From positions 149,377 through 213,376 of the forward strand of contig JAUVXJ010000003.1 in assembly GCA_030603665.1 (NCBI GenBank): a DNA stretch of 64,000 bases. The letters run 5' to 3'. Numbering within the stretch: the stretch's first letter is position 1; each line of letters begins with the position of its first letter. The stretch is from Chloroflexota bacterium (GTDB taxonomy: Bacteria > Chloroflexota > Anaerolineae > UBA7937 > B3-Chlor). Position numbers and translations under genes: made by a program. This document shows positions 1 through 64,000 of the stretch, piece by piece. The notes beneath the pieces were generated by a model, which worked only from the letters and a program-made list of their open reading frames with translations, was not told the origin of the DNA and made no database searches.

Positions 1-1339
1 GATACCACTCGAGGGTCAGACGCGAGAGGACGCCACCCAGATTCTAGAAGAGATGATCGTCGCGCCGCTGAGCCAACCCATCGCGCTCCAGTACGTGACC
101 GATACCGTCGTGCTTATGCCCAGTGACGTCAACCTGGAGATCTTCACAGACGACATGGTGGAGCAGGCCTACACGCTGGGCCACGGAGATCAATCGGAGT
201 TCTGGGACGGCTACCTCAAGTTCCTGACCGAGGGTCTCCAACCACTGAATGAGGACATCCCTCTCCTATACGCCTACGACCCGCAGCTGCTGGAGGAGTT
301 TCTGGCGGAGATCGCCAAGGACAAAGATGAGCCCTTGCGGGAGGTGCAGCCCATCACGGACACCCTCTCCTTCCGGCCTGGCCGGTCGGGAAGGAAGCTG
401 GATATCCCCAGCTCATTTCCCCTCGTGGAGCAGAGCCTGACCTCCATCGACGAGAGGGAGGTAACACTCCTAGTCGACGTAATGGAGCCTGCCCCGCCTG
501 ACATAGAGATGCTGCGGAGTGTCTTGCAGCACCGCATAGACGAATTCGCTGGCATGGTGAGCATCTACGTCTCCCACCCAGCCACGGGTGACATGATAGA
601 GATCAACCCCAACATCATCTATTCCGGGATGAGTGTGGTGAAGATAGGCATCATGCTAGAGACCTTCCTGCACTCAGAAGGCACCGAGCTCGACGAAGAG
701 ACTCAGGACATAATGCTCAAGCTGGTCACGGACCCCACGGGGAGCAACTATTGGGCCAACCTGCTCCTGGAGCTCATCGGAGACGGGAGCCAGATGGAAG
801 GATGCAGGAGAGTGAACGCCCGGATGGATGAGCTGGGCCTGGCCGCGACCTTCATACGGGAGCCCTATCGCCTGGAAACGGAGGGCGCCAGTCGGGGGCC
901 CGGTCTGGCGAAGCTGCCGCTCTTCCAGGGGCCCATTGCGGCCAATCCAGATCCGTTCATCCAAACCTCTGCCCACGACATCGGTGCGCTCCTGGAGATG
1001 ATCTACGATTGCAGCCAGGGAGAGGGAAGACTGCTGGAGGAATACGAGGGACGCATCTCTTCCGACAGCTGTCAGCTGATACTGGACGATCTGAAGCAGA
1101 ACCCGGTACGCACCATGATCGGTGCTGGCATCCCCGAAGACGTCCCCCTGGCCCACAAGCACGGCTTCGGCGGTGACACCCACGCCGACTCTGGCGTCGT
1201 CTTCCTGGACGGTGTGGACTACATCCTCGTGCACTTCCAGTACGCGCCGACGGACTGGCTCGTCTGGGCCATCAGCCAGCCGGTCTTCGAGGACGTCTCT
1301 TACGCGACATACAACTTCTTCAGTCTCAGCGTGGAGTGA
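1..1339 (+). CDS. Class A beta-lactamase-like serine hydrolase with YoaR/VanW-type N-terminal region (5' truncated)
   Basis: The reading frame is open from base 2 with no stop before the first ATG (53), so the gene starts outside the window. The first ~150 visible residues resemble the YoaR/VanW-type peptidoglycan-binding repeats that often precede such hydrolases. The second half is a penicillin-recognising serine hydrolase fold: the S-x-x-K motif SVVK lies at residues 194-197 counted from base 53, and HKHGFGG near the C-terminus sits where K-T-G is found in beta-lactamases. It is probably extracytoplasmic and acts on cell-wall peptides or beta-lactams; the substrate is not readable. The stop codon overlaps the start of the next gene (TGATG), so the two are likely translated together. 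The missing 5' end hides any signal peptide. Confidence 0.75.
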   Translation, partial: IPLEGQTREDATQILEEMIVAPLSQPIALQYVTDTVVLMPSDVNLEIFTDDMVEQAYTLGHGDQSEFWDGYLKFLTEGLQPLNEDIPLLYAYDPQLLEEFLAEIAKDKDEPLREVQPITDTLSFRPGRSGRKLDIPSSFPLVEQSLTSIDEREVTLLVDVMEPAPPDIEMLRSVLQHRIDEFAGMVSIYVSHPATGDMIEINPNIIYSGMSVVKIGIMLETFLHSEGTELDEETQDIMLKLVTDPTGSNYWANLLLELIGDGSQMEGCRRVNARMDELGLAATFIREPYRLETEGASRGPGLAKLPLFQGPIAANPDPFIQTSAHDIGALLEMIYDCSQGEGRLLEEYEGRISSDSCQLILDDLKQNPVRTMIGAGIPEDVPLAHKHGFGGDTHADSGVVFLDGVDYILVHFQYAPTDWLVWAISQPVFEDVSYATYNFFSLSVE

Positions 1340-3162
1340 TGACCCAGCCACAACTCTTGGCCAGGCTCTCGCTCTCTCAGGTTGCCGCCATCATCTTTCT
1401 CGGTATTCTGTTGCTCCTGAGCACCGCTTGCAGCAGCCCAGACGTCCCCGACATCACTCCCACTTCCGGGCCCGCGCCCACACCCACGCTGAGCTCGCCC
1501 TCCCCCACTCCCACTCCCTTGGGTGGCGCGAGCTTTGCCGTCTACCAGACGGACAGAGACGGCAACTGGGAGATATACCTCCTCGACCTGGCATCCTGGC
1601 AGGAATACAACCTCACCCAGCACCCTGCCGAGGATCGAAACCCGGCTCTGTCCCCCGACAGCACTCGCCTGGCCTTCGAATCCCACCGCGACGGTAACTG
1701 GGACGTGTACCTGCTCCACCTGGAGAGCGGCGAGGCAACCCGCCTGACCGAGGAACTGGGCTTCGACGGCGCTCCCACCTGGTCTCCCGACGGTTCTCGC
1801 ATCGCCTTCGAGAGCTACCGGGACGGCAACTGGGAGATCTACCTCCTCGAGCTCGAAGCGCGTCAGGTCTCTCGACTCACCACCGATCCTGCGGGAGACT
1901 ACGCCCCGGCGTGGTCTCCCGACGGCGAGCTCATCGCTTTCTCATCGTGGCGCGATGGGGACAAGGAGGTCTACGTCATGGACGTGGACGGCTCCAACCC
2001 GCGCAACCTCTCCAATGTAGAAGGCGACGATGAGTATCCGGCCTGGTCTCCAGACGGGAAGAAGCTGGCCTTCGTCTCCTCGCGTGACGACGGTCACACC
2101 ACGGAGATCTACTTGATGGAAGTGGGCGCCCAAGACCAGATCAGACTGACCAACAACGATGTCAATGACCGGGACCCGGCCTGGTATCCGGACGGCAAGG
2201 AGATCATCTTCTCCTCGTACAACAAGGGTGATCCCTTCGAGGTGTACCACGAGTATCGAAGTGGCCACTACGACCTGAACACGATCAACTTGCAGGCTGG
2301 CGAAGCTGCCGCACTGGAACTGAGTTCGGCGCATGAGAGGAACCCCACGATGGCATCGGCGTCACTTCCGCTGGGCGACAGGCAGCCAGCTCCGCAACCA
2401 GTAACGCCGACCCCGGTCCTGGTTTCGAGCCCAGAAGAGAACGACGGGCTCTACGAACTGGTGGAGCTGCCGGGGGTGACGGGAGGCAATGCCCGCCTCA
2501 ACGACCGCGTGGACGATTCCTACAACGCCCTGCGGGCCGCTGTCCATGAGCGAACAGGGTATGACTACCTGGCCCTTCTCAGCGACGCGACACGGCGCCT
2601 CGACTTTCAGCGCACCAACTACAGCTACTTCAGCTGGCACAAGACGGGACGCGCCTTCGATCTCCGGTTCGAACTGCTGGATGAGAACGGGGGCCAGCGC
2701 CTGGAGTGGCTGCGAGAGGACATCGGCGAGCAGTTGTACTGGCGGCTGCTGATCAAGTGCGCCGCCCAGGATGGAACCCAGGGAGAGCCTTTGAAGATAC
2801 GCCCCTGGCAGTACTGGTGGCACATCGCCCCCGCCTCAGATCCAGAGAGCTATGCGCAAGGAGGGCGGTACCTGCCCGTGCCTGACGGCTACTACGAGGA
2901 CTTCACCGCCCTGGCTGAGAGATACGGCTGGGAACGCATTGCCTCGTACGAGGAAGAAGATTACGACTGGCGCAGGGATTCCAATGGCGTGGAGTACTGG
3001 CACTACCAGCACATGGACGGCCTTACGTGGTATGAGTCCATGCAGGAGATCCACCCTCAGGAGGTGCTGGATCAGTACTTCACATGGGAGATAGGCAAGG
3101 AACGAGGGTTCAGCGACGAACTGCTGGAGAGAAAAGGTATACCGCGCCCAGAAGGGACATAG
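1339..3162 (+). CDS. Lipoprotein with TolB-like propeller and VanY/M15-like carboxypeptidase domain
   Basis: The ATG at 1339 overlaps the preceding stop, so it is preferred over the GTG one codon upstream. The N-terminus is a lipoprotein signal (hydrophobic stretch ending in STAC) followed by a Pro/Thr/Ser-rich linker. Residues ~60-330 contain about six TolB/PD40 blades, each with a W-SPDG or Y-PDG signature. After a second linker, residues ~360-560 carry M15 D-Ala-D-Ala carboxypeptidase-like zinc motifs: SWHKTGRAFDL (H and D ligands) and a later WWHIAP (third His). The protein is predicted to be tethered outside the membrane and to bind or trim peptidoglycan. The fusion of a propeller to an M15 domain is unusual. 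The zinc-ligand assignment is by motif only. Confidence 0.75.
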   Translation: MTQPQLLARLSLSQVAAIIFLGILLLLSTACSSPDVPDITPTSGPAPTPTLSSPSPTPTPLGGASFAVYQTDRDGNWEIYLLDLASWQEYNLTQHPAEDRNPALSPDSTRLAFESHRDGNWDVYLLHLESGEATRLTEELGFDGAPTWSPDGSRIAFESYRDGNWEIYLLELEARQVSRLTTDPAGDYAPAWSPDGELIAFSSWRDGDKEVYVMDVDGSNPRNLSNVEGDDEYPAWSPDGKKLAFVSSRDDGHTTEIYLMEVGAQDQIRLTNNDVNDRDPAWYPDGKEIIFSSYNKGDPFEVYHEYRSGHYDLNTINLQAGEAAALELSSAHERNPTMASASLPLGDRQPAPQPVTPTPVLVSSPEENDGLYELVELPGVTGGNARLNDRVDDSYNALRAAVHERTGYDYLALLSDATRRLDFQRTNYSYFSWHKTGRAFDLRFELLDENGGQRLEWLREDIGEQLYWRLLIKCAAQDGTQGEPLKIRPWQYWWHIAPASDPESYAQGGRYLPVPDGYYEDFTALAERYGWERIASYEEEDYDWRRDSNGVEYWHYQHMDGLTWYESMQEIHPQEVLDQYFTWEIGKERGFSDELLERKGIPRPEGT

Positions 3163-3164
3163 GA

Positions 3165-3195
3165 GATCTCGGAGGTCTTGGAGACCTCCGAGGTC
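3165..3195. repeat. Perfect 14-bp hairpin between convergent genes
   Basis: The arms 3165-3178 and 3182-3195 are complementary (one G-T pair) with a 3-nt loop. There is no T-tract on either side, so it is not a standard intrinsic terminator. The core GGAGGTCT/AGACCTCC resembles hairpins at 55300 and 55560, suggesting a dispersed palindrome family. The remainder of the 3163-3285 gap shows nothing else. Confidence 0.6.
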
Positions 3196-3285
3196 TGGAC
3201 GCGCAGGCATGCCCTGCGGCTACGTCAACGACTACCAAGCTCCCGGACCCTCGCAGGCACGGACAGCGTAACCCGTCCGAGGGAA

Positions 3286-4356
3286 TTACGTCGCGACATC
3301 TCTCTCCGACAACGAACGACCGGTGCCGCCTCGCCTAACTCTAACCACCTCCGCCATCACGCTGAGGGCGATCTCCTCCGGCGTCAGCGCTCCGATGTCC
3401 AGCCCTATGGGGGCATGTACGCGAGCCAGCAACTCCTCAGCATGGCCCTCCCCCCTCACCATGTCCAGGACACCCTCAACGCGCCGACGGCTGCCGATCA
3501 TCCCCAGGTAGGCCACAGGCTTGTCGATCACCTGTTCCAGGCACTCCAGGTCGTGGGCGTGACCCCTCGTCATCAGCACCACGTAGGTCTGCCCGTCCAG
3601 GGGAAAGCTGGCTAGGGTCTCGCCGAAGGGAGCAGCTATCACTTCGTCGGCGTCGGGGAAACGCTCCTCGTCGGCAAACATTGGACGGTCATCCAACACC
3701 GCCACTCTGAAGCCCAGCATGCTACCCAGTCTGGCTAGCGGCACCGCAATGTGCCCTCCCCCAGCTATAACCAAGGTGGGAGGCGTAACCTGGACTTCGA
3801 CGAAAAGAGCGGGTTGTGATTCAGTGGCCGGGACCGTCCGTGAGGTACCCTGCTCAAGGGCCTCCAGTGCCGTTGGGCTGACCAAAGCATCCATATCCTG
3901 GTCACCCAGGCTGCCCAGAGTACGGCCGTCCGGCACCACCAGCATGCGCGGACGGGAGTCGCCAGTAGTGAGCGGCGTGACCACAGCGAATCTGCCGCTA
4001 TCCTTCATGTCCGTGTTGGCCGCTTGCAGGAGCTCCAGATCTCCGGCATCCCACAGGTCAATGAAGACTATCATCACACCGCCGCAGACCATCTCCGAAT
4101 CCAGTGTGATATCTCCGGTCAGGTCCAGGGTCAACATGCGGCGTCGCCCGTCCTTGAAGGCATCCATCGCCGCCTGCCACACTTCGGCCTCCCCGCACCC
4201 TCCACCGATGGTGCCCACGGTCTCTCCAGAATGGCGGATGACCATCTTGGCTCCCACCTCGCGGGGGGTGGACCCTTGAGTCGCGACCACGGTGGCCGCG
4301 GCCACGGTCTCTCCACCGCTGATGTACTGCTCTATGTCCTCGTAGATACTGCCCAT
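3286..4356 (-). CDS. xdhC: XdhC/CoxI family molybdenum-hydroxylase accessory protein
   Basis: XdhC/CoxI proteins help insert sulfurated molybdenum cofactor into xanthine dehydrogenase and CO dehydrogenase type enzymes. The N-terminal XdhC_CoxI domain is recognisable from residues ~10-75 (VATQGSTPREVGAKM, then GTIGGGCGEAEVW). After a linker the C-terminal Rossmann-like XdhC_C domain begins near residue 200 (LVIAGGGHIAVPLARL) and includes GMIGSRRRV. The length (356 residues) fits the two-domain form. No molybdenum hydroxylase gene is nearby, so its client must be elsewhere. It is the last gene of a minus-strand run after the radical SAM gene (101-bp gap). The ribosome-binding site is weak. Confidence 0.9.
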   Translation of the reverse strand: MGSIYEDIEQYISGGETVAAATVVATQGSTPREVGAKMVIRHSGETVGTIGGGCGEAEVWQAAMDAFKDGRRRMLTLDLTGDITLDSEMVCGGVMIVFIDLWDAGDLELLQAANTDMKDSGRFAVVTPLTTGDSRPRMLVVPDGRTLGSLGDQDMDALVSPTALEALEQGTSRTVPATESQPALFVEVQVTPPTLVIAGGGHIAVPLARLGSMLGFRVAVLDDRPMFADEERFPDADEVIAAPFGETLASFPLDGQTYVVLMTRGHAHDLECLEQVIDKPVAYLGMIGSRRRVEGVLDMVRGEGHAEELLARVHAPIGLDIGALTPEEIALSVMAEVVRVRRGGTGRSLSERDVAT

Positions 4357-4457
4357 TTGCTTCGCCAGCTATCTCTCGATCAGATGACCTGTGGAATTGT
4401 GAGCGGGTCTCTCGCCCACCAAACCTCGGCGCCCCTTCCGCGCGGCGCCTTGTGTCC

Positions 4458-6245
4458 CTACTCGTCGCCCACGGAGGCGCCCGTCGCTCTCTCGGGCCGC
4501 GCTCTCCAGCCCCTGGCAATAGATGTCCTCAACACAGCCCAAACGGCCGATATGCCCTGGCTCACCAGATAGTATCCCTGCTTCAAGATACCCCACTTGC
4601 CCAGGCTGAGACCGAGTTCCCAGTCGTTCCAGGGTCGAGCCACGATGGCATTCGTACTCTCCAGCTGAGGCCTGAGTTCCTCCAGCTTCTCCGTATCGCC
4701 CTCACCTATGCCGTCGAGGAGCTCCAACAGTCTCAGAGCCTTGGCGGTCCGCTCCTCCGCCATTGCCAGGTCCGCAGGACTCATCAACCCATGACGGACC
4801 TTGATGCGGTTCAGCTCCAGGATGGCCTCGTAACTACTGAGTACGATGTCCTCCCTGGTCATCCATTCCGTCTCGTAGTTGAGCACGTCCTTCCAGTTGG
4901 GGCTGAGCAGGGCGCGGCGGTGCTCCTCCAGGGTGCGATGGAAGATCCTGTATCCGTGCCGCTCCGGCTCTTCGAAAGCCATGCTGCCCGGATCCAGGAA
5001 CGGGGCCAGTGGTGAGATGAACAGATGCAGCTTTCCGTCCTGACCATACCTGTCCAGCAGCTCCCCGCAATAGGCCACCGTGTCCATGACGGACTGCCGC
5101 GTTTGCCGGGGAAGGCCGATCATGAAGTAGATGTCCAGTCGCTTGCACCCTGCGCCAAGAGCCTTCTCGATGGTCCGTTCCACCGCCGCATTGGAGTAGT
5201 GCTTGCCAAAGGCGCGGCGCACCTTCTCATCGTGGGATTCCAGCGATATCTCCAGGGCGAAGTTGGGCAGGGCGTCACCCACCTGCGGAAGGAAATCGCC
5301 GGTTGCCGGGGTGAACAACTCCAGAGTGATGGGATCCTCTAAGCCGGACACCGCACCGAGGAATCGTCGAGCGTAGTCCATGCCCGCCTGCCTGACGTCG
5401 CCCACGACGATCAAGAAACCCTTGCCGAAACCGCGAATGTCGAGCACGTCCTCGGCCAGGGATTCAGGAGGACGAAAGGCCGGCTTCTCGCGCCCGAAGA
5501 ACCGGCTGAAAGCGTATTCCGAACCGCCGCAGGTGACGCAGTTGTGCGTGCAGCCGCGACAGGTCAAACCCGCACCCATGGGATACTCCAACCAGTCCCG
5601 GAAGGGCAGATTGCTGGACAGGTCTCGATCCCGAAGCACCGCTCGCACCATGAAAGCGCGGTCTATGGGACGGAGTTCCATCGTCTCCGGGACGTGGTTA
5701 AGGGGGTTGGTTCTCACCCCGCCTGATGCATCCCGCCAGGTAAGGTTGGGAACGTCAGTCGGTTCCCTGCTCTCCCGTAGACACGTCAGCAGCTGAGCGA
5801 GGGGCTCTTCTGTGGAATCCCCGCGCAGCACGTAGTCTATCTCCGGGTATTCCATCAATTGCTCATGGTAGTACGATGACGACAGGCCACCGAAAATCAC
5901 CGGGGTATCGGGATGCTGTCGTTTGGCCACCCGGGCTATCTCGATCGCTCCCTGTGCGTGGCACAGCCAGTGCAGGCCGATCCCAAAGGCGCCAGGGCGC
6001 AGGTCCCCGATGAACCTCTCCGCATCGAAGGACGGGTCGTTGATCATCCTTAGCGCCAGATTCACGATCCGGGCACGGAACCCCCTGCTGTGCAAGTACT
6101 GTGCAAGGGTGGCAAACCCGAAAGGGTACATCTCGAACACAGGGGTGGATGGCACCACCTCGCTCACGTGCCCGTACAGTTTCGGCTGCGCACGGAAATC
6201 GTACACGCTGGGGGGATGTAGGATCACCAAGTCTGGTCTACCCAT
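4458..6245 (-). CDS. B12-binding domain radical SAM protein (Ta0216-like)
   Basis: Residues ~1-150 form a cobalamin-binding-like Rossmann domain (VILHPPSVYD, FGGLSSSYYHE). The radical SAM cluster motif C-x3-C-x2-C is in GCTHNCVTCGGS around residue 230, followed by the TIM-barrel region. The CTHNCVTCGGS pattern and overall length recall the TIGR04190 (Ta0216) family of uncharacterised B12 radical SAM proteins. Members of this broad class do methylations, ring contractions or C-C bond formation; no substrate can be inferred. It lies between the aminotransferase (116-bp gap) and xdhC on the same strand and may be cotranscribed with either. It is probably cytoplasmic and oxygen sensitive. Confidence 0.85.
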   Translation of the reverse strand: MGRPDLVILHPPSVYDFRAQPKLYGHVSEVVPSTPVFEMYPFGFATLAQYLHSRGFRARIVNLALRMINDPSFDAERFIGDLRPGAFGIGLHWLCHAQGAIEIARVAKRQHPDTPVIFGGLSSSYYHEQLMEYPEIDYVLRGDSTEEPLAQLLTCLRESREPTDVPNLTWRDASGGVRTNPLNHVPETMELRPIDRAFMVRAVLRDRDLSSNLPFRDWLEYPMGAGLTCRGCTHNCVTCGGSEYAFSRFFGREKPAFRPPESLAEDVLDIRGFGKGFLIVVGDVRQAGMDYARRFLGAVSGLEDPITLELFTPATGDFLPQVGDALPNFALEISLESHDEKVRRAFGKHYSNAAVERTIEKALGAGCKRLDIYFMIGLPRQTRQSVMDTVAYCGELLDRYGQDGKLHLFISPLAPFLDPGSMAFEEPERHGYRIFHRTLEEHRRALLSPNWKDVLNYETEWMTREDIVLSSYEAILELNRIKVRHGLMSPADLAMAEERTAKALRLLELLDGIGEGDTEKLEELRPQLESTNAIVARPWNDWELGLSLGKWGILKQGYYLVSQGISAVWAVLRTSIARGWRARPERATGASVGDE

Positions 6246-6361
6246 CTATCATATGCTCCAGGAATCTAGTCGCGCCAAGATGAGGGCAAGGCCAGAATGG
6301 CCGCGCCACCCACGAAAGGCGCAGGACGGGTCATCGGAGGGTTGTGCTGCCAAGGGGGCAA

Positions 6362-7597
6362 CTAGGCCGCCCGCTTCATCCTCCTGCCGATGAGGTTGCC
6401 CAACCGCTTGATGCCTTCCTGTATCATATCGGCCGAGCAGGTGGCGAAGGTGAGGCGCAGGGTGTCGTGGCCTCTTCCATCTGCGTAGAAAGCGGTTCCA
6501 GGTACGAAGGCGACCTTCTGCTCAATGGCGTCCTGAATCAGCTCCAGACAGTCAACCCCCTCTGGTAGTCCGACCCAGAGGAAAAGACCACCTTGCGGAT
6601 GTGTCCACGTAACACCGTCGGGGAAGTGTTCGTCCAATGCAGCCAGCATCGCATCACGACGCTGGCGATACACCTCCCTTATCTCTTTGACGTGCTCGTC
6701 CAGAAATCCACCAGACACGACCTCGTAGGCCATCATCTGGTCGAAGCTGGAAGTGTGTAGGTCCGCTCCTTGCTTGGCCTGGACCAGCTTCCCGATCACT
6801 TCCACAGGCGCCACCACCCAACCCAACCGCAAGCCAGGTGCCAGCGTCTTGGAGAAGGTGCTCATGTAGATCACGTCGCCCTTGAAGTAGCCCGCGGGAT
6901 CGCCGCCGTTCTGTTTAGAGCTGATCACGACCAGCGGCTCCAGATGCTCACCCTCGAAGCGCAACTCACCGTAGGGATCGTCTTCCAGAATGGGGACACC
7001 ATACTGATGCGCCAGGGCCACCACTCTCTCCCGCCTCTCGCTGGACAGGGTGACGCCGCCGGGGTTATGGAAATTGGGCAGCACGTACATGAACTTGGGA
7101 TGCGTTTCCACGATCTTCTGCTCCAGGACGTCAACCATCATCCCATCATCGTCCAATGGCACGCTGGCGTACGAAGCCTGGTATGCGGTGAAGGTCTGTA
7201 GCGCTCCGACGAAAGTTGGCGCCTCCACGATGATCACGTCGCCTGGGTCCAGGAGAACTCTTGAGACCAAGTCCAGAGCCTGCTGGGAGCCCGTGGTGAT
7301 GAGCACGTTGTCCACGTTGGCCACGATGCCATACCGACCCATCTTCTGCACAATGAACTCGCGAAGAGGCACATACCCCTCACTGATGCTGTATTGCAGC
7401 GCACTGGCACCGTGCTCTCGGAGCACCTTGACACATGCTTCCTCGATTTCTTTGAGCGGGAACAGCTCGGGCGCCGGCATGCCTCCGGCAAAAGAAATCA
7501 CGTCGGGCTGGCTAGTGACCTTGAGGATCTCCCTCACGACGGAGCTCTTCATGCCCTTGGTACGCTGAGCGTAGCGGTATTCCCATGAGGTTGCCAT
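6362..7597 (-). CDS. PLP-dependent aminotransferase, class I/II (2-aminoadipate/aromatic type)
   Basis: This is a fold-type I aminotransferase of the LysN/2-aminoadipate and MocR-like group: FAGGMPAPELFP at the N-terminus, SQQALDL, PNFHNPGG, DDPYGELRF and the PLP lysine in STFSKTLAPG. These enzymes transfer amino groups between 2-oxoglutarate and aminoadipate, aromatic or branched-chain amino acids. I chose the ATG at 7597 because AAAGGAG lies 8 nt upstream; the in-frame ATG 39 nt earlier has no such signal. It is preceded by its own promoter, a short ORF rich in aromatic codons and a terminator-like hairpin. That arrangement suggests control by attenuation and points to an aromatic amino acid substrate, which is inference. 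Confidence 0.88.
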   Translation of the reverse strand: MATSWEYRYAQRTKGMKSSVVREILKVTSQPDVISFAGGMPAPELFPLKEIEEACVKVLREHGASALQYSISEGYVPLREFIVQKMGRYGIVANVDNVLITTGSQQALDLVSRVLLDPGDVIIVEAPTFVGALQTFTAYQASYASVPLDDDGMMVDVLEQKIVETHPKFMYVLPNFHNPGGVTLSSERRERVVALAHQYGVPILEDDPYGELRFEGEHLEPLVVISSKQNGGDPAGYFKGDVIYMSTFSKTLAPGLRLGWVVAPVEVIGKLVQAKQGADLHTSSFDQMMAYEVVSGGFLDEHVKEIREVYRQRRDAMLAALDEHFPDGVTWTHPQGGLFLWVGLPEGVDCLELIQDAIEQKVAFVPGTAFYADGRGHDTLRLTFATCSADMIQEGIKRLGNLIGRRMKRAA

Positions 7598-7646
7598 TTG
7601 ATGGTCTCCTTTCCACCACCGGTCTCGCGTCTTCAACCAGACCAGG

Positions 7647-7682
7647 AAAACAAAACTCGCTATCCCTTCTGGGTATAGCGAG
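7647..7682 (-). terminator. Intrinsic terminator/attenuator hairpin in aminotransferase leader
   Basis: Read on the minus strand, the arms 7682-7671 and 7666-7656 pair (11 bp with one bulged A) around an AGAA loop. They are followed directly by TTTTGTTTT (7655-7647). It lies inside the leader, ~50 nt before the aminotransferase ATG, and no gene ends upstream of it on this strand. A role as an attenuator is therefore more likely than as a gene-end terminator. Confidence 0.75.
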
Positions 7683-7693
7683 CTATGACAGCC

Positions 7694-7744
7694 TTATGTG
7701 CCGTCACTAAACAAGAATCGCCAATACGGCCTCATATTGACCAC
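7694..7744 (-). CDS. Putative aromatic-rich leader peptide
   Basis: This is a 16-codon ORF (GTG at 7744, TAA at 7694-7696) with AGAGGA 5 nt upstream at 7750-7755. It encodes MVNMRPYWRFLFSDGT, with Tyr, Trp, Phe and Phe inside six codons. It sits between a consensus promoter and the hairpin/T-tract ahead of the aminotransferase. Segments 7745-7750, 7726-7731, 7700-7707 and 7685-7692 can pair in alternative ways (first with second, second with third, third with fourth). The layout matches leader-peptide attenuators such as those of trp and phe operons. An inner ATG at 7735 would give 13 residues. No comparative data are available. Confidence 0.5.
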   Translation of the reverse strand: MVNMRPYWRFLFSDGT

Positions 7745-7765
7745 GGCCGTCCTCTTCACGAACCT

Positions 7766-7794
7766 ATTGTAGTCCGCTGTGCGAGAAAAGGCAA
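7766..7794 (-). promoter_or_regulatory. Sigma70-like promoter of the aminotransferase leader
   Basis: The -35 TTGCCT (7794-7789) and -10 TACAAT (7771-7766) are separated by 17 bp. Transcription would start near 7759, giving a ~160-nt leader that contains the short ORF and the attenuator-like hairpin. Confidence 0.7.
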
Positions 7795-7840
7795 ATCCGC
7801 AGACTCGGGTCAACTGGAGCGTTGGCAGGGGCATCCCACC

Positions 7841-7870
7841 TTGCTGAGCAAGTTGCTTCCAGGGTACAAT
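7841..7870 (+). promoter_or_regulatory. Promoter giving a near-leaderless mRNA for the M24 peptidase
   Basis: TTGCTG (7841-7846) and TACAAT (7865-7870) are spaced by 18 bp. The -10 ends only 8 nt before the ATG at 7879, so the transcript would begin at or next to the start codon. Confidence 0.6.
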
Positions 7871-7878
7871 GGGTCACC

Positions 7879-8991
7879 ATGACAAAGGGTCACGAGAATC
7901 GTCTCAAGATGCTGGAGCGCAATCAACAGGAATCGGGCGTCGATTTGCTGGCTGTCGTGCCTGGCGCCAATCTGCGCTACCTCACAGGCCTGGAGATGCA
8001 CACCAGCGAACGCATCACCCTGGCCCTCTTCCCGTTGGGTGGGCAGCCTGTGTTCGTGCTGCCGGGACTGGAAGCCCCGAGTGCAGAAGCGGCACTGAAG
8101 ATCGAGGCCTCCCTCTACACCTACACCGATGAGCAGGGACCCGGCGCTGCCTTTCGGCAAATGGCCACCGACCTGGACCTGGAAGGCAAGGTTTTCGGCG
8201 TGGAACACCTGCACATGAGAGTCCTCGAGCTCCGCCGGCTGGAGAAGCACGCGGATCACGCCAAGTTCGTCGATGCGGATCCTTTGCTCTCCGGGCTGCG
8301 CATCGTCAAGGACAAAGAGGAGATCGAAGCGCTGCGCCGGGCCGCCGAAGCAAACCAGGAGTGCTTCCGCCAGGTGATGAAACACATACAGCCTGGCGTC
8401 ACGGAACAGGAACTGGCCGTGATCTGGCAGAGAGCTGCTCTCGAGGCCGAGAACTCCCAGATGTCGGACCAGCCCCCCATCGTCGCCTCGGGTCCCAATG
8501 GCGCCTCGCCTCACACCACAGCCACCTCTCGCCGGCTCCAGAACGGCGACCTGGTGACCATCGACGCCTTTCTGCTCGTCGATGGGTACTACTCCGACAT
8601 CACCCGCACCTACGCGGTGGGCGAGCCGGACGATGAACTGCAACGCATCTACTCCGTCGTGCAGGAAGCCAACGCTGCGGCGCGCGCCATCATCAAGCCG
8701 AGGATCGAGGCCCAGGAGGTGGATCGGACGGCCCGGCAAGTGATCGACAAGGCCGGGTACGGGGAGTACTTCATCCACCGCACCGGCCACGGCATGGGAT
8801 TGGAGATCCACGAGGAGCCCAACATCGTAGAGGGGAACGACCTCCTGTTGGAACCGGGTATGGTCTTCACCGTGGAGCCCGGAATCTACGTAACGGACCT
8901 CGGCGGCGTGCGCATCGAGGACAATGTCCTGGTCACGGAGACCGGCTGCGAGACGTTGACCACGTTGCCTAGGGAGTTGACCCGGCTCTAG
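7879..8991 (+). CDS. M24 family metallopeptidase (Xaa-Pro aminopeptidase/prolidase type)
   Basis: The protein has an N-terminal creatinase-like domain (~1-130) and a C-terminal pita-bread peptidase domain. All five dinuclear metal ligands of the family can be seen: Asp in VTIDAF, Asp in SDITRTY, His in GHGMGLEIH, Glu in TVEPGIY and Glu in RIEDNVLV. Such enzymes remove N-terminal residues next to proline, or split Xaa-Pro dipeptides, in the cytoplasm. The ATG at 7879 fits both the family N-terminus and a promoter whose -10 is 8 nt upstream; the ORF's earlier ATG lies before that promoter. No Shine-Dalgarno is present, consistent with a leaderless message. Confidence 0.92.
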   Translation: MTKGHENRLKMLERNQQESGVDLLAVVPGANLRYLTGLEMHTSERITLALFPLGGQPVFVLPGLEAPSAEAALKIEASLYTYTDEQGPGAAFRQMATDLDLEGKVFGVEHLHMRVLELRRLEKHADHAKFVDADPLLSGLRIVKDKEEIEALRRAAEANQECFRQVMKHIQPGVTEQELAVIWQRAALEAENSQMSDQPPIVASGPNGASPHTTATSRRLQNGDLVTIDAFLLVDGYYSDITRTYAVGEPDDELQRIYSVVQEANAAARAIIKPRIEAQEVDRTARQVIDKAGYGEYFIHRTGHGMGLEIHEEPNIVEGNDLLLEPGMVFTVEPGIYVTDLGGVRIEDNVLVTETGCETLTTLPRELTRL

Positions 8992-8998
8992 CCACACT

Positions 8999-9235
8999 TC
9001 AACCCACGTCGATCGCGCAGCCCTCCTCCTCCAGCAATGCGCGCCGGCCCAGCTGTGCAGAGGCGAATGTCATAGCCCCGAGCGAATCAGGAGCACCACC
9101 GTTCGTCTCTACGCTGTAACCAAGCGCCCACATCACCCCTCGATTCACGTGACGCCCACCCAACTCACACGTGGCTACCGGCAGACCCGATTTCGACGTT
9201 ATCGTCACCACCCTTCCCAGCACCACTGGTACCAT
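8999..9235 (-). CDS. Possible small protein, 78 aa
   Basis: The 286-bp gap between the M24 and DUF92 genes contains this open frame on the opposite strand, starting at the ATG at 9235. The composition is protein-like (GGRHVNRGVMWALGY and a conserved-looking hydrophobic pattern), but I recognise no family and see no clear ribosome-binding site. It may be a genuine small gene, a remnant or chance. Confidence 0.25.
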   Translation of the reverse strand: MVPVVLGRVVTITSKSGLPVATCELGGRHVNRGVMWALGYSVETNGGAPDSLGAMTFASAQLGRRALLEEEGCAIDVG

Positions 9236-9260
9236 TCTGCTATTCAGCGAACACGAGCTC

Positions 9261-9269
9261 TGGTATAAT
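9261..9269 (+). promoter_or_regulatory. Extended -10 promoter of the DUF92 gene
   Basis: TGGTATAAT is an extended -10 (TG-n-TATAAT) without a good -35. The ATG at 9278 is 8 nt downstream of the -10, so this mRNA too would be essentially leaderless. Confidence 0.6.
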
Positions 9270-9277
9270 GCCCACTG

Positions 9278-10132
9278 ATGTCGCCTCAGCAACAGACCGC
9301 ATTCCCACAACTGATCATCGGCCTGATACTCAGCACCATAGTCGCCCTCGTCGCCCGGCGCCGGCGCGCTCTCACGACTAGCGGCGCGCTGGCCGCTGTC
9401 CTCGTAGGAACCATCACCTTCGGCTTCGGTGGTTGGGCCTGGGGGCTGGTGCTCGTCGCATTCTTCGCTTCGTCCTCCGCGCTGTCCCGCTTCCGGAAGG
9501 CTGAGAAGAGGGAGCTGGCTCGCAGGTTCGGAAAAGGCGCCCAGCGCGACCAAGGACAGGTCTTGGCCAACGGAGGCATGCCGGCCATCCTATCGCTCCT
9601 ATACTTCTCTCATCCCAGCGCGGCCCTGCTGGCAGCCTTCCTGGGTGCCATGGCCACAGCCAACGCCGATACCTGGGGCACCGAGATCGGCGTTCTTAGT
9701 GCGGTTCCTCCGCGGCTGATCACTACGGGGCGCCGGGTGCCAGTGGGCGCGTCCGGAGGGATAAGCCTGTTGGGCACGGCCGCGTCTACCCTGGGAGCGC
9801 TGTTCATAGGCCTGGTCGGTCACATCCTGCTGTGTACAGAGAACATGTTGGCAGGAGACGACCCCCTGCAACTGTCGTGGATCATCCCCATCACCCTCAT
9901 CAGCGGGTTGCTGGGTTCCCTGCTCGACAGCCTTCTGGGGGCCACTATGCAGGGCGTCTTCTTCTGTGCCCGGTGCGAGACGGAGACCGAGAAAGAGGTT
10001 CACGGCTGTGGGCTACAAACCAGCCACCTGCGGGGGTGGCGGTGGCTCAACAACGATGTGGTGAATCTCCTCAGTTCAGTGGGGGGAGCTGCGGTGGCGA
10101 TGACTACTTGGGGAGTTATCTCCGGGTGGTAA
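9278..10132 (+). CDS. DUF92 family integral membrane protein
   Basis: This is a polytopic membrane protein of the DUF92/TIGR00297 family, which includes plant VTE6 phytyl-phosphate kinase. Family landmarks are visible: ANADTWGTEIGVLS near residue 130, RLITTGRRVPVGASGG shortly after, and LLGATMQGVFFC in the last third. About six to seven hydrophobic segments can be counted. Bacterial members are not characterised; a role in prenyl-phosphate metabolism would be consistent with VTE6 but is only inference. The start at 9278 is set by the -10 element just upstream. It converges with tpiA; the 108-bp gap holds no visible terminator. Confidence 0.85.
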   Translation: MSPQQQTAFPQLIIGLILSTIVALVARRRRALTTSGALAAVLVGTITFGFGGWAWGLVLVAFFASSSALSRFRKAEKRELARRFGKGAQRDQGQVLANGGMPAILSLLYFSHPSAALLAAFLGAMATANADTWGTEIGVLSAVPPRLITTGRRVPVGASGGISLLGTAASTLGALFIGLVGHILLCTENMLAGDDPLQLSWIIPITLISGLLGSLLDSLLGATMQGVFFCARCETETEKEVHGCGLQTSHLRGWRWLNNDVVNLLSSVGGAAVAMTTWGVISGW

Positions 10133-10240
10133 GAGGCTCCCCTGGTGCAGCCGACCCTGACAGCAAGTCCATACTGCGCAGAAAGGGTCCGGCTCTATGT
10201 CAGCGGCCGGACGCTCACAAACCGCTAATCGCCAGTCCTT

Positions 10241-10996
10241 CTAGGACTGAAACCTGACGATACGCACGAAGCTCTCTGCATCCAGCGATGCGCCACCCAC
10301 CAGAGCGCCATCCACTTCAGGCTGGGCCATTAGTTCGTCCACATTCCCCGGCTTGACGCTGCCTCCGTACATGATGCAAACGTCCTGGGCCACCTCGTCG
10401 CCGTAGAGGCCGCTCAGGTTATTGCGGATCGCGGAGTGCATCTCATCGGCCTGGCTGGGCGTGGCGGTCTGACCGGTGCCGATGGCCCAGATAGGCTCGT
10501 AGGCCACGGCCACCTGCTCCATCGCCTCTGCCGGGATGTCTTGCAGGCCTTGGTGGACCTGCATGCTCACCACGGCCTTCTGCCTCCCCTCACCTCGCTG
10601 TTCGAGCGTCTCGCCGACGCAGAGGATGGGCTTGAGTCCGTGCTCCAAGGCCGTCTTCAGCTTCTGATTGATGAACTGATCGCTCTCCTGTAAGTACTCG
10701 CGTCGCTCGCTGTGGCCCAGAATCGCGTAGCTGCACCCGACATCCAGCAGCATCTTGGGCGAGATCTCTCCCGTGAACGCGCCCTCGTCCGCCGGGAAGA
10801 GGTTCTGCGCTCCGACCTGGACGGTGCTTCCCTGGAGAGCCTTGGCGACCGCATATAGCGCTGTGAAAGGAGGGCAGACCAGCATCTCCCGCTCCATGGC
10901 GTCTCCCAGGGCCGCATTCAACTGCGCCGCCAACGCTACAGACTCACCCACGGTCTTGTGCATCTTCCAGTTGCCAGCCATGATGATCTTGCGCAT
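10241..10996 (-). CDS. tpiA: Triosephosphate isomerase
   Basis: This is the glycolytic/gluconeogenic enzyme interconverting glyceraldehyde-3-phosphate and dihydroxyacetone phosphate. All catalytic signatures are present: AGNWKMHK (Asn and Lys), the histidine in GHSERR, the catalytic Glu in VAYEPIWAIGTG, and the phosphate-binding YGGSV and GALVGGASL at the C-terminus. The length of 251 residues is normal. The start MRKIIMAGNWK is supported by GGAGG 8 nt upstream; the ATG five codons earlier overlaps that site. It is monocistronic with its own promoter at 11070-11098, separate from other glycolytic genes. Confidence 0.97.
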   Translation of the reverse strand: MRKIIMAGNWKMHKTVGESVALAAQLNAALGDAMEREMLVCPPFTALYAVAKALQGSTVQVGAQNLFPADEGAFTGEISPKMLLDVGCSYAILGHSERREYLQESDQFINQKLKTALEHGLKPILCVGETLEQRGEGRQKAVVSMQVHQGLQDIPAEAMEQVAVAYEPIWAIGTGQTATPSQADEMHSAIRNNLSGLYGDEVAQDVCIMYGGSVKPGNVDELMAQPEVDGALVGGASLDAESFVRIVRFQS

Positions 10997-11069
10997 CACG
11001 TTATCCTCCAACTGAGTGCAGTGCTCAGCTTGCAGGGGCGGCCGAGCGATCCGGGATCAACGACATCAC

Positions 11070-11098
11070 ATTATACCAGCCTCGCTGGGCTTTGACAA
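11070..11098 (-). promoter_or_regulatory. tpiA promoter
   Basis: On the minus strand TTGTCA (11098-11093) and TATAAT (11075-11070) are separated by 17 bp. The 5' UTR would be ~70 nt with a good Shine-Dalgarno. Confidence 0.7.
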
Positions 11099-11247
11099 TA
11101 CAGAGCTGTCTCACCCCAGAGACACTCTCGTGGAAGCCATCGCTGGAGATCTCTCAGGCATTCTTGATGAGGCGCAGGCACCGCCTACCCTGCCCACGAA
11201 AAGGCCGCGATCATGCTTGGTGTCAATCCAGCTTCGAGCCAGGTCTC

Positions 11248-11275
11248 TTGACTGGGGCGCAAACAAAGATATAAT
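11248..11275 (+). promoter_or_regulatory. Promoter of the alpha-toroid gene
   Basis: TTGACT (11248-11253) and TATAAT (11270-11275) are spaced by 16 bp. Initiation near 11282 rules out the GTG at 11279 as the translation start. Confidence 0.7.
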
Positions 11276-11317
11276 GACGTGGATCGGCCCTACAGGAGCC
11301 GCGATGGCGGTTGCACA

Positions 11318-12334
11318 GTGTTTCGGACAAGGGCAAGACAGATCACCAGAAGGAGGGAGACCATCAAGGACTGGCATGACAAGCTGAAAGCAGATCCCTT
11401 ACCCTGGCTTCTGGAGCAGGATAACCCTTCTGTGCGCTACTTCACCCTGCGGGACCTCCTCCGCCTGCCCCACGATGATCCCGAACTGAAGAGTGCGCAG
11501 GCAGCCATTATGGCCTCCAAACCCGTGAGGGAGATCCTGGAGGCCCAGTACCCCCAGGGGTACTGGGTCAAACCGGACCGGGGTTACAGCCCAAAGTACA
11601 GAGCTACCGTTTGGCAGCTCATGTTCCTCACGCAACTGGGGGCAACGTCAACCGAAGCCATCGACAGAGCGTGCCGATTCGTCCTGGAGCACAGCTTCCT
11701 GCCCGAACAAGGCCTCTTTTCCGCCACCAAGACGGGCACGGGGACGATCATCTGCCTCAACGGTAACCTCCTCCGCGCCCTGGGTCATTTTGGCTACAGC
11801 GATCACCCCACGGTCAAGACTGTGACACAGATGCTGGCAGCCTGCATAGCTACAGAGGGGTACAAGTGCCGTGCCAATGCGCCCGATCGTTCGAAAAGAG
11901 AAACCTGGCTCCCCTGTGTTTGGGGGGCCATCAAGGCTCTCCGTGCCTTTGCACCGATACCTGCCCGGGAGAGATCAGAAGCTGTCAAGGAAACGGTGAA
12001 CCAAGGCGTGGATCTCCTGTTCTCTCGCGATCTGTCAGGGGCAGAGTATCCCGGTGGGACCGGGCAGGTGAGTCCCCTGTGGTTCAGGTTCGGCTTCCCG
12101 CTGGGGTACCATAGCGATGTGCTGGAGGCGCTGGACGTCTTGGCACAACTGGGCCACGGGGCGGACCACCGATTGCAGGCAGCCATCGAGTTCGTCTTGG
12201 GCAAGCAAGACAGTGAGGGTCGCTGGTCCCTGGAACACACACTGGACAGGACCTGGACCAGATTCGGTCGGAAGGGGGAGCCCAGCAAGTGGGTGACACT
12301 GAGAGCACTGAGGATGCTCAGTAGACTCAGCTAG
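11318..12334 (+). CDS. Terpenoid-cyclase/prenyltransferase-like alpha-toroid protein, start uncertain
   Basis: The sequence is all-helical with repeats typical of the squalene cyclase/prenyltransferase alpha-alpha toroid (QYPQGYWVKPD, FSATKTGTGT, GKQDSEGRWSLEHT near the end). No cyclase D-x-D-D motif is visible, so catalytic cyclisation is doubtful; similar proteins are uncharacterised. The start is a puzzle. An ideal AAGGAGG at 11350-11356 is followed 6 nt later by ATC (11363), and the sequence after it (KDWHDKLKADPLPWLL) looks like a natural N-terminus. The coordinate given is the first canonical in-frame start (GTG) after the predicted transcription start. ATC initiation or a base change is possible. 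Confidence 0.7.
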   Translation: MFRTRARQITRRRETIKDWHDKLKADPLPWLLEQDNPSVRYFTLRDLLRLPHDDPELKSAQAAIMASKPVREILEAQYPQGYWVKPDRGYSPKYRATVWQLMFLTQLGATSTEAIDRACRFVLEHSFLPEQGLFSATKTGTGTIICLNGNLLRALGHFGYSDHPTVKTVTQMLAACIATEGYKCRANAPDRSKRETWLPCVWGAIKALRAFAPIPARERSEAVKETVNQGVDLLFSRDLSGAEYPGGTGQVSPLWFRFGFPLGYHSDVLEALDVLAQLGHGADHRLQAAIEFVLGKQDSEGRWSLEHTLDRTWTRFGRKGEPSKWVTLRALRMLSRLS

Positions 12335-12356
12335 AGCCCGCCGCGAACGCCCTAGA

Positions 12357-13211
12357 CTAGTACTCCACCCTCTTCCCAGTGAAGATCATCACCAATCTCT
12401 CCAGTATCACGACGACCACGATGACCGCCGCATCGACAATGATGGTCAGCAGGAAAGCGAAGGTGAGGCTCTCGAGGGCTCGGAGGAAGAAGCCAGATAC
12501 CGGGGAATAGACCTCCTGCAGCAGGCCAAATCCGTACAGCACCACCACAGCCACACAGCAATAGAGGCCCAGAGACAACCACGCCTGCCGATCCGACTCG
12601 CTGGGAAGCATGGCATTGCTGATGGAGAAGACCAGATAGACCCACAGCCAGAAGTTGGGAACCGACATGTACTGGCCCAGTGTGGGGAGGAGGTCCTCGG
12701 GCGACAGTCTTACCGCTAGCTCACCAGGGGCCGCCAAACCGAAGACGTAGTGCGCGATGAGCAGGATGAGAAGGCTACCGGTAACCAAAGGTGCCAGACC
12801 GATGATGCTACCCCGCACAGGGTCGGTTCTGGCCATGGATACGGAACCCAACCGCATAGGGCCACCCCCCTTGCTGGACGGGCCGATGGATATCTTACCC
12901 ACAGGCACGCGCAGCAGCTTGGCGGTGAGCCAGTGACTCAACTCGTGTGCAAGCACGCCGGGCAGGAGAAGCAAGAAGTACAGCAGGACGGCTGCATCAT
13001 GGCTGTCACTGAGCAAGAGGCCCAGCCCGTAGAGGTGCTTGCTGAGCCAGCGTTTCATCAGCACCAGGCAGAACAGAAGAGCCACAAACCAGATTAGAGG
13101 TGCCCACTCAGTCCAGTCTATCGAGCTGCCTCCTTGCCCGTTCTGCCAGGGCGCCCGGAGCGGTCTCCACGACGATCTCGAACTCGCTCCTGGCGCGCTC
13201 CGTACCGCCAT
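12357..13211 (-). CDS. M50-like membrane zinc metallopeptidase
   Basis: This is a multi-pass membrane protein with the zinc-binding HELSHW motif inside a hydrophobic segment (about residue 90 of the open frame). A later SNAMLPSESD could supply the third metal ligand, as in distant M50 (site-2 protease-like) families. Roughly six transmembrane segments are visible. The outermost ATG (13211) lies deep inside the upstream TPR gene in another frame, and its first 30 residues look like shadow sequence. A strong AAGGAGG (13135-13129) is followed 7 nt later by an in-frame ATA at 13121, just ahead of the first membrane segment. The real start is thus probably near 13121, by a non-AUG codon, or at GTG 13085. 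The gene overlaps and is likely coupled to the kinase-remnant gene. Confidence 0.75.
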   Translation of the reverse strand: MAVRSAPGASSRSSWRPLRAPWQNGQGGSSIDWTEWAPLIWFVALLFCLVLMKRWLSKHLYGLGLLLSDSHDAAVLLYFLLLLPGVLAHELSHWLTAKLLRVPVGKISIGPSSKGGGPMRLGSVSMARTDPVRGSIIGLAPLVTGSLLILLIAHYVFGLAAPGELAVRLSPEDLLPTLGQYMSVPNFWLWVYLVFSISNAMLPSESDRQAWLSLGLYCCVAVVVLYGFGLLQEVYSPVSGFFLRALESLTFAFLLTIIVDAAVIVVVVILERLVMIFTGKRVEY

Positions 13212-13575
13212 GCTTTGCGAAGTACAGTCCCATACAGAAATGACCTTCCGGCACCTGTGGGTTCATGCGGAGTGCAAGCTCACACTCTCGGCGACCCGTC
13301 TTCACATCCCCTTGGAACACGTTGCACATACCTAGATTGGCGTGAGGTCCGGGCGCGTCCGGTTCCAGGCGGACCACGGTCTGATACTGGAAAGCAGGGG
13401 CGTCCAGCTCACCCTGCACGAGATAGGCATCTCCCGCGCCCAGGTGTGCCTTCACGTGTTCTCGCTCGATGTCCAGCGTAGGATGGTACGCCTTCCACAC
13501 CGTGGCCATCCCCCCCACGCCCAGCTGCCTGGTGATTCTATACGGGCCGACACTCTCACCCACTACGAAAGGCAC
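13108..13575 (-). CDS. Truncated Ser/Thr kinase N-terminus fused to TPR region (kinase core missing)
   Basis: The N-terminus (GPYRITRQLGVGGMATVWKA) is exactly that of a Hanks-type Ser/Thr kinase glycine loop. The frame then switches within a few residues to TPR-like helices (LVQGELDAPAFQYQTVVRLEP, RMNPQVPEGHFCMGLYFAK). The catalytic lysine, HRD and DFG segments are absent, so about 250 residues appear to have been deleted in frame. The start codon (GTG at 13575) has GAGGAG 8 nt upstream and a consensus promoter at 13649-13677, so the shortened gene may still be expressed. It may be a decaying kinase or a non-catalytic TPR adaptor. It overlaps the M50 gene. Confidence 0.75.
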   Translation of the reverse strand: MPFVVGESVGPYRITRQLGVGGMATVWKAYHPTLDIEREHVKAHLGAGDAYLVQGELDAPAFQYQTVVRLEPDAPGPHANLGMCNVFQGDVKTGRRECELALRMNPQVPEGHFCMGLYFAKHGGTERARSEFEIVVETAPGALAERARRQLDRLD

Positions 13576-13648
13576 GGGTGCATCTCCTCAGCTTCAAGGC
13601 TCGCCGCGTCCCAGACTGTGCTGCTCGCTCGGGTCCCTGAACAACCAG

Positions 13649-13677
13649 ATTATAAGCTCGGCGTGTAAACACTTCAA
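13649..13677 (-). promoter_or_regulatory. Promoter of the kinase-remnant/M50 unit
   Basis: TTGAAG (13677-13672) and TATAAT (13654-13649) on the minus strand are separated by 17 bp. It lies 74 bp upstream of the GTG at 13575. Confidence 0.65.
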
Positions 13678-13801
13678 AACCATCACGTAAAGGCTTCGTT
13701 AAGCTTCGGGCAGGGGGGAGAACACTCCACCCCCATGGATCGCCGCCGTAGCCCCTGCTGAGGGTTTCCGATCAGAGGCTCACTGCGGCCATGGGGAGGA
13801 T

Positions 13802-15127
13802 TCAGTCCGCGCCGGTTTCCTCAACAGTCCTGGCCTTCACCGTCCAGTACAGACTCATCAGCGCCTCAGCCAACTTGTGGGGAGCATGTTGCCAGGGGTT
13901 CTCCAGATCTACCAGGTCCTCTCCGACCAACTGGTAGCGCTCCCCCAGCTCCGTATGGGGTTCGACAGCCTCCACCTTCATATGGGGCGGGAACTCCAGC
14001 GTCACACTGTTATTGGCCAGAACGTACGTGAACAGGCCCTGTCCGACGTGCTCTTCCAACGCCTGCAGATGATCGTCCAGGGCGAAGTGGTCTGTCTCGC
14101 CTTCTTCCGTCGCGATGTTGGAGACGTATACTTTGACAGCCGGGGATGCGTTCAGCGCGCTGGCTATTCCCGGGACCAGCAGATTGGGCAAGATGCTGGT
14201 GAAAAGGCTGCCCGGGCCCGCCGCAATCAGGTCCGCCTCCAGGATGGCTTTGATCGCCCCAGGGTACCCTGGCACGCTATCGGGCTCGAGGAACACTCTT
14301 TCGATGGGCCGCCCGGCTTCGGAGATCTTGGACTCCCCTTCCACGCGACCTGAACCTTTGGCCTCTTCGTCGTCATCCCGCAACTCGGCCCACAGCGTCA
14401 CGTTCTCCAGCGTCGAAGGCACAATCCTGCCTCTGATGTTCAACACACGGCTGGACTCCAGGATGGCGCGCTCGAAATTGCCTGTCACCGCAGCCATCGC
14501 CGCAATGAACAGATTGCCAAAGCTGTGTCCGTTCAGGGTTTCTCCCTCCCCAAAACGGTACTGGAAGAGTCGCGCAGTGAGCGATTCGTCGTCAGCGAGA
14601 GCTGCGATGCAGTTCCGAAAGTCCCCCGGAGGCAGCAACCCCAGATCCCTCCGCAGGCGGCCTGAGCTGCCTCCATCGTCAGCTACAGTGACGATGGCAG
14701 TGATGTTCTCCGTGTGCTCCTTCAAGCCTCGAAGAAGGGCGGACAGTCCGGTTCCCCCCCCAATGGCCACGATCTTGGGGCCGCGGGTCCGCTGGCGATG
14801 GTCATAGATGATGTCCACCAGGCTACTCTGCCCTGGGTAGCGGAAGGCCGACAGCAGAGACCTGTTGAGCTGCAGGATAGCGACGGTGATAGCTGCAATG
14901 CCCGCCACGCCAAATAGCAGCCCTCGCCAGACGCGGGGAATGAACTGCAAGGTGAGGTAGAACACAACGGGGGGGAAGGTCCAGGTACGATATACGTCGA
15001 CGAGGAGATAGCCGACGCCAAGGCTAACGATGGTGATGCCGACGAAAAGCAGAAGCAGCCAACGCTTTACCCCCATCCCTGGGATTAGCCATTTCAGAGT
15101 GGACCCAAACTTGGGACTAAAGCGCAT
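13802..15127 (-). CDS. yvcK: YvcK/CofD-like UDP-GlcNAc-binding protein with N-terminal membrane anchor
   Basis: YvcK (GlmR) proteins bind UDP-sugars and coordinate central carbon flow with cell-wall synthesis. The core begins near residue 110 with KIVAIGGGTGLSALLRGL, followed by VADDGGSSGRLR, PPGDFRNC and SLFTSILPNLLVPGI. Unlike the Bacillus protein, two hydrophobic segments precede the core (residues ~20-85), anchoring it in the membrane, a layout I associate with Chloroflexota. The ATG at 15127 is chosen because it has GGAGAG upstream and lies after the predicted transcription start; the in-frame ATG at 15169 lies before it. It is a stand-alone gene without rapZ or whiA next to it. Confidence 0.9.
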   Translation of the reverse strand: MRFSPKFGSTLKWLIPGMGVKRWLLLLFVGITIVSLGVGYLLVDVYRTWTFPPVVFYLTLQFIPRVWRGLLFGVAGIAAITVAILQLNRSLLSAFRYPGQSSLVDIIYDHRQRTRGPKIVAIGGGTGLSALLRGLKEHTENITAIVTVADDGGSSGRLRRDLGLLPPGDFRNCIAALADDESLTARLFQYRFGEGETLNGHSFGNLFIAAMAAVTGNFERAILESSRVLNIRGRIVPSTLENVTLWAELRDDDEEAKGSGRVEGESKISEAGRPIERVFLEPDSVPGYPGAIKAILEADLIAAGPGSLFTSILPNLLVPGIASALNASPAVKVYVSNIATEEGETDHFALDDHLQALEEHVGQGLFTYVLANNSVTLEFPPHMKVEAVEPHTELGERYQLVGEDLVDLENPWQHAPHKLAEALMSLYWTVKARTVEETGAD

Positions 15128-15151
15128 CCAGGTCTCTCCTGCCCCAAGGCC

Positions 15152-15180
15152 ATTATAGTGCACGTCCATACGGAAGTCAA
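15152..15180 (-). promoter_or_regulatory. yvcK promoter
   Basis: This is a near-perfect promoter: TTGACT (15180-15175), 17-bp spacer, TATAAT (15157-15152), reading toward yvcK. Confidence 0.8.
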
Positions 15181-15234
15181 CAGCAGCTTGCTCACGTCAC
15201 AGGGCGACGACCGATCTTCGCTGGCGCCGAGGGC

Positions 15235-15573
15235 TTAGCACGTCAGGTGGAGAGCAGCGATCACCGGACCTTGCTCGGCCAGGCGATTGTACGTCTCACA
15301 GGCCTCACCCGTCCGCTGAACAATGACTTCGAAACCGGCCGACTCCAGGTAGTCAAGGGTCTCGGCCGGAACGCGCATCAACCCTGTGTTGCCAGTGCCC
15401 ACCACCAGTGTCCCTGCCTGGCCTTGTAGCAATCGCTCCAAGTCCTCCGGTACGAGCCTGTGCCCGCTGTTGCGGCGCCAGCGGTCCTCCACACGATCAG
15501 GGTAGATGATCAGATCCGATGTGTAGCTCTTCCCACCAACGACGATGCGTCCGAAGGTGTACGACTCTATCAT
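15235..15573 (-). CDS. Mth938-like (DUF498) domain protein
   Basis: This 112-residue protein has the compact Mth938/NDUFAF3-like fold signature: YTFGRIVVGGKSY at the N-terminus, then TLVVGTGNTGLM and a Thr/Tyr-rich C-terminal helix (GEACETYNRL). Family members are widespread small cytoplasmic proteins; the eukaryotic relative is a complex I assembly factor. The bacterial function is unknown. It lies upstream of yvcK on the same strand, but yvcK has its own promoter in between. A TAGAAT -10-like hexamer ~50 nt upstream is a weak promoter candidate. Confidence 0.85.
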   Translation of the reverse strand: MIESYTFGRIVVGGKSYTSDLIIYPDRVEDRWRRNSGHRLVPEDLERLLQGQAGTLVVGTGNTGLMRVPAETLDYLESAGFEVIVQRTGEACETYNRLAEQGPVIAALHLTC

Positions 15574-15819
15574 CTCTGGAATCCTGGCGCGGCCGTGGAA
15601 TGCTTACACTTCCATTCTATCAAATGGACTCCCCACCTACAACGCGTGCCGGACGCGCTGCCTGGCCGATACCCATGCTCATAGGCGCGCCATCACCGTA
15701 GGGATCATCTGGCCGGTGCGGCGAGGGCCTGCAATCCGCCGGGCTGCGTGCTCAAATACTCCCAGCACCGGCCCGGTCAACGCCGTCGGGCCCACCTACC
15801 ATCCTTGAACCGGGAATCG

Positions 15820-15848
15820 TTGTGGAGCGCCGCCAGCGATGTTATAAT
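15820..15848 (+). promoter_or_regulatory. Promoter of the transporter gene
   Basis: TTGTGG (15820-15825), 17-bp spacer, TATAAT (15843-15848). Leader length to the TTG start is ~50 nt. Confidence 0.55.
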
Positions 15849-15907
15849 GTGTCGGCCTGCTGCGTAGCAGACACCCTGAACACCGCCCTCGATCTAGAGG
15901 CTCACAC

Positions 15908-17203
15908 TTGAAAAAGCTCACCTACAGGGCAATTGCTCTGCTCTATCTCCCTCTGGCCATGAGCTGGGTGCTGATGCTCATGGAGGCACCCCTCATCAAC
16001 GCCTTTCTGGCCAGGGGACCCGATCCCGAGCTATCCCTAGCCGCCTTCGGAGTTGCCCTGGGCATCATCCTGGTGGTCGAGGCCCCGATCCTGATGATGC
16101 TGGAGCTGAGCATCGCTCTGTCAAGGAACCTCGCGTCTTTTCGCAAGATACGGCAATTCTACATCATCGTCGGCCTGGCCATCACTGCTCTGGGCATTGT
16201 CCTCTTCTACACCCCGGTATGTCGGCTTCTCCTGTGCGATCTCATGCACATCCCGCCCAGGATTGCGGAGGCCACGGTCCCTGCACTGCGCTTGCTTGTG
16301 TGGTGGTCTTTTCCCATCGGTTGGCGTCGCATCCATCAAGGTGTCCTCGTAAACGACGGGCGCACCAGGATCATCAGCGTGGCCACAGGCGTACGCCTCC
16401 TGGTGGTGCTTGCTGTGATGGCTGCCGGCCAGTCCCTAGGCACAGTGCCGGGCGCCACACTGGCCTCCGCGTCAATGCTCCTGGCCGTCGTTGTTGAGAC
16501 TGGCATCATCCACTGGGCAGCGGGGGCCACCTTCGAGGGCAGCCTGTCCCGGAAGCCCACAGAGGGAGAGACTCTCTCCCTCCGCTATCTATGGTTGTTC
16601 TACCTTCCCCTGGCCATCACCACGGTACTGCGCCAGGGCATACGGCCAGTGATAAGCGCGGGTATCGCTGCAGCACCCATGGCCGAGCTTTCCCTCGCCG
16701 CCTGGCCCGTGGCCTTCAGCCTGGCAAGCATCTTCTGGGGGCCCACCATGGGCCTGCAGCAGATCACCATCGCTTTGACCAGAGACCGAGAATCCTGGCA
16801 CACTGTGAGTCGCTTTGTGCTTGCCGCTGGCTTTGCGCTCACCTCAGCTCTAGCCCTGATCAGCTTCACGCCTCTTCTGTGGGTGGTGCTCGAACAACTT
16901 TTCGGACTCTCGGAGATCGTGGCGGAGCTGGCTGCTCCCGCCGCCAGGATCTTAGTCCTGCTGCCCCTTGCCTACACATTTCACGCCCTCTTCACCGGTC
17001 TTTTGGTAAGGCAAAGGCGTACGACCACAATTCGCACGGCCAAAGGGATCAACATGGGTGTCGTGGGGCTGGCGCTGTTCCTCGGACTGGCATACGGTGG
17101 GCTGTGGGGTTCCGTGCTGGGCGCGGTCGCCGTATGCTCGGGATCCTGGGCGGAGGCCGCCTGGCTGTACTGGCGCAGCAGGCCAGTGATCAGGCTCGTG
17201 TAG
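15908..17203 (+). CDS. MATE/MOP-superfamily-like membrane transporter (ANKH-like)
   Basis: A 431-residue protein with about twelve hydrophobic segments in two similar halves. Each half opens with a related motif (LLYLPLAMSWVLM near residue 11 and LFYLPLAITTVLR near 233), as expected for the internal repeat of the multidrug/oligosaccharidyl-lipid/polysaccharide superfamily. The LAAFGVA segment recalls ANKH-type (progressive ankylosis) members that move pyrophosphate, citrate or ATP. The substrate is unknown. The start is TTG at 15908 with AGAGG about 10 nt upstream. The next gene, ubiD-like, has its own -10 hexamer, so a shared operon is not certain. Confidence 0.7.
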   Translation: MKKLTYRAIALLYLPLAMSWVLMLMEAPLINAFLARGPDPELSLAAFGVALGIILVVEAPILMMLELSIALSRNLASFRKIRQFYIIVGLAITALGIVLFYTPVCRLLLCDLMHIPPRIAEATVPALRLLVWWSFPIGWRRIHQGVLVNDGRTRIISVATGVRLLVVLAVMAAGQSLGTVPGATLASASMLLAVVVETGIIHWAAGATFEGSLSRKPTEGETLSLRYLWLFYLPLAITTVLRQGIRPVISAGIAAAPMAELSLAAWPVAFSLASIFWGPTMGLQQITIALTRDRESWHTVSRFVLAAGFALTSALALISFTPLLWVVLEQLFGLSEIVAELAAPAARILVLLPLAYTFHALFTGLLVRQRRTTTIRTAKGINMGVVGLALFLGLAYGGLWGSVLGAVAVCSGSWAEAAWLYWRSRPVIRLV

Positions 17204-17287
17204 TAATCTGGCCGCGTTGAGATCCCCACCCGGGTGCCAGTACCCTCACAATCAGCACTTTCCCGCCTGCTTTCCAGCGACCTCTGC

Positions 17288-17316
17288 TTCTCCTGCACAC
17301 GGAACGAGAGTATAAT
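17288..17316 (+). promoter_or_regulatory. Promoter of the UbiD-AcnX cluster
   Basis: TATAAT at 17311-17316 with a weak -35 (TTCTCC, 17288-17293) 17 bp upstream. The -10 ends 15 nt before the ATG at 17332, leaving room for the AAGGAG site. Confidence 0.5.
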
Positions 17317-17331
17317 AGGGGCAGAAGGAGC

Positions 17332-18645
17332 ATGAGCCTGCGATTCTTCCTGGACAAGGCAAGAGAGTCTCGCCTACTCACTGTGGTCACTGACGAGATC
17401 GACCCCCACCTGGAGATGGCCCAGGTCATCAGCAGGCTGGAGGGGCCGCCCCTGCTCTTCGAGAGGGCGAAAGGCTACGATTGCAGCGTCGTTGCCAGTC
17501 TCTGCGGGGCGCGAGAGAACGTCGCCGTCGGCCTGGGAGTGGAAGTCGGTCAGTTGCTGTTCACCCTGGCGGAGGCTGTGGCCCACCCATCAGTACCCCC
17601 CGTGGTCGAATCAGGTCCTTGCCAGGAAGTGGTCGAGGAGCAAGTGGACCTGGAGACGCTCCCCATCTTGACCCATCTGCCACAGGATGCAGGTCCATAC
17701 ATCACGGCTGCGGTAGCGGTGACGAAAGATTCCGACCATGGCCGGAACGTCTCCTTCCATCGCCTACTGCGGCTGGACCATAGCCACCTCGTGGCACGAC
17801 TGGTCGAGGGGCGCGGAACGGACATGCTGCTGAAGAAGAGCCCTGGCGACGTGGAAGTTGCCATCTGCATCGGCAACTCCCTGCCCGTTCTCTTGGCCGC
17901 GGCCACCACTCCGTCTCCCGACGTTGATGAGTTCAGCATCGCCAACGCTCTGCACCCCACGACCCTGGTAAAATGTCTTACCGTAGACCTGGAGGTGCCT
18001 TCAGACACCGAAATCGTGCTGGAGGGACATTTCACGCGAGCCACCGCCCCGGAAGGTCCCTTTCTCGATCTCACCGGAACCATGGACATCGTCCGCCAGG
18101 GCCCCATCATCGAGGTCTCCTGTATCACCCGACGCCACGACACCATCTACCAGGCACTCCTGCCGGGCGGGTTGGAGCACAAGCTCCTCATGGGCTTGCC
18201 GCGAGAGCCCACCATCTTCGCCGAGGTGAGCAAGGCTTGCTGTTGTGTGAATGTGTTGCTCACCCCGGGAGCGGGCACCTGGTTGCACGGAGTGGTGCAG
18301 ATCCGGAAGCAAGACGCCGACGATGGTCGACGTGCCATTGAGGCGGCATTTCGGGGCCACCCATCCATGAAGCACGTGGTAGTCGTGGACGAAGACATCG
18401 ACATCTACGACCCCACCGAAGTGGAATGGGCCATAGCTACCAGGTTCCAGGCCGACCGGGATCTGATGGTCTTGGAGAATCAGCCGAGCAGCTCTCTCGA
18501 CCCATCAGCCACGCACGTGCCCGGGGAGAAGTCGCGCACCACGAAGATGGGTCTCGATGCCACCATCCCCTGGCGCAAACCCAACGGCGAACCTCGCGCC
18601 CCAGAGGAGAGAGAGCAGTTCAGAAGGATCAGGTACGAAGCCTAG
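17332..18645 (+). CDS. UbiD family decarboxylase, candidate anhydromevalonate phosphate decarboxylase
   Basis: UbiD enzymes use prenylated FMN for reversible decarboxylation of unsaturated acids. Family marks include RNVSFHRLLRLD in the cofactor region, and EGHFTRATAPEGPFLDLTG around residue 230, which carries the catalytic glutamates. At 437 residues it matches the short UbiD forms. It starts at an ATG preceded by AAGGAG and is followed after 9 nt by the aconitase X large subunit and then the small subunit. In archaea, these three activities convert mevalonate-5-phosphate to isopentenyl phosphate. That context, rather than sequence detail, supports the anhydromevalonate-phosphate assignment. 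Other UbiD substrates remain possible. No ubiX-like flavin prenyltransferase gene is in the window. Confidence 0.85.
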   Translation: MSLRFFLDKARESRLLTVVTDEIDPHLEMAQVISRLEGPPLLFERAKGYDCSVVASLCGARENVAVGLGVEVGQLLFTLAEAVAHPSVPPVVESGPCQEVVEEQVDLETLPILTHLPQDAGPYITAAVAVTKDSDHGRNVSFHRLLRLDHSHLVARLVEGRGTDMLLKKSPGDVEVAICIGNSLPVLLAAATTPSPDVDEFSIANALHPTTLVKCLTVDLEVPSDTEIVLEGHFTRATAPEGPFLDLTGTMDIVRQGPIIEVSCITRRHDTIYQALLPGGLEHKLLMGLPREPTIFAEVSKACCCVNVLLTPGAGTWLHGVVQIRKQDADDGRRAIEAAFRGHPSMKHVVVVDEDIDIYDPTEVEWAIATRFQADRDLMVLENQPSSSLDPSATHVPGEKSRTTKMGLDATIPWRKPNGEPRAPEEREQFRRIRYEA

Positions 18646-18654
18646 GAACGTGTC

Positions 18655-19866
18655 ATGCATCTGAGCGACGAAGAGCGAGCCATGTTGTCGGGGCGAGAGG
18701 GTCCAGCTGTTCAGAAGGCCATGGAGATCGTGGCTGCGCTGGGCGAGATATACGAAGCAGAGAGGCTTGTGCCTGTGGCCAGCGTTCAGGTGGCCGGAGT
18801 CAGCTATGGAAATCTGGGAGAGGCAGGATTGGATTTCCTTCGCGAATGGGCGGGGCAAGGGGCTCGCGTAGTGGTGCCAACCAGCCTCAACCCCGCGGGG
18901 ATGGACCTGGAGGCCTGGCGCGAATTGGGCGTACCGGAGCAATATGGCCAACGCCAGTTGGAGGTGATCGAAGCTTACCGCGCCATGGGCGTCAGCATCA
19001 GTTGTTCCTGCACGCCCTATCTAGCGGGAAACACCCCTGGTTTCGGGCAGCACATCGCCTGGAGCGAATCGTCGGCTGTGAGCTACGCCAACTCGGTGCT
19101 CGGAGCTCGCACCAACCGCGAAGGCGGCCCGAGCGCCCTGGCCGCGGCCATCACGGGCCGTACGGCGGAATACGGCCTTCACCTTGAGAAGAACCGGGTA
19201 GCCCATCTCATCGTGGAAGTCACCTGTGCGCTGAACTCGCTCTCCGACTTCAGTGCGTTGGGGTATATGGTGGGCAGGAAAGCAGCCGACAGGCTGCCCT
19301 ACTTCCGGCTTGACTCGGGGCTCGAGCCAGGTTCGGACGAACTGAAGGCCTTGGGCGCGGCCATGGCGGCCAGCGGAGCTGTTGCACTGTTCCATGTGGA
19401 GGGCGTTACTCCTGAGGCGCGCGATCTCCACATGTTGGCTGATGACGCCATCAGCATCACCATCGAGTCTCTCGACGAGGGGTACGAGGCCCTGGACGGA
19501 ACGAGCCAGGACATCGACCTGGTATGGATTGGTTGTCCCCACGCCTCCCTGGCCGAGATCGAGCACACAGCAGATGAGCTCCATGGCAGACAGCTGGATT
19601 CAAAGCTCTGGGTCACCACCTCGCGCGATGTTCTGAGTACAGCAAGGCTTGAGGGATCGGTCGATAGAATAGTGGCCAGTGCGGGCCGCGTGGTCGCCGA
19701 CGCTTGCTTGATAGGCGCTCCACTGCACGAAATGGGCATCACCAGCGTTGCCACCAACTCCAGCAAGGGTGCGTTCTATCTCCGTAGCCACACAGGCGTG
19801 CGAGTCCGGTTTGGGTCTCTGGCCGAGTGTGTGGATGCCGCCACCAGGGGAAGATGGCCCGCATGA
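18655..19866 (+). CDS. Aconitase X large (catalytic) subunit, candidate phosphomevalonate dehydratase
   Basis: The 403-residue protein is the AcnX catalytic domain (former DUF521): VPTSLNPAGMDL, the cysteine-bearing SCSCTPYLAGNTPGFG, the serine/asparagine-rich WSESSAVSYANSVLGARTN, EVTC and WIGCPHAS, whose cysteines could hold the Fe-S cluster. AcnX enzymes are either cis-3-hydroxy-L-proline dehydratases or, as separate large and small chains in archaea, mevalonate-5-phosphate dehydratases. The two-chain layout and the adjacent UbiD gene favour the second. It begins 9 nt after the UbiD stop and its TGA overlaps the small-subunit ATG (ATGA), giving tight coupling. Confidence 0.88.
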   Translation: MHLSDEERAMLSGREGPAVQKAMEIVAALGEIYEAERLVPVASVQVAGVSYGNLGEAGLDFLREWAGQGARVVVPTSLNPAGMDLEAWRELGVPEQYGQRQLEVIEAYRAMGVSISCSCTPYLAGNTPGFGQHIAWSESSAVSYANSVLGARTNREGGPSALAAAITGRTAEYGLHLEKNRVAHLIVEVTCALNSLSDFSALGYMVGRKAADRLPYFRLDSGLEPGSDELKALGAAMAASGAVALFHVEGVTPEARDLHMLADDAISITIESLDEGYEALDGTSQDIDLVWIGCPHASLAEIEHTADELHGRQLDSKLWVTTSRDVLSTARLEGSVDRIVASAGRVVADACLIGAPLHEMGITSVATNSSKGAFYLRSHTGVRVRFGSLAECVDAATRGRWPA

Positions 19867-20264
19867 AGCTCCGTGGCAGAGTGATCAGGCGAGGCCACGC
19901 GGAGGGAGAGGCACTGGTGTCCCAGCAGGCGATGAGCTTCTTCGGCGGTGTCGACCCCGAGAGCGGAGTGATTGTCGAGGCAGGCCACGAGCTGGAAGGT
20001 GAGTTCATCAGCGGCAAGATCCTGGTCTTCCCTCAGGGCAAGGGCAGCACGCTGGGTTCCTACACTCTCTACCGCCTGAGAAGGAACGACCTTGCGCCAG
20101 CGGCGATTATCAACGCACAGAGCGAGGCTATCGTGGCCGTGGGCGCCATCATTGCCGACATCCCCATGGTCGACCGTCTGGACATTTCTCAGATCAGGAC
20201 CGGGGATGAGGTGACCATCGAGGATGATCTGGTAGAGGTCAACCGCTTGGACAGCCCGGCATGA
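19863..20264 (+). CDS. Aconitase X small (swivelling) subunit
   Basis: This 133-residue DUF126/AcnX small-subunit protein begins KLRGRVIRRGHAEGEALV and carries the conserved GKGSTLGSYTLYRL motif, whose serines contact the substrate in the aconitase superfamily. It completes a heterodimeric dehydratase with the preceding gene. I chose the ATG at 19863 because it overlaps the upstream stop; an ATG three codons earlier (19854) is also possible. It is the last clear member of the three-gene unit. The 281-bp gap before the next gene shows no promoter-quality hexamers, so the oxidoreductase could be cotranscribed. Confidence 0.88.
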   Translation: MKLRGRVIRRGHAEGEALVSQQAMSFFGGVDPESGVIVEAGHELEGEFISGKILVFPQGKGSTLGSYTLYRLRRNDLAPAAIINAQSEAIVAVGAIIADIPMVDRLDISQIRTGDEVTIEDDLVEVNRLDSPA

Positions 20265-20545
20265 GAGCAACCTTACCAGGCCGAAGGGGCAGATTGCCAG
20301 CGGACGCTGATCCGCGATGCCTGGCTAGAGATGACTGCCCTTTCTGAGCCAGGCTCGGGGGCAGGAAACGACTTGAGATGAGGCGCTGCCTGAACGAGAG
20401 CCACACGCTTTCCACCTCAACCTCGCAGACCACCTGCTCACCGGCGAGCCGATCGTGGCTCCGTTGAAGCAGTCGGGGCGTGTGGTGACCATCCTCGAAG
20501 CAGCCGCACGTTCTGCGAGACGTGGCGGGACAGTGGAGGTATTGC

Positions 20546-21562
20546 ATGGTTGAGCGCGTCAAATGGGGCGTCCTGGGGAACGCAAACATAGCGCGCGTGT
20601 GCATCATACCGGCCATTCATAAGTCCAGCAACGGCACCTTGCATGCCCTCGCTACCTGTTCGCCGGAGCAGGTCTGGCAGCTGGGCACCGAACATGAGAT
20701 TCAGCATGTTTACGACGACTACGACGCACTGATCGCCGACCCTGAGATAGAGGCGGTATATATCCCCCTCCCCAACCATCTCCACCACCCCTGGGCGCTC
20801 AAAGCGCTCAGCGCAGGAAAGCACGTGCTCTGCGAGAAACCCATGGCGTGCGATGCCCGGCAAGCCGAAGAGATGGCCGAAGCGGCGGAGGATTCTGGAC
20901 TACTGCTCATGGAGGCGTTCATGTACCGGTTCCACCCCCGCAGCAGGCTCATCAAGCAGATGGTGGACGACGGTCACATCGGCACGCCAAAGTTGGTGCG
21001 ATCTGCCTTCTGCCACCTGATGGATGAAGATGAGATGGCGAGAGACGACAACATACGCCTGAGGCCCGAAACGGGTGGTGGTGCGTTGCTGGACCTAGGA
21101 TGCTATAGCGCGAGCGTTGCCCGTTGGCTGATGGGCGGTGAGCCAACCCACGCGCAGGGCCAGGCAGCCTATCACCCCAGTGGGGTCGACCTTCACTTCG
21201 TCGGCAGCCTTCGCTTTCCCGACGGTGGCTTGGCCACTCTGGAGGCCAGCTTCACAGCTGCGCTACAGCAAACGTACACGGTAGTGGGGACCGGGGGCGC
21301 CATCGACCTGCCTCACGATGCGTTCATACCCTGGGAGAAGGATGCCCAGTACACTATACGCAGGGCGGACGGGGAAGAAGGAAGCCAGCACACAGTGCCG
21401 GGGGCGGATGAATACCAGCTCATGGTGGAGCACTTCAGCGAAGCCATCCTGGGTCGGACTAGCCTGGCTTCTCCACCGGAGGACAGCGTCCGAAACATGC
21501 TAGTGCTGGATGCACTCGCAGAGGCCGCGCAGACCGGCCGGACCGTTGCCCTGCGTCAATAG
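20546..21562 (+). CDS. Gfo/Idh/MocA family oxidoreductase
   Basis: An NAD(P)-dependent oxidoreductase of 338 residues. The N-terminal Rossmann fold is WGVLGNANIARVCIIPAI, a single-change variant of the usual G-x-G-x-I-A. The catalytic EKP is in HVLCEKPMAC, and the C-terminal substrate domain contains GGGALLDLGCYS with the conserved D-x-G-C-Y/H pattern. Members oxidise or epimerise sugars, inositols or related polyols; the substrate cannot be read. The start at 20546 is fixed by GGAGG at 20535-20539. It follows the AcnX genes on the same strand but has no obvious pathway link with them. Confidence 0.92.
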   Translation: MVERVKWGVLGNANIARVCIIPAIHKSSNGTLHALATCSPEQVWQLGTEHEIQHVYDDYDALIADPEIEAVYIPLPNHLHHPWALKALSAGKHVLCEKPMACDARQAEEMAEAAEDSGLLLMEAFMYRFHPRSRLIKQMVDDGHIGTPKLVRSAFCHLMDEDEMARDDNIRLRPETGGGALLDLGCYSASVARWLMGGEPTHAQGQAAYHPSGVDLHFVGSLRFPDGGLATLEASFTAALQQTYTVVGTGGAIDLPHDAFIPWEKDAQYTIRRADGEEGSQHTVPGADEYQLMVEHFSEAILGRTSLASPPEDSVRNMLVLDALAEAAQTGRTVALRQ

Positions 21563-21719
21563 TGTGTGAGCGAGTCCAGGCTAGCCCGGACACCTCTCAT
21601 GCCCCCTGATTTCCGCCATCCCCTCCGAGTTTGCGGTGTTGGAGACCTGTCCAGTTGTTCCTCACACAGAGGCGGGGACACGGAGGCCGCCTTCGCCAAT
21701 ACCGTGAAGATCAACAATA

Positions 21720-21748
21720 TTGACAGCCTGTGATCACTGTGATAAAAT
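21720..21748 (+). promoter_or_regulatory. Consensus promoter with palindromic spacer, upstream of the PhnD-STAND gene
   Basis: TTGACA (21720-21725), 17-bp spacer, TAAAAT (21743-21748). The spacer contains the perfect palindrome GTGATCAC (21730-21737), a plausible repressor site. The 5' UTR would be ~120 nt. The rest of the 21563-21870 gap shows nothing recognisable. Confidence 0.7.
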
Positions 21749-21876
21749 GGGACCTCAGACGGCACTGGCGGGCGCGTTTGCCGCGAGTGCTGGGGACTCC
21801 AAGCTACTGACGGCAGCACTTGACCAATCCTCTCTTTACAGGCATTGCGGCCATCCTGTGATACTCGGAGTTGAAG

Positions 21877-24800
21877 ATGTCAGAGATGATCAACCCGTAC
21901 ATCGCTGGCGCTCCAGTCACCGAAAAGACCATGTTCTTCGGCCGTCAGGATGTCTTCGAGTGGGTGCAACGCTCCCTCACCGGCAAGTTCGTAGACCATA
22001 TCCTCGTCATCCATGGCCAGCGCCGAATCGGGAAGACCTCCGTCCTTAAACAGATCCCGTTCCATCTCCCCGCGACCTATGTCCCCGTCTTCTTCGACCT
22101 TCAGGGACGTACCCATACCTCCCTAGACCGCTTCCTATGGCGCCTCGCCAAGGAGATCACCCGCACCCTCCGCACCGCCGAGGACATCTCCCTGCCAGAA
22201 CTCACCAGAGAGGAGTTCTCTGAGGACCCAGAGCTGTTCCAGAGCCAGCTCCTCCCGCAGATTGGCCAGGCTATCGGCGACCGCCGGCTGCTCCTCATCT
22301 TCGACGAGTTTGACTCCCTCGAGGAACCTACCGCCAGGGAGATGCTGACCCAAGACCTGATTCCATACTTCTCCCGCCTGATGCACGCCCCTGGACCCCT
22401 CGCCTTCATCTTCTGCATAGGCTCGTCTGGCCGCAAACTGGAGCACATGCAGGCCTCGTACACCGACTTTTTCCGCATCGCGCTCTACAGGAAGATCAGC
22501 TTCCTGGAGAAGGAGGAAGCCGCCCGCCTCATCACGCAGCCCGCTGCTGGCGTCATCGAGTACGACCCTCAAGCCGTCCAGGAAATCTTCCGCATCACCT
22601 CCGGCCATCCCTACTTCACCCAGCTCCTCTGCCATGAGCTCTTCGGCCACTGCCAGAAGAGCGGCCAGAGGCACATCTCCCTCCAGGATGTCGAGGCTGT
22701 GCTGGATGACGTGGTGGAGAGGGGGACCGTCAACCTCAAGTTCGTATGGGATGACGCCTCAGATCCCGAAAGGTACGTTCTCACCGCCCTCTCGGTGGCT
22801 GAGGATGGCCGGAACCAACAGTCCATACACACGTTCCTCGAGGACAAGAAGGTGCGCATCTCTCCGCGGGAGGTGGGGGACTCGCTGAGGCACTTGGAGG
22901 AAAAGGACGTCCTGGCCCCTGACAACACCTTCACCGTGGACTTGATGAGACTGTGGCTTCTGGAGAACAAACCTCTGGAGCGAGTGATCGAGGAACTCAT
23001 AGAGGTCAGCCCCATCGCCACCAGATATATCGAGATCGCCGAGGAGTTCCGCGAGACAGGAAACCAAGAGGAAGCTCTGGACAGCTATCGGCGAGCGCTG
23101 CGCGTTGACCGTCAGAATCTGGCAGCCCAGGTGGGTATCGCATCCCTCATCTATGAGCAGGGAGATCTACCTCAAGCCGTGGAGGAGTACCAGAATGCTC
23201 TCGATATCGACCCGGAGGACATCGGCGCCAGATCCGGCTTTTGCCAGTGCCACATGGCCCTGGGCGACCATCTGAGGGCGGAGGGACAGATAGAGGAGGC
23301 CCTCGAACACTATCACCAGGTTCTCAAGATCAATGACCAGCACCTGGAAGCGCGCGAGAGACTGGCGGCCCATCAAGCTCAGCGGGGAGACCAGCTAAGG
23401 TCAGAGGAGCGCTTCGACGAGGCCATCGAGGCCTTCGAGGCGGCCCTGGAGTTCGTGACTGAGGATCCTGTCCTCACAGAGCGGCTGGGCGAGGCCCGGG
23501 CAGCCAAGCGAGCCAAGGGACTAGCCACCCTTAGAGGCACGGGAGAGGAACAGTTCCAGGCGGAGAGATGGGAGGAGGCCATAGCCTCCTTTGAGGAGTA
23601 CCTTTCCCTGGAACCTGAGGAAAAGGACGCGGTCCAGGCGGTTGAGGCCAGGCTCGCTGAGGCCAGAGAGCAGGGCGAGTTGGCAGGGATCTATGACCAG
23701 GCCAAGACGGCGCTGAGCGAGAAACGGTACGCCGAGGCGGTGCGCCTTCTCACGGAGATCATCAACCGCGACGTGGGCTACAAAGATGCCACCAGGTTGC
23801 TAACCCAGGCGGTGGAACTGCAACGGGAGTCAAGACCTTTCTGGAAGGACATCCGAGTACTAGCAGGGGCCGGCGGAGGCATCGCCCTCGTAATCATCGC
23901 TATCTTGGCAATCAGATTCCTCCCAAGCTCTTCCGAAACACCAACGCCGCACACCCCTGTAGCCGCGCTGCCAGAGACACCAGCTCCCATCCCCGTGGCT
24001 ACAGAGGAACCAAGACCGCTCACGTCTACTCCGATGGCACCCGCGAGGACACTGACGCATCACAGCGCCCCGGTGCGAAGCGTGGCCTTCTCCCCAGATG
24101 GGGCGACCTTGGCCTCGGGGTCGCAGGACAAGATGGTGACTCTTTGGGATGTGGAGAGCGGCCAGTACGTGCGCCAATTCGGCGGGATGGGGATAGTGCA
24201 CAGCCTGGCCTTCTCCCCCGACGGACAGACCCTGGCCACGGGGTCGATGGAGAGCATGGTGAAGCTGTGGCGGGTGGCTGATGGGACGCAGATAGGCGAT
24301 GCCCTCGACGGGGGCACGGACAACGTGTCGAGTGTGGCCTTCTCCCCCGACGGGGAGCTCCTGGCCACTTCGGGTTGGGTTGAGGGGGTCGTGCTCTGGC
24401 AGGTATCCGATGGGACCCTCCTCCGCTCCATGGAGGGGCATGTCGATGATGAACCCAGCGTAACCTTCTCCCCCGACGGGCAGACGCTGGCCGCGGGGGA
24501 TTGGCAAGGCAGGGTGCTGCTGTGGGACGTGGAGAGCGGCCAGTTGTTGCGCACTTTGCAGGAGCGCACGGAACAGCAGGTCTGGAGCGTGGCCTTCTCC
24601 CCAGATGGACTGACCTTGGCCTCGGGATCTGCTGATGAGATGGTGATCCTATGGGATGTGGAAAGTGGCCAGCGACTGCACACCCTCAGACCACACAGAG
24701 GAGAGGTGTGGAGTGTGGCCTTCTCCACCGATGGTCAAGTCCTCGCTTCAGGGTTGCAGGAGTCGACTGTGGTATTGTGGGACGTCGAGACCGGAGAGGA

Positions 24801-26667
24801 AGTGGGCGTCGCAGAAGGGCACACGAGTGGCGTGAGGAGCGTGGCCTTCTCGCCTGACGGGCGGACCCTCGCCTCGGGCTCCGAGGACACAACGGTGATG
24901 CTATGGAACATGGAGGCCGCGACGGCTGTCCCGGAAACTGCCTCCCCCGCCCCTGCGCCAGTGCCCATGGGCGAGACGCTGCAAACCTGTGGCGATGATG
25001 TGTGTATCTCCGATCCACAAGGCGAGAGTGCTCCGCTGGAGCTTGCGGGGAGCTACGGTAACTTCTGGGGGTTGCCAGCCTGGGCACCAGACGGCGCGCG
25101 GTTCGTATTCAGCGCCTGCGACTTAGCTGAAACCGAGGTTCCCGCTTGTCAAGGCCTCTTTGTGGCCAACAGGCACAGCAGCGACGTCATGGCACTGGTG
25201 GTCCCTTCCTTCAGTCATGCCGGGGTGCCGTCGTGGTCTCCGGACGGGGAATGGATCGCCTTCAACGACACGGGCGATCTAGCCATCGTTCGACCCGATG
25301 GGACAGGCAAGACCACCCTCGGGCCTCAAGAGACCCTCCCTCAAGGCGTTGCCTGGGCGCCGGATAGCCAGCGAATCGCCTGGGTGGCACAAGGCGGATG
25401 CCCGATTCCGGACGCTTCGTGCAAAGTCTGGGTGGTGGATCGTGACGGGGGCGAGGCGAGAGCCGTCTTTGAATCCTTGGAGGAAGCGCTGTCTGGAGAA
25501 CTGATCGCCTGGAGCCCTGATGGAAGATCGGTGGCGGTCTCGCTGCCCTCTGGGCCCCCCTTTCTGATAGAAGCAGATTGCCCCGACAAGCCGTATGGAT
25601 GCGATGAGTCTTCCAGGACCCAGTTGGACGGCATCCCGCAACACTGGATGCACAGTTTCTATCCTCAGTGGGCAGGTGAAGCGGAGATGGAGACAGCCAG
25701 CCCAGCCGTTACTCCTACCTTGTCGACGCCGCCAGCGGAGCTGGGATCGGCGGAGAATCCGGTCAAGTTGATGTCCGTACCGTCGGTGGATGTGGCTGCG
25801 GGCGAGTCCATGGCCAACTGGATCACCGAACAGACAGGGGTCCACTTTGAGGTCTCGGTTCCCGTCTCCTACGCGGCCACCATTGAGGCCATGTGCGCCG
25901 CTGAGGGCGATACCATGGCCTTCATACCCGGCGTGGGGTACGTCCTGGCCAATGACAAGTGTGATGTAGACGTGGCTCTGGCCACGATTCGCTACGGGCG
26001 TACGGCCTACTGGACCCAGTTCGTGGCGCGTCGCGACAGCGGCATCCAGTCGCTGGAGGATCTGGAGGGCAAGAAGTGGGCGGCGCCCAGTCTGACTTCA
26101 ACGTCCGGTTATCTGTGGCCGTCGGTGTTGCTCTCGATGGAGGGCATTACACCGGGGGAGACGGTGGAGGCAGGAGGGCACCCGCAGGCCGTGCTGGCGG
26201 TGCTGGACGGGACCGCCGACTTCGCCACCTGCTACTTCTCACCGCCTGGCGATGAGATAGAAGACTGGTCCGAACGAGACCCGCCGGAACCAGGAGGCGA
26301 CTACACCATCGAGGAGCAGGACGATGGCAGCTTCAAGGTGTGGCAGGCCGGCCTCAGAATCCGCGACGCCCGTGTCGCAGCGATGGCCACCAATCCTGCT
26401 GCGGTAGATGAAGTCGGGATCGTGGCTCTCAGTGAGCGCATTCCCAACGACACCGTTAGCTTCGTGAGCGACTTCCCGGCGGAGATGAGGGAGACTATCG
26501 TCCAGGCACTGATCGACTACGCGGCGACGGACGAGGGTCAGGCGGTGCTGGCAGACGAGGATTTCTACGACATCACCGGCTTCGGCCGCGTGGACGATGC
26601 GTACTACGAACCGGTCCGCAACGCCATCAACACACTGGGATGGACGGAGGAGGACATCCTCGAGTAG
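21877..26667 (+). CDS. Transmembrane STAND-like ATPase-TPR-WD40-PhnD receptor protein
   Basis: A 1,596-residue multidomain protein. In order: AAA/STAND-like ATPase (1-300; Walker A GQRRIGKTS near 47, Walker B LLLIFDEFDSL near 140) with a winged-helix-like segment to ~380; TPRs (~385-655); one membrane span (~660-682); a Pro/Thr linker; a seven-bladed WD40 propeller (~723-1015); a second TolB-like propeller (~1030-1265); and a PhnD-type phosphonate/phosphate-binding domain (~1290-1596; NPVKLMSVPSVD, TSTSGYLWPS). The topology suggests ligand binding outside and nucleotide-dependent switching inside. The start ATG at 21877 has GGAG 6 nt upstream. No ABC permease or ATPase is adjacent, so the PhnD domain probably senses rather than imports. 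A second ATPase gene follows. Function is inferred from domains only. Confidence 0.85.
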   Translation: MSEMINPYIAGAPVTEKTMFFGRQDVFEWVQRSLTGKFVDHILVIHGQRRIGKTSVLKQIPFHLPATYVPVFFDLQGRTHTSLDRFLWRLAKEITRTLRTAEDISLPELTREEFSEDPELFQSQLLPQIGQAIGDRRLLLIFDEFDSLEEPTAREMLTQDLIPYFSRLMHAPGPLAFIFCIGSSGRKLEHMQASYTDFFRIALYRKISFLEKEEAARLITQPAAGVIEYDPQAVQEIFRITSGHPYFTQLLCHELFGHCQKSGQRHISLQDVEAVLDDVVERGTVNLKFVWDDASDPERYVLTALSVAEDGRNQQSIHTFLEDKKVRISPREVGDSLRHLEEKDVLAPDNTFTVDLMRLWLLENKPLERVIEELIEVSPIATRYIEIAEEFRETGNQEEALDSYRRALRVDRQNLAAQVGIASLIYEQGDLPQAVEEYQNALDIDPEDIGARSGFCQCHMALGDHLRAEGQIEEALEHYHQVLKINDQHLEARERLAAHQAQRGDQLRSEERFDEAIEAFEAALEFVTEDPVLTERLGEARAAKRAKGLATLRGTGEEQFQAERWEEAIASFEEYLSLEPEEKDAVQAVEARLAEAREQGELAGIYDQAKTALSEKRYAEAVRLLTEIINRDVGYKDATRLLTQAVELQRESRPFWKDIRVLAGAGGGIALVIIAILAIRFLPSSSETPTPHTPVAALPETPAPIPVATEEPRPLTSTPMAPARTLTHHSAPVRSVAFSPDGATLASGSQDKMVTLWDVESGQYVRQFGGMGIVHSLAFSPDGQTLATGSMESMVKLWRVADGTQIGDALDGGTDNVSSVAFSPDGELLATSGWVEGVVLWQVSDGTLLRSMEGHVDDEPSVTFSPDGQTLAAGDWQGRVLLWDVESGQLLRTLQERTEQQVWSVAFSPDGLTLASGSADEMVILWDVESGQRLHTLRPHRGEVWSVAFSTDGQVLASGLQESTVVLWDVETGEEVGVAEGHTSGVRSVAFSPDGRTLASGSEDTTVMLWNMEAATAVPETASPAPAPVPMGETLQTCGDDVCISDPQGESAPLELAGSYGNFWGLPAWAPDGARFVFSACDLAETEVPACQGLFVANRHSSDVMALVVPSFSHAGVPSWSPDGEWIAFNDTGDLAIVRPDGTGKTTLGPQETLPQGVAWAPDSQRIAWVAQGGCPIPDASCKVWVVDRDGGEARAVFESLEEALSGELIAWSPDGRSVAVSLPSGPPFLIEADCPDKPYGCDESSRTQLDGIPQHWMHSFYPQWAGEAEMETASPAVTPTLSTPPAELGSAENPVKLMSVPSVDVAAGESMANWITEQTGVHFEVSVPVSYAATIEAMCAAEGDTMAFIPGVGYVLANDKCDVDVALATIRYGRTAYWTQFVARRDSGIQSLEDLEGKKWAAPSLTSTSGYLWPSVLLSMEGITPGETVEAGGHPQAVLAVLDGTADFATCYFSPPGDEIEDWSERDPPEPGGDYTIEEQDDGSFKVWQAGLRIRDARVAAMATNPAAVDEVGIVALSERIPNDTVSFVSDFPAEMRETIVQALIDYAATDEGQAVLADEDFYDITGFGRVDDAYYEPVRNAINTLGWTEEDILE

Positions 26668-26694
26668 CAGAGAGGCCTGGTCCTTCTTGTCTAG

Positions 26695-26823
26695 GATTGG
26701 GTCTTGCAGCATACGCGCGAGGTCTGGAGCGTGGTCATCTCCCCCGATGGGCATACCTTGGCCTCGGCGTCGATAGACCAGAGTGTGATCCTGTGGCGTG
26801 TGGCGCCGGGACCAGAGATCTGA
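26695..26823 (+). pseudogene. Orphan WD40 blade fragment
   Basis: In the gap between the two ATPase genes, an open segment without a start codon reads as one complete WD40 blade (REVWSVVISPDGHTLASA, then SVILWRV) ending in TGA at 26821-26823. It closely resembles blades 5 and 6 of the propeller in the upstream gene (GEVWSVAFSTDG). It looks like the 3' scar of a former WD40 gene, left by recombination between blades or by insertion of the PhnD segment. Confidence 0.65.
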
Positions 26824-26879
26824 TCCCGATTGCCGAACAGCAGCGCCTGGGACAACTTACTTGAGTACGAGATGAGAGA

Positions 26880-28187
26880 ATGATCTCCAACCCCTTCAGT
26901 TACGGCAATCCCATCCGTGACCCAGAACGCTTCTATGGTCGCCAATGGGAAGTGCATCAAATAGTGGGGCGCCTGCTGAGCAGCGCGTTCGAGAGCACCT
27001 CTGTGGTGGGAGAAAGGCGTCTGGGCAAGACCTCCCTTCTCAACTACCTCTCCCATCCCCAGGTTGCCCCCACGTTGGGGCTGACTCCGGACAAGTACGT
27101 CATGGTGTACATCGACTTCCAGGGCCTGGCCGACATCACGCCTACCCGCTTCTGGCAACGAGTGCTGGGGAAGATATCCCGCAGTCTGGAGGATGACGAA
27201 TTGAGAACGGCGGTCCACCAGGTGAGGAGTCTGGAAGAGATAGAGCTCTTCGACCTGGAGGATCTCTTCGATCTGGTATCGCATAAGGGACTGAAGACCG
27301 TGCTCCTCTTCGACGAGTTCGAGTACATCACCCAGAGTCCCAACTTCGGGATGGACTTCTTCTCTGGCCTGAGGGCGCTTGCTATTCACTACCCCGTGGC
27401 CATCGTTACCTCCACCCGCGAGGAGTTGGTGGAACTGTGCCACTCCAACGAGATCAAAGGCAGCCCCTTCTTCAACATCTTCGGCAACGTGGTGCTCAAG
27501 CCCTTGAACGCCGAGGAGGTGGATGAACTGATTGATGGCTCCCTGGCCGATGCGCCGTTCCCTCTAGCCGCAGAGGAACGAGGCTTTCTCCATCGTTTGG
27601 CGGGAAGGCAGCCGATGTTCGTGCAGATGGCAGGCTACTTCCTGTTTGAAGCTCACCAGAGAGGGTATGACGCTGATGCATTGTGTGAGTTCATGGAGGA
27701 GAACTTCGCCCAGCAGGCCGATCCCCACTTCACCTATCAGTGGAATCGTTCCTCGGAGAGCGAGAAGATCACGCTGCTCGCCTTGCTGGCGCTCACCCGG
27801 GCCATGAAGGCAGATGACCCTTCTCCAGACTTGGATGGGGTAACAAAGCTGCATCCCAGAGCGAAGCACAATCTGCGTGACCTGACGATCCGGGGACTGG
27901 TGGTCGAGGACGGGGGACGCTACACGCTCTGCTCTCCTGTGCTGGCGGAGTGGATCGCGCACGAGATCACAGCGGCTGCGGGTGAGGAAGAGGAAGAGCA
28001 AACGGCCGAGCAATGGCTAAGAGGCGAGGAGGAGATGGACAAAGGCCTGGGTGATAAAGTCAAGTCCGTCCTGCCCAATTTCAACAAGAAGTACTGGCCC
28101 ATCATGGGCACCTTCGCTAAAGAGCTCTCCATGAAGCTGGTGGTGGACGAAGTGGTCCATTGGACCACTCTCTTGCTCTTGCGGTAG
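26880..28187 (+). CDS. STAND/AAA-type ATPase with winged-helix region
   Basis: A 435-residue soluble ATPase of the same general type as the N-terminus of the preceding protein (both begin N-P-[YF] ... FYGR/FFGR). Walker A is VVGERRLGKTSLL near residue 40 and Walker B is TVLLFDEFEYI near 140. A sensor-like TSTREEL follows, then a winged-helix-like segment (~300-365), an acidic stretch (GEEEEEQ) and a basic/hydrophobic tail. No effector domain or WD40 repeats are attached, but an orphan WD40 blade lies directly upstream. It may partner with the receptor-like protein. The start ATG at 26880 has only a GAGA-type site. It ends 11 nt from the convergent phosphodiesterase gene. Confidence 0.8.
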   Translation: MISNPFSYGNPIRDPERFYGRQWEVHQIVGRLLSSAFESTSVVGERRLGKTSLLNYLSHPQVAPTLGLTPDKYVMVYIDFQGLADITPTRFWQRVLGKISRSLEDDELRTAVHQVRSLEEIELFDLEDLFDLVSHKGLKTVLLFDEFEYITQSPNFGMDFFSGLRALAIHYPVAIVTSTREELVELCHSNEIKGSPFFNIFGNVVLKPLNAEEVDELIDGSLADAPFPLAAEERGFLHRLAGRQPMFVQMAGYFLFEAHQRGYDADALCEFMEENFAQQADPHFTYQWNRSSESEKITLLALLALTRAMKADDPSPDLDGVTKLHPRAKHNLRDLTIRGLVVEDGGRYTLCSPVLAEWIAHEITAAAGEEEEEQTAEQWLRGEEEMDKGLGDKVKSVLPNFNKKYWPIMGTFAKELSMKLVVDEVVHWTTLLLLR

Positions 28188-28198
28188 AGCGATCGCCG

Positions 28199-29869
28199 CT
28201 AGCCCAGATACCCCAGACCCCTCAAGCGTTCCTTGATCTCCTCCTCAGCTTCCTCCGTGTAGGCACTTTCGTCAGTGTCCCTGGAAGAACCGTCATCGCT
28301 CCGAAGGAGAGGGACCTGTGATCTGAACTCTTCGGTGAAGACCTCGGAGAGCACTTTGCCGTCCATGTCCTTGGGAACAGGGCATCCCATAGCATAGAGA
28401 ATGGTCGGGGCCATGTCCTCTATTCCCGCACCCTCTATGCTGGCACCTGGTCTGACCCCCTTGCCGCTCATCATCAGCAGCCCGAAGTCGCGGTGCATCC
28501 CCGAGTATCGGTAGACCGTATCCACCGTGGCGTTGGAGCCGAAGTCGGCCAACCCGAAGAAAATATCCTTATCATCGCGCGGGCGCAGGATGAGATCGGG
28601 TGCCCGATCCAGATACGGTCCTTCGTAGATGTCTTCTCTCTTCAGGATCTCACCGATGAGGGGCTCGCCTGTCTGCGGATGGACGAAGTCTCGCGCCAGG
28701 CTAATGATCTCTTCCCGTACTGCTTCATACTCCTCACCTGGTTCTACGATACCCTCTGGCTCCCTGCCCTTGACGTTGAGATAGATGGAGCCCAGATGAC
28801 GACCGAAGGAATAGGCCTTCGATCGAGACCAGTCCACGTCCAAGAAGGAGAGGAAGATCAGTTTCATTAGATAGTCCATCGAGTACAGGCCCTTGTACTC
28901 GGCATGCTTGGCCAAGCCAAGCTTGTCAGCGACGCGATGGACATTCCGCAGCGTAAATCCCGCATCGAACAGCCACCGCTTGAACAGCCTTAGAGGATCG
29001 CGCTTCAACTGAAGCAGGCCGGAGTTCAGCAGCCAGTTGTTGAGGACGATGAAGTTGTGGGCCGGCCCCATTCCGTGGTCGGAGAGGACGATGATCACCG
29101 TGTCCTCGTCAGCGCTGCCCAATATCTCAGCCAGCTTCTCGTCCACTCGCTGGAAGTACCTGACTACGGGGCCGCTCTGGTCGGTGCCGTCGCCACGCTG
29201 CCGCCACGGGTGTCCAGGATCGAGGTAGTGCCACAGCTGATGCAGAACGCGGTCCGTGTCGAACATCACCACCATAAACAGATCTGAGGGGTACTTGTCC
29301 ATGAGGTAGGAGACCGTTTTGGAGCGTAGATCAAGCAGTTCATCGCACGCTTGAAAGAAGCTCTCCCGTCGCGATTCGGCGAAGGTCTCGGTGGGGTAGA
29401 TAGTGTAGTATCCGATCTCCTCCCTGAGTTCACGCCACAGGTCAGGCGGATAGGAGAAGTCCTGCGCCCCGTAGGGTGTCATCCAACCGCTGATCATGTA
29501 ACCGTTGACTTCTTCCACAGGATATGACATCGGCACATTGACTATACCCACTTCCCTGCCTTGATCGCTCAGGAGCTTCCACAGGGCAAGGCCGTCGCGC
29601 TTGCTGGCGTTGACAGGAGGGAAGACGTACGTGCCCTCCCGCCGGTATAGAAAATCGTAGATCCCGGTCTTGCCCGGGTTCTTACCCGTCATGAAAGTGG
29701 ACCAGGAGGGCCCCGAGGTAGGCGGGATGGTCGATTTCAGCTCCCCCACCGTTCCCTCCTCCATGAGCCTGCGAAAGGTGGGCAGCTTCCCCTCTCCAGC
29801 CCAAGCCCTGATGAGGCTTAAGGGAACTCCGTCAAGTCCTAATACTAATACCTTGGTCTTCGAACCCAT
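28199..29869 (-). CDS. Alkaline-phosphatase-superfamily phosphodiesterase/nucleotide pyrophosphatase-like protein
   Basis: This 556-residue protein starts with the metal-binding GLDGVPLSLI and has the nucleophile region STIPPTSGPSWSTFMTGKNPGKTGIYDF spread over residues ~46-75. Later metal ligands lie in FDTDRVLHQLWHY, LSDHGMGP and SGMHRDFG. Enzymes of this type hydrolyse phosphodiester or phosphomonoester bonds. The substrate is unknown and no signal peptide is visible, suggesting a cytoplasmic enzyme. It is the third gene of a minus-strand operon after DUF951 and an MFS transporter (14-bp gap). Uptake or export coupled to phosphate-ester handling is possible but not shown. Confidence 0.88.
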   Translation of the reverse strand: MGSKTKVLVLGLDGVPLSLIRAWAGEGKLPTFRRLMEEGTVGELKSTIPPTSGPSWSTFMTGKNPGKTGIYDFLYRREGTYVFPPVNASKRDGLALWKLLSDQGREVGIVNVPMSYPVEEVNGYMISGWMTPYGAQDFSYPPDLWRELREEIGYYTIYPTETFAESRRESFFQACDELLDLRSKTVSYLMDKYPSDLFMVVMFDTDRVLHQLWHYLDPGHPWRQRGDGTDQSGPVVRYFQRVDEKLAEILGSADEDTVIIVLSDHGMGPAHNFIVLNNWLLNSGLLQLKRDPLRLFKRWLFDAGFTLRNVHRVADKLGLAKHAEYKGLYSMDYLMKLIFLSFLDVDWSRSKAYSFGRHLGSIYLNVKGREPEGIVEPGEEYEAVREEIISLARDFVHPQTGEPLIGEILKREDIYEGPYLDRAPDLILRPRDDKDIFFGLADFGSNATVDTVYRYSGMHRDFGLLMMSGKGVRPGASIEGAGIEDMAPTILYAMGCPVPKDMDGKVLSEVFTEEFRSQVPLLRSDDGSSRDTDESAYTEEAEEEIKERLRGLGYLG

Positions 29870-29883
29870 ACCGGACTCACCAT

Positions 29884-31215
29884 CTATCCATTTTCAGCAT
29901 TCGAGTAGTATTCAATCGCCGCGCCAGCCTCGAAGAGCCCTCCTTCTACCCCCCGATACTTGAAGGCGTGATATGTCGTCACACCGGCAATGACCATCAA
30001 GCAAAGCGCGACACCCATTATCACCTGAGGGATTCCTATCTGGTCAGCCACAGTCCCCACCGTGAGCATCACCGGTATGGCCACCAGGTTAGCCATCAAG
30101 AAGTACACAGCGATAACTCGCCCCCTCAGTTCAGGGGGTGATTTCTCCTGGAGGAGCGTCTCGGACGGTATCACCACCAGGGCTATCTCCGCCCCCAGCG
30201 TCATTGACACCGCCATTATGGCTGGGACCTTAGGAATCACGCTCCACAATGCAAGGTCGAAGCCGGCCAGCCCCAAGCCGAAAAAAGTCGCGACCATGAC
30301 CGAGAACCCAAGACTGGACATCACCTCCCGACGGAATCTGTAGCCGAAGCGGCCCACCAGGAAGGTAGTGGCCAGCATGCCGATTCCGGCTGGTGCAAAC
30401 ACAAAGATGGCATCCTCGGGACGCATGCCCAGCACTCGAGTCGCATACCCGGGAGCCAACATAGCCATCATCATCAGGAGGCTGGTGGTCATGGTTAGCT
30501 GGCTGAGGGCGATGAGGATGGAGCGCTTGCCAGCCACGTATCGCCATCCCTCGCGCAGTTCCTCCCATGCCGTCTTCAGCATCGAGGCACCTGCTTCCAC
30601 CACCAGCCTGGGCTTGTCGCGGGGTATCTGGGACAGCAACACTGTCGCCAGCAAGTACATCAAGGCCACGGTGGCAAAGGAACCCTTGATCCCCAGTACC
30701 TTCACCGACAACGGCGCTACGATCACCAATCCAATGACCTGGGTACCGATCAGCGTCAGGTTGAACAGGGAGTTTGCGGTTAGCAGTCTCTCTTCGCCCA
30801 CCAGCAGCGGAATCGTGGTTGCCTCTGCAGGGGCAAAGAACTGCCCTACGGCTGAACTGAGGAAGGTAACCGCGTAGATCACCAGCAACAACGACCATCC
30901 CTCCAGCCGATCAAGGATCACGATGTAGAGAGCCACTGTCAGAACTCTGATGGCGTTGCTGGCTAACATGACCCTCTTGTTCGACAGTCGGTCAACCGCT
31001 ACTCCAGCCACAGAACTGAATATCACAGCAGGCAGGCTGAAAGACAGTATCATGACAGCCATATGTGCGGTGGAACCAGTGAGGGTCTCGATGAGGACTA
31101 TCTGAACGTAATGGATGCCGTTCTGCGCCGTCTGGGAGAGGATCTGTGCCATCCAGAGGACGAAGAAATCTCTGTTCTTGACCACGGCAGCAAAAGTTCT
31201 GTCGTGGACCATCAT
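29884..31215 (-). CDS. MFS transporter
   Basis: A 443-residue major facilitator with about twelve membrane segments. The loop 2-3 signature is recognisable as GVAVDRLSNKRVML near residue 70, and the family resembles the MFS_3/enterobactin-exporter type efflux proteins. The N-terminus is cytoplasmic (HDRTFAAVVKNRDFFVLW). Its ATG overlaps the stop of the DUF951 gene (ATGA), so translation is coupled. The substrate is not predictable; the following AlkP-type gene might act on the same compound. Confidence 0.88.
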   Translation of the reverse strand: MMVHDRTFAAVVKNRDFFVLWMAQILSQTAQNGIHYVQIVLIETLTGSTAHMAVMILSFSLPAVIFSSVAGVAVDRLSNKRVMLASNAIRVLTVALYIVILDRLEGWSLLLVIYAVTFLSSAVGQFFAPAEATTIPLLVGEERLLTANSLFNLTLIGTQVIGLVIVAPLSVKVLGIKGSFATVALMYLLATVLLSQIPRDKPRLVVEAGASMLKTAWEELREGWRYVAGKRSILIALSQLTMTTSLLMMMAMLAPGYATRVLGMRPEDAIFVFAPAGIGMLATTFLVGRFGYRFRREVMSSLGFSVMVATFFGLGLAGFDLALWSVIPKVPAIMAVSMTLGAEIALVVIPSETLLQEKSPPELRGRVIAVYFLMANLVAIPVMLTVGTVADQIGIPQVIMGVALCLMVIAGVTTYHAFKYRGVEGGLFEAGAAIEYYSNAENG

Positions 31216-31427
31216 TCGTGCCCCAGTGAAGGAGACACCCTCCCTTGGGACACAAGAGCCTTGACCCGCTTCTCGAATATCCGTCTTGGCATCAGCACTC
31301 TACGGTTGCATTCCAAGCACTGGATGCCAACGTCGGCACCTACACGCACCACGCGCCACTCGAAGCTGCCACAGGGATGCTTCTTCCGCAGGCGAACGAT
31401 ATCATCTAGATGAATCTCCATCACCAT
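31212..31427 (-). CDS. DUF951 family protein
   Basis: This 71-residue protein matches the DUF951 pattern: DIVRLRKKHPCGS, W-RVVRVGADVG, CLECNRRVLMPRR and a basic FEKRVKAL tail. Three cysteines (one in HPCG, two in CLEC) may bind zinc. DUF951 is common in Firmicutes and Chloroflexota and is probably an RNA- or ribosome-associated small protein; its function is unknown. It heads an operon with the MFS and phosphodiesterase genes, overlapping the former by 4 nt. A TAGAAT -10-like hexamer lies at 31461-31456 on the minus strand. Confidence 0.9.
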   Translation of the reverse strand: MVMEIHLDDIVRLRKKHPCGSFEWRVVRVGADVGIQCLECNRRVLMPRRIFEKRVKALVSQGRVSPSLGHE

Positions 31428-31488
31428 TTCGGTGGCTTCTCCTCAATAACACTTCATTCTACCACAAGTCGCGGCTGGAGGCTACTTC

Positions 31489-31517
31489 TTTACCTTGACC
31501 CCGGTTTCAGCTATAAT
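31489..31517 (+). promoter_or_regulatory. Promoter of the M50/HD gene pair
   Basis: TTTACC (31489-31494), 17-bp spacer, TATAAT (31512-31517), reading to the M50 gene at 31559. It is divergent from the DUF951 operon. Confidence 0.6.
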
Positions 31518-31558
31518 AACCACAGAGAAGCCTCACAGTCAAGGAGTTTGGATAACCT

Positions 31559-32212
31559 ATGTTTGGCCTGGACCTAGCGCGTTTCGCAGCCATCATCATC
31601 GCGGTGCTGGTCGCCATCGACGTGCACGAGTGCTGCCACGCTTGGGTAGCAGCTCAACTCGGCGACCCCACCGCCAAGAATCTGGGCAGGGTATCGCTCA
31701 ATCCCATCGTGCACCTCGACCCCCTGGGAACCCTGATGATATTCCTCACTGCCATCACAGGGTTCGGCATCGGATGGGGAAAACCGGTACCGGTAAACCC
31801 GAACTGGCTGCGGTATGGGCCTCTGAGAGGCATGGGTATCGTCTCACTGGCCGGACCTGTGGCCAATCTGACCACAGCGGCCGTGTTGGCCATACCCTTC
31901 AGGGCGGGACTTCTGGTCCTTCCCGGTTCCGTGCTGGAATTCCTCTTGATCGCTGCCATGGTCAACATCGGGCTAGCCATCTTCAATCTGATCCCCATCC
32001 CCCCCCTCGATGGGTACGGAGTCCTGTTGGGGATTCTGGGTAGTATCCGGGCGCCGTGGGCGTACCGCTGGTCATACGGTCTGGCACGCTACGAGCAATA
32101 CGGGCCCATGATCCTGCTCCTGGTGATCATAGGTGATCGGTACATCCCCATCTTCAGTTCCCTGATGTATCCGCCCTACATGCTGCTGGCACAGTTGATA
32201 CTTGGAGTCTGA
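31559..32212 (+). CDS. Site-2 protease-like M50 metallopeptidase
   Basis: A compact 217-residue intramembrane zinc peptidase with HECCHAW near residue 22 in the first membrane helix and the NLIPIPPLDG motif near residue 140 supplying the third ligand. Four to five hydrophobic segments are visible and there is no PDZ domain, as in the minimal bacterial/archaeal M50 class. Targets may be membrane-bound anti-sigma factors or signal peptide remnants. It is followed 5 nt later by an HD-domain gene, so the two probably share a transcript. Confidence 0.9.
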   Translation: MFGLDLARFAAIIIAVLVAIDVHECCHAWVAAQLGDPTAKNLGRVSLNPIVHLDPLGTLMIFLTAITGFGIGWGKPVPVNPNWLRYGPLRGMGIVSLAGPVANLTTAAVLAIPFRAGLLVLPGSVLEFLLIAAMVNIGLAIFNLIPIPPLDGYGVLLGILGSIRAPWAYRWSYGLARYEQYGPMILLLVIIGDRYIPIFSSLMYPPYMLLAQLILGV

Positions 32213-32217
32213 GCGCC

Positions 32218-32736
32218 GTGGGGGTCCTGTACCGTGTACGCCAGTTCACACTGGCGCTGGGAGCGCAAGCCAACCGCGAGAGAGCTGAGGATCTGACTCA
32301 GCATCTCGATCCACGCCAGTTGGACCTGTTCCAGCAGATGTCCTCGGTGGATCAGCATCACTGCCTTGCCGTCGCCGGCTCTCTCCGCGAGGCGGGGTAC
32401 ACGGACGCCTCGGTACTTCGAGCTGGTTTGCTGCACGATGTGGGGAAAACCCTGGGTCCAGTGCGTATCTGGCATCGAGTCCTGGCCGTTCTGGTCAAGG
32501 CCCTCTTCCCCTCGATGTGGGACAAGCTAGATGGCGAGCCAGGCACGTGGCTGTACGCCCTTCACGTACATCGACACCATGCAACCCTCGGGGCCGAATT
32601 GGCGGCACGAGCGGGATGCGCTCCGGAGGTCGTCTGGCTGGTGGCACACCACGAGGATCAGCAAGGGGAAGGCCGACCCGCGGACAAGATGGATAATCTC
32701 TTGGCGGCGCTGCAGGCCGCCGACCAAATCAACTAG
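32218..32736 (+). CDS. HD-domain phosphohydrolase-like protein
   Basis: A 172-residue HD superfamily protein. The metal ligands follow the family order: His in VDQHHCLAVA, the HD pair in AGLLHDVGKT, histidines in LHVHRHHATLGAELA and AHHED, and the terminal Asp in QAADQIN. HD proteins cleave nucleotide or phosphodiester bonds. The fused partner domains of c-di-GMP or (p)ppGpp enzymes are absent, so the substrate is open. It starts with GTG at 32218, five bases after the M50 stop. Confidence 0.88.
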   Translation: MGVLYRVRQFTLALGAQANRERAEDLTQHLDPRQLDLFQQMSSVDQHHCLAVAGSLREAGYTDASVLRAGLLHDVGKTLGPVRIWHRVLAVLVKALFPSMWDKLDGEPGTWLYALHVHRHHATLGAELAARAGCAPEVVWLVAHHEDQQGEGRPADKMDNLLAALQAADQIN

Positions 32737-32764
32737 ATCCGAACGTTACCCTTAGGAGGTCCGA

Positions 32765-33757
32765 ATGTCTCAACCCAAGGTCACCATAGTGGGGCTAGGT
32801 CTGATTGGGTCTTCCATAGGCCTGGCCTTGCGAAAGGCTCAACCAGAGTTCAAGGTTGTGGGCCACGACAAGGATAGCTCTCTGGCTCGAAAGGCCCAGG
32901 AACTGGGCGCCGTTGAGAAGTGGGAAAGGAACCTGATTACGGCGATCGAAGATGCCGAATTGGTCATCATCTCCACTGCTCTGGCGGATATCAGAAAAGT
33001 ACTTGAGTCCAGCGGACCATACCTGAGGCCTGACTGTGTAGTCACGGATACGTCAACGGTCAAGGGGGAGCTCATGAAATGGGCCGACGAACTCCTCCCC
33101 GAGACCGCGCACTTCGTGGGTGGGCACCCCATGGTGAGGCAGAACTACGAAGACGCGGAGGACGCGCGGGCGGATTTCTTCGCTGGCACCACGTATTGCA
33201 TAGTGCCCTCCCCCAAGGCCCATCCGGCGGCCATCGAGCTAGTGACCAGCCTGGTCATCATGCTCGAGGCGGAGCCGTTCTTCCTGGATGCGGAAGAGCA
33301 CGATGGCCAGGTAGCGGCCGTCGAGCACCTGCCGATGATGCTCTCCGCTGCCCTACTCATGAGCACCACGCAGGCGCCTTCCTGGCGAGATCTCAGACGT
33401 CTGCCTGGAGAGACCTTCGAGAGAGCGACCCAATTCCCCTCCGCGGATCCCGAGAACAACGCCGAGATCAGTCTGGCCAATAGGCAGAACATATCCCTGT
33501 GGATCGATGCCTACGTTGACAGTCTGAGGGAACTTCAGGAGAAGCTGACAGCGGCGGACGATGGTACGTGGGAGGCATTGCTGACTAAGTTGATCGACAC
33601 CCGCGCCCGCTGGCTGGCAGGCAGAGGCATGCCAGACGAAGAAGCCGCTGCCAGAACGATGGGAGAGCTGCGTGACATGACTTCCATAGGATCGATGCTC
33701 GGACTCAACCAGTTTCGCGATCTCAAGCAGAGGTTGGAAGACCGTCAGCAGAAGTAA
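32765..33757 (+). CDS. tyrA: Prephenate dehydrogenase family protein
   Basis: TyrA oxidatively decarboxylates prephenate (or arogenate) to the tyrosine precursor. The N-terminal NAD-binding motif GLGLIGSSIGLALR, the active-site DTSTVKGELM and GGHPM regions, and the helical C-terminal dimerisation domain (residues ~175-300) are all present. The 330-residue length lacks a fused chorismate mutase or ACT domain, so feedback control is not through an ACT domain. The start is secure, with AGGAGG 7 nt upstream. Other aromatic amino acid genes are not nearby, although the aminotransferase at 6.4-7.6 kb could be the partner transaminase. Confidence 0.9.
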   Translation: MSQPKVTIVGLGLIGSSIGLALRKAQPEFKVVGHDKDSSLARKAQELGAVEKWERNLITAIEDAELVIISTALADIRKVLESSGPYLRPDCVVTDTSTVKGELMKWADELLPETAHFVGGHPMVRQNYEDAEDARADFFAGTTYCIVPSPKAHPAAIELVTSLVIMLEAEPFFLDAEEHDGQVAAVEHLPMMLSAALLMSTTQAPSWRDLRRLPGETFERATQFPSADPENNAEISLANRQNISLWIDAYVDSLRELQEKLTAADDGTWEALLTKLIDTRARWLAGRGMPDEEAAARTMGELRDMTSIGSMLGLNQFRDLKQRLEDRQQK

Positions 33758-33758
33758 G

Positions 33759-34007
33759 ATGCCATTCACGTATGTCCTAGCCTGCGCTGACAAAACGCTG
33801 TACACAGGATGGACAACAAACCTGGAGCGCAGGCTCCGCGCTCATCAGTCAGGCAAGGGAAGCAAGTACACCAGAGCACGCCTGCCTGTGACCCTGGTGT
33901 ATCAACAGGAGTATGCCACATCCAGGGAAGCCAGACGCCAGGAGGCCGCGATACGGCACCTTCCGCGACAGAAGAAGCTGGAACTCATCGACAACTCGAG
34001 GTCTTGA
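33759..34007 (+). CDS. GIY-YIG nuclease-domain protein (UPF0213/YhbQ-like)
   Basis: An 82-residue stand-alone GIY-YIG domain: TYVLACADKTLYTGWTTNLERRL carries the two diagnostic tyrosines and the arginine, followed by H-x-G-KGSKYTR and EYATSREARRQEAAI with the metal-binding Glu. The terminal KKLELI is typical of the YhbQ group. These small proteins are thought to act on DNA in repair, but the role is not settled. It starts one base after the tyrA stop and overlaps the glycosyltransferase start, so all three are cotranslated. Confidence 0.92.
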   Translation: MPFTYVLACADKTLYTGWTTNLERRLRAHQSGKGSKYTRARLPVTLVYQQEYATSREARRQEAAIRHLPRQKKLELIDNSRS

Positions 34008-35176
34008 TCCTCGCCCCAACATCCTTCTTCGCCGACTACGGCTGCCACGTCCGAATCCTCAACGAGGTCCTTGCGCTGCAAAGGCTTGGCCATCGGCCCA
34101 CTGTGTGTACCTATCACAACGGTGAAGGCATCGACGGGCTCCGCATCGTACGCACACCCAGCATCCCCTGGCGTCACCGTTATGAGGTAGGCTCGTCCCT
34201 CCACAAACTCGCTTTCGATGTCCTTCTCTCCATCCGGTCCCTGGCCTGGACTCTGCGGCGAAAGCCTGACGTCATCCACGCTCATCTCCACGAGGGCGCC
34301 CTGATTGGCTTCTTCCTCAGTCGCCTGTGGCGCGTGCCGTTGATATTCGACTTCCAGGGCAGCCTCGCCAGTGAGATGATGGACCACGGCTTCCTGGCGC
34401 CAGACAGTGTTCTGTGCAGGCCATGGCGAAATCTGGAGAAACTCATAGACCGCCTGCCCGATTCCATCATCGTCAGCTCCGAACACGCGGCCCGCCTCCT
34501 GCACCACGAATTCGGCTGCAACGAGAAGAAGATCCATGTCCTGCCCGACACCGTGGATACCGACCTCTTTAGACCGCGCACCGCCGAAGATCACGTCAAC
34601 GACCTGAAGCACAGCCTCGGCATATCTCCCCAGAGTGAGGTGGTGATCTATCTGGGTCTGCTGGCAGAGTACCAGGGCACAACCCTGCTACTCAAGGCAG
34701 CCCAGGAACTGGTGCGCAGATACGCAGACCTCCATTTCCTCGTCATGGGACATCCCAACGTTGAACGGTATAGGAAACTTGCTGCCCAGATGGGGCTCTC
34801 CGAGAGGGTCACCTTCACCGGCAGGATAAACTACCCCGAAGCAGGTCGCTATCTGCAAATTGGGGATGTGGCCGTCGGTCCCAAGGTATCAGCAACCGAA
34901 GGCAGTGGCAAGCTGGCCAACTACATGGCCATGGGGTTGCCCACGGTGGCCTTTGACACCGCGGTGAGCCACGAGTACCTGGGCGAATACGGGAAGTATG
35001 CAATAGAGGGGGACCACGTGTCGTTGGCTGAGGCTATCGCCTCGCTGCTAGACAACCCAGGGCGAGCTGCCACATTGGGAATGAGACTGCGCGAACGTGC
35101 AATGGAACTCTACTCCTGGTCAGTGCACGAGCAAGAGCTGAGTCGCATCTACTCAGCAGTGATGGCCAAGGGATGA
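34004..35176 (+). CDS. GT4-like glycosyltransferase
   Basis: A 390-residue GT-B fold glycosyltransferase. The N-terminal domain starts ILAPTSFFADYGCHVRI with the glycine-less acceptor loop; the C-terminal domain has VVIYLGLLAEYQGTTLLL and the donor-binding SATEGSGKLANYMAMGLP with the E-x7-E-like arrangement. It probably transfers a sugar to a lipid or polysaccharide acceptor at the membrane. I place the start at TTG 34004, which overlaps the GIY-YIG stop as TTGA; the open frame extends further upstream only inside that gene. Confidence 0.85.
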   Translation: MILAPTSFFADYGCHVRILNEVLALQRLGHRPTVCTYHNGEGIDGLRIVRTPSIPWRHRYEVGSSLHKLAFDVLLSIRSLAWTLRRKPDVIHAHLHEGALIGFFLSRLWRVPLIFDFQGSLASEMMDHGFLAPDSVLCRPWRNLEKLIDRLPDSIIVSSEHAARLLHHEFGCNEKKIHVLPDTVDTDLFRPRTAEDHVNDLKHSLGISPQSEVVIYLGLLAEYQGTTLLLKAAQELVRRYADLHFLVMGHPNVERYRKLAAQMGLSERVTFTGRINYPEAGRYLQIGDVAVGPKVSATEGSGKLANYMAMGLPTVAFDTAVSHEYLGEYGKYAIEGDHVSLAEAIASLLDNPGRAATLGMRLRERAMELYSWSVHEQELSRIYSAVMAKG

Positions 35177-35271
35177 GTCTCTATTGCAGCAAAGGGCTGC
35201 GTCATACGCTTCGGGGCGCACCTCGCTATGTCGGTCGGCCTGGAAATCCGAGAGACCGGTGCCCACAGTCA

Positions 35272-35823
35272 TCACTCTGCCTTGACCACCGAGCCACAAT
35301 AAGGGCATTCCGCGGAGGATGGCCCCACCCAAGTTGCCTCCGACTCCTTAACAGGTCCGCCGCACTGGGGGCATTTCCCGGGAAGCTCGCCGCGTCGCAT
35401 GCCCGGCCGCGAAGGCGCGGGTAGCTCCTTCAACTCTCGCTCCAGGGCCTCAGCCTCGGCCCGTCGGCCCCTGTCTTTGAGGGCCCTCGCCATCCTCTCA
35501 CCCATACGTCGTGCCGCGCCGGGGCGCTCGGCCTGCTTGAAGAGGCCCAGGGCCTTCATGCCCCTTTCATTGGCCGCGTCCACGTCATCGAGTTGCAGAT
35601 AGCAGCGGGCAGCCTGAGCGGTGAGATGGGCAGCCTGTACGAGCCGTCCCTTCTCTTCGGCCTCCTGGGCCAGGTTGTCGAAGGCGTCGGCGGCCTTGTC
35701 GAACTTGCCTTGTTCAAAGAGCCGCATGGCGTTTCTGACAGGCTCAGGTGCGGGCGGTCTCTGCCCCCCAAGCCGCCTGCGCCGAACAGGTCTCAATCGC
35801 CTAATACGTCTCCTTCGAAACAT
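35272..35823 (-). CDS. TPR-like helical protein with C-terminal zinc ribbon
   Basis: A 183-residue protein with a highly basic N-terminus (FRRRRIRRLRPVRRRR), then TPR-like helices (residues ~25-130; FEQGKFDKAADAF, AAHLTAQAARCYLQ) and a C-terminal zinc ribbon formed by CPQCGG and CPYCGS. The start has GGAGG 7 nt upstream. The basic tail may bind nucleic acid. I recognise the general type from Chloroflexota but no characterised family. The 95-bp gap before it contains nothing clear. Confidence 0.7.
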   Translation of the reverse strand: MFRRRRIRRLRPVRRRRLGGQRPPAPEPVRNAMRLFEQGKFDKAADAFDNLAQEAEEKGRLVQAAHLTAQAARCYLQLDDVDAANERGMKALGLFKQAERPGAARRMGERMARALKDRGRRAEAEALERELKELPAPSRPGMRRGELPGKCPQCGGPVKESEATWVGPSSAECPYCGSVVKAE

Positions 35824-35986
35824 GATCGTCCTCCGTGGTCGCCTTCTGGAGATTGGCGCGCCGGGCGTAATCTCCGCCTCAGCGGGGACTATAGGACAGC
35901 AACTTCCTGCTGTTGGTCACGACGACCCCGCACACATATTCGCGTCTCTCAAGCGGATGAGGGTTGACTCAACACGAGGACCGCCA

Positions 35987-36760
35987 TCACTCCTCGCTCA
36001 CGGGCCGGGCGAAGACTAGATATCCGGTGTGGGCGACCATGCGATCCTCGGGGCGCAGCCGCGCGGGCACAGTCTTGTAGTGCCGCAGAAGTATCTCGCT
36101 CACTTCCAGATCGACGAAATCCCTGCGCTCCAGTTCCTCCAGCAGAGCGGAGACCTGGTTGGTGGTTGGCACAAGGGCCCCGAAGAAGCTACCAGGCGCC
36201 AGCGACTCCTTGACCCGGCCGATGTACAGATGGGGCTCGCGAAGGTCCATGAATAGCGCATCGACATCCTTCTCGTCGAACCCCTCAGCGACGCCGCGGC
36301 ACCTCAGATCCACAAAGTCCAACATACCCACGTTGGAGAGGTTGCGCGTGGCCAGATCGATCATGTCCTGGCGCCTGTCATAGGAATAGACCTTGCCGGA
36401 GGGCATCACTCCTCGCGCCAGAACGATTGTCATGGCGCCGCTACCAGTACCGGCCTCAATGACCCTGGAGGCAGGCAGAATGTTCATCTTGAGCAGCGCG
36501 TATCCACTCTCTTTGGGATAGATGATCTGGCTCTCGCGCTTGATGTTCATGATGAGATCGTGGAGCGAAGGCCGCAGGAGGTAGAAGGGGTATCCAAGAT
36601 GCGACGCCAGCTGTACGCCCAGAGGTTGTCCCAGGATATCATCATGCTTGAAGAAGCCACGATGCGTGTGCAGCTCTCCCCCGGGGCTCAAGCGGACCAT
36701 GAATCGCTTGCTATCCTTGCCCAACAGAAGGACCAGATCTTGCGCCTTTGCTACAGACAT
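35987..36760 (-). CDS. trmI: tRNA (adenine-58-N1)-methyltransferase TrmI
   Basis: TrmI forms m1A at position 58 in the T-loop of tRNAs. The 257-residue protein has the small N-terminal beta domain (~1-70), then LLKMNILPASRVIEAGTG with the SAM-binding E-A-G-T-G-S-G-A, a catalytic D in ALFMDLREPH, and the C-terminal VPTTNQV typical of TrmI. The ATG at 36760 has GAGG about 9 nt upstream. A tRNA-Val gene with its own promoter lies 33 nt upstream on the same strand, so the tRNA and its modifying enzyme may be cotranscribed. Confidence 0.92.
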   Translation of the reverse strand: MSVAKAQDLVLLLGKDSKRFMVRLSPGGELHTHRGFFKHDDILGQPLGVQLASHLGYPFYLLRPSLHDLIMNIKRESQIIYPKESGYALLKMNILPASRVIEAGTGSGAMTIVLARGVMPSGKVYSYDRRQDMIDLATRNLSNVGMLDFVDLRCRGVAEGFDEKDVDALFMDLREPHLYIGRVKESLAPGSFFGALVPTTNQVSALLEELERRDFVDLEVSEILLRHYKTVPARLRPEDRMVAHTGYLVFARPVSEE

Positions 36761-36793
36761 CACTCAACCTCAGCGATTGTCACACGCAGAAGG

Positions 36794-36866
36794 TGGGCGG
36801 AACAGGGCTCGAACCTGCGACCTCTTCCTTGTAAGGGAAGCGCTCTCCCAGCTGAGCTATCCGCCC
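36794..36866 (-). tRNA. tRNA-Val (anticodon UAC)
   Basis: A 73-nt cloverleaf read on the minus strand. The acceptor GGGCGGA pairs with TCCGCCC, the D-arm contains AGCTCAGCTGGGAGAGC, the anticodon stem CTTCC/GGAAG encloses a loop with TAC, and the T-arm has TTCGAGC. The discriminator is A and CCA is not encoded. Confidence 0.95.
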
Positions 36867-36877
36867 ACTCCAGGTAG

Positions 36878-36906
36878 AGTATACGATGGTGAGGGGACAA
36901 GATCAA
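36878..36906 (-). promoter_or_regulatory. Promoter of tRNA-Val (and possibly trmI)
   Basis: TTGATC (36906-36901), 17-bp spacer, TATACT (36883-36878) on the minus strand, starting transcription ~5-6 nt before the tRNA 5' end. Confidence 0.65.
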
Positions 36907-36937
36907 CCGTCTCCCCAAGGTCCCAAGCAAGGCCTCG

Positions 36938-38608
36938 CTACATGCTCTCCGGCGTGGCGACGCCCATCAGGTCAAGGACGCGGGCCAGGGCGATCTTTGC
37001 CGCTGCCACAAGCTTGAGCCGCGCTTTGTTCAAGGGCATGTCTTCGGGAAGCGATGACACGACCCGGCATTGCTTGTAGAAGGGGTGAAAGGTGCCCGCC
37101 AACTCCAGGGCGTAGTGGGGCAGGTAGTGGGGGCTCAGACTGGTCACCGACTTCTCCACCACCTCTGGTAAGCGCAGCATGAGTCGAATCAGAGCCAGCT
37201 CCGCGGGGTGCTGAAGCAGCGAGACGTCTCCATCGCCGTAGTCTATGTGTTCAGCGTAGCGCAAGATACTGGCAATGCGGGCGTGGGCATACTGCACGTA
37301 GTATACCGGATTCTCGCTGGACTGCTCCTTCGCCAAGTCCAGGTCCAAATCCATCTGACTGTCGGCTGCGCGCGCCATAAGTAGGAAGCGCAGCGCATCG
37401 GGCCCGATCTCCTCAAGTACGTCCCGCAGAGTGATGATGTCACCCGTACGCTTGGACAGCCGGACGATCTCCCCCCCGCGTCTCAAGGTGACCAACTGGT
37501 AGACTATGATCACCAGCCTGTCAGGGTCCACGTCTATGGCTCTCATCGCCGCCTTCATGCGAGGAATGTGGCCCTGATGATCGGCACCCCACACATTTAT
37601 GACTTTGTCGAATCCACGCAAGATGAACTTGTCGTAGTGATAGGCGATGTCCGAAGCCATATAGCCAGGTTCACCGTCGGAGCGGACGAGCACATTGTCT
37701 TTCTCATCACCCAACTCGCTGGAAACAAACCACACCGCTCCGTCCCTGTGGGCGATGTACCCTTTCTCCTCAAGCAAAGCTCTGACTTGATCGACAAGCC
37801 CATCCTCGTAGAGGCTTGTCTCGGAGAACCAGCGATCGTAGTTGACTCCCATCAGCCGAAGATCGTCGCGAATGGTAGCCAGCATCGCCTCCAGACCGAT
37901 ATCATAGAGAGCATCCAGCGCCTCCTCGCGAGGCATGTCCAGGAACCTGGTGCCCTCCTGGCTGGCAAGAAGGTCCCCCAGCTCCACCATGTAGGCACCT
38001 GGATAGCCCTCGTCGGGAATGGGCTCGTCGCGACCCAGGGCCTGAGCGTAGCGAGCGTACAGCGTGTTCATGAACACCCTCATCTGGGTGCCCGCGTCGT
38101 TGATGTAGAATTCACGCTGCACATCGTAGCCGGCGGCCTCCAAGACGTTGGCGAGACCATCTCCGATCGCCGCGTTGCGTCCTGCCCCCACATGCAGGGG
38201 GCCTGTGGGGTTGGCGCTGACGTACTCCACCTGTACTTTCTCTCCTTGGCCCAGCTCCAGGTTTGCGTACCGGTCCCCCAAGGCCAGTATCTCGTCAACC
38301 TGCCTCGACAGCCAACCCTCGTCCAGCGTGAAGTTGACAAAGCCGGGCCGCACCACCTCCACCTGCGCGATGAAGTCTGCTCGCGTGACGCGAGAGGCGA
38401 CAGCCTCGGCGATGCGCATGGGGGGCATGCGGGCGACGCCAGCCAGTTGCAGGGCCACGGTCGTCGCATAGTCCCCGTGTTCCTCGTGCTGAGGCCGCTC
38501 CACCACTGGCTCTGGTACATCGAACGCCGGAAGGTCGCCATCACCCTGAGCAGCCAGAATGGCCTCGCGAACCAGTTCCTGTATCTCGGTCAGCGGTCGC
38601 ACCAACAT
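36938..38608 (-). CDS. argS: Arginyl-tRNA synthetase
   Basis: A 556-residue class I synthetase charging tRNA-Arg. It has the ArgS-specific N-terminal domain, the HIGH equivalent in GPLHVGAGRN near residue 138, the KMSKS equivalent in VRLSKRTGDII, and the DALR-type anticodon-binding domain with the terminal ARVLDLMGV. It starts 2 nt after the polA stop; its Shine-Dalgarno AGGAG overlaps the polA stop region. The two genes therefore form an operon with coupled translation. Confidence 0.96.
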   Translation of the reverse strand: MLVRPLTEIQELVREAILAAQGDGDLPAFDVPEPVVERPQHEEHGDYATTVALQLAGVARMPPMRIAEAVASRVTRADFIAQVEVVRPGFVNFTLDEGWLSRQVDEILALGDRYANLELGQGEKVQVEYVSANPTGPLHVGAGRNAAIGDGLANVLEAAGYDVQREFYINDAGTQMRVFMNTLYARYAQALGRDEPIPDEGYPGAYMVELGDLLASQEGTRFLDMPREEALDALYDIGLEAMLATIRDDLRLMGVNYDRWFSETSLYEDGLVDQVRALLEEKGYIAHRDGAVWFVSSELGDEKDNVLVRSDGEPGYMASDIAYHYDKFILRGFDKVINVWGADHQGHIPRMKAAMRAIDVDPDRLVIIVYQLVTLRRGGEIVRLSKRTGDIITLRDVLEEIGPDALRFLLMARAADSQMDLDLDLAKEQSSENPVYYVQYAHARIASILRYAEHIDYGDGDVSLLQHPAELALIRLMLRLPEVVEKSVTSLSPHYLPHYALELAGTFHPFYKQCRVVSSLPEDMPLNKARLKLVAAAKIALARVLDLMGVATPESM

Positions 38609-38610
38609 CT

Positions 38611-41367
38611 CTACTCCTGGTATGCTTCCATCTGTTCCCAGTCCTTGCCTATCTTGATGTCCACCCTCAACGCAGCATCAAGCTCCCAGGCCTCCTCCAT
38701 CACCGATCGCACCAGACGAGCCACAGAACGCAACTCCTCACGCGGCACCTCCAACACCAACTCGTCGTGCACTTGGAGAGTCATCCGTGCGGCGAGGCCC
38801 TCTCCGTTGAGATCGCGATGAAGGCGCACCATTGCGATCTTGAGGATATCAGCAGCAGAGCCCTGGATGGGCATGTTGATCGCCTCCCGTTCGGCGGCTC
38901 GCTTCATCCCCGTGTGTGCGCGACTGCTCGACTGCAATGCCGGGAAGTACCGACGCCGCCCCAGGAGCGTCGAGACATAGCCTTCTTCCCGCGCCTCAAT
39001 CTTGGTCTCCTCCAAGTAGTCGCGTACCTTCTCATACCCCGCAAAGTAGTTGTCTATGAACTTCCTGGCATCCTCCACAGACAGACCGGTTCTCTGTGCC
39101 AGGCCGTACTCGCCCATTCCGTAGATGATGCCAAAGTTGATGGTCTTGGCCAGGCGCCGCATCTCCGGGGTGACGTCGGACAATGGCACCTCCAAGACGG
39201 CAGCGGCCGTGCTGGTGTGGATGTCCTCGCTTCGGGCGAAGGCCGCCAGCAGGTTGGGATCCTGGGAGATGTGAGCCAGGATACGCAGCTCCACCTGAGA
39301 GTAGTCAGCCCCCAGCAGTACCCAACCTTCCTGAGCAACGAAGGCGCTGCGGACATGCCGGCCCAGCTCCGTCCGCACGGGGATGTTCTGCAAATTGGGA
39401 TCGCTGGACGAGATGCGCCCTGTGACCGTGCCGGTCTGATTGTAGGAAGTGTGCACCCTGCCGGTCTCCCGGTTCACCAACAGCGGCAAAGCATCCACGT
39501 AGGTGGACTTGATCTTGGCAAGCTGTCGATGCTCCAGGATAAGGTCGACGATGGGATGGAGGTCCTTCAGTTCCTCCAGCACACTCGCTCTGGTCGAGTA
39601 CCCGGTCTTGGTCTTTGCCTTGACCGGGAGTCCTAACTCTTCGAAAAGCACCGCACCCAGCTGCTGCGTGGAACTCACGTTGAAGGGATGTCCCGCCAGA
39701 TCCTGGATCTGCTTCTCCAGCTCCACGATACGCTTGTGCATGCTCGTCGAGATCTGCATCAGCTCGTGCGTATCCAGTGCGACACCCATCATCTCCATGT
39801 CCATGAGCACCTGCACCAGAGGCATCTCCACATCGCGGAACAAGTCCCACTGTTCTCTTTCCCGCAGCACCTTCTCCAGCACGCTGACCAGCCGCAGCGT
39901 GGCGTCGGCGTCGGCCCCTGCGTAGGCGGCGGTGTCGGCGATGGATACCTGAGCCAGGGTAATCTGATCGCGACCCTTCCCGATGAGTTCAGTGATGGGC
40001 TTCATCTCCATGCCCAGCTTGCTCCACGCCAGGCTCTTCAGACCCAGGCCCCCCCGCGAGGGCTCAAGAAGATAGGCCGCGATCATGGTGTCGAAATCCA
40101 GGCCCTGCACGTTGATCCCGTGGCGCTTCAGCACCGTCAGGTCGTATTTGCCGTTGTGAGCAGCCTTGGTCACTTTCCGGTTCTCCAACACTGGGCGCAG
40201 TCGGTTCACGACCAACTCCATGGGCAGCTGCCCCGCCGAGTCCTGCGCGAGCAGATGCCCCACGGGTACGTAGAAGCCTCGACCCGCCTGTGCAGCGAAG
40301 GAAAGGCCTACCAGGTCTGCCTCCATGGCGTCCGTGCTGGTCGTCTCCACATCAACGGCGATTCGGGATGCCTGTGAGAGCTCGGCGACCAACGAGAACA
40401 GTTGCTCTTCAGTAGTCACCGCCTCTGATTGCCCCGCCGAGAGCGGTTCCTGCGCAAAGAAGGTCATCTGCGTGGCTTGCTCTCGATCGCTTTCTGGCAA
40501 CCTCTGCGCCAGGCTCCTGAACTCCAACTCCCGGAAGAGGTCGGTTACTCTCTTGCGGTCGTAGTCGCTGGTCCTACACAGCTCAAGGTCCAGGCCGATG
40601 GGGACATCGGTGACAATGGTCGCAAGATGCTTGCTCAGCAGCGCCTGGTCTTTCTGTCCCGTGAGTGCCTTTCTCGCCCGGGTTGATTCGATCTCCTCCA
40701 GATGCTCGTATATCTCCTCCACGGTGCCATACCGCTGAATCAGTTGCCGGGCCGTCTTATCTCCCACGCCAACGACGCCGGGGATATTGTCCGACTTGTC
40801 GCCCACCAGCCCCTTGTAGTCTGCCACCAGAGCCGGATCAATGCCGTACTTCTCCCGCACGGCGTCCTCATCATACACCCTGGCATCCGAGAACCTCTGA
40901 CTGTATCCACCTGGGGTGATCACCGCTACACTCGGCGACACAAGCTGGAGCGCGTCGTTGTCGCCAGTGACGATGACCGTGTTGACCTCCATATCGCTGG
41001 CCTGCTGAGCCAGGGAGCCAATGAGATCGTCGGCCTCAAAGCCCGGTACCTCGAACATGGGTATGTTGATGGACTGAACCACCTGACGAATACGGTCCAT
41101 CTGGCTGCGCATCTCCTCTTTCATCGGAGGCCGGTGGGCTTTGTACTCCTCGAACTCCTCGTGCCGGAAGGTGGCAGCCGGGGCGTCAAAGGTAACGGCG
41201 ATGTAGTCAGGCTTCTCCTCCTGGAGCGCGTGCAGGAGCATCATAGTGAAACCGTAGACCGCGTTGGTCAACTCCCCCTTGGCGGTGGAGAACGCGTCCA
41301 CGGGCAGGGCGAAGAAGGCGCGATAGGCCAGCGCATGTCCGTCGATGAGCATCAGTTTCTTGGCCAT
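38611..41367 (-). CDS. polA: DNA polymerase I
   Basis: A full-length 918-residue Pol I for Okazaki fragment processing and repair. The 5' nuclease domain (1-~300) has LIDGHALAYRAFF, GFEADDLIG, TGDNDALQL and the VGVGDKTA hairpin. The 3'-5' exonuclease domain (~330-500) keeps the first metal motif D-V-E-T, so proofreading is likely retained. The polymerase domain has motif A DYSQVELRILAHIS, motif B KTINFGIIYG and motif C QVHDEL. The ATG at 41367 has GGAGG upstream; the earlier in-frame ATG (41418) lies within the promoter and is excluded. argS follows in the same operon. Confidence 0.97.
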   Translation of the reverse strand: MAKKLMLIDGHALAYRAFFALPVDAFSTAKGELTNAVYGFTMMLLHALQEEKPDYIAVTFDAPAATFRHEEFEEYKAHRPPMKEEMRSQMDRIRQVVQSINIPMFEVPGFEADDLIGSLAQQASDMEVNTVIVTGDNDALQLVSPSVAVITPGGYSQRFSDARVYDEDAVREKYGIDPALVADYKGLVGDKSDNIPGVVGVGDKTARQLIQRYGTVEEIYEHLEEIESTRARKALTGQKDQALLSKHLATIVTDVPIGLDLELCRTSDYDRKRVTDLFRELEFRSLAQRLPESDREQATQMTFFAQEPLSAGQSEAVTTEEQLFSLVAELSQASRIAVDVETTSTDAMEADLVGLSFAAQAGRGFYVPVGHLLAQDSAGQLPMELVVNRLRPVLENRKVTKAAHNGKYDLTVLKRHGINVQGLDFDTMIAAYLLEPSRGGLGLKSLAWSKLGMEMKPITELIGKGRDQITLAQVSIADTAAYAGADADATLRLVSVLEKVLREREQWDLFRDVEMPLVQVLMDMEMMGVALDTHELMQISTSMHKRIVELEKQIQDLAGHPFNVSSTQQLGAVLFEELGLPVKAKTKTGYSTRASVLEELKDLHPIVDLILEHRQLAKIKSTYVDALPLLVNRETGRVHTSYNQTGTVTGRISSSDPNLQNIPVRTELGRHVRSAFVAQEGWVLLGADYSQVELRILAHISQDPNLLAAFARSEDIHTSTAAAVLEVPLSDVTPEMRRLAKTINFGIIYGMGEYGLAQRTGLSVEDARKFIDNYFAGYEKVRDYLEETKIEAREEGYVSTLLGRRRYFPALQSSSRAHTGMKRAAEREAINMPIQGSAADILKIAMVRLHRDLNGEGLAARMTLQVHDELVLEVPREELRSVARLVRSVMEEAWELDAALRVDIKIGKDWEQMEAYQE

Positions 41368-41396
41368 CGGAGCAACGCCTCCGGGGGGTCTCGTTG

Positions 41397-41425
41397 ATTG
41401 TACGAACTCCCCATCCAAATGTCAA
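41397..41425 (-). promoter_or_regulatory. polA-argS promoter
   Basis: This is a consensus promoter on the minus strand: TTGACA (41425-41420), 17-bp spacer, TACAAT (41402-41397). It fixes the polA start at 41367. The 171 bp between this promoter and the next gene contain nothing else recognisable. Confidence 0.8.
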
Positions 41426-41596
41426 CGAAACTGCGTTCGAGGTGCCCGAATCTGAGATAGGGGCAACGTCCGAGCGCATCCCAAGGGGTCCTCAGACCGG
41501 TGCGGAGCCTATCCTGACTTCAGTGGCACTCAAGTCATACAGGAGAGATCGGGTCGGGATCGATGCCTGGATGCTGTTGTTCGCCGCCCTAAGGCG

Positions 41597-42586
41597 TCAA
41601 CTCGAACCTTGCATCAGGTCTTCTGCGTAGGAGAATAAGGCAGAGGTGCCGCCGGTATGCCAGAAGAGGATGTGTTGCCCCGATCGAAACACGCCCTTCC
41701 CAATCAGATCCATAAGGCCAGCCATGGCTCGCCCCGTGTACACCGGGTCCAGCAAGATCGCCTCCGATCGGGCCACCAGCCGTATCGCCTCCCTCTCGAT
41801 ATCGGCCACAACCCCGTACCCCTCGCCCAGATAGTCGTCGTAGACAACGAGGTCACTATCTTCGATGGCCACATCCAGGCCCAGAAACTCCGCTGTACCG
41901 GGCACAAGCTCCTGGAGAATCGCCTGCACAGTCTTCTGATCCCCGAATGCGCTGATGCCCGCTATCTGGCCCGCGAAACCCAGCGCCCCGGCACCCACCA
42001 GCATCCCGGCCTGCGTCCCTCCTGAGCCAGTGGGCACGATGACGACATCAAGCTCCAGTTCCAGTTCGTCGAGTTGAGACCACAGCTCCTCCATGGCGGC
42101 GACATAGCCGGTAGCGCCAAGGGGGGTGGACCCACCGAGAGGTATCAGATATGGGCGGTGACCTGCCTGCTCCTCCTCTGACGCCGCCTCTTCCATGGCC
42201 TCCTGAAGCGGCGTGTCGCCTGCCCAGCGAACCTTCGCTCCCAGCAGGTCGTCGAGCAACAGGTTCCCACCCCAGTCCGACGGCTCGGAGCCACTGAGAA
42301 CCAGAACCGCCCGGAGTCCGTACATGGCAGCGGCAGCCGCTGTCTGTCGGGAGTGATTGGACTGCGGGCCGCCCACCGTGAGAACGGTGTCCGCTCCTTG
42401 CTGCAGAGCATCAGCAATCAGATACTCCAGCTTCCGCGCCTTGTTGCCCCCGGTGGCCAACCCCGTCTGGTCATCGCGCTTGATGAAGATGCGAGGACCA
42501 CCTAGTACTTCGGACAGCCGCTTCATCTCCGCTACGGGTGTGGGCAGTATGGCGATGGGCACACGACTAACTCCTGAAGTCAACAT
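41597..42586 (-). CDS. D-cysteine desulfhydrase/ACC deaminase family PLP enzyme
   Basis: A 329-residue fold-type II PLP enzyme. The cofactor lysine is in GGNKARKLEYL, with IFIKRDDQTGLA before it, TVGGPQSNHSRQTA (cofactor contact) and VPTGSGGTQAGML (phosphate loop). These features define the D-cysteine desulfhydrase/ACC deaminase group, which breaks down D-cysteine, D-amino acids or 1-aminocyclopropane-1-carboxylate. Exact substrate discrimination is not possible from motifs alone. The ATG at 42586 has GGAGG 8 nt upstream. An extended -10 promoter lies at 42623-42631. Confidence 0.88.
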   Translation of the reverse strand: MLTSGVSRVPIAILPTPVAEMKRLSEVLGGPRIFIKRDDQTGLATGGNKARKLEYLIADALQQGADTVLTVGGPQSNHSRQTAAAAAMYGLRAVLVLSGSEPSDWGGNLLLDDLLGAKVRWAGDTPLQEAMEEAASEEEQAGHRPYLIPLGGSTPLGATGYVAAMEELWSQLDELELELDVVIVPTGSGGTQAGMLVGAGALGFAGQIAGISAFGDQKTVQAILQELVPGTAEFLGLDVAIEDSDLVVYDDYLGEGYGVVADIEREAIRLVARSEAILLDPVYTGRAMAGLMDLIGKGVFRSGQHILFWHTGGTSALFSYAEDLMQGSS

Positions 42587-42622
42587 CTCCGCTCCTCCCT
42601 GACAGCAGGCCCTGTTGCCGGG

Positions 42623-42631
42623 ATTATACCA
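42623..42631 (-). promoter_or_regulatory. Extended -10 promoter of the PLP enzyme gene
   Basis: TGGTATAAT on the minus strand, with no convincing -35. The leader to the ATG at 42586 would be ~30 nt. Confidence 0.5.
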
Positions 42632-42690
42632 CACCATGCGTGACTCGGATAGACTGGTGACAGGAATGGTCGCTTCCGCGTCCTATGGGG

Positions 42691-42719
42691 TTGAAGTCAC
42701 CAGCACCATATGCTATACT
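42691..42719 (+). promoter_or_regulatory. tRNA-Lys/tRNA-Thr promoter
   Basis: TTGAAG (42691-42696), 17-bp spacer, TATACT (42714-42719), about 24 nt before the tRNA-Lys 5' end. Confidence 0.7.
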
Positions 42720-42743
42720 TGTTCTCGGGGTTTAGCCCCCGGC

Positions 42744-42818
42744 GGGCCGTTAGCTCAGCCTGGTTAGAGCACCTGCCTTTTAAGCAGGGTGTCGCTGGTT
42801 CGAGTCCAGCACGGCCCA
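42744..42818 (+). tRNA. tRNA-Lys (anticodon UUU)
   Basis: A 75-nt cloverleaf. The acceptor GGGCCGT pairs with ACGGCCC, the D-arm is TAGCTCAGCCTGGTTAGAGC, the anticodon stem CCTGC/GCAGG encloses a CTTTTAA loop, and the T-loop is TTCGAGT. The discriminator is A and CCA is not encoded. Confidence 0.95.
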
Positions 42819-42823
42819 TCTGA

Positions 42824-42899
42824 GCCACCCTAGCTCAGTTGGTAGAGCAAGCGCCTCGTAAGCGCTAGGTCGTCGGTTCGAGTCCGATGGGTGGCTCCA
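42824..42899 (+). tRNA. tRNA-Thr (anticodon CGU)
   Basis: A cloverleaf starting 5 nt after tRNA-Lys. The acceptor GCCACCC pairs with GGGTGGC, the anticodon stem AGCGC/GCGCT encloses CTCGTAA, and the T-loop is TTCGAGT. The discriminator is T and a CCA follows in the DNA (42897-42899), unlike the other two tRNAs here; it may be coincidence. Confidence 0.95.
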
Positions 42900-42914
42900 G
42901 ATTGGCATTCTCAT

Positions 42915-42946
42915 GGGCTGACCAATGTCTGGGTTGGCCCTTTTTT
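42915..42946 (+). terminator. Intrinsic terminator of the tRNA-Lys/Thr unit
   Basis: A 9-bp stem (42915-42923 with 42932-42940, two G-U pairs), 8-nt loop and six T residues (42941-42946). It lies just before the next coding gene (42959). Confidence 0.85.
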
Positions 42947-42958
42947 GCAGGGGGCGAG

Positions 42959-44182
42959 ATGCCGATGAGAACGACTGCTCACTGGTACGATGACGGCCTT
43001 ACCCTCCTGGACTCTGGCTTCTTCGACAGCGCCGTCGAGTGCTTCGACAGAGTCCTGCAGGCCGAGCCGCGAGACGCGAAAGCCTGGGCCCTCAAGGCGA
43101 GAGCTCTCTCGGGGATGGAGAGCTACGAGGCAGCCATCGAGTGTCTTGACGCGGCACTGGAGCTGGATCCTCTGGATGCCCAAGTCTGGAGTGAGAAGGC
43201 CTCATTCCTCATCAGGCTCGGAAGAGAGGACGAAGCCGCCCAATGCGAGCGCGAGGCCCAGAGGATACTTGATGGCGGTGAGATTGTCTCCATCGCGAGA
43301 ACGGAGCCCGTCGCCAGCATTTACGGCGTGGCCAACGGACTTGCCAGTGATACCGTCAGCATCATTGCAGCAGACGACAAGGAAGCCTGGTTCGCCTACA
43401 AACCGGATCAGGGAGTCACCAGGCTGACGCTCAGTGACCGGCGTGTGCAAGGCTATGTGCAAGGTGAGGGACTGACCAGCAATGCGGTGAGGTGCATAGT
43501 TGTGGCCCAGGAGGCAGTGTGGCTGGGCACGGACCAGGGCTTGAGCCGCTTCGACAGAGGAACAGAGTCCTGGGCGCATTTCAACGAGGAGACCGGCTTG
43601 GACGCCCACATCGTCAACGACGTGGTGGCCGAAGTAGACTTGCTGTGGTTGGGGACTGACTCGGGGCTATTCGTTTTGGATCCCACGACTGGCAGATCGG
43701 TTGCCTGCCCCGGCGGTCCGGATCCGAAAGTGATCGACCATCTTGTCGGAGACGGGGATCGGATATGGTGTGGTGCCAACCACGAGAGGGCGGGCTTGTC
43801 AGTGTTTGATACAAGCTCGGAGACCTTCGAGAGCCTGGAGGTGGGTCCCTGGGTGCAGGGTATGCAACTGTTCCCGCCAGGCGATAACGAGGCGCTATGG
43901 GTGGCCAGAAGGGATGGAATCACCATCGTAGACAGAACAACCCGCGACACCCGGGAGATACCTCTCCCAGCCATGGTGGTCACCGGCTTGTCGATTAGCG
44001 CGAACCAGCTGATGGTGGGCACGGACCAAGGTCTAGCGGCCGTCGAAGTCGAAGAGGGCCAGGTGGTGGTGAAGGAGATCGAGGTCGGCCTCGGTCATAG
44101 AGTGACGGCTGTCTGTGCGACCCGATCCAGAGAGTGGGTGGGCACTGAGGACCAGGGTGTCCTCTGCCTCACTTACTCTTGA
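42959..44182 (+). CDS. TPR protein with two-component-regulator-type beta-propeller
   Basis: A 407-residue protein. Residues ~5-100 are TPRs (YDDGLTLLDSGFFDSAVECFDRVLQ, then WALKARALSGMESYEAAIECLDAAL). The rest is a beta-propeller of the ligand_gated/two-component-regulator-propeller kind, with repeats such as DTVSIIAADDKEAWFAY, VRCIVVAQEAVWLGTDQGLS and VTGLSISANQLMVGTDQGL. No signal peptide, membrane span or kinase is attached, so it is probably a cytoplasmic interaction scaffold. The ATG at 42959 follows a GGGGGCGAG stretch; ATG 42965 is an alternative. Its stop codon lies inside the -35 of the ftsK promoter. No gene-specific promoter is visible after the tRNA terminator. Confidence 0.75.
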   Translation: MPMRTTAHWYDDGLTLLDSGFFDSAVECFDRVLQAEPRDAKAWALKARALSGMESYEAAIECLDAALELDPLDAQVWSEKASFLIRLGREDEAAQCEREAQRILDGGEIVSIARTEPVASIYGVANGLASDTVSIIAADDKEAWFAYKPDQGVTRLTLSDRRVQGYVQGEGLTSNAVRCIVVAQEAVWLGTDQGLSRFDRGTESWAHFNEETGLDAHIVNDVVAEVDLLWLGTDSGLFVLDPTTGRSVACPGGPDPKVIDHLVGDGDRIWCGANHERAGLSVFDTSSETFESLEVGPWVQGMQLFPPGDNEALWVARRDGITIVDRTTRDTREIPLPAMVVTGLSISANQLMVGTDQGLAAVEVEEGQVVVKEIEVGLGHRVTAVCATRSREWVGTEDQGVLCLTYS

Positions 44183-44207
44183 CAACCGCTTCTAGCTAGC
44201 ATATAAT
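44179..44207 (+). promoter_or_regulatory. ftsK promoter overlapping the upstream stop codon
   Basis: A perfect TTGACA (44179-44184), 17-bp spacer, TATAAT (44202-44207). The TGA stop of the preceding gene (44180-44182) is part of the -35 hexamer. The 5' UTR is ~140 nt with no recognisable riboregulator. Confidence 0.85.
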
Positions 44208-44352
44208 AGTATACCTAGGCACCTCTCGGCCGCCTGAGTGGGGACCCCGTGGGTGAATGAGCGTCGAATAGACCGCCACGGTCGTAGAATGGAGACATCT
44301 CAGAGATCAGTTATCAAAGAGCAGGTGCCGAGCGTTGCTAGGGCAGGTTTGA

Positions 44353-46557
44353 ATGGCACGCAAGAGTTCCAAGAGCAAGAAGACACCTTGGTGGAAGCGC
44401 TTTCCCATCAATCTCGAGCCCCGTTTGCGGGAGGAGGTCGTGAGCCTCTTGTTGATGGCGCTCGGCGGAATCACGCTGTTGAACCTGCTTTCCGTCAGCC
44501 ATGCACAAGGGGTCCTGATAGACAGCTGGTCCCAGGTGCTGCGATGGATATTTGGATGGGGAGCTTTCCTGGTAGCCTTGGCCATGGTCGCGCTGGGGGC
44601 TGGCCTCCTGTTGCGCAATCTGCAGTCCCTGCGGACGATCCCGCGCCTCAGGATTGCCGGGGGGTTCTTGCTCTTCGCCAGCGTGCTGGGGTTGCTTCAC
44701 TTCTTCTACCCGGACCCCCTGCAACTGGCTCAAGAGGGTCGCGGAGGCGGATACATCGGGTGGGCCATCAGCACGGCACTATACAGTACGCTGGGAGACA
44801 TCGGCGCCTTCCTGGTCCTGCTTCTGGCTTGCCTGGTCGCTATCTTCCTGCTCATCAGCATTTCCCCCTCGCAGATCCGGGACGCAGCCGCGGCGCTGAG
44901 TAGGCGGGCAGAATCCATCTACCAGGACCACGTGACTCCGTATCTGGAGGACTTGCAGGACCAGAGCCAGACCCCGCAGGAGACTCAGCCAGCGACGCTG
45001 TCCACCCAACTGGTTCCCGAAGAGTCGGAAGCGCGAGGTTCGGTTGCCTCTGAGCCGCCTGTGCACTTGGCGCCGGCACCCAGACAGATAGTGCGCGAGG
45101 AAGGCCCGTTTCCTTCCTTGGACCTGCTGGAGGAGGTCTCGCTGGAGGCAATCAGCGAAGCTGAGGCTCGGCGCAAACTGAGAATCATCGAAGACACCCT
45201 CAGCAGCTTCGGCGTTCCAGCCAAGGTAGTGGAGATCAACCAGGGCCCCACGGTCACCCAGTTCGGCGTTGAGCCAGGGTATGTGGAGCGCAAAGGGTCC
45301 GACGGTGAGATGATCTCCAGGAAGGTGCGGGTCAGCAAGATCAGCTCGCTATCTAAGGATCTTGCGCTGGCCCTGGCCGCCCCCTCCATCCGCATCGAGG
45401 CCCCCGTGCCCGGGCGGTCCATGGTGGGTATCGAGGTGCCCAACGACAAGATCTCCCTAGTCGCACTTCGAGCAGTCATGGAGTCCGAGGAGTTTCAGGA
45501 GAACGACTCCCCTCTCAGGATAGCGCTGGGCCAGGACGTCTCCGGGCGTCCCGTGCTCGCGGGTCTCGAAACAATGCCTCACCTGCTGATCGCGGGGGCC
45601 ACCGGGTCTGGCAAGAGCGTCTGCATCAACTCCATCATCGCCTGCCTGCTGTTCAACAACTCCGCGGCTCGGCTGAAGTTGCTGATGATTGACCCCAAGA
45701 TGGTGGAGTTGATCCATTTCAATGGGCTTCCGCACCTCATAGCTCCCGTGGTGACAAAGATGGAGCGGGTCCTCCCGTCCTTGAGATGGGCGATGGCAGA
45801 GATGGACAGGCGATACTCCATACTGTCGAAGGTTGCGGCACGGAACATAGAAGACTACAACACCCGCAAGCTGCCACCAAGTGAAGGGCCCCTGCCTTAC
45901 GTCATAGTCGCCATCGACGAGCTGGCTGATCTCATGATGATGGCCCCCGACGACGTGGAACGTATCATCTGTCGGCTGGCGCAGATGTCGCGAGCCACCG
46001 GAATACACCTCGTTATCGCCACACAACGCCCTTCCGTAGACGTGGTGACCGGCTTGATCAAAGCCAACTTCCCGGCGCGCATCTCGTTCGCCGTGACATC
46101 GCAGGTGGATTCGCGGGTCGTTCTGGACACCGCGGGCGCCGAGACACTCCTAGGGCAAGGCGACATGTTGTACATGGCCCCTGACTCGTCCAAGCTGGTT
46201 CGCCTGCAGGGCTGTTTCGTGTCAGACCGGGAGATAGAACGGGTGGTCCAATTCTGGAAAGAGCTGACCCCCTTTGCTGAAGAGTCCACCGCTCCCTGGG
46301 GAGAGATTGAGGCGGTCGCTGATGAGGAAGAGCGTGATGTACTCCTGGAGGAAGCCATCGCACTGCTGAAACAACAGGAGCGCGCCTCCACTTCCCTATT
46401 GCAGAGGCGCCTTCGAATCGGCTATCCTCGGGCGGCCAGACTCATGGACCAGTTGGAAGAAGAAGGTGTCGTCGGCCCTCCAGAGTCGGGAGGGCGTTGG
46501 AGAGAAGTCCTTATCTTGCAGGAGGACGAAGACATGGAGGATGAATGGGAATTGTGA
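44353..46557 (+). CDS. ftsK: FtsK/SpoIIIE DNA translocase
   Basis: A 734-residue DNA pump for chromosome segregation at the division septum. The first ~170 residues hold four membrane segments, followed by a short acidic/Pro-Gln linker (~190-245), an alpha domain, and the RecA-like motor with Walker A AGATGSGKSV near 412 and Walker B VIVAIDELADLMM near 520. The C-terminal winged-helix gamma domain (~660-725; LLQRRLRIGYPRAARLMDQLEEEGVVG) reads orientation (KOPS-like) sequences. The linker is much shorter than in E. coli. It is likely cotranscribed with infA 21 bp downstream. Confidence 0.96.
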   Translation: MARKSSKSKKTPWWKRFPINLEPRLREEVVSLLLMALGGITLLNLLSVSHAQGVLIDSWSQVLRWIFGWGAFLVALAMVALGAGLLLRNLQSLRTIPRLRIAGGFLLFASVLGLLHFFYPDPLQLAQEGRGGGYIGWAISTALYSTLGDIGAFLVLLLACLVAIFLLISISPSQIRDAAAALSRRAESIYQDHVTPYLEDLQDQSQTPQETQPATLSTQLVPEESEARGSVASEPPVHLAPAPRQIVREEGPFPSLDLLEEVSLEAISEAEARRKLRIIEDTLSSFGVPAKVVEINQGPTVTQFGVEPGYVERKGSDGEMISRKVRVSKISSLSKDLALALAAPSIRIEAPVPGRSMVGIEVPNDKISLVALRAVMESEEFQENDSPLRIALGQDVSGRPVLAGLETMPHLLIAGATGSGKSVCINSIIACLLFNNSAARLKLLMIDPKMVELIHFNGLPHLIAPVVTKMERVLPSLRWAMAEMDRRYSILSKVAARNIEDYNTRKLPPSEGPLPYVIVAIDELADLMMMAPDDVERIICRLAQMSRATGIHLVIATQRPSVDVVTGLIKANFPARISFAVTSQVDSRVVLDTAGAETLLGQGDMLYMAPDSSKLVRLQGCFVSDREIERVVQFWKELTPFAEESTAPWGEIEAVADEEERDVLLEEAIALLKQQERASTSLLQRRLRIGYPRAARLMDQLEEEGVVGPPESGGRWREVLILQEDEDMEDEWEL

Positions 46558-46578
46558 ATCTAGAGAGAAGGAGAGTAG

Positions 46579-46827
46579 ATGGCTAGGAAGGAAACAGAGG
46601 AGAGAACCAAGAAGACCAAGGGGATCCAGGCCGAGGGAGTGGTGGTCAAAGCTTTGCCCAACGCCATGTTTCGGGTGCAGCTGGATAGCGGACCCGAGGT
46701 ACTCGCGCACATATCCGGGAAGATGAGGAAGTACTACATCCGCATCCTTCTCGGGGACCGTGTCCTGGTAGAGCTGTCGCCCTACGACCCCATGAGAGGC
46801 CGCATCCTGTACCGATATAAGAAGTAG
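46579..46827 (+). CDS. infA: Translation initiation factor IF-1
   Basis: An 82-residue S1/OB-fold protein with a basic N-terminal extension of ~15 residues ([14 protein letters not shown]). The core is recognisable: [49 protein letters not shown] split over residues ~40-70, and RGRILYRYK at the end. IF-1 occupies the ribosomal A site during initiation. It is not in the ribosomal-protein operon but between ftsK and a DUF72 gene. GGAGAG lies 5-10 nt upstream of the ATG. Confidence 0.95.
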
Positions 46828-46924
46828 CAGGGCACACGACCATCGCCTCCATGGGGTAGAGCGCATGCGATGATCGTCCCGAAAAACGATAGCCCCATAG
46901 CTCTCTTCCGCACCCTGAGGAAAG

Positions 46925-47710
46925 ATGATCTACTTCGGAACGAGCGGGTTCAGCTACAAAGATTGGGTGGGACCTTTCTACCCTCAGGGCATGCCATCCC
47001 GTGAGTGGCTCGAGTTCTATGCGCGTGAATTCAACGTCACCGAATTGAACTTCTCCTACTACCGCGTGCCCACTCAATCGACGCTGGCGGGAATGGTGGC
47101 CAGGACGCCGGATGATTTCATGTTCACCGTCAAAGCTCATCAAGACATGACGCACAACAGGGGAGGAGACGAGGCTATCTTCGCTGAATTCGTTGAATCC
47201 CTGGAGCCATTGATCGAAGCAGGCAAGTTCGGCTGCATCCTGGCCCAGTTTCCCTGGTCTTTTCGTCACGAGGAGGAAGGCCTGGGCTATCTGGGCTTCC
47301 TACGCCAGCAGCTGAACGATCTTCCCGTCGTCATAGAGTTCCGGCGCCGCGAGTGGGTTTCTGATGAGACCTTCGAGTTCCTGCGAGAGAACAACCTCGG
47401 CTTCTGCTGTGTCGATCAGCCTCGTCTCAAAGGTCTCATTCCTCCCACAGCCGAGGCCACCAGCTCCATCGGGTACGTTCGCTTCCACGGTCGCAACGCC
47501 AAGAAGTGGTGGCAGCACGACGAGGCCTGGGAACGGTACGACTACACCTACAGCGAAGAAGAGCTGGAGGAATGGGTGCCGAAGATACGCAAACTAGAAG
47601 AGAGCACGGACAGCACATTCGTCTTCGCCAACAACCACTGGCAGGGCCAGGCAGTGCAGACCGCCCGACAGCTGCGCATGCTATTGCCCGACCTTGAGCC
47701 AAGGAGGTAG
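46925..47710 (+). CDS. DUF72 family protein
   Basis: A 261-residue TIM-barrel-like protein of the DUF72 (YecE) family. It has the usual GTSGFSYKDWVGPFYP start, NVTELNFSYYRVP, FTVKAHQDMTH, AQFPWSF and FRRREWV, with YVRFHGRN and FANNHWQGQAV near the C-terminus. The family is widespread but biochemically unassigned; proximity to yebC and ruvC is common in such runs. The gap from infA is 97 bp and the start has GAGGAAAG just upstream. It ends 4 bp before yebC. Confidence 0.92.
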   Translation: MIYFGTSGFSYKDWVGPFYPQGMPSREWLEFYAREFNVTELNFSYYRVPTQSTLAGMVARTPDDFMFTVKAHQDMTHNRGGDEAIFAEFVESLEPLIEAGKFGCILAQFPWSFRHEEEGLGYLGFLRQQLNDLPVVIEFRRREWVSDETFEFLRENNLGFCCVDQPRLKGLIPPTAEATSSIGYVRFHGRNAKKWWQHDEAWERYDYTYSEEELEEWVPKIRKLEESTDSTFVFANNHWQGQAVQTARQLRMLLPDLEPRR

Positions 47711-47714
47711 CCAG

Positions 47715-48473
47715 ATGTCCGGTCACTCAAAATGGTCCACCATCAAGCGCAAGAAAGCGGCCACTGACGAGAAGAGAGGGCAGGTCTTCACCAGGATCGC
47801 CCGCGAGCTCAGCATAGTGGCACGAGAGGGCGGCGGGGATCCTGACTCCAACTTCCGCCTGCGTCTCGTGATGGACAAGGCCAAGCAGGTCAACATGCCC
47901 AAGGACAACATCGAGAGAGCCATCAAGCGAGGAACGGGCGAGCTGAAAGGCGAGGTCCTCGAAGAGCTCATGTATGAGGGCTATGCTCCCAACGGCATCG
48001 CTCTGCTCCTGGCCACGTTGACCGACAACCGCAACCGCGTCGTGGCCGAAATCAGGCGCATTCTCAACCGCTATGGTGGCAAGCTGGCGGAGAGCGGCGC
48101 GGTGAGCTACCTCTTCGAGCAACAAGGCTTCATCTCCGCAGAAGCCGGCGAAGGTGACCCCGAGGAGCTGGCCCTGCTGGCCATAGATGAAGGGGCGGTG
48201 GATGTCAACGTCGAAAGTGGCAATCTCGAGATCTACACCGATCCCAAGGACCTCCAGAAGGTCAAGGAGGCCCTGGAAGCGCAAGGCGTCGCCCTGACTT
48301 CGGCGGAACTGACGATGACACCCATGGCGATGAACGAACTTGGCGAGTCCGATACTTTCAAGGTGATGCGCATCATCGAGGCCCTGGAGGAACTCGATGA
48401 TGTGCAGCACGTGTTCTCCAACCTGTTCCTCACCCCTGAGTTGGTCATCAACTACGAAGAAGCGCAGACGTAG
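47715..48473 (+). CDS. yebC: YebC/TACO1 family protein
   Basis: A 252-residue protein starting SGHSKWSTIKRKKAATDEKRG, the invariant YebC N-terminus. YebC-type proteins bind DNA as regulators or act on the ribosome at difficult proline motifs (the YebC2/TACO1 type). The three-domain layout and acidic C-terminus are intact. AAGGAGG precedes the ATG at 47715, chosen over an in-frame start 21 nt earlier inside the DUF72 gene. ruvC follows after 17 bp, a classic pairing. Confidence 0.95.
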   Translation: MSGHSKWSTIKRKKAATDEKRGQVFTRIARELSIVAREGGGDPDSNFRLRLVMDKAKQVNMPKDNIERAIKRGTGELKGEVLEELMYEGYAPNGIALLLATLTDNRNRVVAEIRRILNRYGGKLAESGAVSYLFEQQGFISAEAGEGDPEELALLAIDEGAVDVNVESGNLEIYTDPKDLQKVKEALEAQGVALTSAELTMTPMAMNELGESDTFKVMRIIEALEELDDVQHVFSNLFLTPELVINYEEAQT

Positions 48474-48490
48474 ACCGGCGAAGAAGTCGT

Positions 48491-48991
48491 ATGTTGGTTC
48501 TAGGCATCGATCCTGGCACAGCCATAACCGGCTGGGGAGTCGTAGGCAAAGAGGGCAGCGAACTGACCCTGGTGGACTATGGAACGGTGCGTACCTCCCA
48601 GGATTCGCCAATGCCACAGCGACTCCAGACCATCTATGGTGAACTGGGCCAGGTCATCTCCAGCCACCAGCCTGCCGCCGTCGCGGTGGAGCAACTGTTC
48701 TTCAGCAAGAACGTGCGCACCGCGATGGTTGTCGGCCAGGCGCGAGGCGTGGTCCTCCTGGCTGTGGCAGACGCCGGGGTGCCTCTCCACGAGTACACCC
48801 CCCTTGAGGTCAAACAGTCGGTAGTGGGCTACGGCAAAGCCACCAAAGAGCAGGTGCAGAAGCTGGTGCAGATGCTTCTGGACCTGGATTTCATTCCCCA
48901 ACCCGATGATGCGGCCGACGCCATAGCCGTGGCCATCTGCCACCTGCACTCCGAGCGCCTGGAACGTTTGTTAGACCAGGAGAGAGGCTAG
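48491..48991 (+). CDS. ruvC: Holliday junction resolvase RuvC
   Basis: A 166-residue RNase H-fold endonuclease that cuts Holliday junctions. Catalytic acidic residues are visible in VLGIDPGTAITGWG (first Asp), VAVEQLFFSKN (Glu), and QPDDAADAIAVAICH (last Asp), with the DNA-contacting GQARGV. The expected ruvA and ruvB are not downstream; the next gene is a DNA glycosylase, so the branch-migration genes are elsewhere. Confidence 0.96.
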   Translation: MLVLGIDPGTAITGWGVVGKEGSELTLVDYGTVRTSQDSPMPQRLQTIYGELGQVISSHQPAAVAVEQLFFSKNVRTAMVVGQARGVVLLAVADAGVPLHEYTPLEVKQSVVGYGKATKEQVQKLVQMLLDLDFIPQPDDAADAIAVAICHLHSERLERLLDQERG

Positions 48992-49119
48992 CAGCGTGAT
49001 GCAGGCCTTCGCCCATTCGCCCCGGCACCAGCGCCGCTGCAGAAAAGGGAGTGGCGCGGGGGCTCAAGCAACGCCGCGTCAACACAGCCCACCGACAAGC
49101 GCCACCTAGGTTCGCCGCT

Positions 49120-50007
49120 ATGACGCTCACATTGCCCGCACTTCCCCCGTTCTCTCTATCTTCCGTCACGAGATCACACGGCTGGCTGAGATTGGCCCCC
49201 TTTGCCGGGGATGAGGAGGGAACTCGGCTCTCTCGTGTAGAACGGCTCAATTCGGGCCGGATGGTGGAGATTGAGATCCTGGAAATGAACGGCGGCGTGA
49301 CGGTCGATATCTCCGGCAACCCGAGCCAAACCGAGTTGGACGAGGTGGCAGAGAAGGTCACATGGATGCTGGGGCTAAATCAGGATCTATCCGCGTTCTA
49401 TGCCGTGGCGCGGTCCGAGCCCAAACTGGCTCAGGTCGAGGACCTAGCCCAGGGGCGCGTCCTACGATCACCCACCGTGTTCGAGGACGTGGTCAAGACG
49501 ATCCTGACCACCAACACGAGTTGGGCCGGAACAATCCGTATGGTCGAGGCACTGGTCTCGCAGTTCGGCGATCCGCTGCCCCAGGACCCTTCGCGCCGCT
49601 CCTTCCCCACTCCTCGGCAGCTGGCCCAGCTCGATGTCCAGGCGCTACGCTCCGTCGCCCGCCTTGGCTACCGTGCGCCGTATGTCCTGGAGTTGGCCCG
49701 TAGCGTGGCGTCCGGTGACCTGGACCTGGAGTCCCTACAGACAAGTGGCGATCCCACGGAACAAGTGCACGGTGGTCTGCTAAGTATCAAGGGGGTTGGG
49801 GCGTATTCGGCCGCCAATCTGCTCATTCTGCTGGGGCGATACGACCACATCCCTGTGGACAGTTGGGCGCGTAAGCTAGTGTCCCACGAATGGCACGCCG
49901 GTGAGCCCGTGGGAGACGCAGAGGTGGAGGCTGCCTTCGACCACTGGGGCAAGTGGAAGGGACTCGCGTACTGGTTCTGGGATTGGTCGTACCAGGCGGG
50001 TGGATAG
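49120..50007 (+). CDS. HhH-GPD DNA glycosylase (AlkA/OGG-like)
   Basis: A 295-residue base-excision repair glycosylase. A divergent N-terminal TBP-like beta domain (~1-100) precedes the helical domain: FEDVVKTILTTNTSW, then the helix-hairpin-helix LLSIKGVGAYSAANLLILLGR near residue 225 and the catalytic Asp in IPVDSWA. The lysine nucleophile of bifunctional OGG1/Nth enzymes is absent in the HhH region, so it is probably monofunctional on alkylated or other damaged bases. The ATG at 49120 is preferred because the longer frame adds basic, unconserved residues. It lies 128 bp after ruvC. Confidence 0.88.
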   Translation: MTLTLPALPPFSLSSVTRSHGWLRLAPFAGDEEGTRLSRVERLNSGRMVEIEILEMNGGVTVDISGNPSQTELDEVAEKVTWMLGLNQDLSAFYAVARSEPKLAQVEDLAQGRVLRSPTVFEDVVKTILTTNTSWAGTIRMVEALVSQFGDPLPQDPSRRSFPTPRQLAQLDVQALRSVARLGYRAPYVLELARSVASGDLDLESLQTSGDPTEQVHGGLLSIKGVGAYSAANLLILLGRYDHIPVDSWARKLVSHEWHAGEPVGDAEVEAAFDHWGKWKGLAYWFWDWSYQAGG

Positions 50008-50156
50008 CAGGGAGATGCTCGACAGAGTGCCAGCCGAGCCAGCCGAGGTGGAACTGCTGGCCTCTGTCCAACACGGGGCAGACCAGCGTAGATTCACAGT
50101 TAGATGGTGAGAGTCGTTTCTCAGCGCAATGGAATGTGTAAGAAGGGAGCCACTAG

Positions 50157-50492
50157 ATGTCTTCGAAGGAGCAAAAGTGCAAAATCACCGTTCTGAAGCG
50201 GACCCTCAACCGCGATTTGCGGAAAGAGTACCTCTCTGAGGAGTACCAGGGATTGTCTGCGTGCGATCAACTCCACGACGGCCAGGAGTTCTTGCTCGAA
50301 GGGTTCGAGGAGCTCGCCTCTGTGCCGGAGGGGTTCTGCGACTGGGCCTGGGCGGACATACGGCAAGACGTCCTCAGAGTCGCCTGGGGAGGCGACCAGC
50401 CCGGACTCAGGCAGCCCGGTGTGGCCATAGCAGGGTGCACCGACTGGTTCAGACCCGTCATCTTCAAGATAGAGAGAATCGAGGATGAGTGA
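50157..50492 (+). CDS. TIGR04076 family small protein
   Basis: A 111-residue protein with CKITVLKRTLNRDL at the start, then C-x-Q-x-H/GQEF and GFCDWAWADIRQDVL, and ending in a GCTDWFRPVIFKI strand. This matches the TIGR04076 family of small cysteine-containing proteins common in anaerobes, function unknown. Conserved Cys and Trp residues hint at metal or ligand binding. GGGAG precedes the ATG. Its 3' end overlaps the methyltransferase start by 8 nt, so both are cotranslated. Confidence 0.8.
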   Translation: MSSKEQKCKITVLKRTLNRDLRKEYLSEEYQGLSACDQLHDGQEFLLEGFEELASVPEGFCDWAWADIRQDVLRVAWGGDQPGLRQPGVAIAGCTDWFRPVIFKIERIEDE

Positions 50493-51297
50493 CACCGCGG
50501 AGTACGTGGAGAAGCTGCAGGTCACCGATCCCCTCAGGGCGCCGCTTCTGAGGTCGGCCATAAAGGCACTGAAGCTGCCCAAGGCCACCCACGGATTGGA
50601 CGCGGGGTGCGGCATCGGCCTCCAGATCCCCCTGCTGGCAGAGGCGGTGGGACCTGAGGGCCACGTCACCGGACTGGACGTCAGGACAGGGCTCCTGGCC
50701 CAGGCGGAGCTTCTGGCCAAGGACCTGGGACTGATGGGCCAAACCTCGTTGCGGCAGGGTGACCTCAACGACCTGCCCTTCGAAGATCACACTTTCGACT
50801 GGCTGTGGAGCGCCTCAGCCGCGGGGTATCCCGCACACCAGCCCCTTCAACTGCTCTGCGAGCTTGGCAGAGTGGTCAGACCCGGAGGTGCGGTCGCCAT
50901 CCTGATCTACACCTCTCAGGCGCTTCTACCAGGATACCCTATGACAGAGGCTCGTTTGAACGCCACCGCCATGGGCATCGCGCCGTTCACGGTTGACATG
51001 CCCCCAGAGGATCACTGGTTGCGCGCTGTGGGATGGTTTCGTCAGGCAGGCCTCACCGAGGTCAAGGCACAGACCTTCGTGAGCGAGGTCCAGGCCCCAC
51101 TTGGGGACGAATTGCGTGCAGCAGTCGCCGCGCTGATCGATATGCGCTGGGGCAGAGCCGAGTCCGAGGTGGACCCCCAGACTTGGGCAGAATATGAGCG
51201 CCTCTGTCGCCCGGGCTCTCCAGATTTCATCGTCGATTCTCCGGACTACTATGCCTTTTTCACGGAGACGCTCTTCCATGGCCAGGTCAGCGGATAG
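50485..51297 (+). CDS. Class I SAM-dependent methyltransferase
   Basis: A 270-residue methyltransferase. Motif I is GLDAGCGIGLQIPLL, followed by VTGLDVRTGLLAQAE, the motif II region LPFEDHTFDWLWSASAA and the post-motif RVVRPGGAVAILI. The overall pattern is that of UbiE/Methyltransf_11 type small-molecule methylases, but the C-terminal third is unusual and the substrate is unknown. Its start overlaps the TIGR04076 gene, suggesting a functional pair. Confidence 0.85.
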   Translation: MSDTAEYVEKLQVTDPLRAPLLRSAIKALKLPKATHGLDAGCGIGLQIPLLAEAVGPEGHVTGLDVRTGLLAQAELLAKDLGLMGQTSLRQGDLNDLPFEDHTFDWLWSASAAGYPAHQPLQLLCELGRVVRPGGAVAILIYTSQALLPGYPMTEARLNATAMGIAPFTVDMPPEDHWLRAVGWFRQAGLTEVKAQTFVSEVQAPLGDELRAAVAALIDMRWGRAESEVDPQTWAEYERLCRPGSPDFIVDSPDYYAFFTETLFHGQVSG

Positions 51298-51368
51298 AGA
51301 GGGGTGAACCCCGCTGCTCCGAATCCTGTTCAGGTGGATGGGACTCCAGAAACGGGAGGAAGAGGAAG

Positions 51369-51752
51369 ATGCTAAGCGTTGACGAGAAGCAGATCAGGGA
51401 GGTCATCGAGGAGGCCTACATAGCAGGGATCCACGGCAGCCAGGACGAGGTCACCGTCAGAAGTGGCTTCCACGAGGACTTCGCCATGCTGGTCCTCCAG
51501 GAAAATACGCTGGAGAAGGTGGACGTCGACGAATGGTTGCGCCGGCTCGAGCAGATGAAAGCCGACAACCCCGACCTGTGGAGCGCGGAGACCAGACATG
51601 AGTTCAGACTTGTGGACACCGCTGGCTACGCGGCTGTGGCCAAACTGGACGTTCACAAGGGAGATACACACTTCTCCACCGACTACATGCTGCTCTACAG
51701 GTTCGAAGACCGCTGGAGGATCGTTTCCAAGGTGTTCGCGGTCCCCAGTTGA
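51369..51752 (+). CDS. NTF2-like (putative lumazine-binding) protein
   Basis: A 127-residue cone-shaped NTF2/SnoaL-like fold protein. The N-terminal helix IREVIEEAYIAGIHGSQDE, the LEKVDVDEWLRRLEQMK helix and the final strands DYMLLYRFEDRWRIVSKVF are characteristic. Homologues are annotated as putative lumazine-binding or nuclear transport factor 2 family; their function is not known. GAGGAAG lies next to the ATG. Confidence 0.8.
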   Translation: MLSVDEKQIREVIEEAYIAGIHGSQDEVTVRSGFHEDFAMLVLQENTLEKVDVDEWLRRLEQMKADNPDLWSAETRHEFRLVDTAGYAAVAKLDVHKGDTHFSTDYMLLYRFEDRWRIVSKVFAVPS

Positions 51753-51794
51753 CACCGACCGGGGGACGCTAGTGACAGTGGTCCAGGTGCATCC

Positions 51795-52580
51795 ATGAGC
51801 TATGTCCGACTGATCCACTGGAACGAGACCGAAGCCGAGGAGCGAGCCCGTCAGCTCCGCGCTCTGGGCTATGAGGTGGCGTCTGCCTCCTTCGACCGCG
51901 ACGCCTTGCATGCTTTGAAAGAGGATCCTCCCCAGGCGGTGGTCATCGACCTCACGCGAGCACCGTCCCAGGGACGAGACGTCGCTGTTGGCGTCCGCAA
52001 GGGCAAGGCCACCAGGAACGTGCCTCTCATCTTCGTGGAGGGCGCCCCGGAAAAGGTAGATCGTTTCAGAACGCTATTGCCAGACGCAGTCTATACAACT
52101 TGGAGCAACATCGGTGACTCGCTGAAGGGGGCCATCGCCAATCCGCCCGCCAAGCCGGTGGTGCCAGGCTCGGTGATGGACGCGTATGCGGGCGCACCCT
52201 TGCCCAAGAAACTCGGTATCAAGAGCGGTTCCGTCGTCCTATTGGTCAACGCTCCGGAGGGTTTCGAAGCCACTCTGGGCGAACTCCCCAACGGTGCCGC
52301 TTTGCGCGAGGGTGGTGAGGCGCCCGCCGATGTAACCCTTTGGTTCACGACATCGAGGGCGCAGTTGGAGCATGGTATCACTGAGATGACCAAGCGAGCA
52401 CAACGGGGCAGTCTGTGGATCTTCTGGCCCAAGAAGTCCTCTGGAGTGCGGAGCGACATCTCGCAGACAGTGGTGCGCCAGGTCGCCATGGCCGCAGGTC
52501 TGGTGGACTTCAAAGTGTGCTCGGTGGACGAGATCTGGTCTGGCTTGCGGTTCACGCAGAAGCGTACTCGGTCCAAATAG
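51795..52580 (+). CDS. Receiver-like domain fused to DUF3052
   Basis: A 261-residue protein. The first ~115 residues look like a degenerate response-regulator receiver or divergent Rossmann fold (VRLIHWNETEAEERARQLRALG, AVVIDLTRAPSQGRDVA, with an Asp in the strand). The C-terminal ~130 residues match DUF3052: LPKKLGIKSGSVVLLVNAP, DVTLWFTTSRAQLE, GSLWIFWPKKSSG and SVDEIWSGLRF. DUF3052 proteins are typically stand-alone. The fusion suggests regulated use of the domain, but no function is known for it. Start ATG at 51795, 42 bp after the previous gene. Confidence 0.75.
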   Translation: MSYVRLIHWNETEAEERARQLRALGYEVASASFDRDALHALKEDPPQAVVIDLTRAPSQGRDVAVGVRKGKATRNVPLIFVEGAPEKVDRFRTLLPDAVYTTWSNIGDSLKGAIANPPAKPVVPGSVMDAYAGAPLPKKLGIKSGSVVLLVNAPEGFEATLGELPNGAALREGGEAPADVTLWFTTSRAQLEHGITEMTKRAQRGSLWIFWPKKSSGVRSDISQTVVRQVAMAAGLVDFKVCSVDEIWSGLRFTQKRTRSK

Positions 52581-52647
52581 CCACCATCAGGAGGCATGTC
52601 CCTCGATCCATCCAAGGTTCATCGCAATAGAGCGAAGGAGTCTGCAA

Positions 52648-53025
52648 GTGCCGTTTGTCTGCCCTGAGTGTTCGCGCCACGGATCATTGAACATCGTCCT
52701 CTCCATCGAACTTCCACCCGACAGCCGCTCCGATGAGATCACCCTGCAGACAGTGGAGTGCTCGGACTGTGGTTTCACGGGCATCGCCGTCTACGAAGAG
52801 TCAAGGAGAGGCGCTCTAGGGTCCGAGTCCTTCAGTCATACAGGCTACCGCCTGAGCAAGAGCGACTTCGGGGACCTCGGCGAAGCTATCAGAGGTTGCA
52901 CCGACAGAAGAAACCAGCGATGCCGTTGCCCGGCTCATCGTTTACTGAGCCGCACCGACGCTGCCGGTCGATGGGTCGCCCTGCGGGACCTGGAGGCCAC
53001 AGACGCCTTTCCCGTCAAGATCTAG
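52648..53025 (+). CDS. Zinc-ribbon hypothetical protein
   Basis: A 125-residue protein with two Cys pairs (CPEC and CSDCGF) ~40 residues apart, forming a plausible zinc ribbon. A Cys-rich short segment (RCRCPAH) follows. It starts with GTG, supported by GGAG 8-9 nt upstream. I do not recognise a family; the preceding DUF3052 fusion is on the same strand. The 138-bp gap after it shows nothing notable. Confidence 0.6.
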   Translation: MPFVCPECSRHGSLNIVLSIELPPDSRSDEITLQTVECSDCGFTGIAVYEESRRGALGSESFSHTGYRLSKSDFGDLGEAIRGCTDRRNQRCRCPAHRLLSRTDAAGRWVALRDLEATDAFPVKI

Positions 53026-53163
53026 GTTCCGAAGTGGGTAGAGATGACTGCAGACCCCAGATGTTGTACACTCCCGTAGAGACACAACGAGACCACTGGA
53101 CCGAATGTTGACCTGCCGTCAATTCCTTCTCCATGATCAACTGTCCCCGGTGGTGATAGGGCA

Positions 53164-54189
53164 ATGACACAAGCTAGGGGAAAGCGGACACTGGGAAAGC
53201 GCAGAGCGACAGGGCTGGCCCTCCTCCTTTTTGCCCTCCTAGTGCTGGCGGCTGTTCTATCTTGCCCTCTGATGACGCTCGCGTCGCTCAGGCAGCTGGA
53301 TGATCACCCACTGTACGTGATGCGCTACTACGGCCCCTACACATCTGAAGTTCTCTTGAGGTCCGGCGCTGAGGAGGCCGTCTACGAGAGGATCAGACAG
53401 ATGGCCATGCCGGAGGCATGCACCTGCTTTGCTGGCTTGAGCGCCGAAGGCGACCGGGTATTCGGGCGGAACTTCGATTGGGATGACCATCCGGCCCTCC
53501 TGCTCTTCACCGATCCCCCTAACGGCTTTGCGTCGGTCTCCGTGGTGGACATCTACTACCTGGGGTACGATGCCGAAGGACAATCGGAGATTGGTCGTGC
53601 CGCACTCCTGCTGGCGCCACTTCTGCCCTTCGATGGTATGAACGAGGCCGGCCTGGCCGTGGGCATGATGGCGGTACCCCATGCGTGGGATAGGGACGAT
53701 CCTCAGAGGCCCACCGTAGAGTCTCTGCGGGCCATCCGGATGCTACTCGACCGGGCCAGCAATACTGAGCAAGCCATCGCTCTGCTGCAAGAATGCGACA
53801 TCGTCTTCGCGGGTCCACCGCTCCACTACCTGATCTCCGATGCGTCTGGCGATTCCGCAGTGGTGGAGTTTCTAGATGGTCAGATGAAGGTGATCACCAA
53901 TGATGAGCCGTGGCAGGTGGCCACCAACTTCCTTCTGACGGAGATCGAGCCCGACGGCGCCAACGCTCCATGTAGGAGATACAACGCGGCCTACGACGCC
54001 CTTGCCGCCGCAGACGGCAGTGTGTCCCCCAGCGAGGCCATGGACATCCTCCAGCGTGTGTCCCTTCCCAGCACGCTCTGGTCGGCGGTGTACGACATGA
54101 CCACGGGGGACGTTGCCCTTGTGATGGACAGAGACTATGACCGAGTGCTCACTTTCCATCTGGGCATGATTGGAGCGAACGTCGATTGA
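53164..54189 (+). CDS. Membrane-anchored Ntn-type linear amide C-N hydrolase
   Basis: A 341-residue protein with an N-terminal hydrophobic segment (residues ~17-33; a Cys at 34 could be lipidated) and then a choloylglycine/acid-ceramidase-like Ntn hydrolase. Cys86 in EACTCF is the likely nucleophile exposed by autoproteolysis; VFGRNFDWDD carries the conserved Arg, Asn and Asp; and the oxyanion/substrate residues appear in GMNEAGLAVG and VATNFLL. Such enzymes cut linear amide bonds in bile salts, acyl-homoserine lactones or N-acyl lipids. The substrate is open and the enzyme probably works outside the membrane. Confidence 0.82.
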   Translation: MTQARGKRTLGKRRATGLALLLFALLVLAAVLSCPLMTLASLRQLDDHPLYVMRYYGPYTSEVLLRSGAEEAVYERIRQMAMPEACTCFAGLSAEGDRVFGRNFDWDDHPALLLFTDPPNGFASVSVVDIYYLGYDAEGQSEIGRAALLLAPLLPFDGMNEAGLAVGMMAVPHAWDRDDPQRPTVESLRAIRMLLDRASNTEQAIALLQECDIVFAGPPLHYLISDASGDSAVVEFLDGQMKVITNDEPWQVATNFLLTEIEPDGANAPCRRYNAAYDALAAADGSVSPSEAMDILQRVSLPSTLWSAVYDMTTGDVALVMDRDYDRVLTFHLGMIGANVD

Positions 54190-54432
54190 CCACCAAGAGT
54201 TGGCCATAGAGGCGGCTGATCCGCGTATGCTCCGCGCTCAGAAGCCCCACGCGACGGCAGGGGAGGCTCTGTCGTGGTGGCATTCAGATAGAAGATCGTC
54301 ACCTTCCTCTCACCGACCTTCGCCATCAGCTCCCTCTGGCACCACATCGTATCTCGACATCCACGGCCGAGCCGCTCAAGCACAGTGCGTATGGAGGGAC
54401 TCTAGCCACCAAAGGTATCAGGAGAAACGAAG

Positions 54433-54891
54433 ATGAACCACATTGCACTACAAGCGATTGGATTTGTGTCCTCCCCCATTACGGAACGTATGGACGCAAA
54501 CTGGGGCGCAACTACATCGAGAATCGTGCTCAATCCAGAGTTTGAAGGGGCGTTGCTGGGCCTGGAAGACTTTTCCCATGCCATAATCGTCACCTATCTA
54601 CATCAGGCAACCTATGACAGAGACAAACACCTTCAGCGTAGACCGAGGAACTTGGAGACGATGCCCAAGATCGGCATTTTGTCCCAGAGGGCCAAGAATA
54701 GACCAAACCCCATAGGGGTGACAGCTGTGGCGATTGTCAATACGGGCCTTGACTTTCTCGAGGTGAGAGGGCTGGATGCCATACACAAGACGCCCGTGCT
54801 CGACATCAAACCCTATTATCCACACTTTGACAGAGTAGATAATCCCAAGGTTCCTGAATGGGTAGACAGATTAATGAAAGGCTATTTCTGA
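54433..54891 (+). CDS. trmO: TrmO/TsaA-like SAM-dependent tRNA methyltransferase
   Basis: A 152-residue TsaA/TrmO beta-barrel protein: QAIGFVSSPITERMD at the N-terminus, LEDFSHAIIVTYLH, the signature SQRAKNRPNPIGVTAV, and LDIKPYYPHFD at the end. TrmO adds a methyl group to the t6A modification at tRNA position 37. Base composition and codon use are noticeably more A/T-rich than in neighbours. It is followed by a patch of repeats and an otherwise gene-free 730 bp, which suggests recent acquisition. The 243-bp gap before it shows no feature. Confidence 0.88.
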   Translation: MNHIALQAIGFVSSPITERMDANWGATTSRIVLNPEFEGALLGLEDFSHAIIVTYLHQATYDRDKHLQRRPRNLETMPKIGILSQRAKNRPNPIGVTAVAIVNTGLDFLEVRGLDAIHKTPVLDIKPYYPHFDRVDNPKVPEWVDRLMKGYF

Positions 54892-54923
54892 TTGAGATCG
54901 GAATGAGGTCGAAAAGAGAGCAG

Positions 54924-54958
54924 CCTGAGTGTCGCAAGGCGACGTATCGAAGGATGCG
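54924..54958 (+). repeat. Structured dispersed repeat, copy 1
   Basis: This 35-nt element begins CCTGAGT, contains the hairpin GTCGC-AAG-GCGAC, then GTATCGAAGG. It differs from the copy at 55260-55294 at only three positions, two of them in the hairpin loop or closing pair region. Confidence 0.75.
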
Positions 54959-55010
54959 GAGTCAAACCCCTGGCGCACGGGCCGAACACGCCAGGCTTGA
55001 TGGGGAGACT

Positions 55011-55047
55011 CGCGCGCTTCGATACGGCCTGCGGCCTACTCAGCATG
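55011..55047 (-). repeat. Structured dispersed repeat, inverted copy with a different stem
   Basis: Read on the minus strand it has CTGAGTA, then the stem GGCC-GCA-GGCC, then GTATCGAAG. The flanks match copies 1 and 2 while the stem is replaced by another self-complementary sequence, which argues for a selected RNA or DNA hairpin. Confidence 0.6.
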
Positions 55048-55075
55048 CTCGTCGTGGCTGCTCAAGTCTGACTCT

Positions 55076-55162
55076 CCCCTCCCTCGATGGGAGGGGATGA
55101 AGGGGAGGGTGAAGACAACCTCAGTCACCCCCACCTCTTGTCCTCCCCCATCAAGGGGGAGG
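55076..55162. repeat. Pair of C-rich/G-rich palindromes
   Basis: Two perfect 8-bp hairpins, 55076-55096 (CCCCTCCC/GGGAGGGG) and 55142-55162 (CCTCCCCC/GGGGGAGG), lie 45 bp apart within the gene-free 54.9-55.6 kb stretch. They look like REP-type intergenic palindromes. Confidence 0.6.
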
Positions 55163-55259
55163 AGGGTTCCTGTCGCTTGAGGTGGGCTCTTCAGCGCGTG
55201 GGAAGGACTCAAGCCCTCTCACCATGAACCCTTTCGTCGCCACAAGCCCTAGATAGCAT

Positions 55260-55294
55260 CCTGAGTGTCGCGAAGCGACGTATCGAAGGGTGCG
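55260..55294 (+). repeat. Structured dispersed repeat, copy 2
   Basis: Same orientation as copy 1; hairpin GTCGC-GAA-GCGAC followed by GTATCGAAGG. It is followed immediately by another hairpin (55300-55328). Confidence 0.75.
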
Positions 55295-55299
55295 CAAAT

Positions 55300-55328
55300 C
55301 CTTGCGAAGGTTACAAACCGTCGCAAGG
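55300..55328. repeat. Hairpin, CCTTGCGA/TCGCAAGG stem
   Basis: An 8-bp perfect outer stem with a second inner GGTT/AACC stem. It is similar in design to the hairpins at 3165 and 55560. No T-tract follows. Confidence 0.55.
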
Positions 55329-55559
55329 GTCAGGGGTAGAGCAAGATAGAACCCTGCCCTCCTCCTCGCTCCTCCGACAACAGCTTGACACACGGTGGGT
55401 AGTCGGCTACAATCGCCCCGCATGCAGGAACGCTACGGTGCGCTTGTTGCACAGGTCGCAGAGCGGCAACAGGCAACCCACAGAGCCCTTCGACACCCCA
55501 CTCTGCACCCCCAGGCTCCTCGGGTGGCCCCATGATGGACTCCTATGTGTGACGAACCT

Positions 55560-55582
55560 CCCGAAGGTTTCAAGCCTTCGGG
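55560..55582. repeat. Hairpin, CCCGAAGG/CCTTCGGG stem
   Basis: A perfect 8-bp stem with a TTTCAAG loop, just upstream of the first lipoprotein gene. Apart from these repeats and the possible leader of the lipoprotein gene I see nothing in 54892-55620. Confidence 0.55.
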
Positions 55583-55620
55583 TGGGTGCTAGCGGCTGTG
55601 AGGCGACCACGAGAGGCGGC

Positions 55621-55995
55621 ATGGGAGGTGAGGAATCGGTGGGAGCAACTCGAACAGGGCCAACAGCGCTTCTTCTTCTGGGGCTATGGATGATAACCCT
55701 ATGTGCCGGCTGTGGCGAACCGCCGCCGCTGGACACGAGCTTGCTCACCGGCGACCCATGCGAGCCTCCGTGCTGGCAGGGCCTCACGCCGGGCGTGCCG
55801 TCCTACGAGGACCAGCGCTGGACCTTCAATCCCAAGGCGGCAAACGTGGGTTCGGCGCTCCGCGGAATCCAGAAGGGTATTGACGGCCTCGACCGATCCG
55901 AGCTGCGAGACTTCGGCGTTGCCATATACGCCGAGTGGACTACCGATGACGAAGAATGGGAGATGTATAGGCGAGAATGGCTCGGAGCGAACTGA
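55621..55995 (+). CDS. Short lipoprotein with PPCWQG motif, probably shortened paralogue
   Basis: A 124-residue predicted lipoprotein: hydrophobic signal ending LCAGC, then LDTSLLTGDPCEPPCWQGL, almost identical to a segment in the next gene. After that motif the sequence diverges at once (PSYEDQRWTFNPKAA) and the rest is short, so part of the original domain seems to be missing. A further 29-codon frame (55977-56066) overlaps its end. Function unknown; it would sit on the outer face of the membrane. The start is uncertain because the frame is open upstream to 55438; I use the ATG closest to the signal peptide. Confidence 0.55.
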   Translation: MGGEESVGATRTGPTALLLLGLWMITLCAGCGEPPPLDTSLLTGDPCEPPCWQGLTPGVPSYEDQRWTFNPKAANVGSALRGIQKGIDGLDRSELRDFGVAIYAEWTTDDEEWEMYRREWLGAN

Positions 55996-56195
55996 TGAGC
56001 GGGGCCGGATTGGAGCAGATCGGCTCCGACATAGCCTATTGCATTGAGGACATCTGGGAGGGCTAGCCGTGCGGGTTGCCCCATCCCAAGTGTGGCTGGT
56101 CCAATGCACTCGACTATCGAGAGGGGCAAGCAGAAGTGCGTTCCGCCAAGCACGGTGGGTCGGCTAGACAATCCGCTACGCTTGATGGCCAAGAA

Positions 56196-56897
56196 ATGAG
56201 GAGCATATTGAGGAGAATCACTGGACTCTCTTATGCGGTGTCGGTGGTGTCCTCGTTGGTGCTGGCTGCATGGCTTACTTCGTGCGGTCTCACCGGGCCC
56301 GTCGACAGGAGCCTATTGACCGGCGAACCCTGTGAGCCACCATGCTGGCAAGGTCTTGTGCCAGGAGTATCCACAGAGCAGGAAGTGGAGAGTGCTCTGA
56401 GAGCCAGTGAGTATGTGGACCCGGATAGCGTGTATCCGGAGAGATCGGGTGGCGCCAGGATCATATCGTGGGAGAGTACAGCATGGTGGACCGCCAGCGC
56501 GGAGCCCAACGCGTTCATATTGGATGGCGACACGTTGATGGTCATCAGCATGCAACTCGACTATGAGCTTACCTTGGAGGACTTGCTGGACAGATATGGT
56601 CCCCCGCACAAAGTCTGGACTCAGTGGAGGGACTGGGGAAGCGTCGACGCACTGGTCAACCTATACTACCCCTCCATAGGACTCATACCACAGTTGGTGC
56701 TGGAGCCGTCCGCCGGCCAGCACGAGCTTGAGCCACATAGTCAGGTGATACGGGTGTGGTACTGCCCCGGCAGCTCACTAGAGGGGCTTGCCGATCTCGG
56801 CAGCTCTATCCCTTTCCCTCCCAGAGAATACATGGAGTCTGCCCTTCACGATTGGGCTGGCTACGGAACGCTGAAGGAGGACTGGTTGCGCCGGTAA
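56196..56897 (+). CDS. Lipoprotein with PPCWQG motif
   Basis: A 233-residue predicted lipoprotein: basic N-terminus, hydrophobic stretch, lipobox LTSC, then VDRSLLTGEPCEPPCWQGL. The remaining ~190 residues alternate short beta strands with the pattern TLEDLLDRYGPPHKVW, which suggests a small extracytoplasmic domain. I know similar PPCWQG lipoproteins only as uncharacterised Chloroflexota proteins. It is the full-length member of a tandem pair with the gene before it. The ribosome-binding site is weak, so the start is approximate. Confidence 0.65.
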   Translation: MRSILRRITGLSYAVSVVSSLVLAAWLTSCGLTGPVDRSLLTGEPCEPPCWQGLVPGVSTEQEVESALRASEYVDPDSVYPERSGGARIISWESTAWWTASAEPNAFILDGDTLMVISMQLDYELTLEDLLDRYGPPHKVWTQWRDWGSVDALVNLYYPSIGLIPQLVLEPSAGQHELEPHSQVIRVWYCPGSSLEGLADLGSSIPFPPREYMESALHDWAGYGTLKEDWLRR

Positions 56898-56941
56898 GGG
56901 TCAGCGCACTGTGGTCGGGACCACAGACGTACTTGGGGCGG

Positions 56942-57385
56942 CTACTTCACGACCAGGACGGGACAGGGAGCATGGCGCACCACGTGCTGCGAGATGCTGC
57001 CTACCAGGGCTTCCTCGACCATGCTACGACCCAGGGCGCCGACCACGATAAGATCCGCTCCCTCGCTCTCGGCGATACGGACGATGGCCGTTCCCGAATG
57101 ACCATCCACGCTCATGGAGCGGGCGGTGACCCCGTGCTCCGCAGCCATCGCCATCGCCCGACGGAGAGCCTGGGCTCCGAACTCTCGCAGCTCGGCGACA
57201 ACTTGCTGATACAGCTCAGCCGTGTACCATACGAAGCTGGTCTCCACCACATGGAGGATCACGAGTTCCGCCCCCGTGGCCCTAGCCAGATAGATGGCGT
57301 GGCGGGTGGCGTTCTCTGAGAGCTGCGACCCGTCTGTAGGGTTGAGTACCAAGCCGTACTCATCCAGTTGGTTCTCGTCGCTCAT
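56942..57385 (-). CDS. Universal stress protein (UspA family)
   Basis: A 147-residue USP domain. LVLNPTDGSQLSENATRHAI opens the fold, and the ATP-binding loop G-x2-G-x9-G-S is seen in VGALGRSMVEEALVGSIS, followed by HAPCPVLVV. It is therefore the ATP-binding type. It lies 108 bp downstream of the FrhB/FdhB-like gene on the same strand and may be the last gene of the Hdr unit. USPs often accompany redox operons in anaerobes. Confidence 0.92.
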   Translation of the reverse strand: MSDENQLDEYGLVLNPTDGSQLSENATRHAIYLARATGAELVILHVVETSFVWYTAELYQQVVAELREFGAQALRRAMAMAAEHGVTARSMSVDGHSGTAIVRIAESEGADLIVVGALGRSMVEEALVGSISQHVVRHAPCPVLVVK

Positions 57386-57493
57386 CTCACAACCCCTTCA
57401 TGTCCCGCGTGGATCGAAGCCGACAGGGCCGGGCTACGCACTTCAGCGTCGGCAGGCGCAAGAGACCCCGCTCACCGGCACACAGAGTGAGGT

Positions 57494-58630
57494 CTACTTA
57501 TACTCGGGGAACTCATCCTCCTTGAAGGTAGCCACGGGGAGTTCTTCTTCCAGGCTTGCACCAGGCAGGTAGTCGAACAACTCCTGAACCTTGTCGCCCA
57601 CTGCGCGGAACATCAAGGTCAGGGGAAGGTCGCTGGGGCAGGCGCTCTCACACATGCCGCACCCCACGCACGAAGTAACCATGTGGTTCATCCTGGTCAG
57701 CTGGAAGAGCAGTGTATCGCTGGGCATTCTGGCGGCGCCCTTCCTATCGGCCCACAAGAGATACCGGTCCGAAGGATGTCGGAAGGTGTCCGTCTCGAAG
57801 ATGCATTCCTTGCAGTAGCAGATGGGACAGGCCTGGGCGCAGTTGTGACAGGCGATGCAGGTAGAGAACTGAGCCAGGAGGCTGGATGTGTCCTTCACCG
57901 TCTCGTGGAAGCGGGCGAAGGCCTCATCTCTGGCTCTCTCCCTACCCGAGACCAGTTTGGCCACAGCCTCCTCGCGACCGGGAGCGTCCCCTTCCTGAAG
58001 GCCCAGCTTTTCCACAATCTCCTGCCCTATCTCCCCCTCCATCTCCAAGAGGATCGCGGTCTCGGTGTCCACGCCGAAAAGACCGATGTTGACATCCACA
58101 TTACTGGCTATGGGGTGTTCGCATATCTGGCAGGCCACCCGAAACTCGTAGCCATCCATTGGCACGACCTGGCCCTCCCTCGCCCCCCGCAACTGGTCAG
58201 CTGAGGAGCCAGCTCCATCATCCAGCTCACCGGCCAGCTCCGCGTACTGCGTCGCCTCGTAAGACCCGAGACAGTCTATGCCCAGGGTGACCAGGTTGTC
58301 GAGGGTGGCTTGCTGAAGTTTGACCAGTTCAAAAAGCGCCCTCATCTCGCAGGACTTCAACACCACTCCCACTCTTTCCCTGTTGCCTCGGCGGGTCAGG
58401 TTCGACACCAGCTTCGCGGAGTTGACCATCATCACCGGTGCCAGGGGGTTGGCGTTGGCCAGCTTGTCCGGATCCTTGATCAACGTTTGTACAACGGCAT
58501 CCCCGGAGGGTAGCTCCACGGGAACGAGCAACGCATCCACGACCTTAGCCTCCAGGAGTCGCCGCAAGAACTCCCGCAAGGCCGCGACAACGTCACCCTC
58601 TTTGACCTCCAGCACCGCCTTCACGCTCAT
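57494..58630 (-). CDS. FrhB/FdhB-like flavin and 4Fe-4S electron-input subunit
   Basis: A 378-residue iron-sulfur flavoprotein of the coenzyme F420 hydrogenase/dehydrogenase beta-subunit family. The N-terminal half has the FrhB-type core (SNLTRRGNRERVGVVLKSCEMRAL split by the basic motif). Two ferredoxin motifs follow: CIACHNCAQACPICYC near residue 260 and CVGCGMCESACPSDLP near 322. Such subunits pass electrons from F420H2, formate or NAD(P)H to Hdr complexes; which donor is used here cannot be read. The ATG at 58630 follows GGAGG. It is 24 bp downstream of the mvhD-like gene. Confidence 0.85.
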   Translation of the reverse strand: MSVKAVLEVKEGDVVAALREFLRRLLEAKVVDALLVPVELPSGDAVVQTLIKDPDKLANANPLAPVMMVNSAKLVSNLTRRGNRERVGVVLKSCEMRALFELVKLQQATLDNLVTLGIDCLGSYEATQYAELAGELDDGAGSSADQLRGAREGQVVPMDGYEFRVACQICEHPIASNVDVNIGLFGVDTETAILLEMEGEIGQEIVEKLGLQEGDAPGREEAVAKLVSGRERARDEAFARFHETVKDTSSLLAQFSTCIACHNCAQACPICYCKECIFETDTFRHPSDRYLLWADRKGAARMPSDTLLFQLTRMNHMVTSCVGCGMCESACPSDLPLTLMFRAVGDKVQELFDYLPGASLEEELPVATFKEDEFPEYK

Positions 58631-58654
58631 CAGTCGCGCCTCCACACCAACCCG

Positions 58655-59077
58655 CTAGATCGCCCAAGCCTCGCCCATGGGATTGGGACCTTTCTCCTTG
58701 AGGGTCTGCACCATCTCCGTGATTGTGTCCGCAAAGAGCTTGCCTTCGCTGGCGCTTATCCAGCGCAACCACACGCGGTCGGGATCGAGCCCCAGTTGTT
58801 CCAGGATGCTCCTCAGAATGGCCATTCGACGACGCGCTTTGAGGTTCCCGCTCTGGTAGTGGCAGTCTCCGGGATGGCAGCCCCCGATGAGCACACCGTC
58901 TGCGCCCTCCAAGAGAGCCTTGATGACGTAGATCGGATCCACTCCCCCGGTGCACATCACGCGAATCGATCGGACATTGGGCGGGTACTGAATCCTAGAC
59001 GTGCCGGCCAGGTCCGCACCCGTGTACGCACACCAGTTGCAGAGGAACGCCACTATTCTGGGCTCGAATTCGTCCAT
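58655..59077 (-). CDS. mvhD: MvhD-type 2Fe-2S electron-transfer subunit
   Basis: A 140-residue MvhD/FlpD protein. Conserved cysteines occur in FLCNWCAYTGAD, MCTGGVDP and GGCHPGDCHY, which bind a [2Fe-2S] cluster. In methanogens it links hydrogenase or formate dehydrogenase to HdrA. Here it sits between HdrA (45 bp upstream) and the FrhB/FdhB-like subunit, so it likely relays electrons between them. A GGAG site precedes the ATG. Confidence 0.92.
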   Translation of the reverse strand: MDEFEPRIVAFLCNWCAYTGADLAGTSRIQYPPNVRSIRVMCTGGVDPIYVIKALLEGADGVLIGGCHPGDCHYQSGNLKARRRMAILRSILEQLGLDPDRVWLRWISASEGKLFADTITEMVQTLKEKGPNPMGEAWAI

Positions 59078-59122
59078 TACCCTAGCTCCATATGGTACGC
59101 AGTAACGTCCGCACCACCCCGG

Positions 59123-62100
59123 CTAGTCCAGGGCTACATCCAACATGGCCATCAGCTGCGTCTTCTCGAAGACCCGCTGCTGGATGGCGCCGCTTGGGCA
59201 GGCCACCGTACAGGCACCGCAACCTTGGCACAACAACGGAGCAATCTCAGTGATGCCGGTCTCCTCGTCAGCCACCAAAGCCTCGAAGGGGCAGGTGTCA
59301 ATACACAGTCCGCACGCAATGCACAAACGCGGGTTGACGAACGGCACAGCAGATTGGCCCTCCAGGCGCTGCCTGGCCAGCATCACCGCCGCGCGCATGG
59401 CGGCACCCCTGGCCTGAGAGATGGACTCCTCGCTGTTCTTCGGGCTGTGACAGAGCCCACAGAGGTACATCCCCACGGCTTCAAAGTCCATGGGCCGCAC
59501 TTTGGTATTCGCCTCCTCAAAGAAGCCATCCTCGTCAAGGGGCACGCCCAGTAGCTCCGCCAAACCCTGGTTATCTCGGGGAGCCACCCCGGTGCTCAAC
59601 ACCACGAGGTCCGCCTCCAGCGTCAGATCTGCATCCAGTATCGGCTCGTGAATCAGCACGCGCAGCCTATCCTTCGCCGCCTCCACCCTGGGCTTGGCCT
59701 CTGGCTCGTAGTGGATGAAGATCACGCCTTGCTCGCGAGCCTGCCGGTAGTAGTCCTCCTGGAAACCATAGGTCCGCATGTCGCGGAAGAGAACGAGGAC
59801 GTTGGCCTCGGGATTCAACTCTTTGATACGAAGGGCGTTCTTGATAGCAACAGAGCAACAAATGCGGCTGCAATAGGGACGGTCTGGCTCCCGCGAGCCC
59901 ACGCACTGGATCATGACCACGTTCTTCACGCCAGCGAGGGCCTGTGCGTCACTGGAGATCCGCTCCTCCAGTTCTCGCTGGGTAAGCACTTGGGGATGCT
60001 GCCCGTATAGATATTCTGTGGGCTCAACCTCGTCGCCCCCAACGGACACGACTATCACTCCATGGACAAGCTCTTCAGTGCTGCCGTCCGCCGAGATCAG
60101 CGATGTGTACCGCCCGGGCTCCCCCGTCATCTGTGTCAGGTCAGATCCAAGGTGGACTGTGATCAACTCGCTCGCCTCCACCTGGTCTATCAGGCCCTGC
60201 AAGTACTCCTGCGGGTCCCCGCCACCGAGAGTGTAGTGGATGTGGCGCAGGTTGCCTCCCAGCTCCATCTCCTTCTCCACCAGATGGACAAAGAAGCCCT
60301 GTCGCGCCAGGGACAGGGCAGCTTCCATGCCCGCCACGCCACCACCGACCACCAGGGCTCCCGGAGAGACTTCCGCATCCGCTCCCTCGCTCGGCGTCAG
60401 GAGGCGTGCCTTGGCCACGGCCATGGCCACCAGTTGCCTGGCCTTGAGGGTTGCCTGCTCAGGCTGGTCCCTGTGCACCCACGCGCATCCCTCGCGCAAG
60501 TCCGCCCTCTCCAGCAAGCAGGAGTTCAGACCCGCCTGCCGTAGCGCATCTCCCATGGCCTCGCCGTAAAGACGGTGTGTGCAGCCAGCTACCACCACGC
60601 GGTTCAGCCCCTCCTCCTGGATGGTCGACTTCAGTTCTTTCAGACCCTCAGCCTGGCAGGCGGCCTCCAACTGGGCAGTGTGTGCCACGTCCAAGAGCTG
60701 ATCTGCAAACTCCGTCACTGAGGGTAAGTCCACCACCTCAGCGATGGTTCCGTCACATCGGCAGATGAATACGCCTACCCGCGGATCCTCGTCGCTCACA
60801 TCTCGCTGGTCTGGATACTCCGCTGCGGTCCTCACCAGGCGACGGCCTGCCAGCACCTCCGCAGCACCGGCAGCCGCGCTGCTGGCCTCCACCACAGTCT
60901 GTGGGATGTCCTGAGGCTCCCTGAAGCCTCCGGCCACGAAGACTCCAGGGCGATCCGTGTTTTGGGGGGAGAAAGGCTCTGTCCGTGCGAACCCATACTC
61001 GTTGAGAGACACACCGACGCTTTCCGCCAGGGCCTCCGCCGCAGCAGGAGGTCCGAATCCAACTGACAAGACGACCAGGTCGAACTCTTCCTCCTGAGGA
61101 CGACCTTCATCATCCACGCATGAAGCGGTGAGGTTCTTGCTGTCGGTCAGTTCTCTCACCCTGGAGATCATGCTCCGTCTGTACAGGATGCCATACTCGC
61201 CTTTGGCTCGCTCATAATACCGTTCAAAACCCTTGCCGAATGTCCTCACGTCCATGTGAAAGACGGTCGTATTGAGGTCCGGCACGCGCTCCTTGGCCAG
61301 CATAGCCTGCTTGGTGGCATACATACAGCATATGGACGAGCAGTAGCCCCGGTCGCAGGAGATGTCGCGCGATCCCACGCACTGGATGAAAGCCAAACTC
61401 CGAGGGGCCTGACCGTCGGAGGTCCTGGCCGGCAGGCCCAGAGAGGGACTGGTCAGACTGAGCATGCGCTCAAACTGAATGCCGGTCAGCACATTCTGGT
61501 GCACGCCGTAGCCGAATTCGGTCTTCAGGCTGGCATCGAACGGTTCGAAACCCGGTGTCAAGATGACTGCGCCAGCGCTGAGCGTTGAGCGGTGGTCCTT
61601 CATCTCCAGATCGATGGCGCCTGGCCGGCAGACCTTCAGGCACTCGCCACACTCTGTGCAGGCACCCATGTCTAAAACGAAGGTCTCCGGAAATGCCTGG
61701 GGGTACGGGCGATAGATGGCGCGCCGCGTCTCCAGTCCCGCACCCAGCTCCCTGGGTACCTCCACGGGGCAGGCGGCGGCGCACTCCCCGCAGCCGTTGC
61801 AGAGGTCTGCGTTCACGTACCTGGACTTGTGGAGGATGGAGACCTGGAAATCGCCCGGCTCTCCCTCCAGGCCTTCTATCTCGGCATAGGGGAGAAGCTC
61901 GATGAGAGGGTGCCGACTGCATTCGATGAAGGGGCACAAGGCTGGCAGCGTTGGCGACATGAAGCAGACACCACAGGTGTTGGTGGGGAATGTCCTGTCC
62001 AGCAAGGGAAACAATCCGCCTATGGCGGGTGCCCTGTCCAGCAGATGGACTCTGAAGCCCATCTCCGCCAGCAGCAGCGAAGCCTGCATCCCAGCGATGC

Positions 62101-62155
62101 CTGCTCCCACTACCAGGACCTCTCCCTCATTCCCGCCCTCTTCCGTCACACTCAT
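59123..62155 (-). CDS. hdrA: Double-module HdrA, FAD/4Fe-4S electron-bifurcating subunit
   Basis: A 1,010-residue protein containing two HdrA-like flavin modules. The first FAD motif is VVGAGIAGMQASLLL near residue 16 and the second LVVGGGVAGMEAALSL near 600. Each module has its own cysteine block, CVGSRD...YCSSICC and CVGSREPDRPYCSRICC. Ferredoxin motifs lie at ~118 and ~168 (CNGCGECAAAC, CTECGECLKVC) and at ~947 and ~980 (CIACGLCIDTC, CQGCGACTVAC). A typical HdrA is ~650 residues with one FAD. HdrA bifurcates electrons between ferredoxin and a disulfide or thiol partner. Two FADs in one chain imply two redox branch points or a built-in heterodimer. It lies between fused HdrCB and MvhD. Confidence 0.92.
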   Translation of the reverse strand: MSVTEEGGNEGEVLVVGAGIAGMQASLLLAEMGFRVHLLDRAPAIGGLFPLLDRTFPTNTCGVCFMSPTLPALCPFIECSRHPLIELLPYAEIEGLEGEPGDFQVSILHKSRYVNADLCNGCGECAAACPVEVPRELGAGLETRRAIYRPYPQAFPETFVLDMGACTECGECLKVCRPGAIDLEMKDHRSTLSAGAVILTPGFEPFDASLKTEFGYGVHQNVLTGIQFERMLSLTSPSLGLPARTSDGQAPRSLAFIQCVGSRDISCDRGYCSSICCMYATKQAMLAKERVPDLNTTVFHMDVRTFGKGFERYYERAKGEYGILYRRSMISRVRELTDSKNLTASCVDDEGRPQEEEFDLVVLSVGFGPPAAAEALAESVGVSLNEYGFARTEPFSPQNTDRPGVFVAGGFREPQDIPQTVVEASSAAAGAAEVLAGRRLVRTAAEYPDQRDVSDEDPRVGVFICRCDGTIAEVVDLPSVTEFADQLLDVAHTAQLEAACQAEGLKELKSTIQEEGLNRVVVAGCTHRLYGEAMGDALRQAGLNSCLLERADLREGCAWVHRDQPEQATLKARQLVAMAVAKARLLTPSEGADAEVSPGALVVGGGVAGMEAALSLARQGFFVHLVEKEMELGGNLRHIHYTLGGGDPQEYLQGLIDQVEASELITVHLGSDLTQMTGEPGRYTSLISADGSTEELVHGVIVVSVGGDEVEPTEYLYGQHPQVLTQRELEERISSDAQALAGVKNVVMIQCVGSREPDRPYCSRICCSVAIKNALRIKELNPEANVLVLFRDMRTYGFQEDYYRQAREQGVIFIHYEPEAKPRVEAAKDRLRVLIHEPILDADLTLEADLVVLSTGVAPRDNQGLAELLGVPLDEDGFFEEANTKVRPMDFEAVGMYLCGLCHSPKNSEESISQARGAAMRAAVMLARQRLEGQSAVPFVNPRLCIACGLCIDTCPFEALVADEETGITEIAPLLCQGCGACTVACPSGAIQQRVFEKTQLMAMLDVALD

Positions 62156-62188
62156 GCCGCGAGTCCCATTGGTCTCGATACTAGGCCC

Positions 62189-63400
62189 CTATTCACTCGT
62201 ATCCATCGCTCTCCAGACGAACTCCACCAGGTCCATGACCTTCACTCTGGCCTTCTCGCGCCTGGCCTCGGCGGTAAGCGTGCGCTCACACTGCGGGCAG
62301 GCGGAGACGATGACCTGCGCCTCTGTCTCCAGTGCCTGCTGGAAACGCCTTTCGGACAATTCCCCTACCAGATCCGGGTTGAAGGTCTCCACGTTCCCAC
62401 CGCCGCCGCAGCAGAGGGCGTCCTGGCGGTTGTCGGACATCTCCCTGAATGAGAGTTCGGGGATGGCACCCAACACCCTTCGGGGAGCATCGTACAGGTC
62501 GTTCTTTCGTCCGAGGTCACAAGGGTCGTGATAGGTCACGGCCCTCGGTACCTCCTTCAACTGCACGCGGCCCTGGTCGAGCAGCTCGGCCAGCAACTGG
62601 GTGGAATGCGTGACCTCCAAACCCAGCTCCTCGTCGAGGATCTCAGGATAGAAATGCTTCCACATGTGGTAGCAGGCCGGACAGGTAGTGACCACCCTGC
62701 TTACTCCTAGATCCCGCGCCTGGGCAACGTTGTGCCGTATCGTCTCCTCCGCTCGAGAACCCATGCCGGCCATGAGGAGAGGATAGCCGCAGCACCACTC
62801 CTCGCCTCCCAGCGCGGTGAAACTCTCGCCAGCCTCGTCCAGTATCTGAACGAACGCCTGAGGGATGATATAGGTCATGGGGAAGAATGAGGAAACACAA
62901 CCAACGAAGTACAGCGAGTGAGCGCCCTTCTTACTCTCGAGGCCCTCGGGCACGCTCTCCAGGTTCTCGCTCCAGATTAGGCGACGGCTGTTATCGTCGG
63001 CGGAGATATTATGAGTGGTGAGGATGTTCTCAGACAGTGTGCGGAGGGCTTGGATGCCGGCTTCGCCCAAAAGAGCGTCGCCCTTCTCATCCATGGCCAT
63101 CTGCCGCAGAGCCTGAGTCAAGCGCGCTATGCTGATCTCATTGGGGCAACGAGCACCACACGTCTCACAATGGAGGCAGTACCAGATGCTTGGACTCTCC
63201 AGCAGCTGGTCTTTCAGCCCCAGCTGGACCATGCGCACCATCTGCGCGGGCTGGTAGGGCATGGCCAGCGCCGAAGGACATCCCGCGCTGCACTTCAGGC
63301 AGTAGTAGCATCGACTGAGATCCTCGCCACTGGCCCCCTCGACCTCAGCCTTGAAGGCGAGATCCAGAGTACTCGTCGCGCCGTCTATGATGATCTCCAT
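62189..63400 (-). CDS. HdrC-HdrB fusion (heterodisulfide reductase-like, CCG domains)
   Basis: A 403-residue protein joining an HdrC-like ferredoxin part (CYYCLKCSAGC near residue 31, CLHCETCGARC near 75) to an HdrB-like part with two CCG domains (EEWCCGYP near 201 and ALCCGGGGN near 330). In HdrB, these hold the non-cubane 4Fe-4S clusters that reduce disulfides. CoM and CoB are not expected in this organism, so the acceptor is some other disulfide or small molecule. The ATG at 63400 is chosen because a promoter at 63472-63501 excludes the longer frame. It is the first gene of the Hdr operon. Confidence 0.88.
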   Translation of the reverse strand: MEIIIDGATSTLDLAFKAEVEGASGEDLSRCYYCLKCSAGCPSALAMPYQPAQMVRMVQLGLKDQLLESPSIWYCLHCETCGARCPNEISIARLTQALRQMAMDEKGDALLGEAGIQALRTLSENILTTHNISADDNSRRLIWSENLESVPEGLESKKGAHSLYFVGCVSSFFPMTYIIPQAFVQILDEAGESFTALGGEEWCCGYPLLMAGMGSRAEETIRHNVAQARDLGVSRVVTTCPACYHMWKHFYPEILDEELGLEVTHSTQLLAELLDQGRVQLKEVPRAVTYHDPCDLGRKNDLYDAPRRVLGAIPELSFREMSDNRQDALCCGGGGNVETFNPDLVGELSERRFQQALETEAQVIVSACPQCERTLTAEARREKARVKVMDLVEFVWRAMDTSE

Positions 63401-63471
63401 CGGACTACCGTCCTCTGCCTGAAAGACGCATCCGGCCTCGGTCACCGTGGCCGGAACGGACAGCCGGGCCA

Positions 63472-63501
63472 ATTGTAGCGCAGCACACACAAACAAGGCA
63501 A
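63472..63501 (-). promoter_or_regulatory. Promoter of the Hdr operon
   Basis: TTGCCT (63501-63496), 18-bp spacer, TACAAT (63477-63472) on the minus strand, in the 159-bp gap between the Rrf2 gene and HdrCB. The leader is ~65 nt. No inverted repeat typical of an Rrf2 operator is obvious. Confidence 0.55.
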
Positions 63502-63559
63502 AGGTCAAGACCTCCCCATTTACTCTGCCAGGCATCCTGGATGAGGGTCAGAGCGGTCA

Positions 63560-63994
63560 TTACCGTCTCAGCGTGCTATCCAGTGCTCTTGCTGAGCTGG
63601 CCAGATCAGCCATCGTGGTCGCCTCCAGCACCTCGTGAAGGCTCGCCTGCGCCTGCTCGAATACGCCGCATGCCGGGCAAGCTGCCGCCTTCGCGCAGCC
63701 ATCATAGGGTCCCGTACAGAGGTTCAGCACAATGGGGCCCTGGACGGCCTCGACCACCTGCCGCAGGGTGATTTCCTCGGCAGCCCTTCCCAGGAATACC
63801 CCACCAGCGGCGCCTCGGTGGGTGCGGAGCAGGCCCGCTTGAGTCAGTTGAGCGACCACCTTGCTCAGAAATGCAGCAGGAATCTCCTGGCGCTGGGCGA
63901 TCTGCTTGGTCACCGTCCTCGTGTCCTCGGGCTGGCTGGCTACGTCAAGCACTGCCCTCATCGCGTAGTCGGCACCTCTACTCACAACTGTCAC
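63560..63994 (-). CDS. Rrf2 family Fe-S cluster-type transcriptional regulator
   Basis: A 144-residue Rrf2-family winged-helix regulator: SRGADYAMRAVLDVA at the start, recognition region IPAAFLSKVVAQL, wing RGAAGGVFLG, and four cysteines in LCTGPYDGCAKAAACPACG, which could hold a 2Fe-2S or 4Fe-4S cluster as in IscR or NsrR. It lies directly upstream of the Hdr operon on the same strand and is the natural candidate to tune it to redox state, oxygen or sulfur/nitrogen oxides. The GTG start is 6 nt from the window edge, so its own promoter and ribosome-binding site are out of view. Confidence 0.9.
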   Translation of the reverse strand: MTVVSRGADYAMRAVLDVASQPEDTRTVTKQIAQRQEIPAAFLSKVVAQLTQAGLLRTHRGAAGGVFLGRAAEEITLRQVVEAVQGPIVLNLCTGPYDGCAKAAACPACGVFEQAQASLHEVLEATTMADLASSARALDSTLRR

Positions 63995-64000
63995 CCTGCA

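Follow-up and report, generated by a model that had tools for sequence, protein, structure and literature searches.

Most archaea make their isoprenoid precursors from mevalonate phosphate in two steps, a dehydration by phosphomevalonate dehydratase (PMDh) and a decarboxylation by trans-anhydromevalonate phosphate decarboxylase (AMPD). To our knowledge, this route was regarded as confined to archaea until one case in Chloroflexota, Ca. Promineifilum breve, in which PMDh and AMPD activities were reportedly shown; its close Chloroflexota relatives are said to rely on another modified pathway. The archaeal mevalonate pathway of Ca. Promineifilum breve was reported by Kanno et al. 2024 (doi 10.1128/aem.01106-24, as cited in PMC13001223) and, going by that secondary account, the gene cluster described here is not the first of its kind, because the pathway had already been reported in Chloroflexota. 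Both organisms belong to the phylum for which the pathway has been claimed, and in the present one it is predicted from the genes. The known Chloroflexota route, found in Chloroflexus/Roseiflexus-type bacteria, uses a phosphomevalonate decarboxylase (PMD) together with isopentenyl phosphate kinase (IPK) (Dellas et al. 2013, PMC3857490).

The present cluster lies in a 64,000-nucleotide stretch of DNA (the window) from a Chloroflexota bacterium of the class Anaerolineae. It consists of a UbiD-family gene and the genes for the large and small subunits of aconitase X (AcnX-L and AcnX-S), and it is very probable that the three supply the enzymes for both steps of the archaeal mevalonate branch. The initial annotation had proposed such a branch in a bacterium, and the proposal gained support from active-site residues, phylogenetic trees, synteny, the other pathway genes of the genome and the fact that alternative routes were not found.

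Results

The three genes had been described as tightly coupled and as occupying positions 17288 to 20264. All of them are on the + strand and their Pfam domains were confirmed; the end at 20264 was retained, but the start was 44 bases too early, as the first ATG of UbiD read from the sequence is at 17332. The UbiD-family gene (17332-18645, 437 aa), a candidate AMPD, has the three-domain UbiD architecture with all three Pfam domains over cut-off, and TIGR00148 was also matched over its cut-off. It is followed after a gap of 9 bases by the AcnX-L gene (18655-19866, 403 aa), a candidate PMDh large subunit that matches the full PF04412 profile (E 9.5e-150). The stop codon of AcnX-L overlaps the ATG of the AcnX-S (swivel) gene (19863-20264; PF01989, E 3.5e-33), a candidate PMDh small subunit, in an ATGA at 19863-19866. 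Separate, adjacent genes for the two subunits, here with overlapping ORFs, are the arrangement of PMDh (AcnX type IIb). A longer ORF for AcnX-S opens with GTG at 19827, but the start is probably at 19863 because the alignment to 7cnr_B, an archaeal small subunit, begins immediately 3' of that ATG.

Upstream of the UbiD start on the same strand, a TATAAT at 17311-17316 and a ribosome-binding-like AGAAGGAG at 17323-17330, both read from the sequence, are a possible -10 element and a possible Shine-Dalgarno of the cluster. As a consensus scan of the region upstream of UbiD gave no paired -35/-10 promoter, the promoter is put forward as a suggestion. The neighbouring genes, a putative membrane protein upstream (15908-17203, with a weak ANKH match) and a Gfo/Idh/MocA oxidoreductase downstream (20522-21562), are not pathway genes. 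Elsewhere in the window, a 1598-aa ORF (21871-26667) combines WD40 propellers with a C-terminal phosphonate-type substrate-binding domain, and an HdrA-like FAD/4Fe-4S oxidoreductase (1010 aa) is found beside an FrhB/FdhB-like 4Fe-4S protein (57497-62155), which suggests a heterodisulfide-reductase-like electron-transfer complex.

The best solved relative of AcnX-L was TkPMDh, the PMDh of Thermococcus (7cnr, 360 bits, compared with 238-243 bits for cis-3-hydroxyproline dehydratase), and the best match of AcnX-S was 7cnr_B (E 3.7e-42). The cluster- and mevalonate 5-phosphate-binding residues of TkPMDh were listed by Watanabe et al. 2021 (PMC8184944), and 14 large-subunit positions, including three cysteines, were mapped onto TkPMDh by alignment. 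AcnX-L was identical at 14 out of 14 of these cluster- and substrate-contact positions: A47, G48, V49, S50, N53, N79, C110, E129, S130, S131, C283, C342, K361 and Y365 of TkPMDh correspond to A47, G48, V49, S50, N53, N79, C119, E138, S139, S140, C294, C351, K371 and Y375 of the window protein. Of these, C119, C294 and C351 occupy sites A, 1 and B and are the cysteines of the cluster. Site C, where type I AcnX has its second Cys, carries no cysteine, as in PMDh (PMC10040528). The small subunit keeps the catalytic Ser-Thr pair, and its pocket shows two conservative hydrophobic changes relative to TkPMDh (L27 to F39 and V64 to L76; positions taken from the 7cnr_B alignment after correction of a one-residue numbering offset).

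The AcnX pair could instead be a cis-3-hydroxyproline dehydratase. The two enzymes belong to one family, AcnX, in which the fold and a conserved Cys, Glu and Lys are shared, and copies of the hydroxyproline type do occur in the class (second copies in G034, G027 and G042). The best NCBIfam match of the window's AcnX was also the cis-3-hydroxyproline dehydratase model, although its 339 bits were below the cut-off of 700. However, in the hydroxyproline-type copies (L107, L109, L119 and L120) position 47 is D and the GVS..N phosphate-site pattern is not kept, whereas all of the PMDh residues are present in the window. The AcnX gene of S. meliloti is flanked by epimerase and trans-3-hydroxyproline dehydratase genes in a hydroxyproline operon, and no hydroxyproline genes adjoin the window cluster. 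In the AcnX tree of 95 rows, which like the UbiD tree was a quick one with SH-aLRT support only, the hydroxyproline-type sequences, including the S. meliloti gene, formed a separate clade cut off by a 99% branch. Identity as a hydroxyproline dehydratase was therefore rejected on residues and tree, and we regard it as extremely unlikely.

Within the same tree, the window copy grouped with its own family (99) and then within a 38-row clade (100) whose members are all from Chloroflexota or same-class genomes, and this clade was placed among archaeal PMDh. A comparison of the AcnX pair with both groups had been proposed in the initial annotation, with a grouping among the hydroxyproline dehydratases as the outcome that would count against the archaeal branch; AcnX-L fell on the PMDh side and has the PMDh substrate residues. 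In the UbiD tree, a Chloroflexota clade (98) was nested in a clade of mostly archaeal, AcnX-linked UbiDs, and the two other UbiD paralogues of the window's genome (L138 and L139) fell outside that clade. This nesting gives the best support for the direction in which the genes probably moved, from archaea to Chloroflexota.

As archaea provide the closest relatives outside Chloroflexota, the stretch of contig could have been archaeal contamination of the metagenome-assembled genome (MAG). However, bacterial genes such as FtsK and DNA polymerase I lie in the same window, and the cluster, which the other family members share at about 70% identity, belongs to the 38-row Chloroflexota clade. Because of this recurrence across the family and the class, contamination was rejected and its probability is close to negligible. 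Viral carriage was rejected too, as no relatives were found among viral contigs.

A few loci were placed differently in the trees. The AcnX and UbiD of G028 (L011 and L128), a same-class MAG with 5% contamination, were placed within archaeal groups close to DPANN and Bathyarchaeota and not with the other Chloroflexota, which may reflect contamination or a second transfer. Two further loci carry ubiD-acnX with ubiX: L087:4469-9090, from a MAG labelled Deltaproteobacteria, which forms a long isolated branch, and L067:562-5034, labelled 'bacterium', whose label may be wrong because it is sister to a Nitrososphaerota archaeon.

The archaeal loci used for synteny were fetched by AcnX similarity. 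Their order is commonly mvk-ubiD-acnXL-acnXS-ipk-idi2, for example in Bathyarchaeota (L058, L059, L064, L066 and L082), and mvk-ubiD-acnXL-acnXS-ipk are found together in the Chloroflexota loci L027 and L038. As further Chloroflexota and many archaea have the same gene order, the arrangement in the window is not due to chance.

In the window's genome, the mevalonate pathway set is dispersed. The mevalonate kinase (MVK), IPK, HMG-CoA reductase (HMGR), ubiX and type 2 IDI (IDI2) genes, for which the initial annotation had suggested a search, were all present and scored over their cut-offs, and with an HMGS gene they make up the whole series of HMGS, HMGR, MVK, IPK and IDI. Contig C23 has HMGS next to HMGR (HMGS of archaeal type, TIGR00748 537 bits; HMGR NCBIfam 448 against a cut-off of 260), and MVK and IPK are approximately 0.7 kb apart on contig C9 (NCBIfam 253 against 163 and 188 against 120, respectively). 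On contig C4, IDI2 (NCBIfam 419 against 281) is followed by a polyprenyl synthetase, and UbiX (C4:67509-68051, 244 bits against 109) lies 3.6 kb downstream of IDI2, all within about 5.2 kb; UbiX could supply UbiD with prenylated FMN. On C9, an RNA 3'-terminal phosphate cyclase and a metallo-beta-lactamase/RNase Z-like gene come after the MVK, cupin-like and IPK genes (L115:10265-12254).

Compared with the archaeal PMDh/AMPD systems of Aeropyrum pernix and Thermococcus kodakarensis, the window's genome has the same two-subunit AcnX with cluster and substrate residues, the same UbiD clade and gene order, and the same pathway genes (MVK, IPK, IDI2, UbiX and an archaeal HMGS). It differs in its bacterial host, in an AcnX-L that is about 46-55% identical to archaeal large subunits, and in the spread of its pathway genes over at least four contigs (C4, C5, C9 and C23).

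Alternative routes were searched for in the same assembly, which is 91% complete. It holds one GHMP kinase gene and no second one was found, and therefore no IspE, PMK or MvaD/PMD. The MDD_C domain of PMD/MvaD was found neither in the window's genome nor in its three family members. IspH was not found in the window's genome nor in any of 60 relatives, and DXR was not found in the window's genome, with three weak partial matches among the relatives. The MEP pathway was rejected because the searches found no IspH in 60 genomes and no DXR in the window's genome. Diphosphomevalonate decarboxylase and MEP genes had been expected to be missing, which agrees with these searches, and a complete MEP pathway without mevalonate kinase, the finding that would have spoken against the branch, was not seen, as MVK is present and IspH and DXR were not found. 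As the genome is 91% complete, these absences are not final and each alone is no proof.

The 60 relatives were sampled from the family, order and class to which the window's genome belongs. A full or near-full-length AcnX was present in 33/60 and an AMPD-like UbiD also in 33/60 (two as fragments); 31 genomes had both, two had AcnX alone, two had AMPD alone and 25 had neither. MDD_C was over its cut-off in 25/60. AMPD occurred without MDD_C in 28 genomes, MDD_C without AMPD in 20 and both together in five (G009, G010, G020, G028 and G047), so that 53/60 carried at least one of them. Fisher tests gave p of about 2e-12 for AcnX with AMPD and about 5e-6 for AMPD against MDD_C, values that overstate the case because the genomes are related and not independent. 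The PMDs of the five double holders align through most motifs, one of them (L133, in G010) being cut by a contig end. AMPD and PMD are therefore not strictly exclusive, as five relatives carry AMPD and an intact-looking PMD. In a sample of 400 genomes from the phylum, a close AMPD-like UbiD was found in 13, of which 11 (the window's own counted) belong to the window's class.

These counts bear on the possibility that the organism uses PMD and IPK as in Roseiflexus, with its PMD gene in the 9% that the assembly lacks, and with AcnX and UbiD being auxiliary or acting on another substrate. Such a pathway shares its start steps (HMGR and MVK) and its end step (IPK) with the one proposed here and differs in its ATP-dependent GHMP-family decarboxylase. 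In its favour, PMD is the known route of the phylum (PMC3857490), families elsewhere in the order carry it (G004-G007), and the two sets coexist in five relatives. However, MDD_C was found neither in the window's genome nor in any of its three family members, AcnX and AMPD are present in both of the more complete family members, and AMPD and MDD_C alternate strongly across the class. The PMD explanation is therefore very unlikely, though less so than the hydroxyproline one, and the archaeal branch is preferred.

Variant arrangements were also seen among the relatives. In G126 (99% complete), a PMD gene adjoins, and is divergent from, ubiD-acnXL-acnXS-ubiX (L150:4560-8714), placing both routes side by side. 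Caldilineales-like loci (L125, L136, L042, L045, L047 and L049) have a PMDh-type AcnX-L without an adjoining small subunit or UbiD, and in the Caldilineales-like genome G030 the UbiD is about 32 kb from AcnX-L, beside mvk. In one genus (g40), a single-chain AcnX is located directly 3' of an AMPD-like UbiD that is 56-58% identical to that of the window (L121:6276-8126 in G042 and L148:3523-5334 in G404). The two single-chain proteins are 73% identical to each other and have the large domain followed by the swivel domain, opposite to the order in type I AcnX. That of G042 is very divergent (33% identical to the window) and keeps the PMDh phosphate-site pattern (SGVSTNCESNCCKY), making the single-chain AcnX of this genus a candidate fused PMDh.

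Discussion

The analysis covered gene identity and content, homology, the conservation of residues, the placement in trees, synteny, and which other pathway genes were or were not detected. From these we infer the substrates, activities, cluster type and cofactor use of the enzymes, their essentiality and their place as the sole isoprenoid route of the cell. In the proposed pathway, the two AcnX subunits would form a PMDh, with an Fe-S cluster on C119, C294 and C351, that converts mevalonate 5-phosphate to trans-anhydromevalonate 5-phosphate. UbiD, using prenylated FMN made with the genome's UbiX, would decarboxylate this product to isopentenyl phosphate, which the IPK encoded beside MVK elsewhere in the genome would convert to isopentenyl diphosphate, to be isomerised by type 2 IDI.

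What goes beyond the earlier report is the distribution, with an AMPD-like UbiD in more than half of the sampled relatives (33/60) that largely alternates with PMD. No earlier report of the class-wide alternation, the double holders or the candidate fused PMDh was found in the papers searched. The cluster also corrects the 'aconitase X', 'DUF126' and 'UbiD family' annotations in these genomes, and it supplies bacterial PMDh and AMPD candidates for isoprenoid engineering.

We lean slightly towards the view that the archaeal branch is no oddity of a single bacterium but a main isoprenoid route of the whole class Anaerolineae, acquired once from archaea near its base, perhaps with one extra event, and alternating since then with the PMD route. 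The PMD route spends ATP at the decarboxylation, and the other needs a probably oxygen-sensitive Fe-S enzyme and prenylated FMN. As about half of the sampled relatives have the archaeal route, in alternation with the other decarboxylase, the group offers a natural experiment in the swapping of a segment of an essential pathway. If the branch has been acquired and exchanged in this way, the stages of the replacement could still be seen in the genomes that hold both sets, one of them with the two side by side, and in the genus with the candidate fused PMDh.
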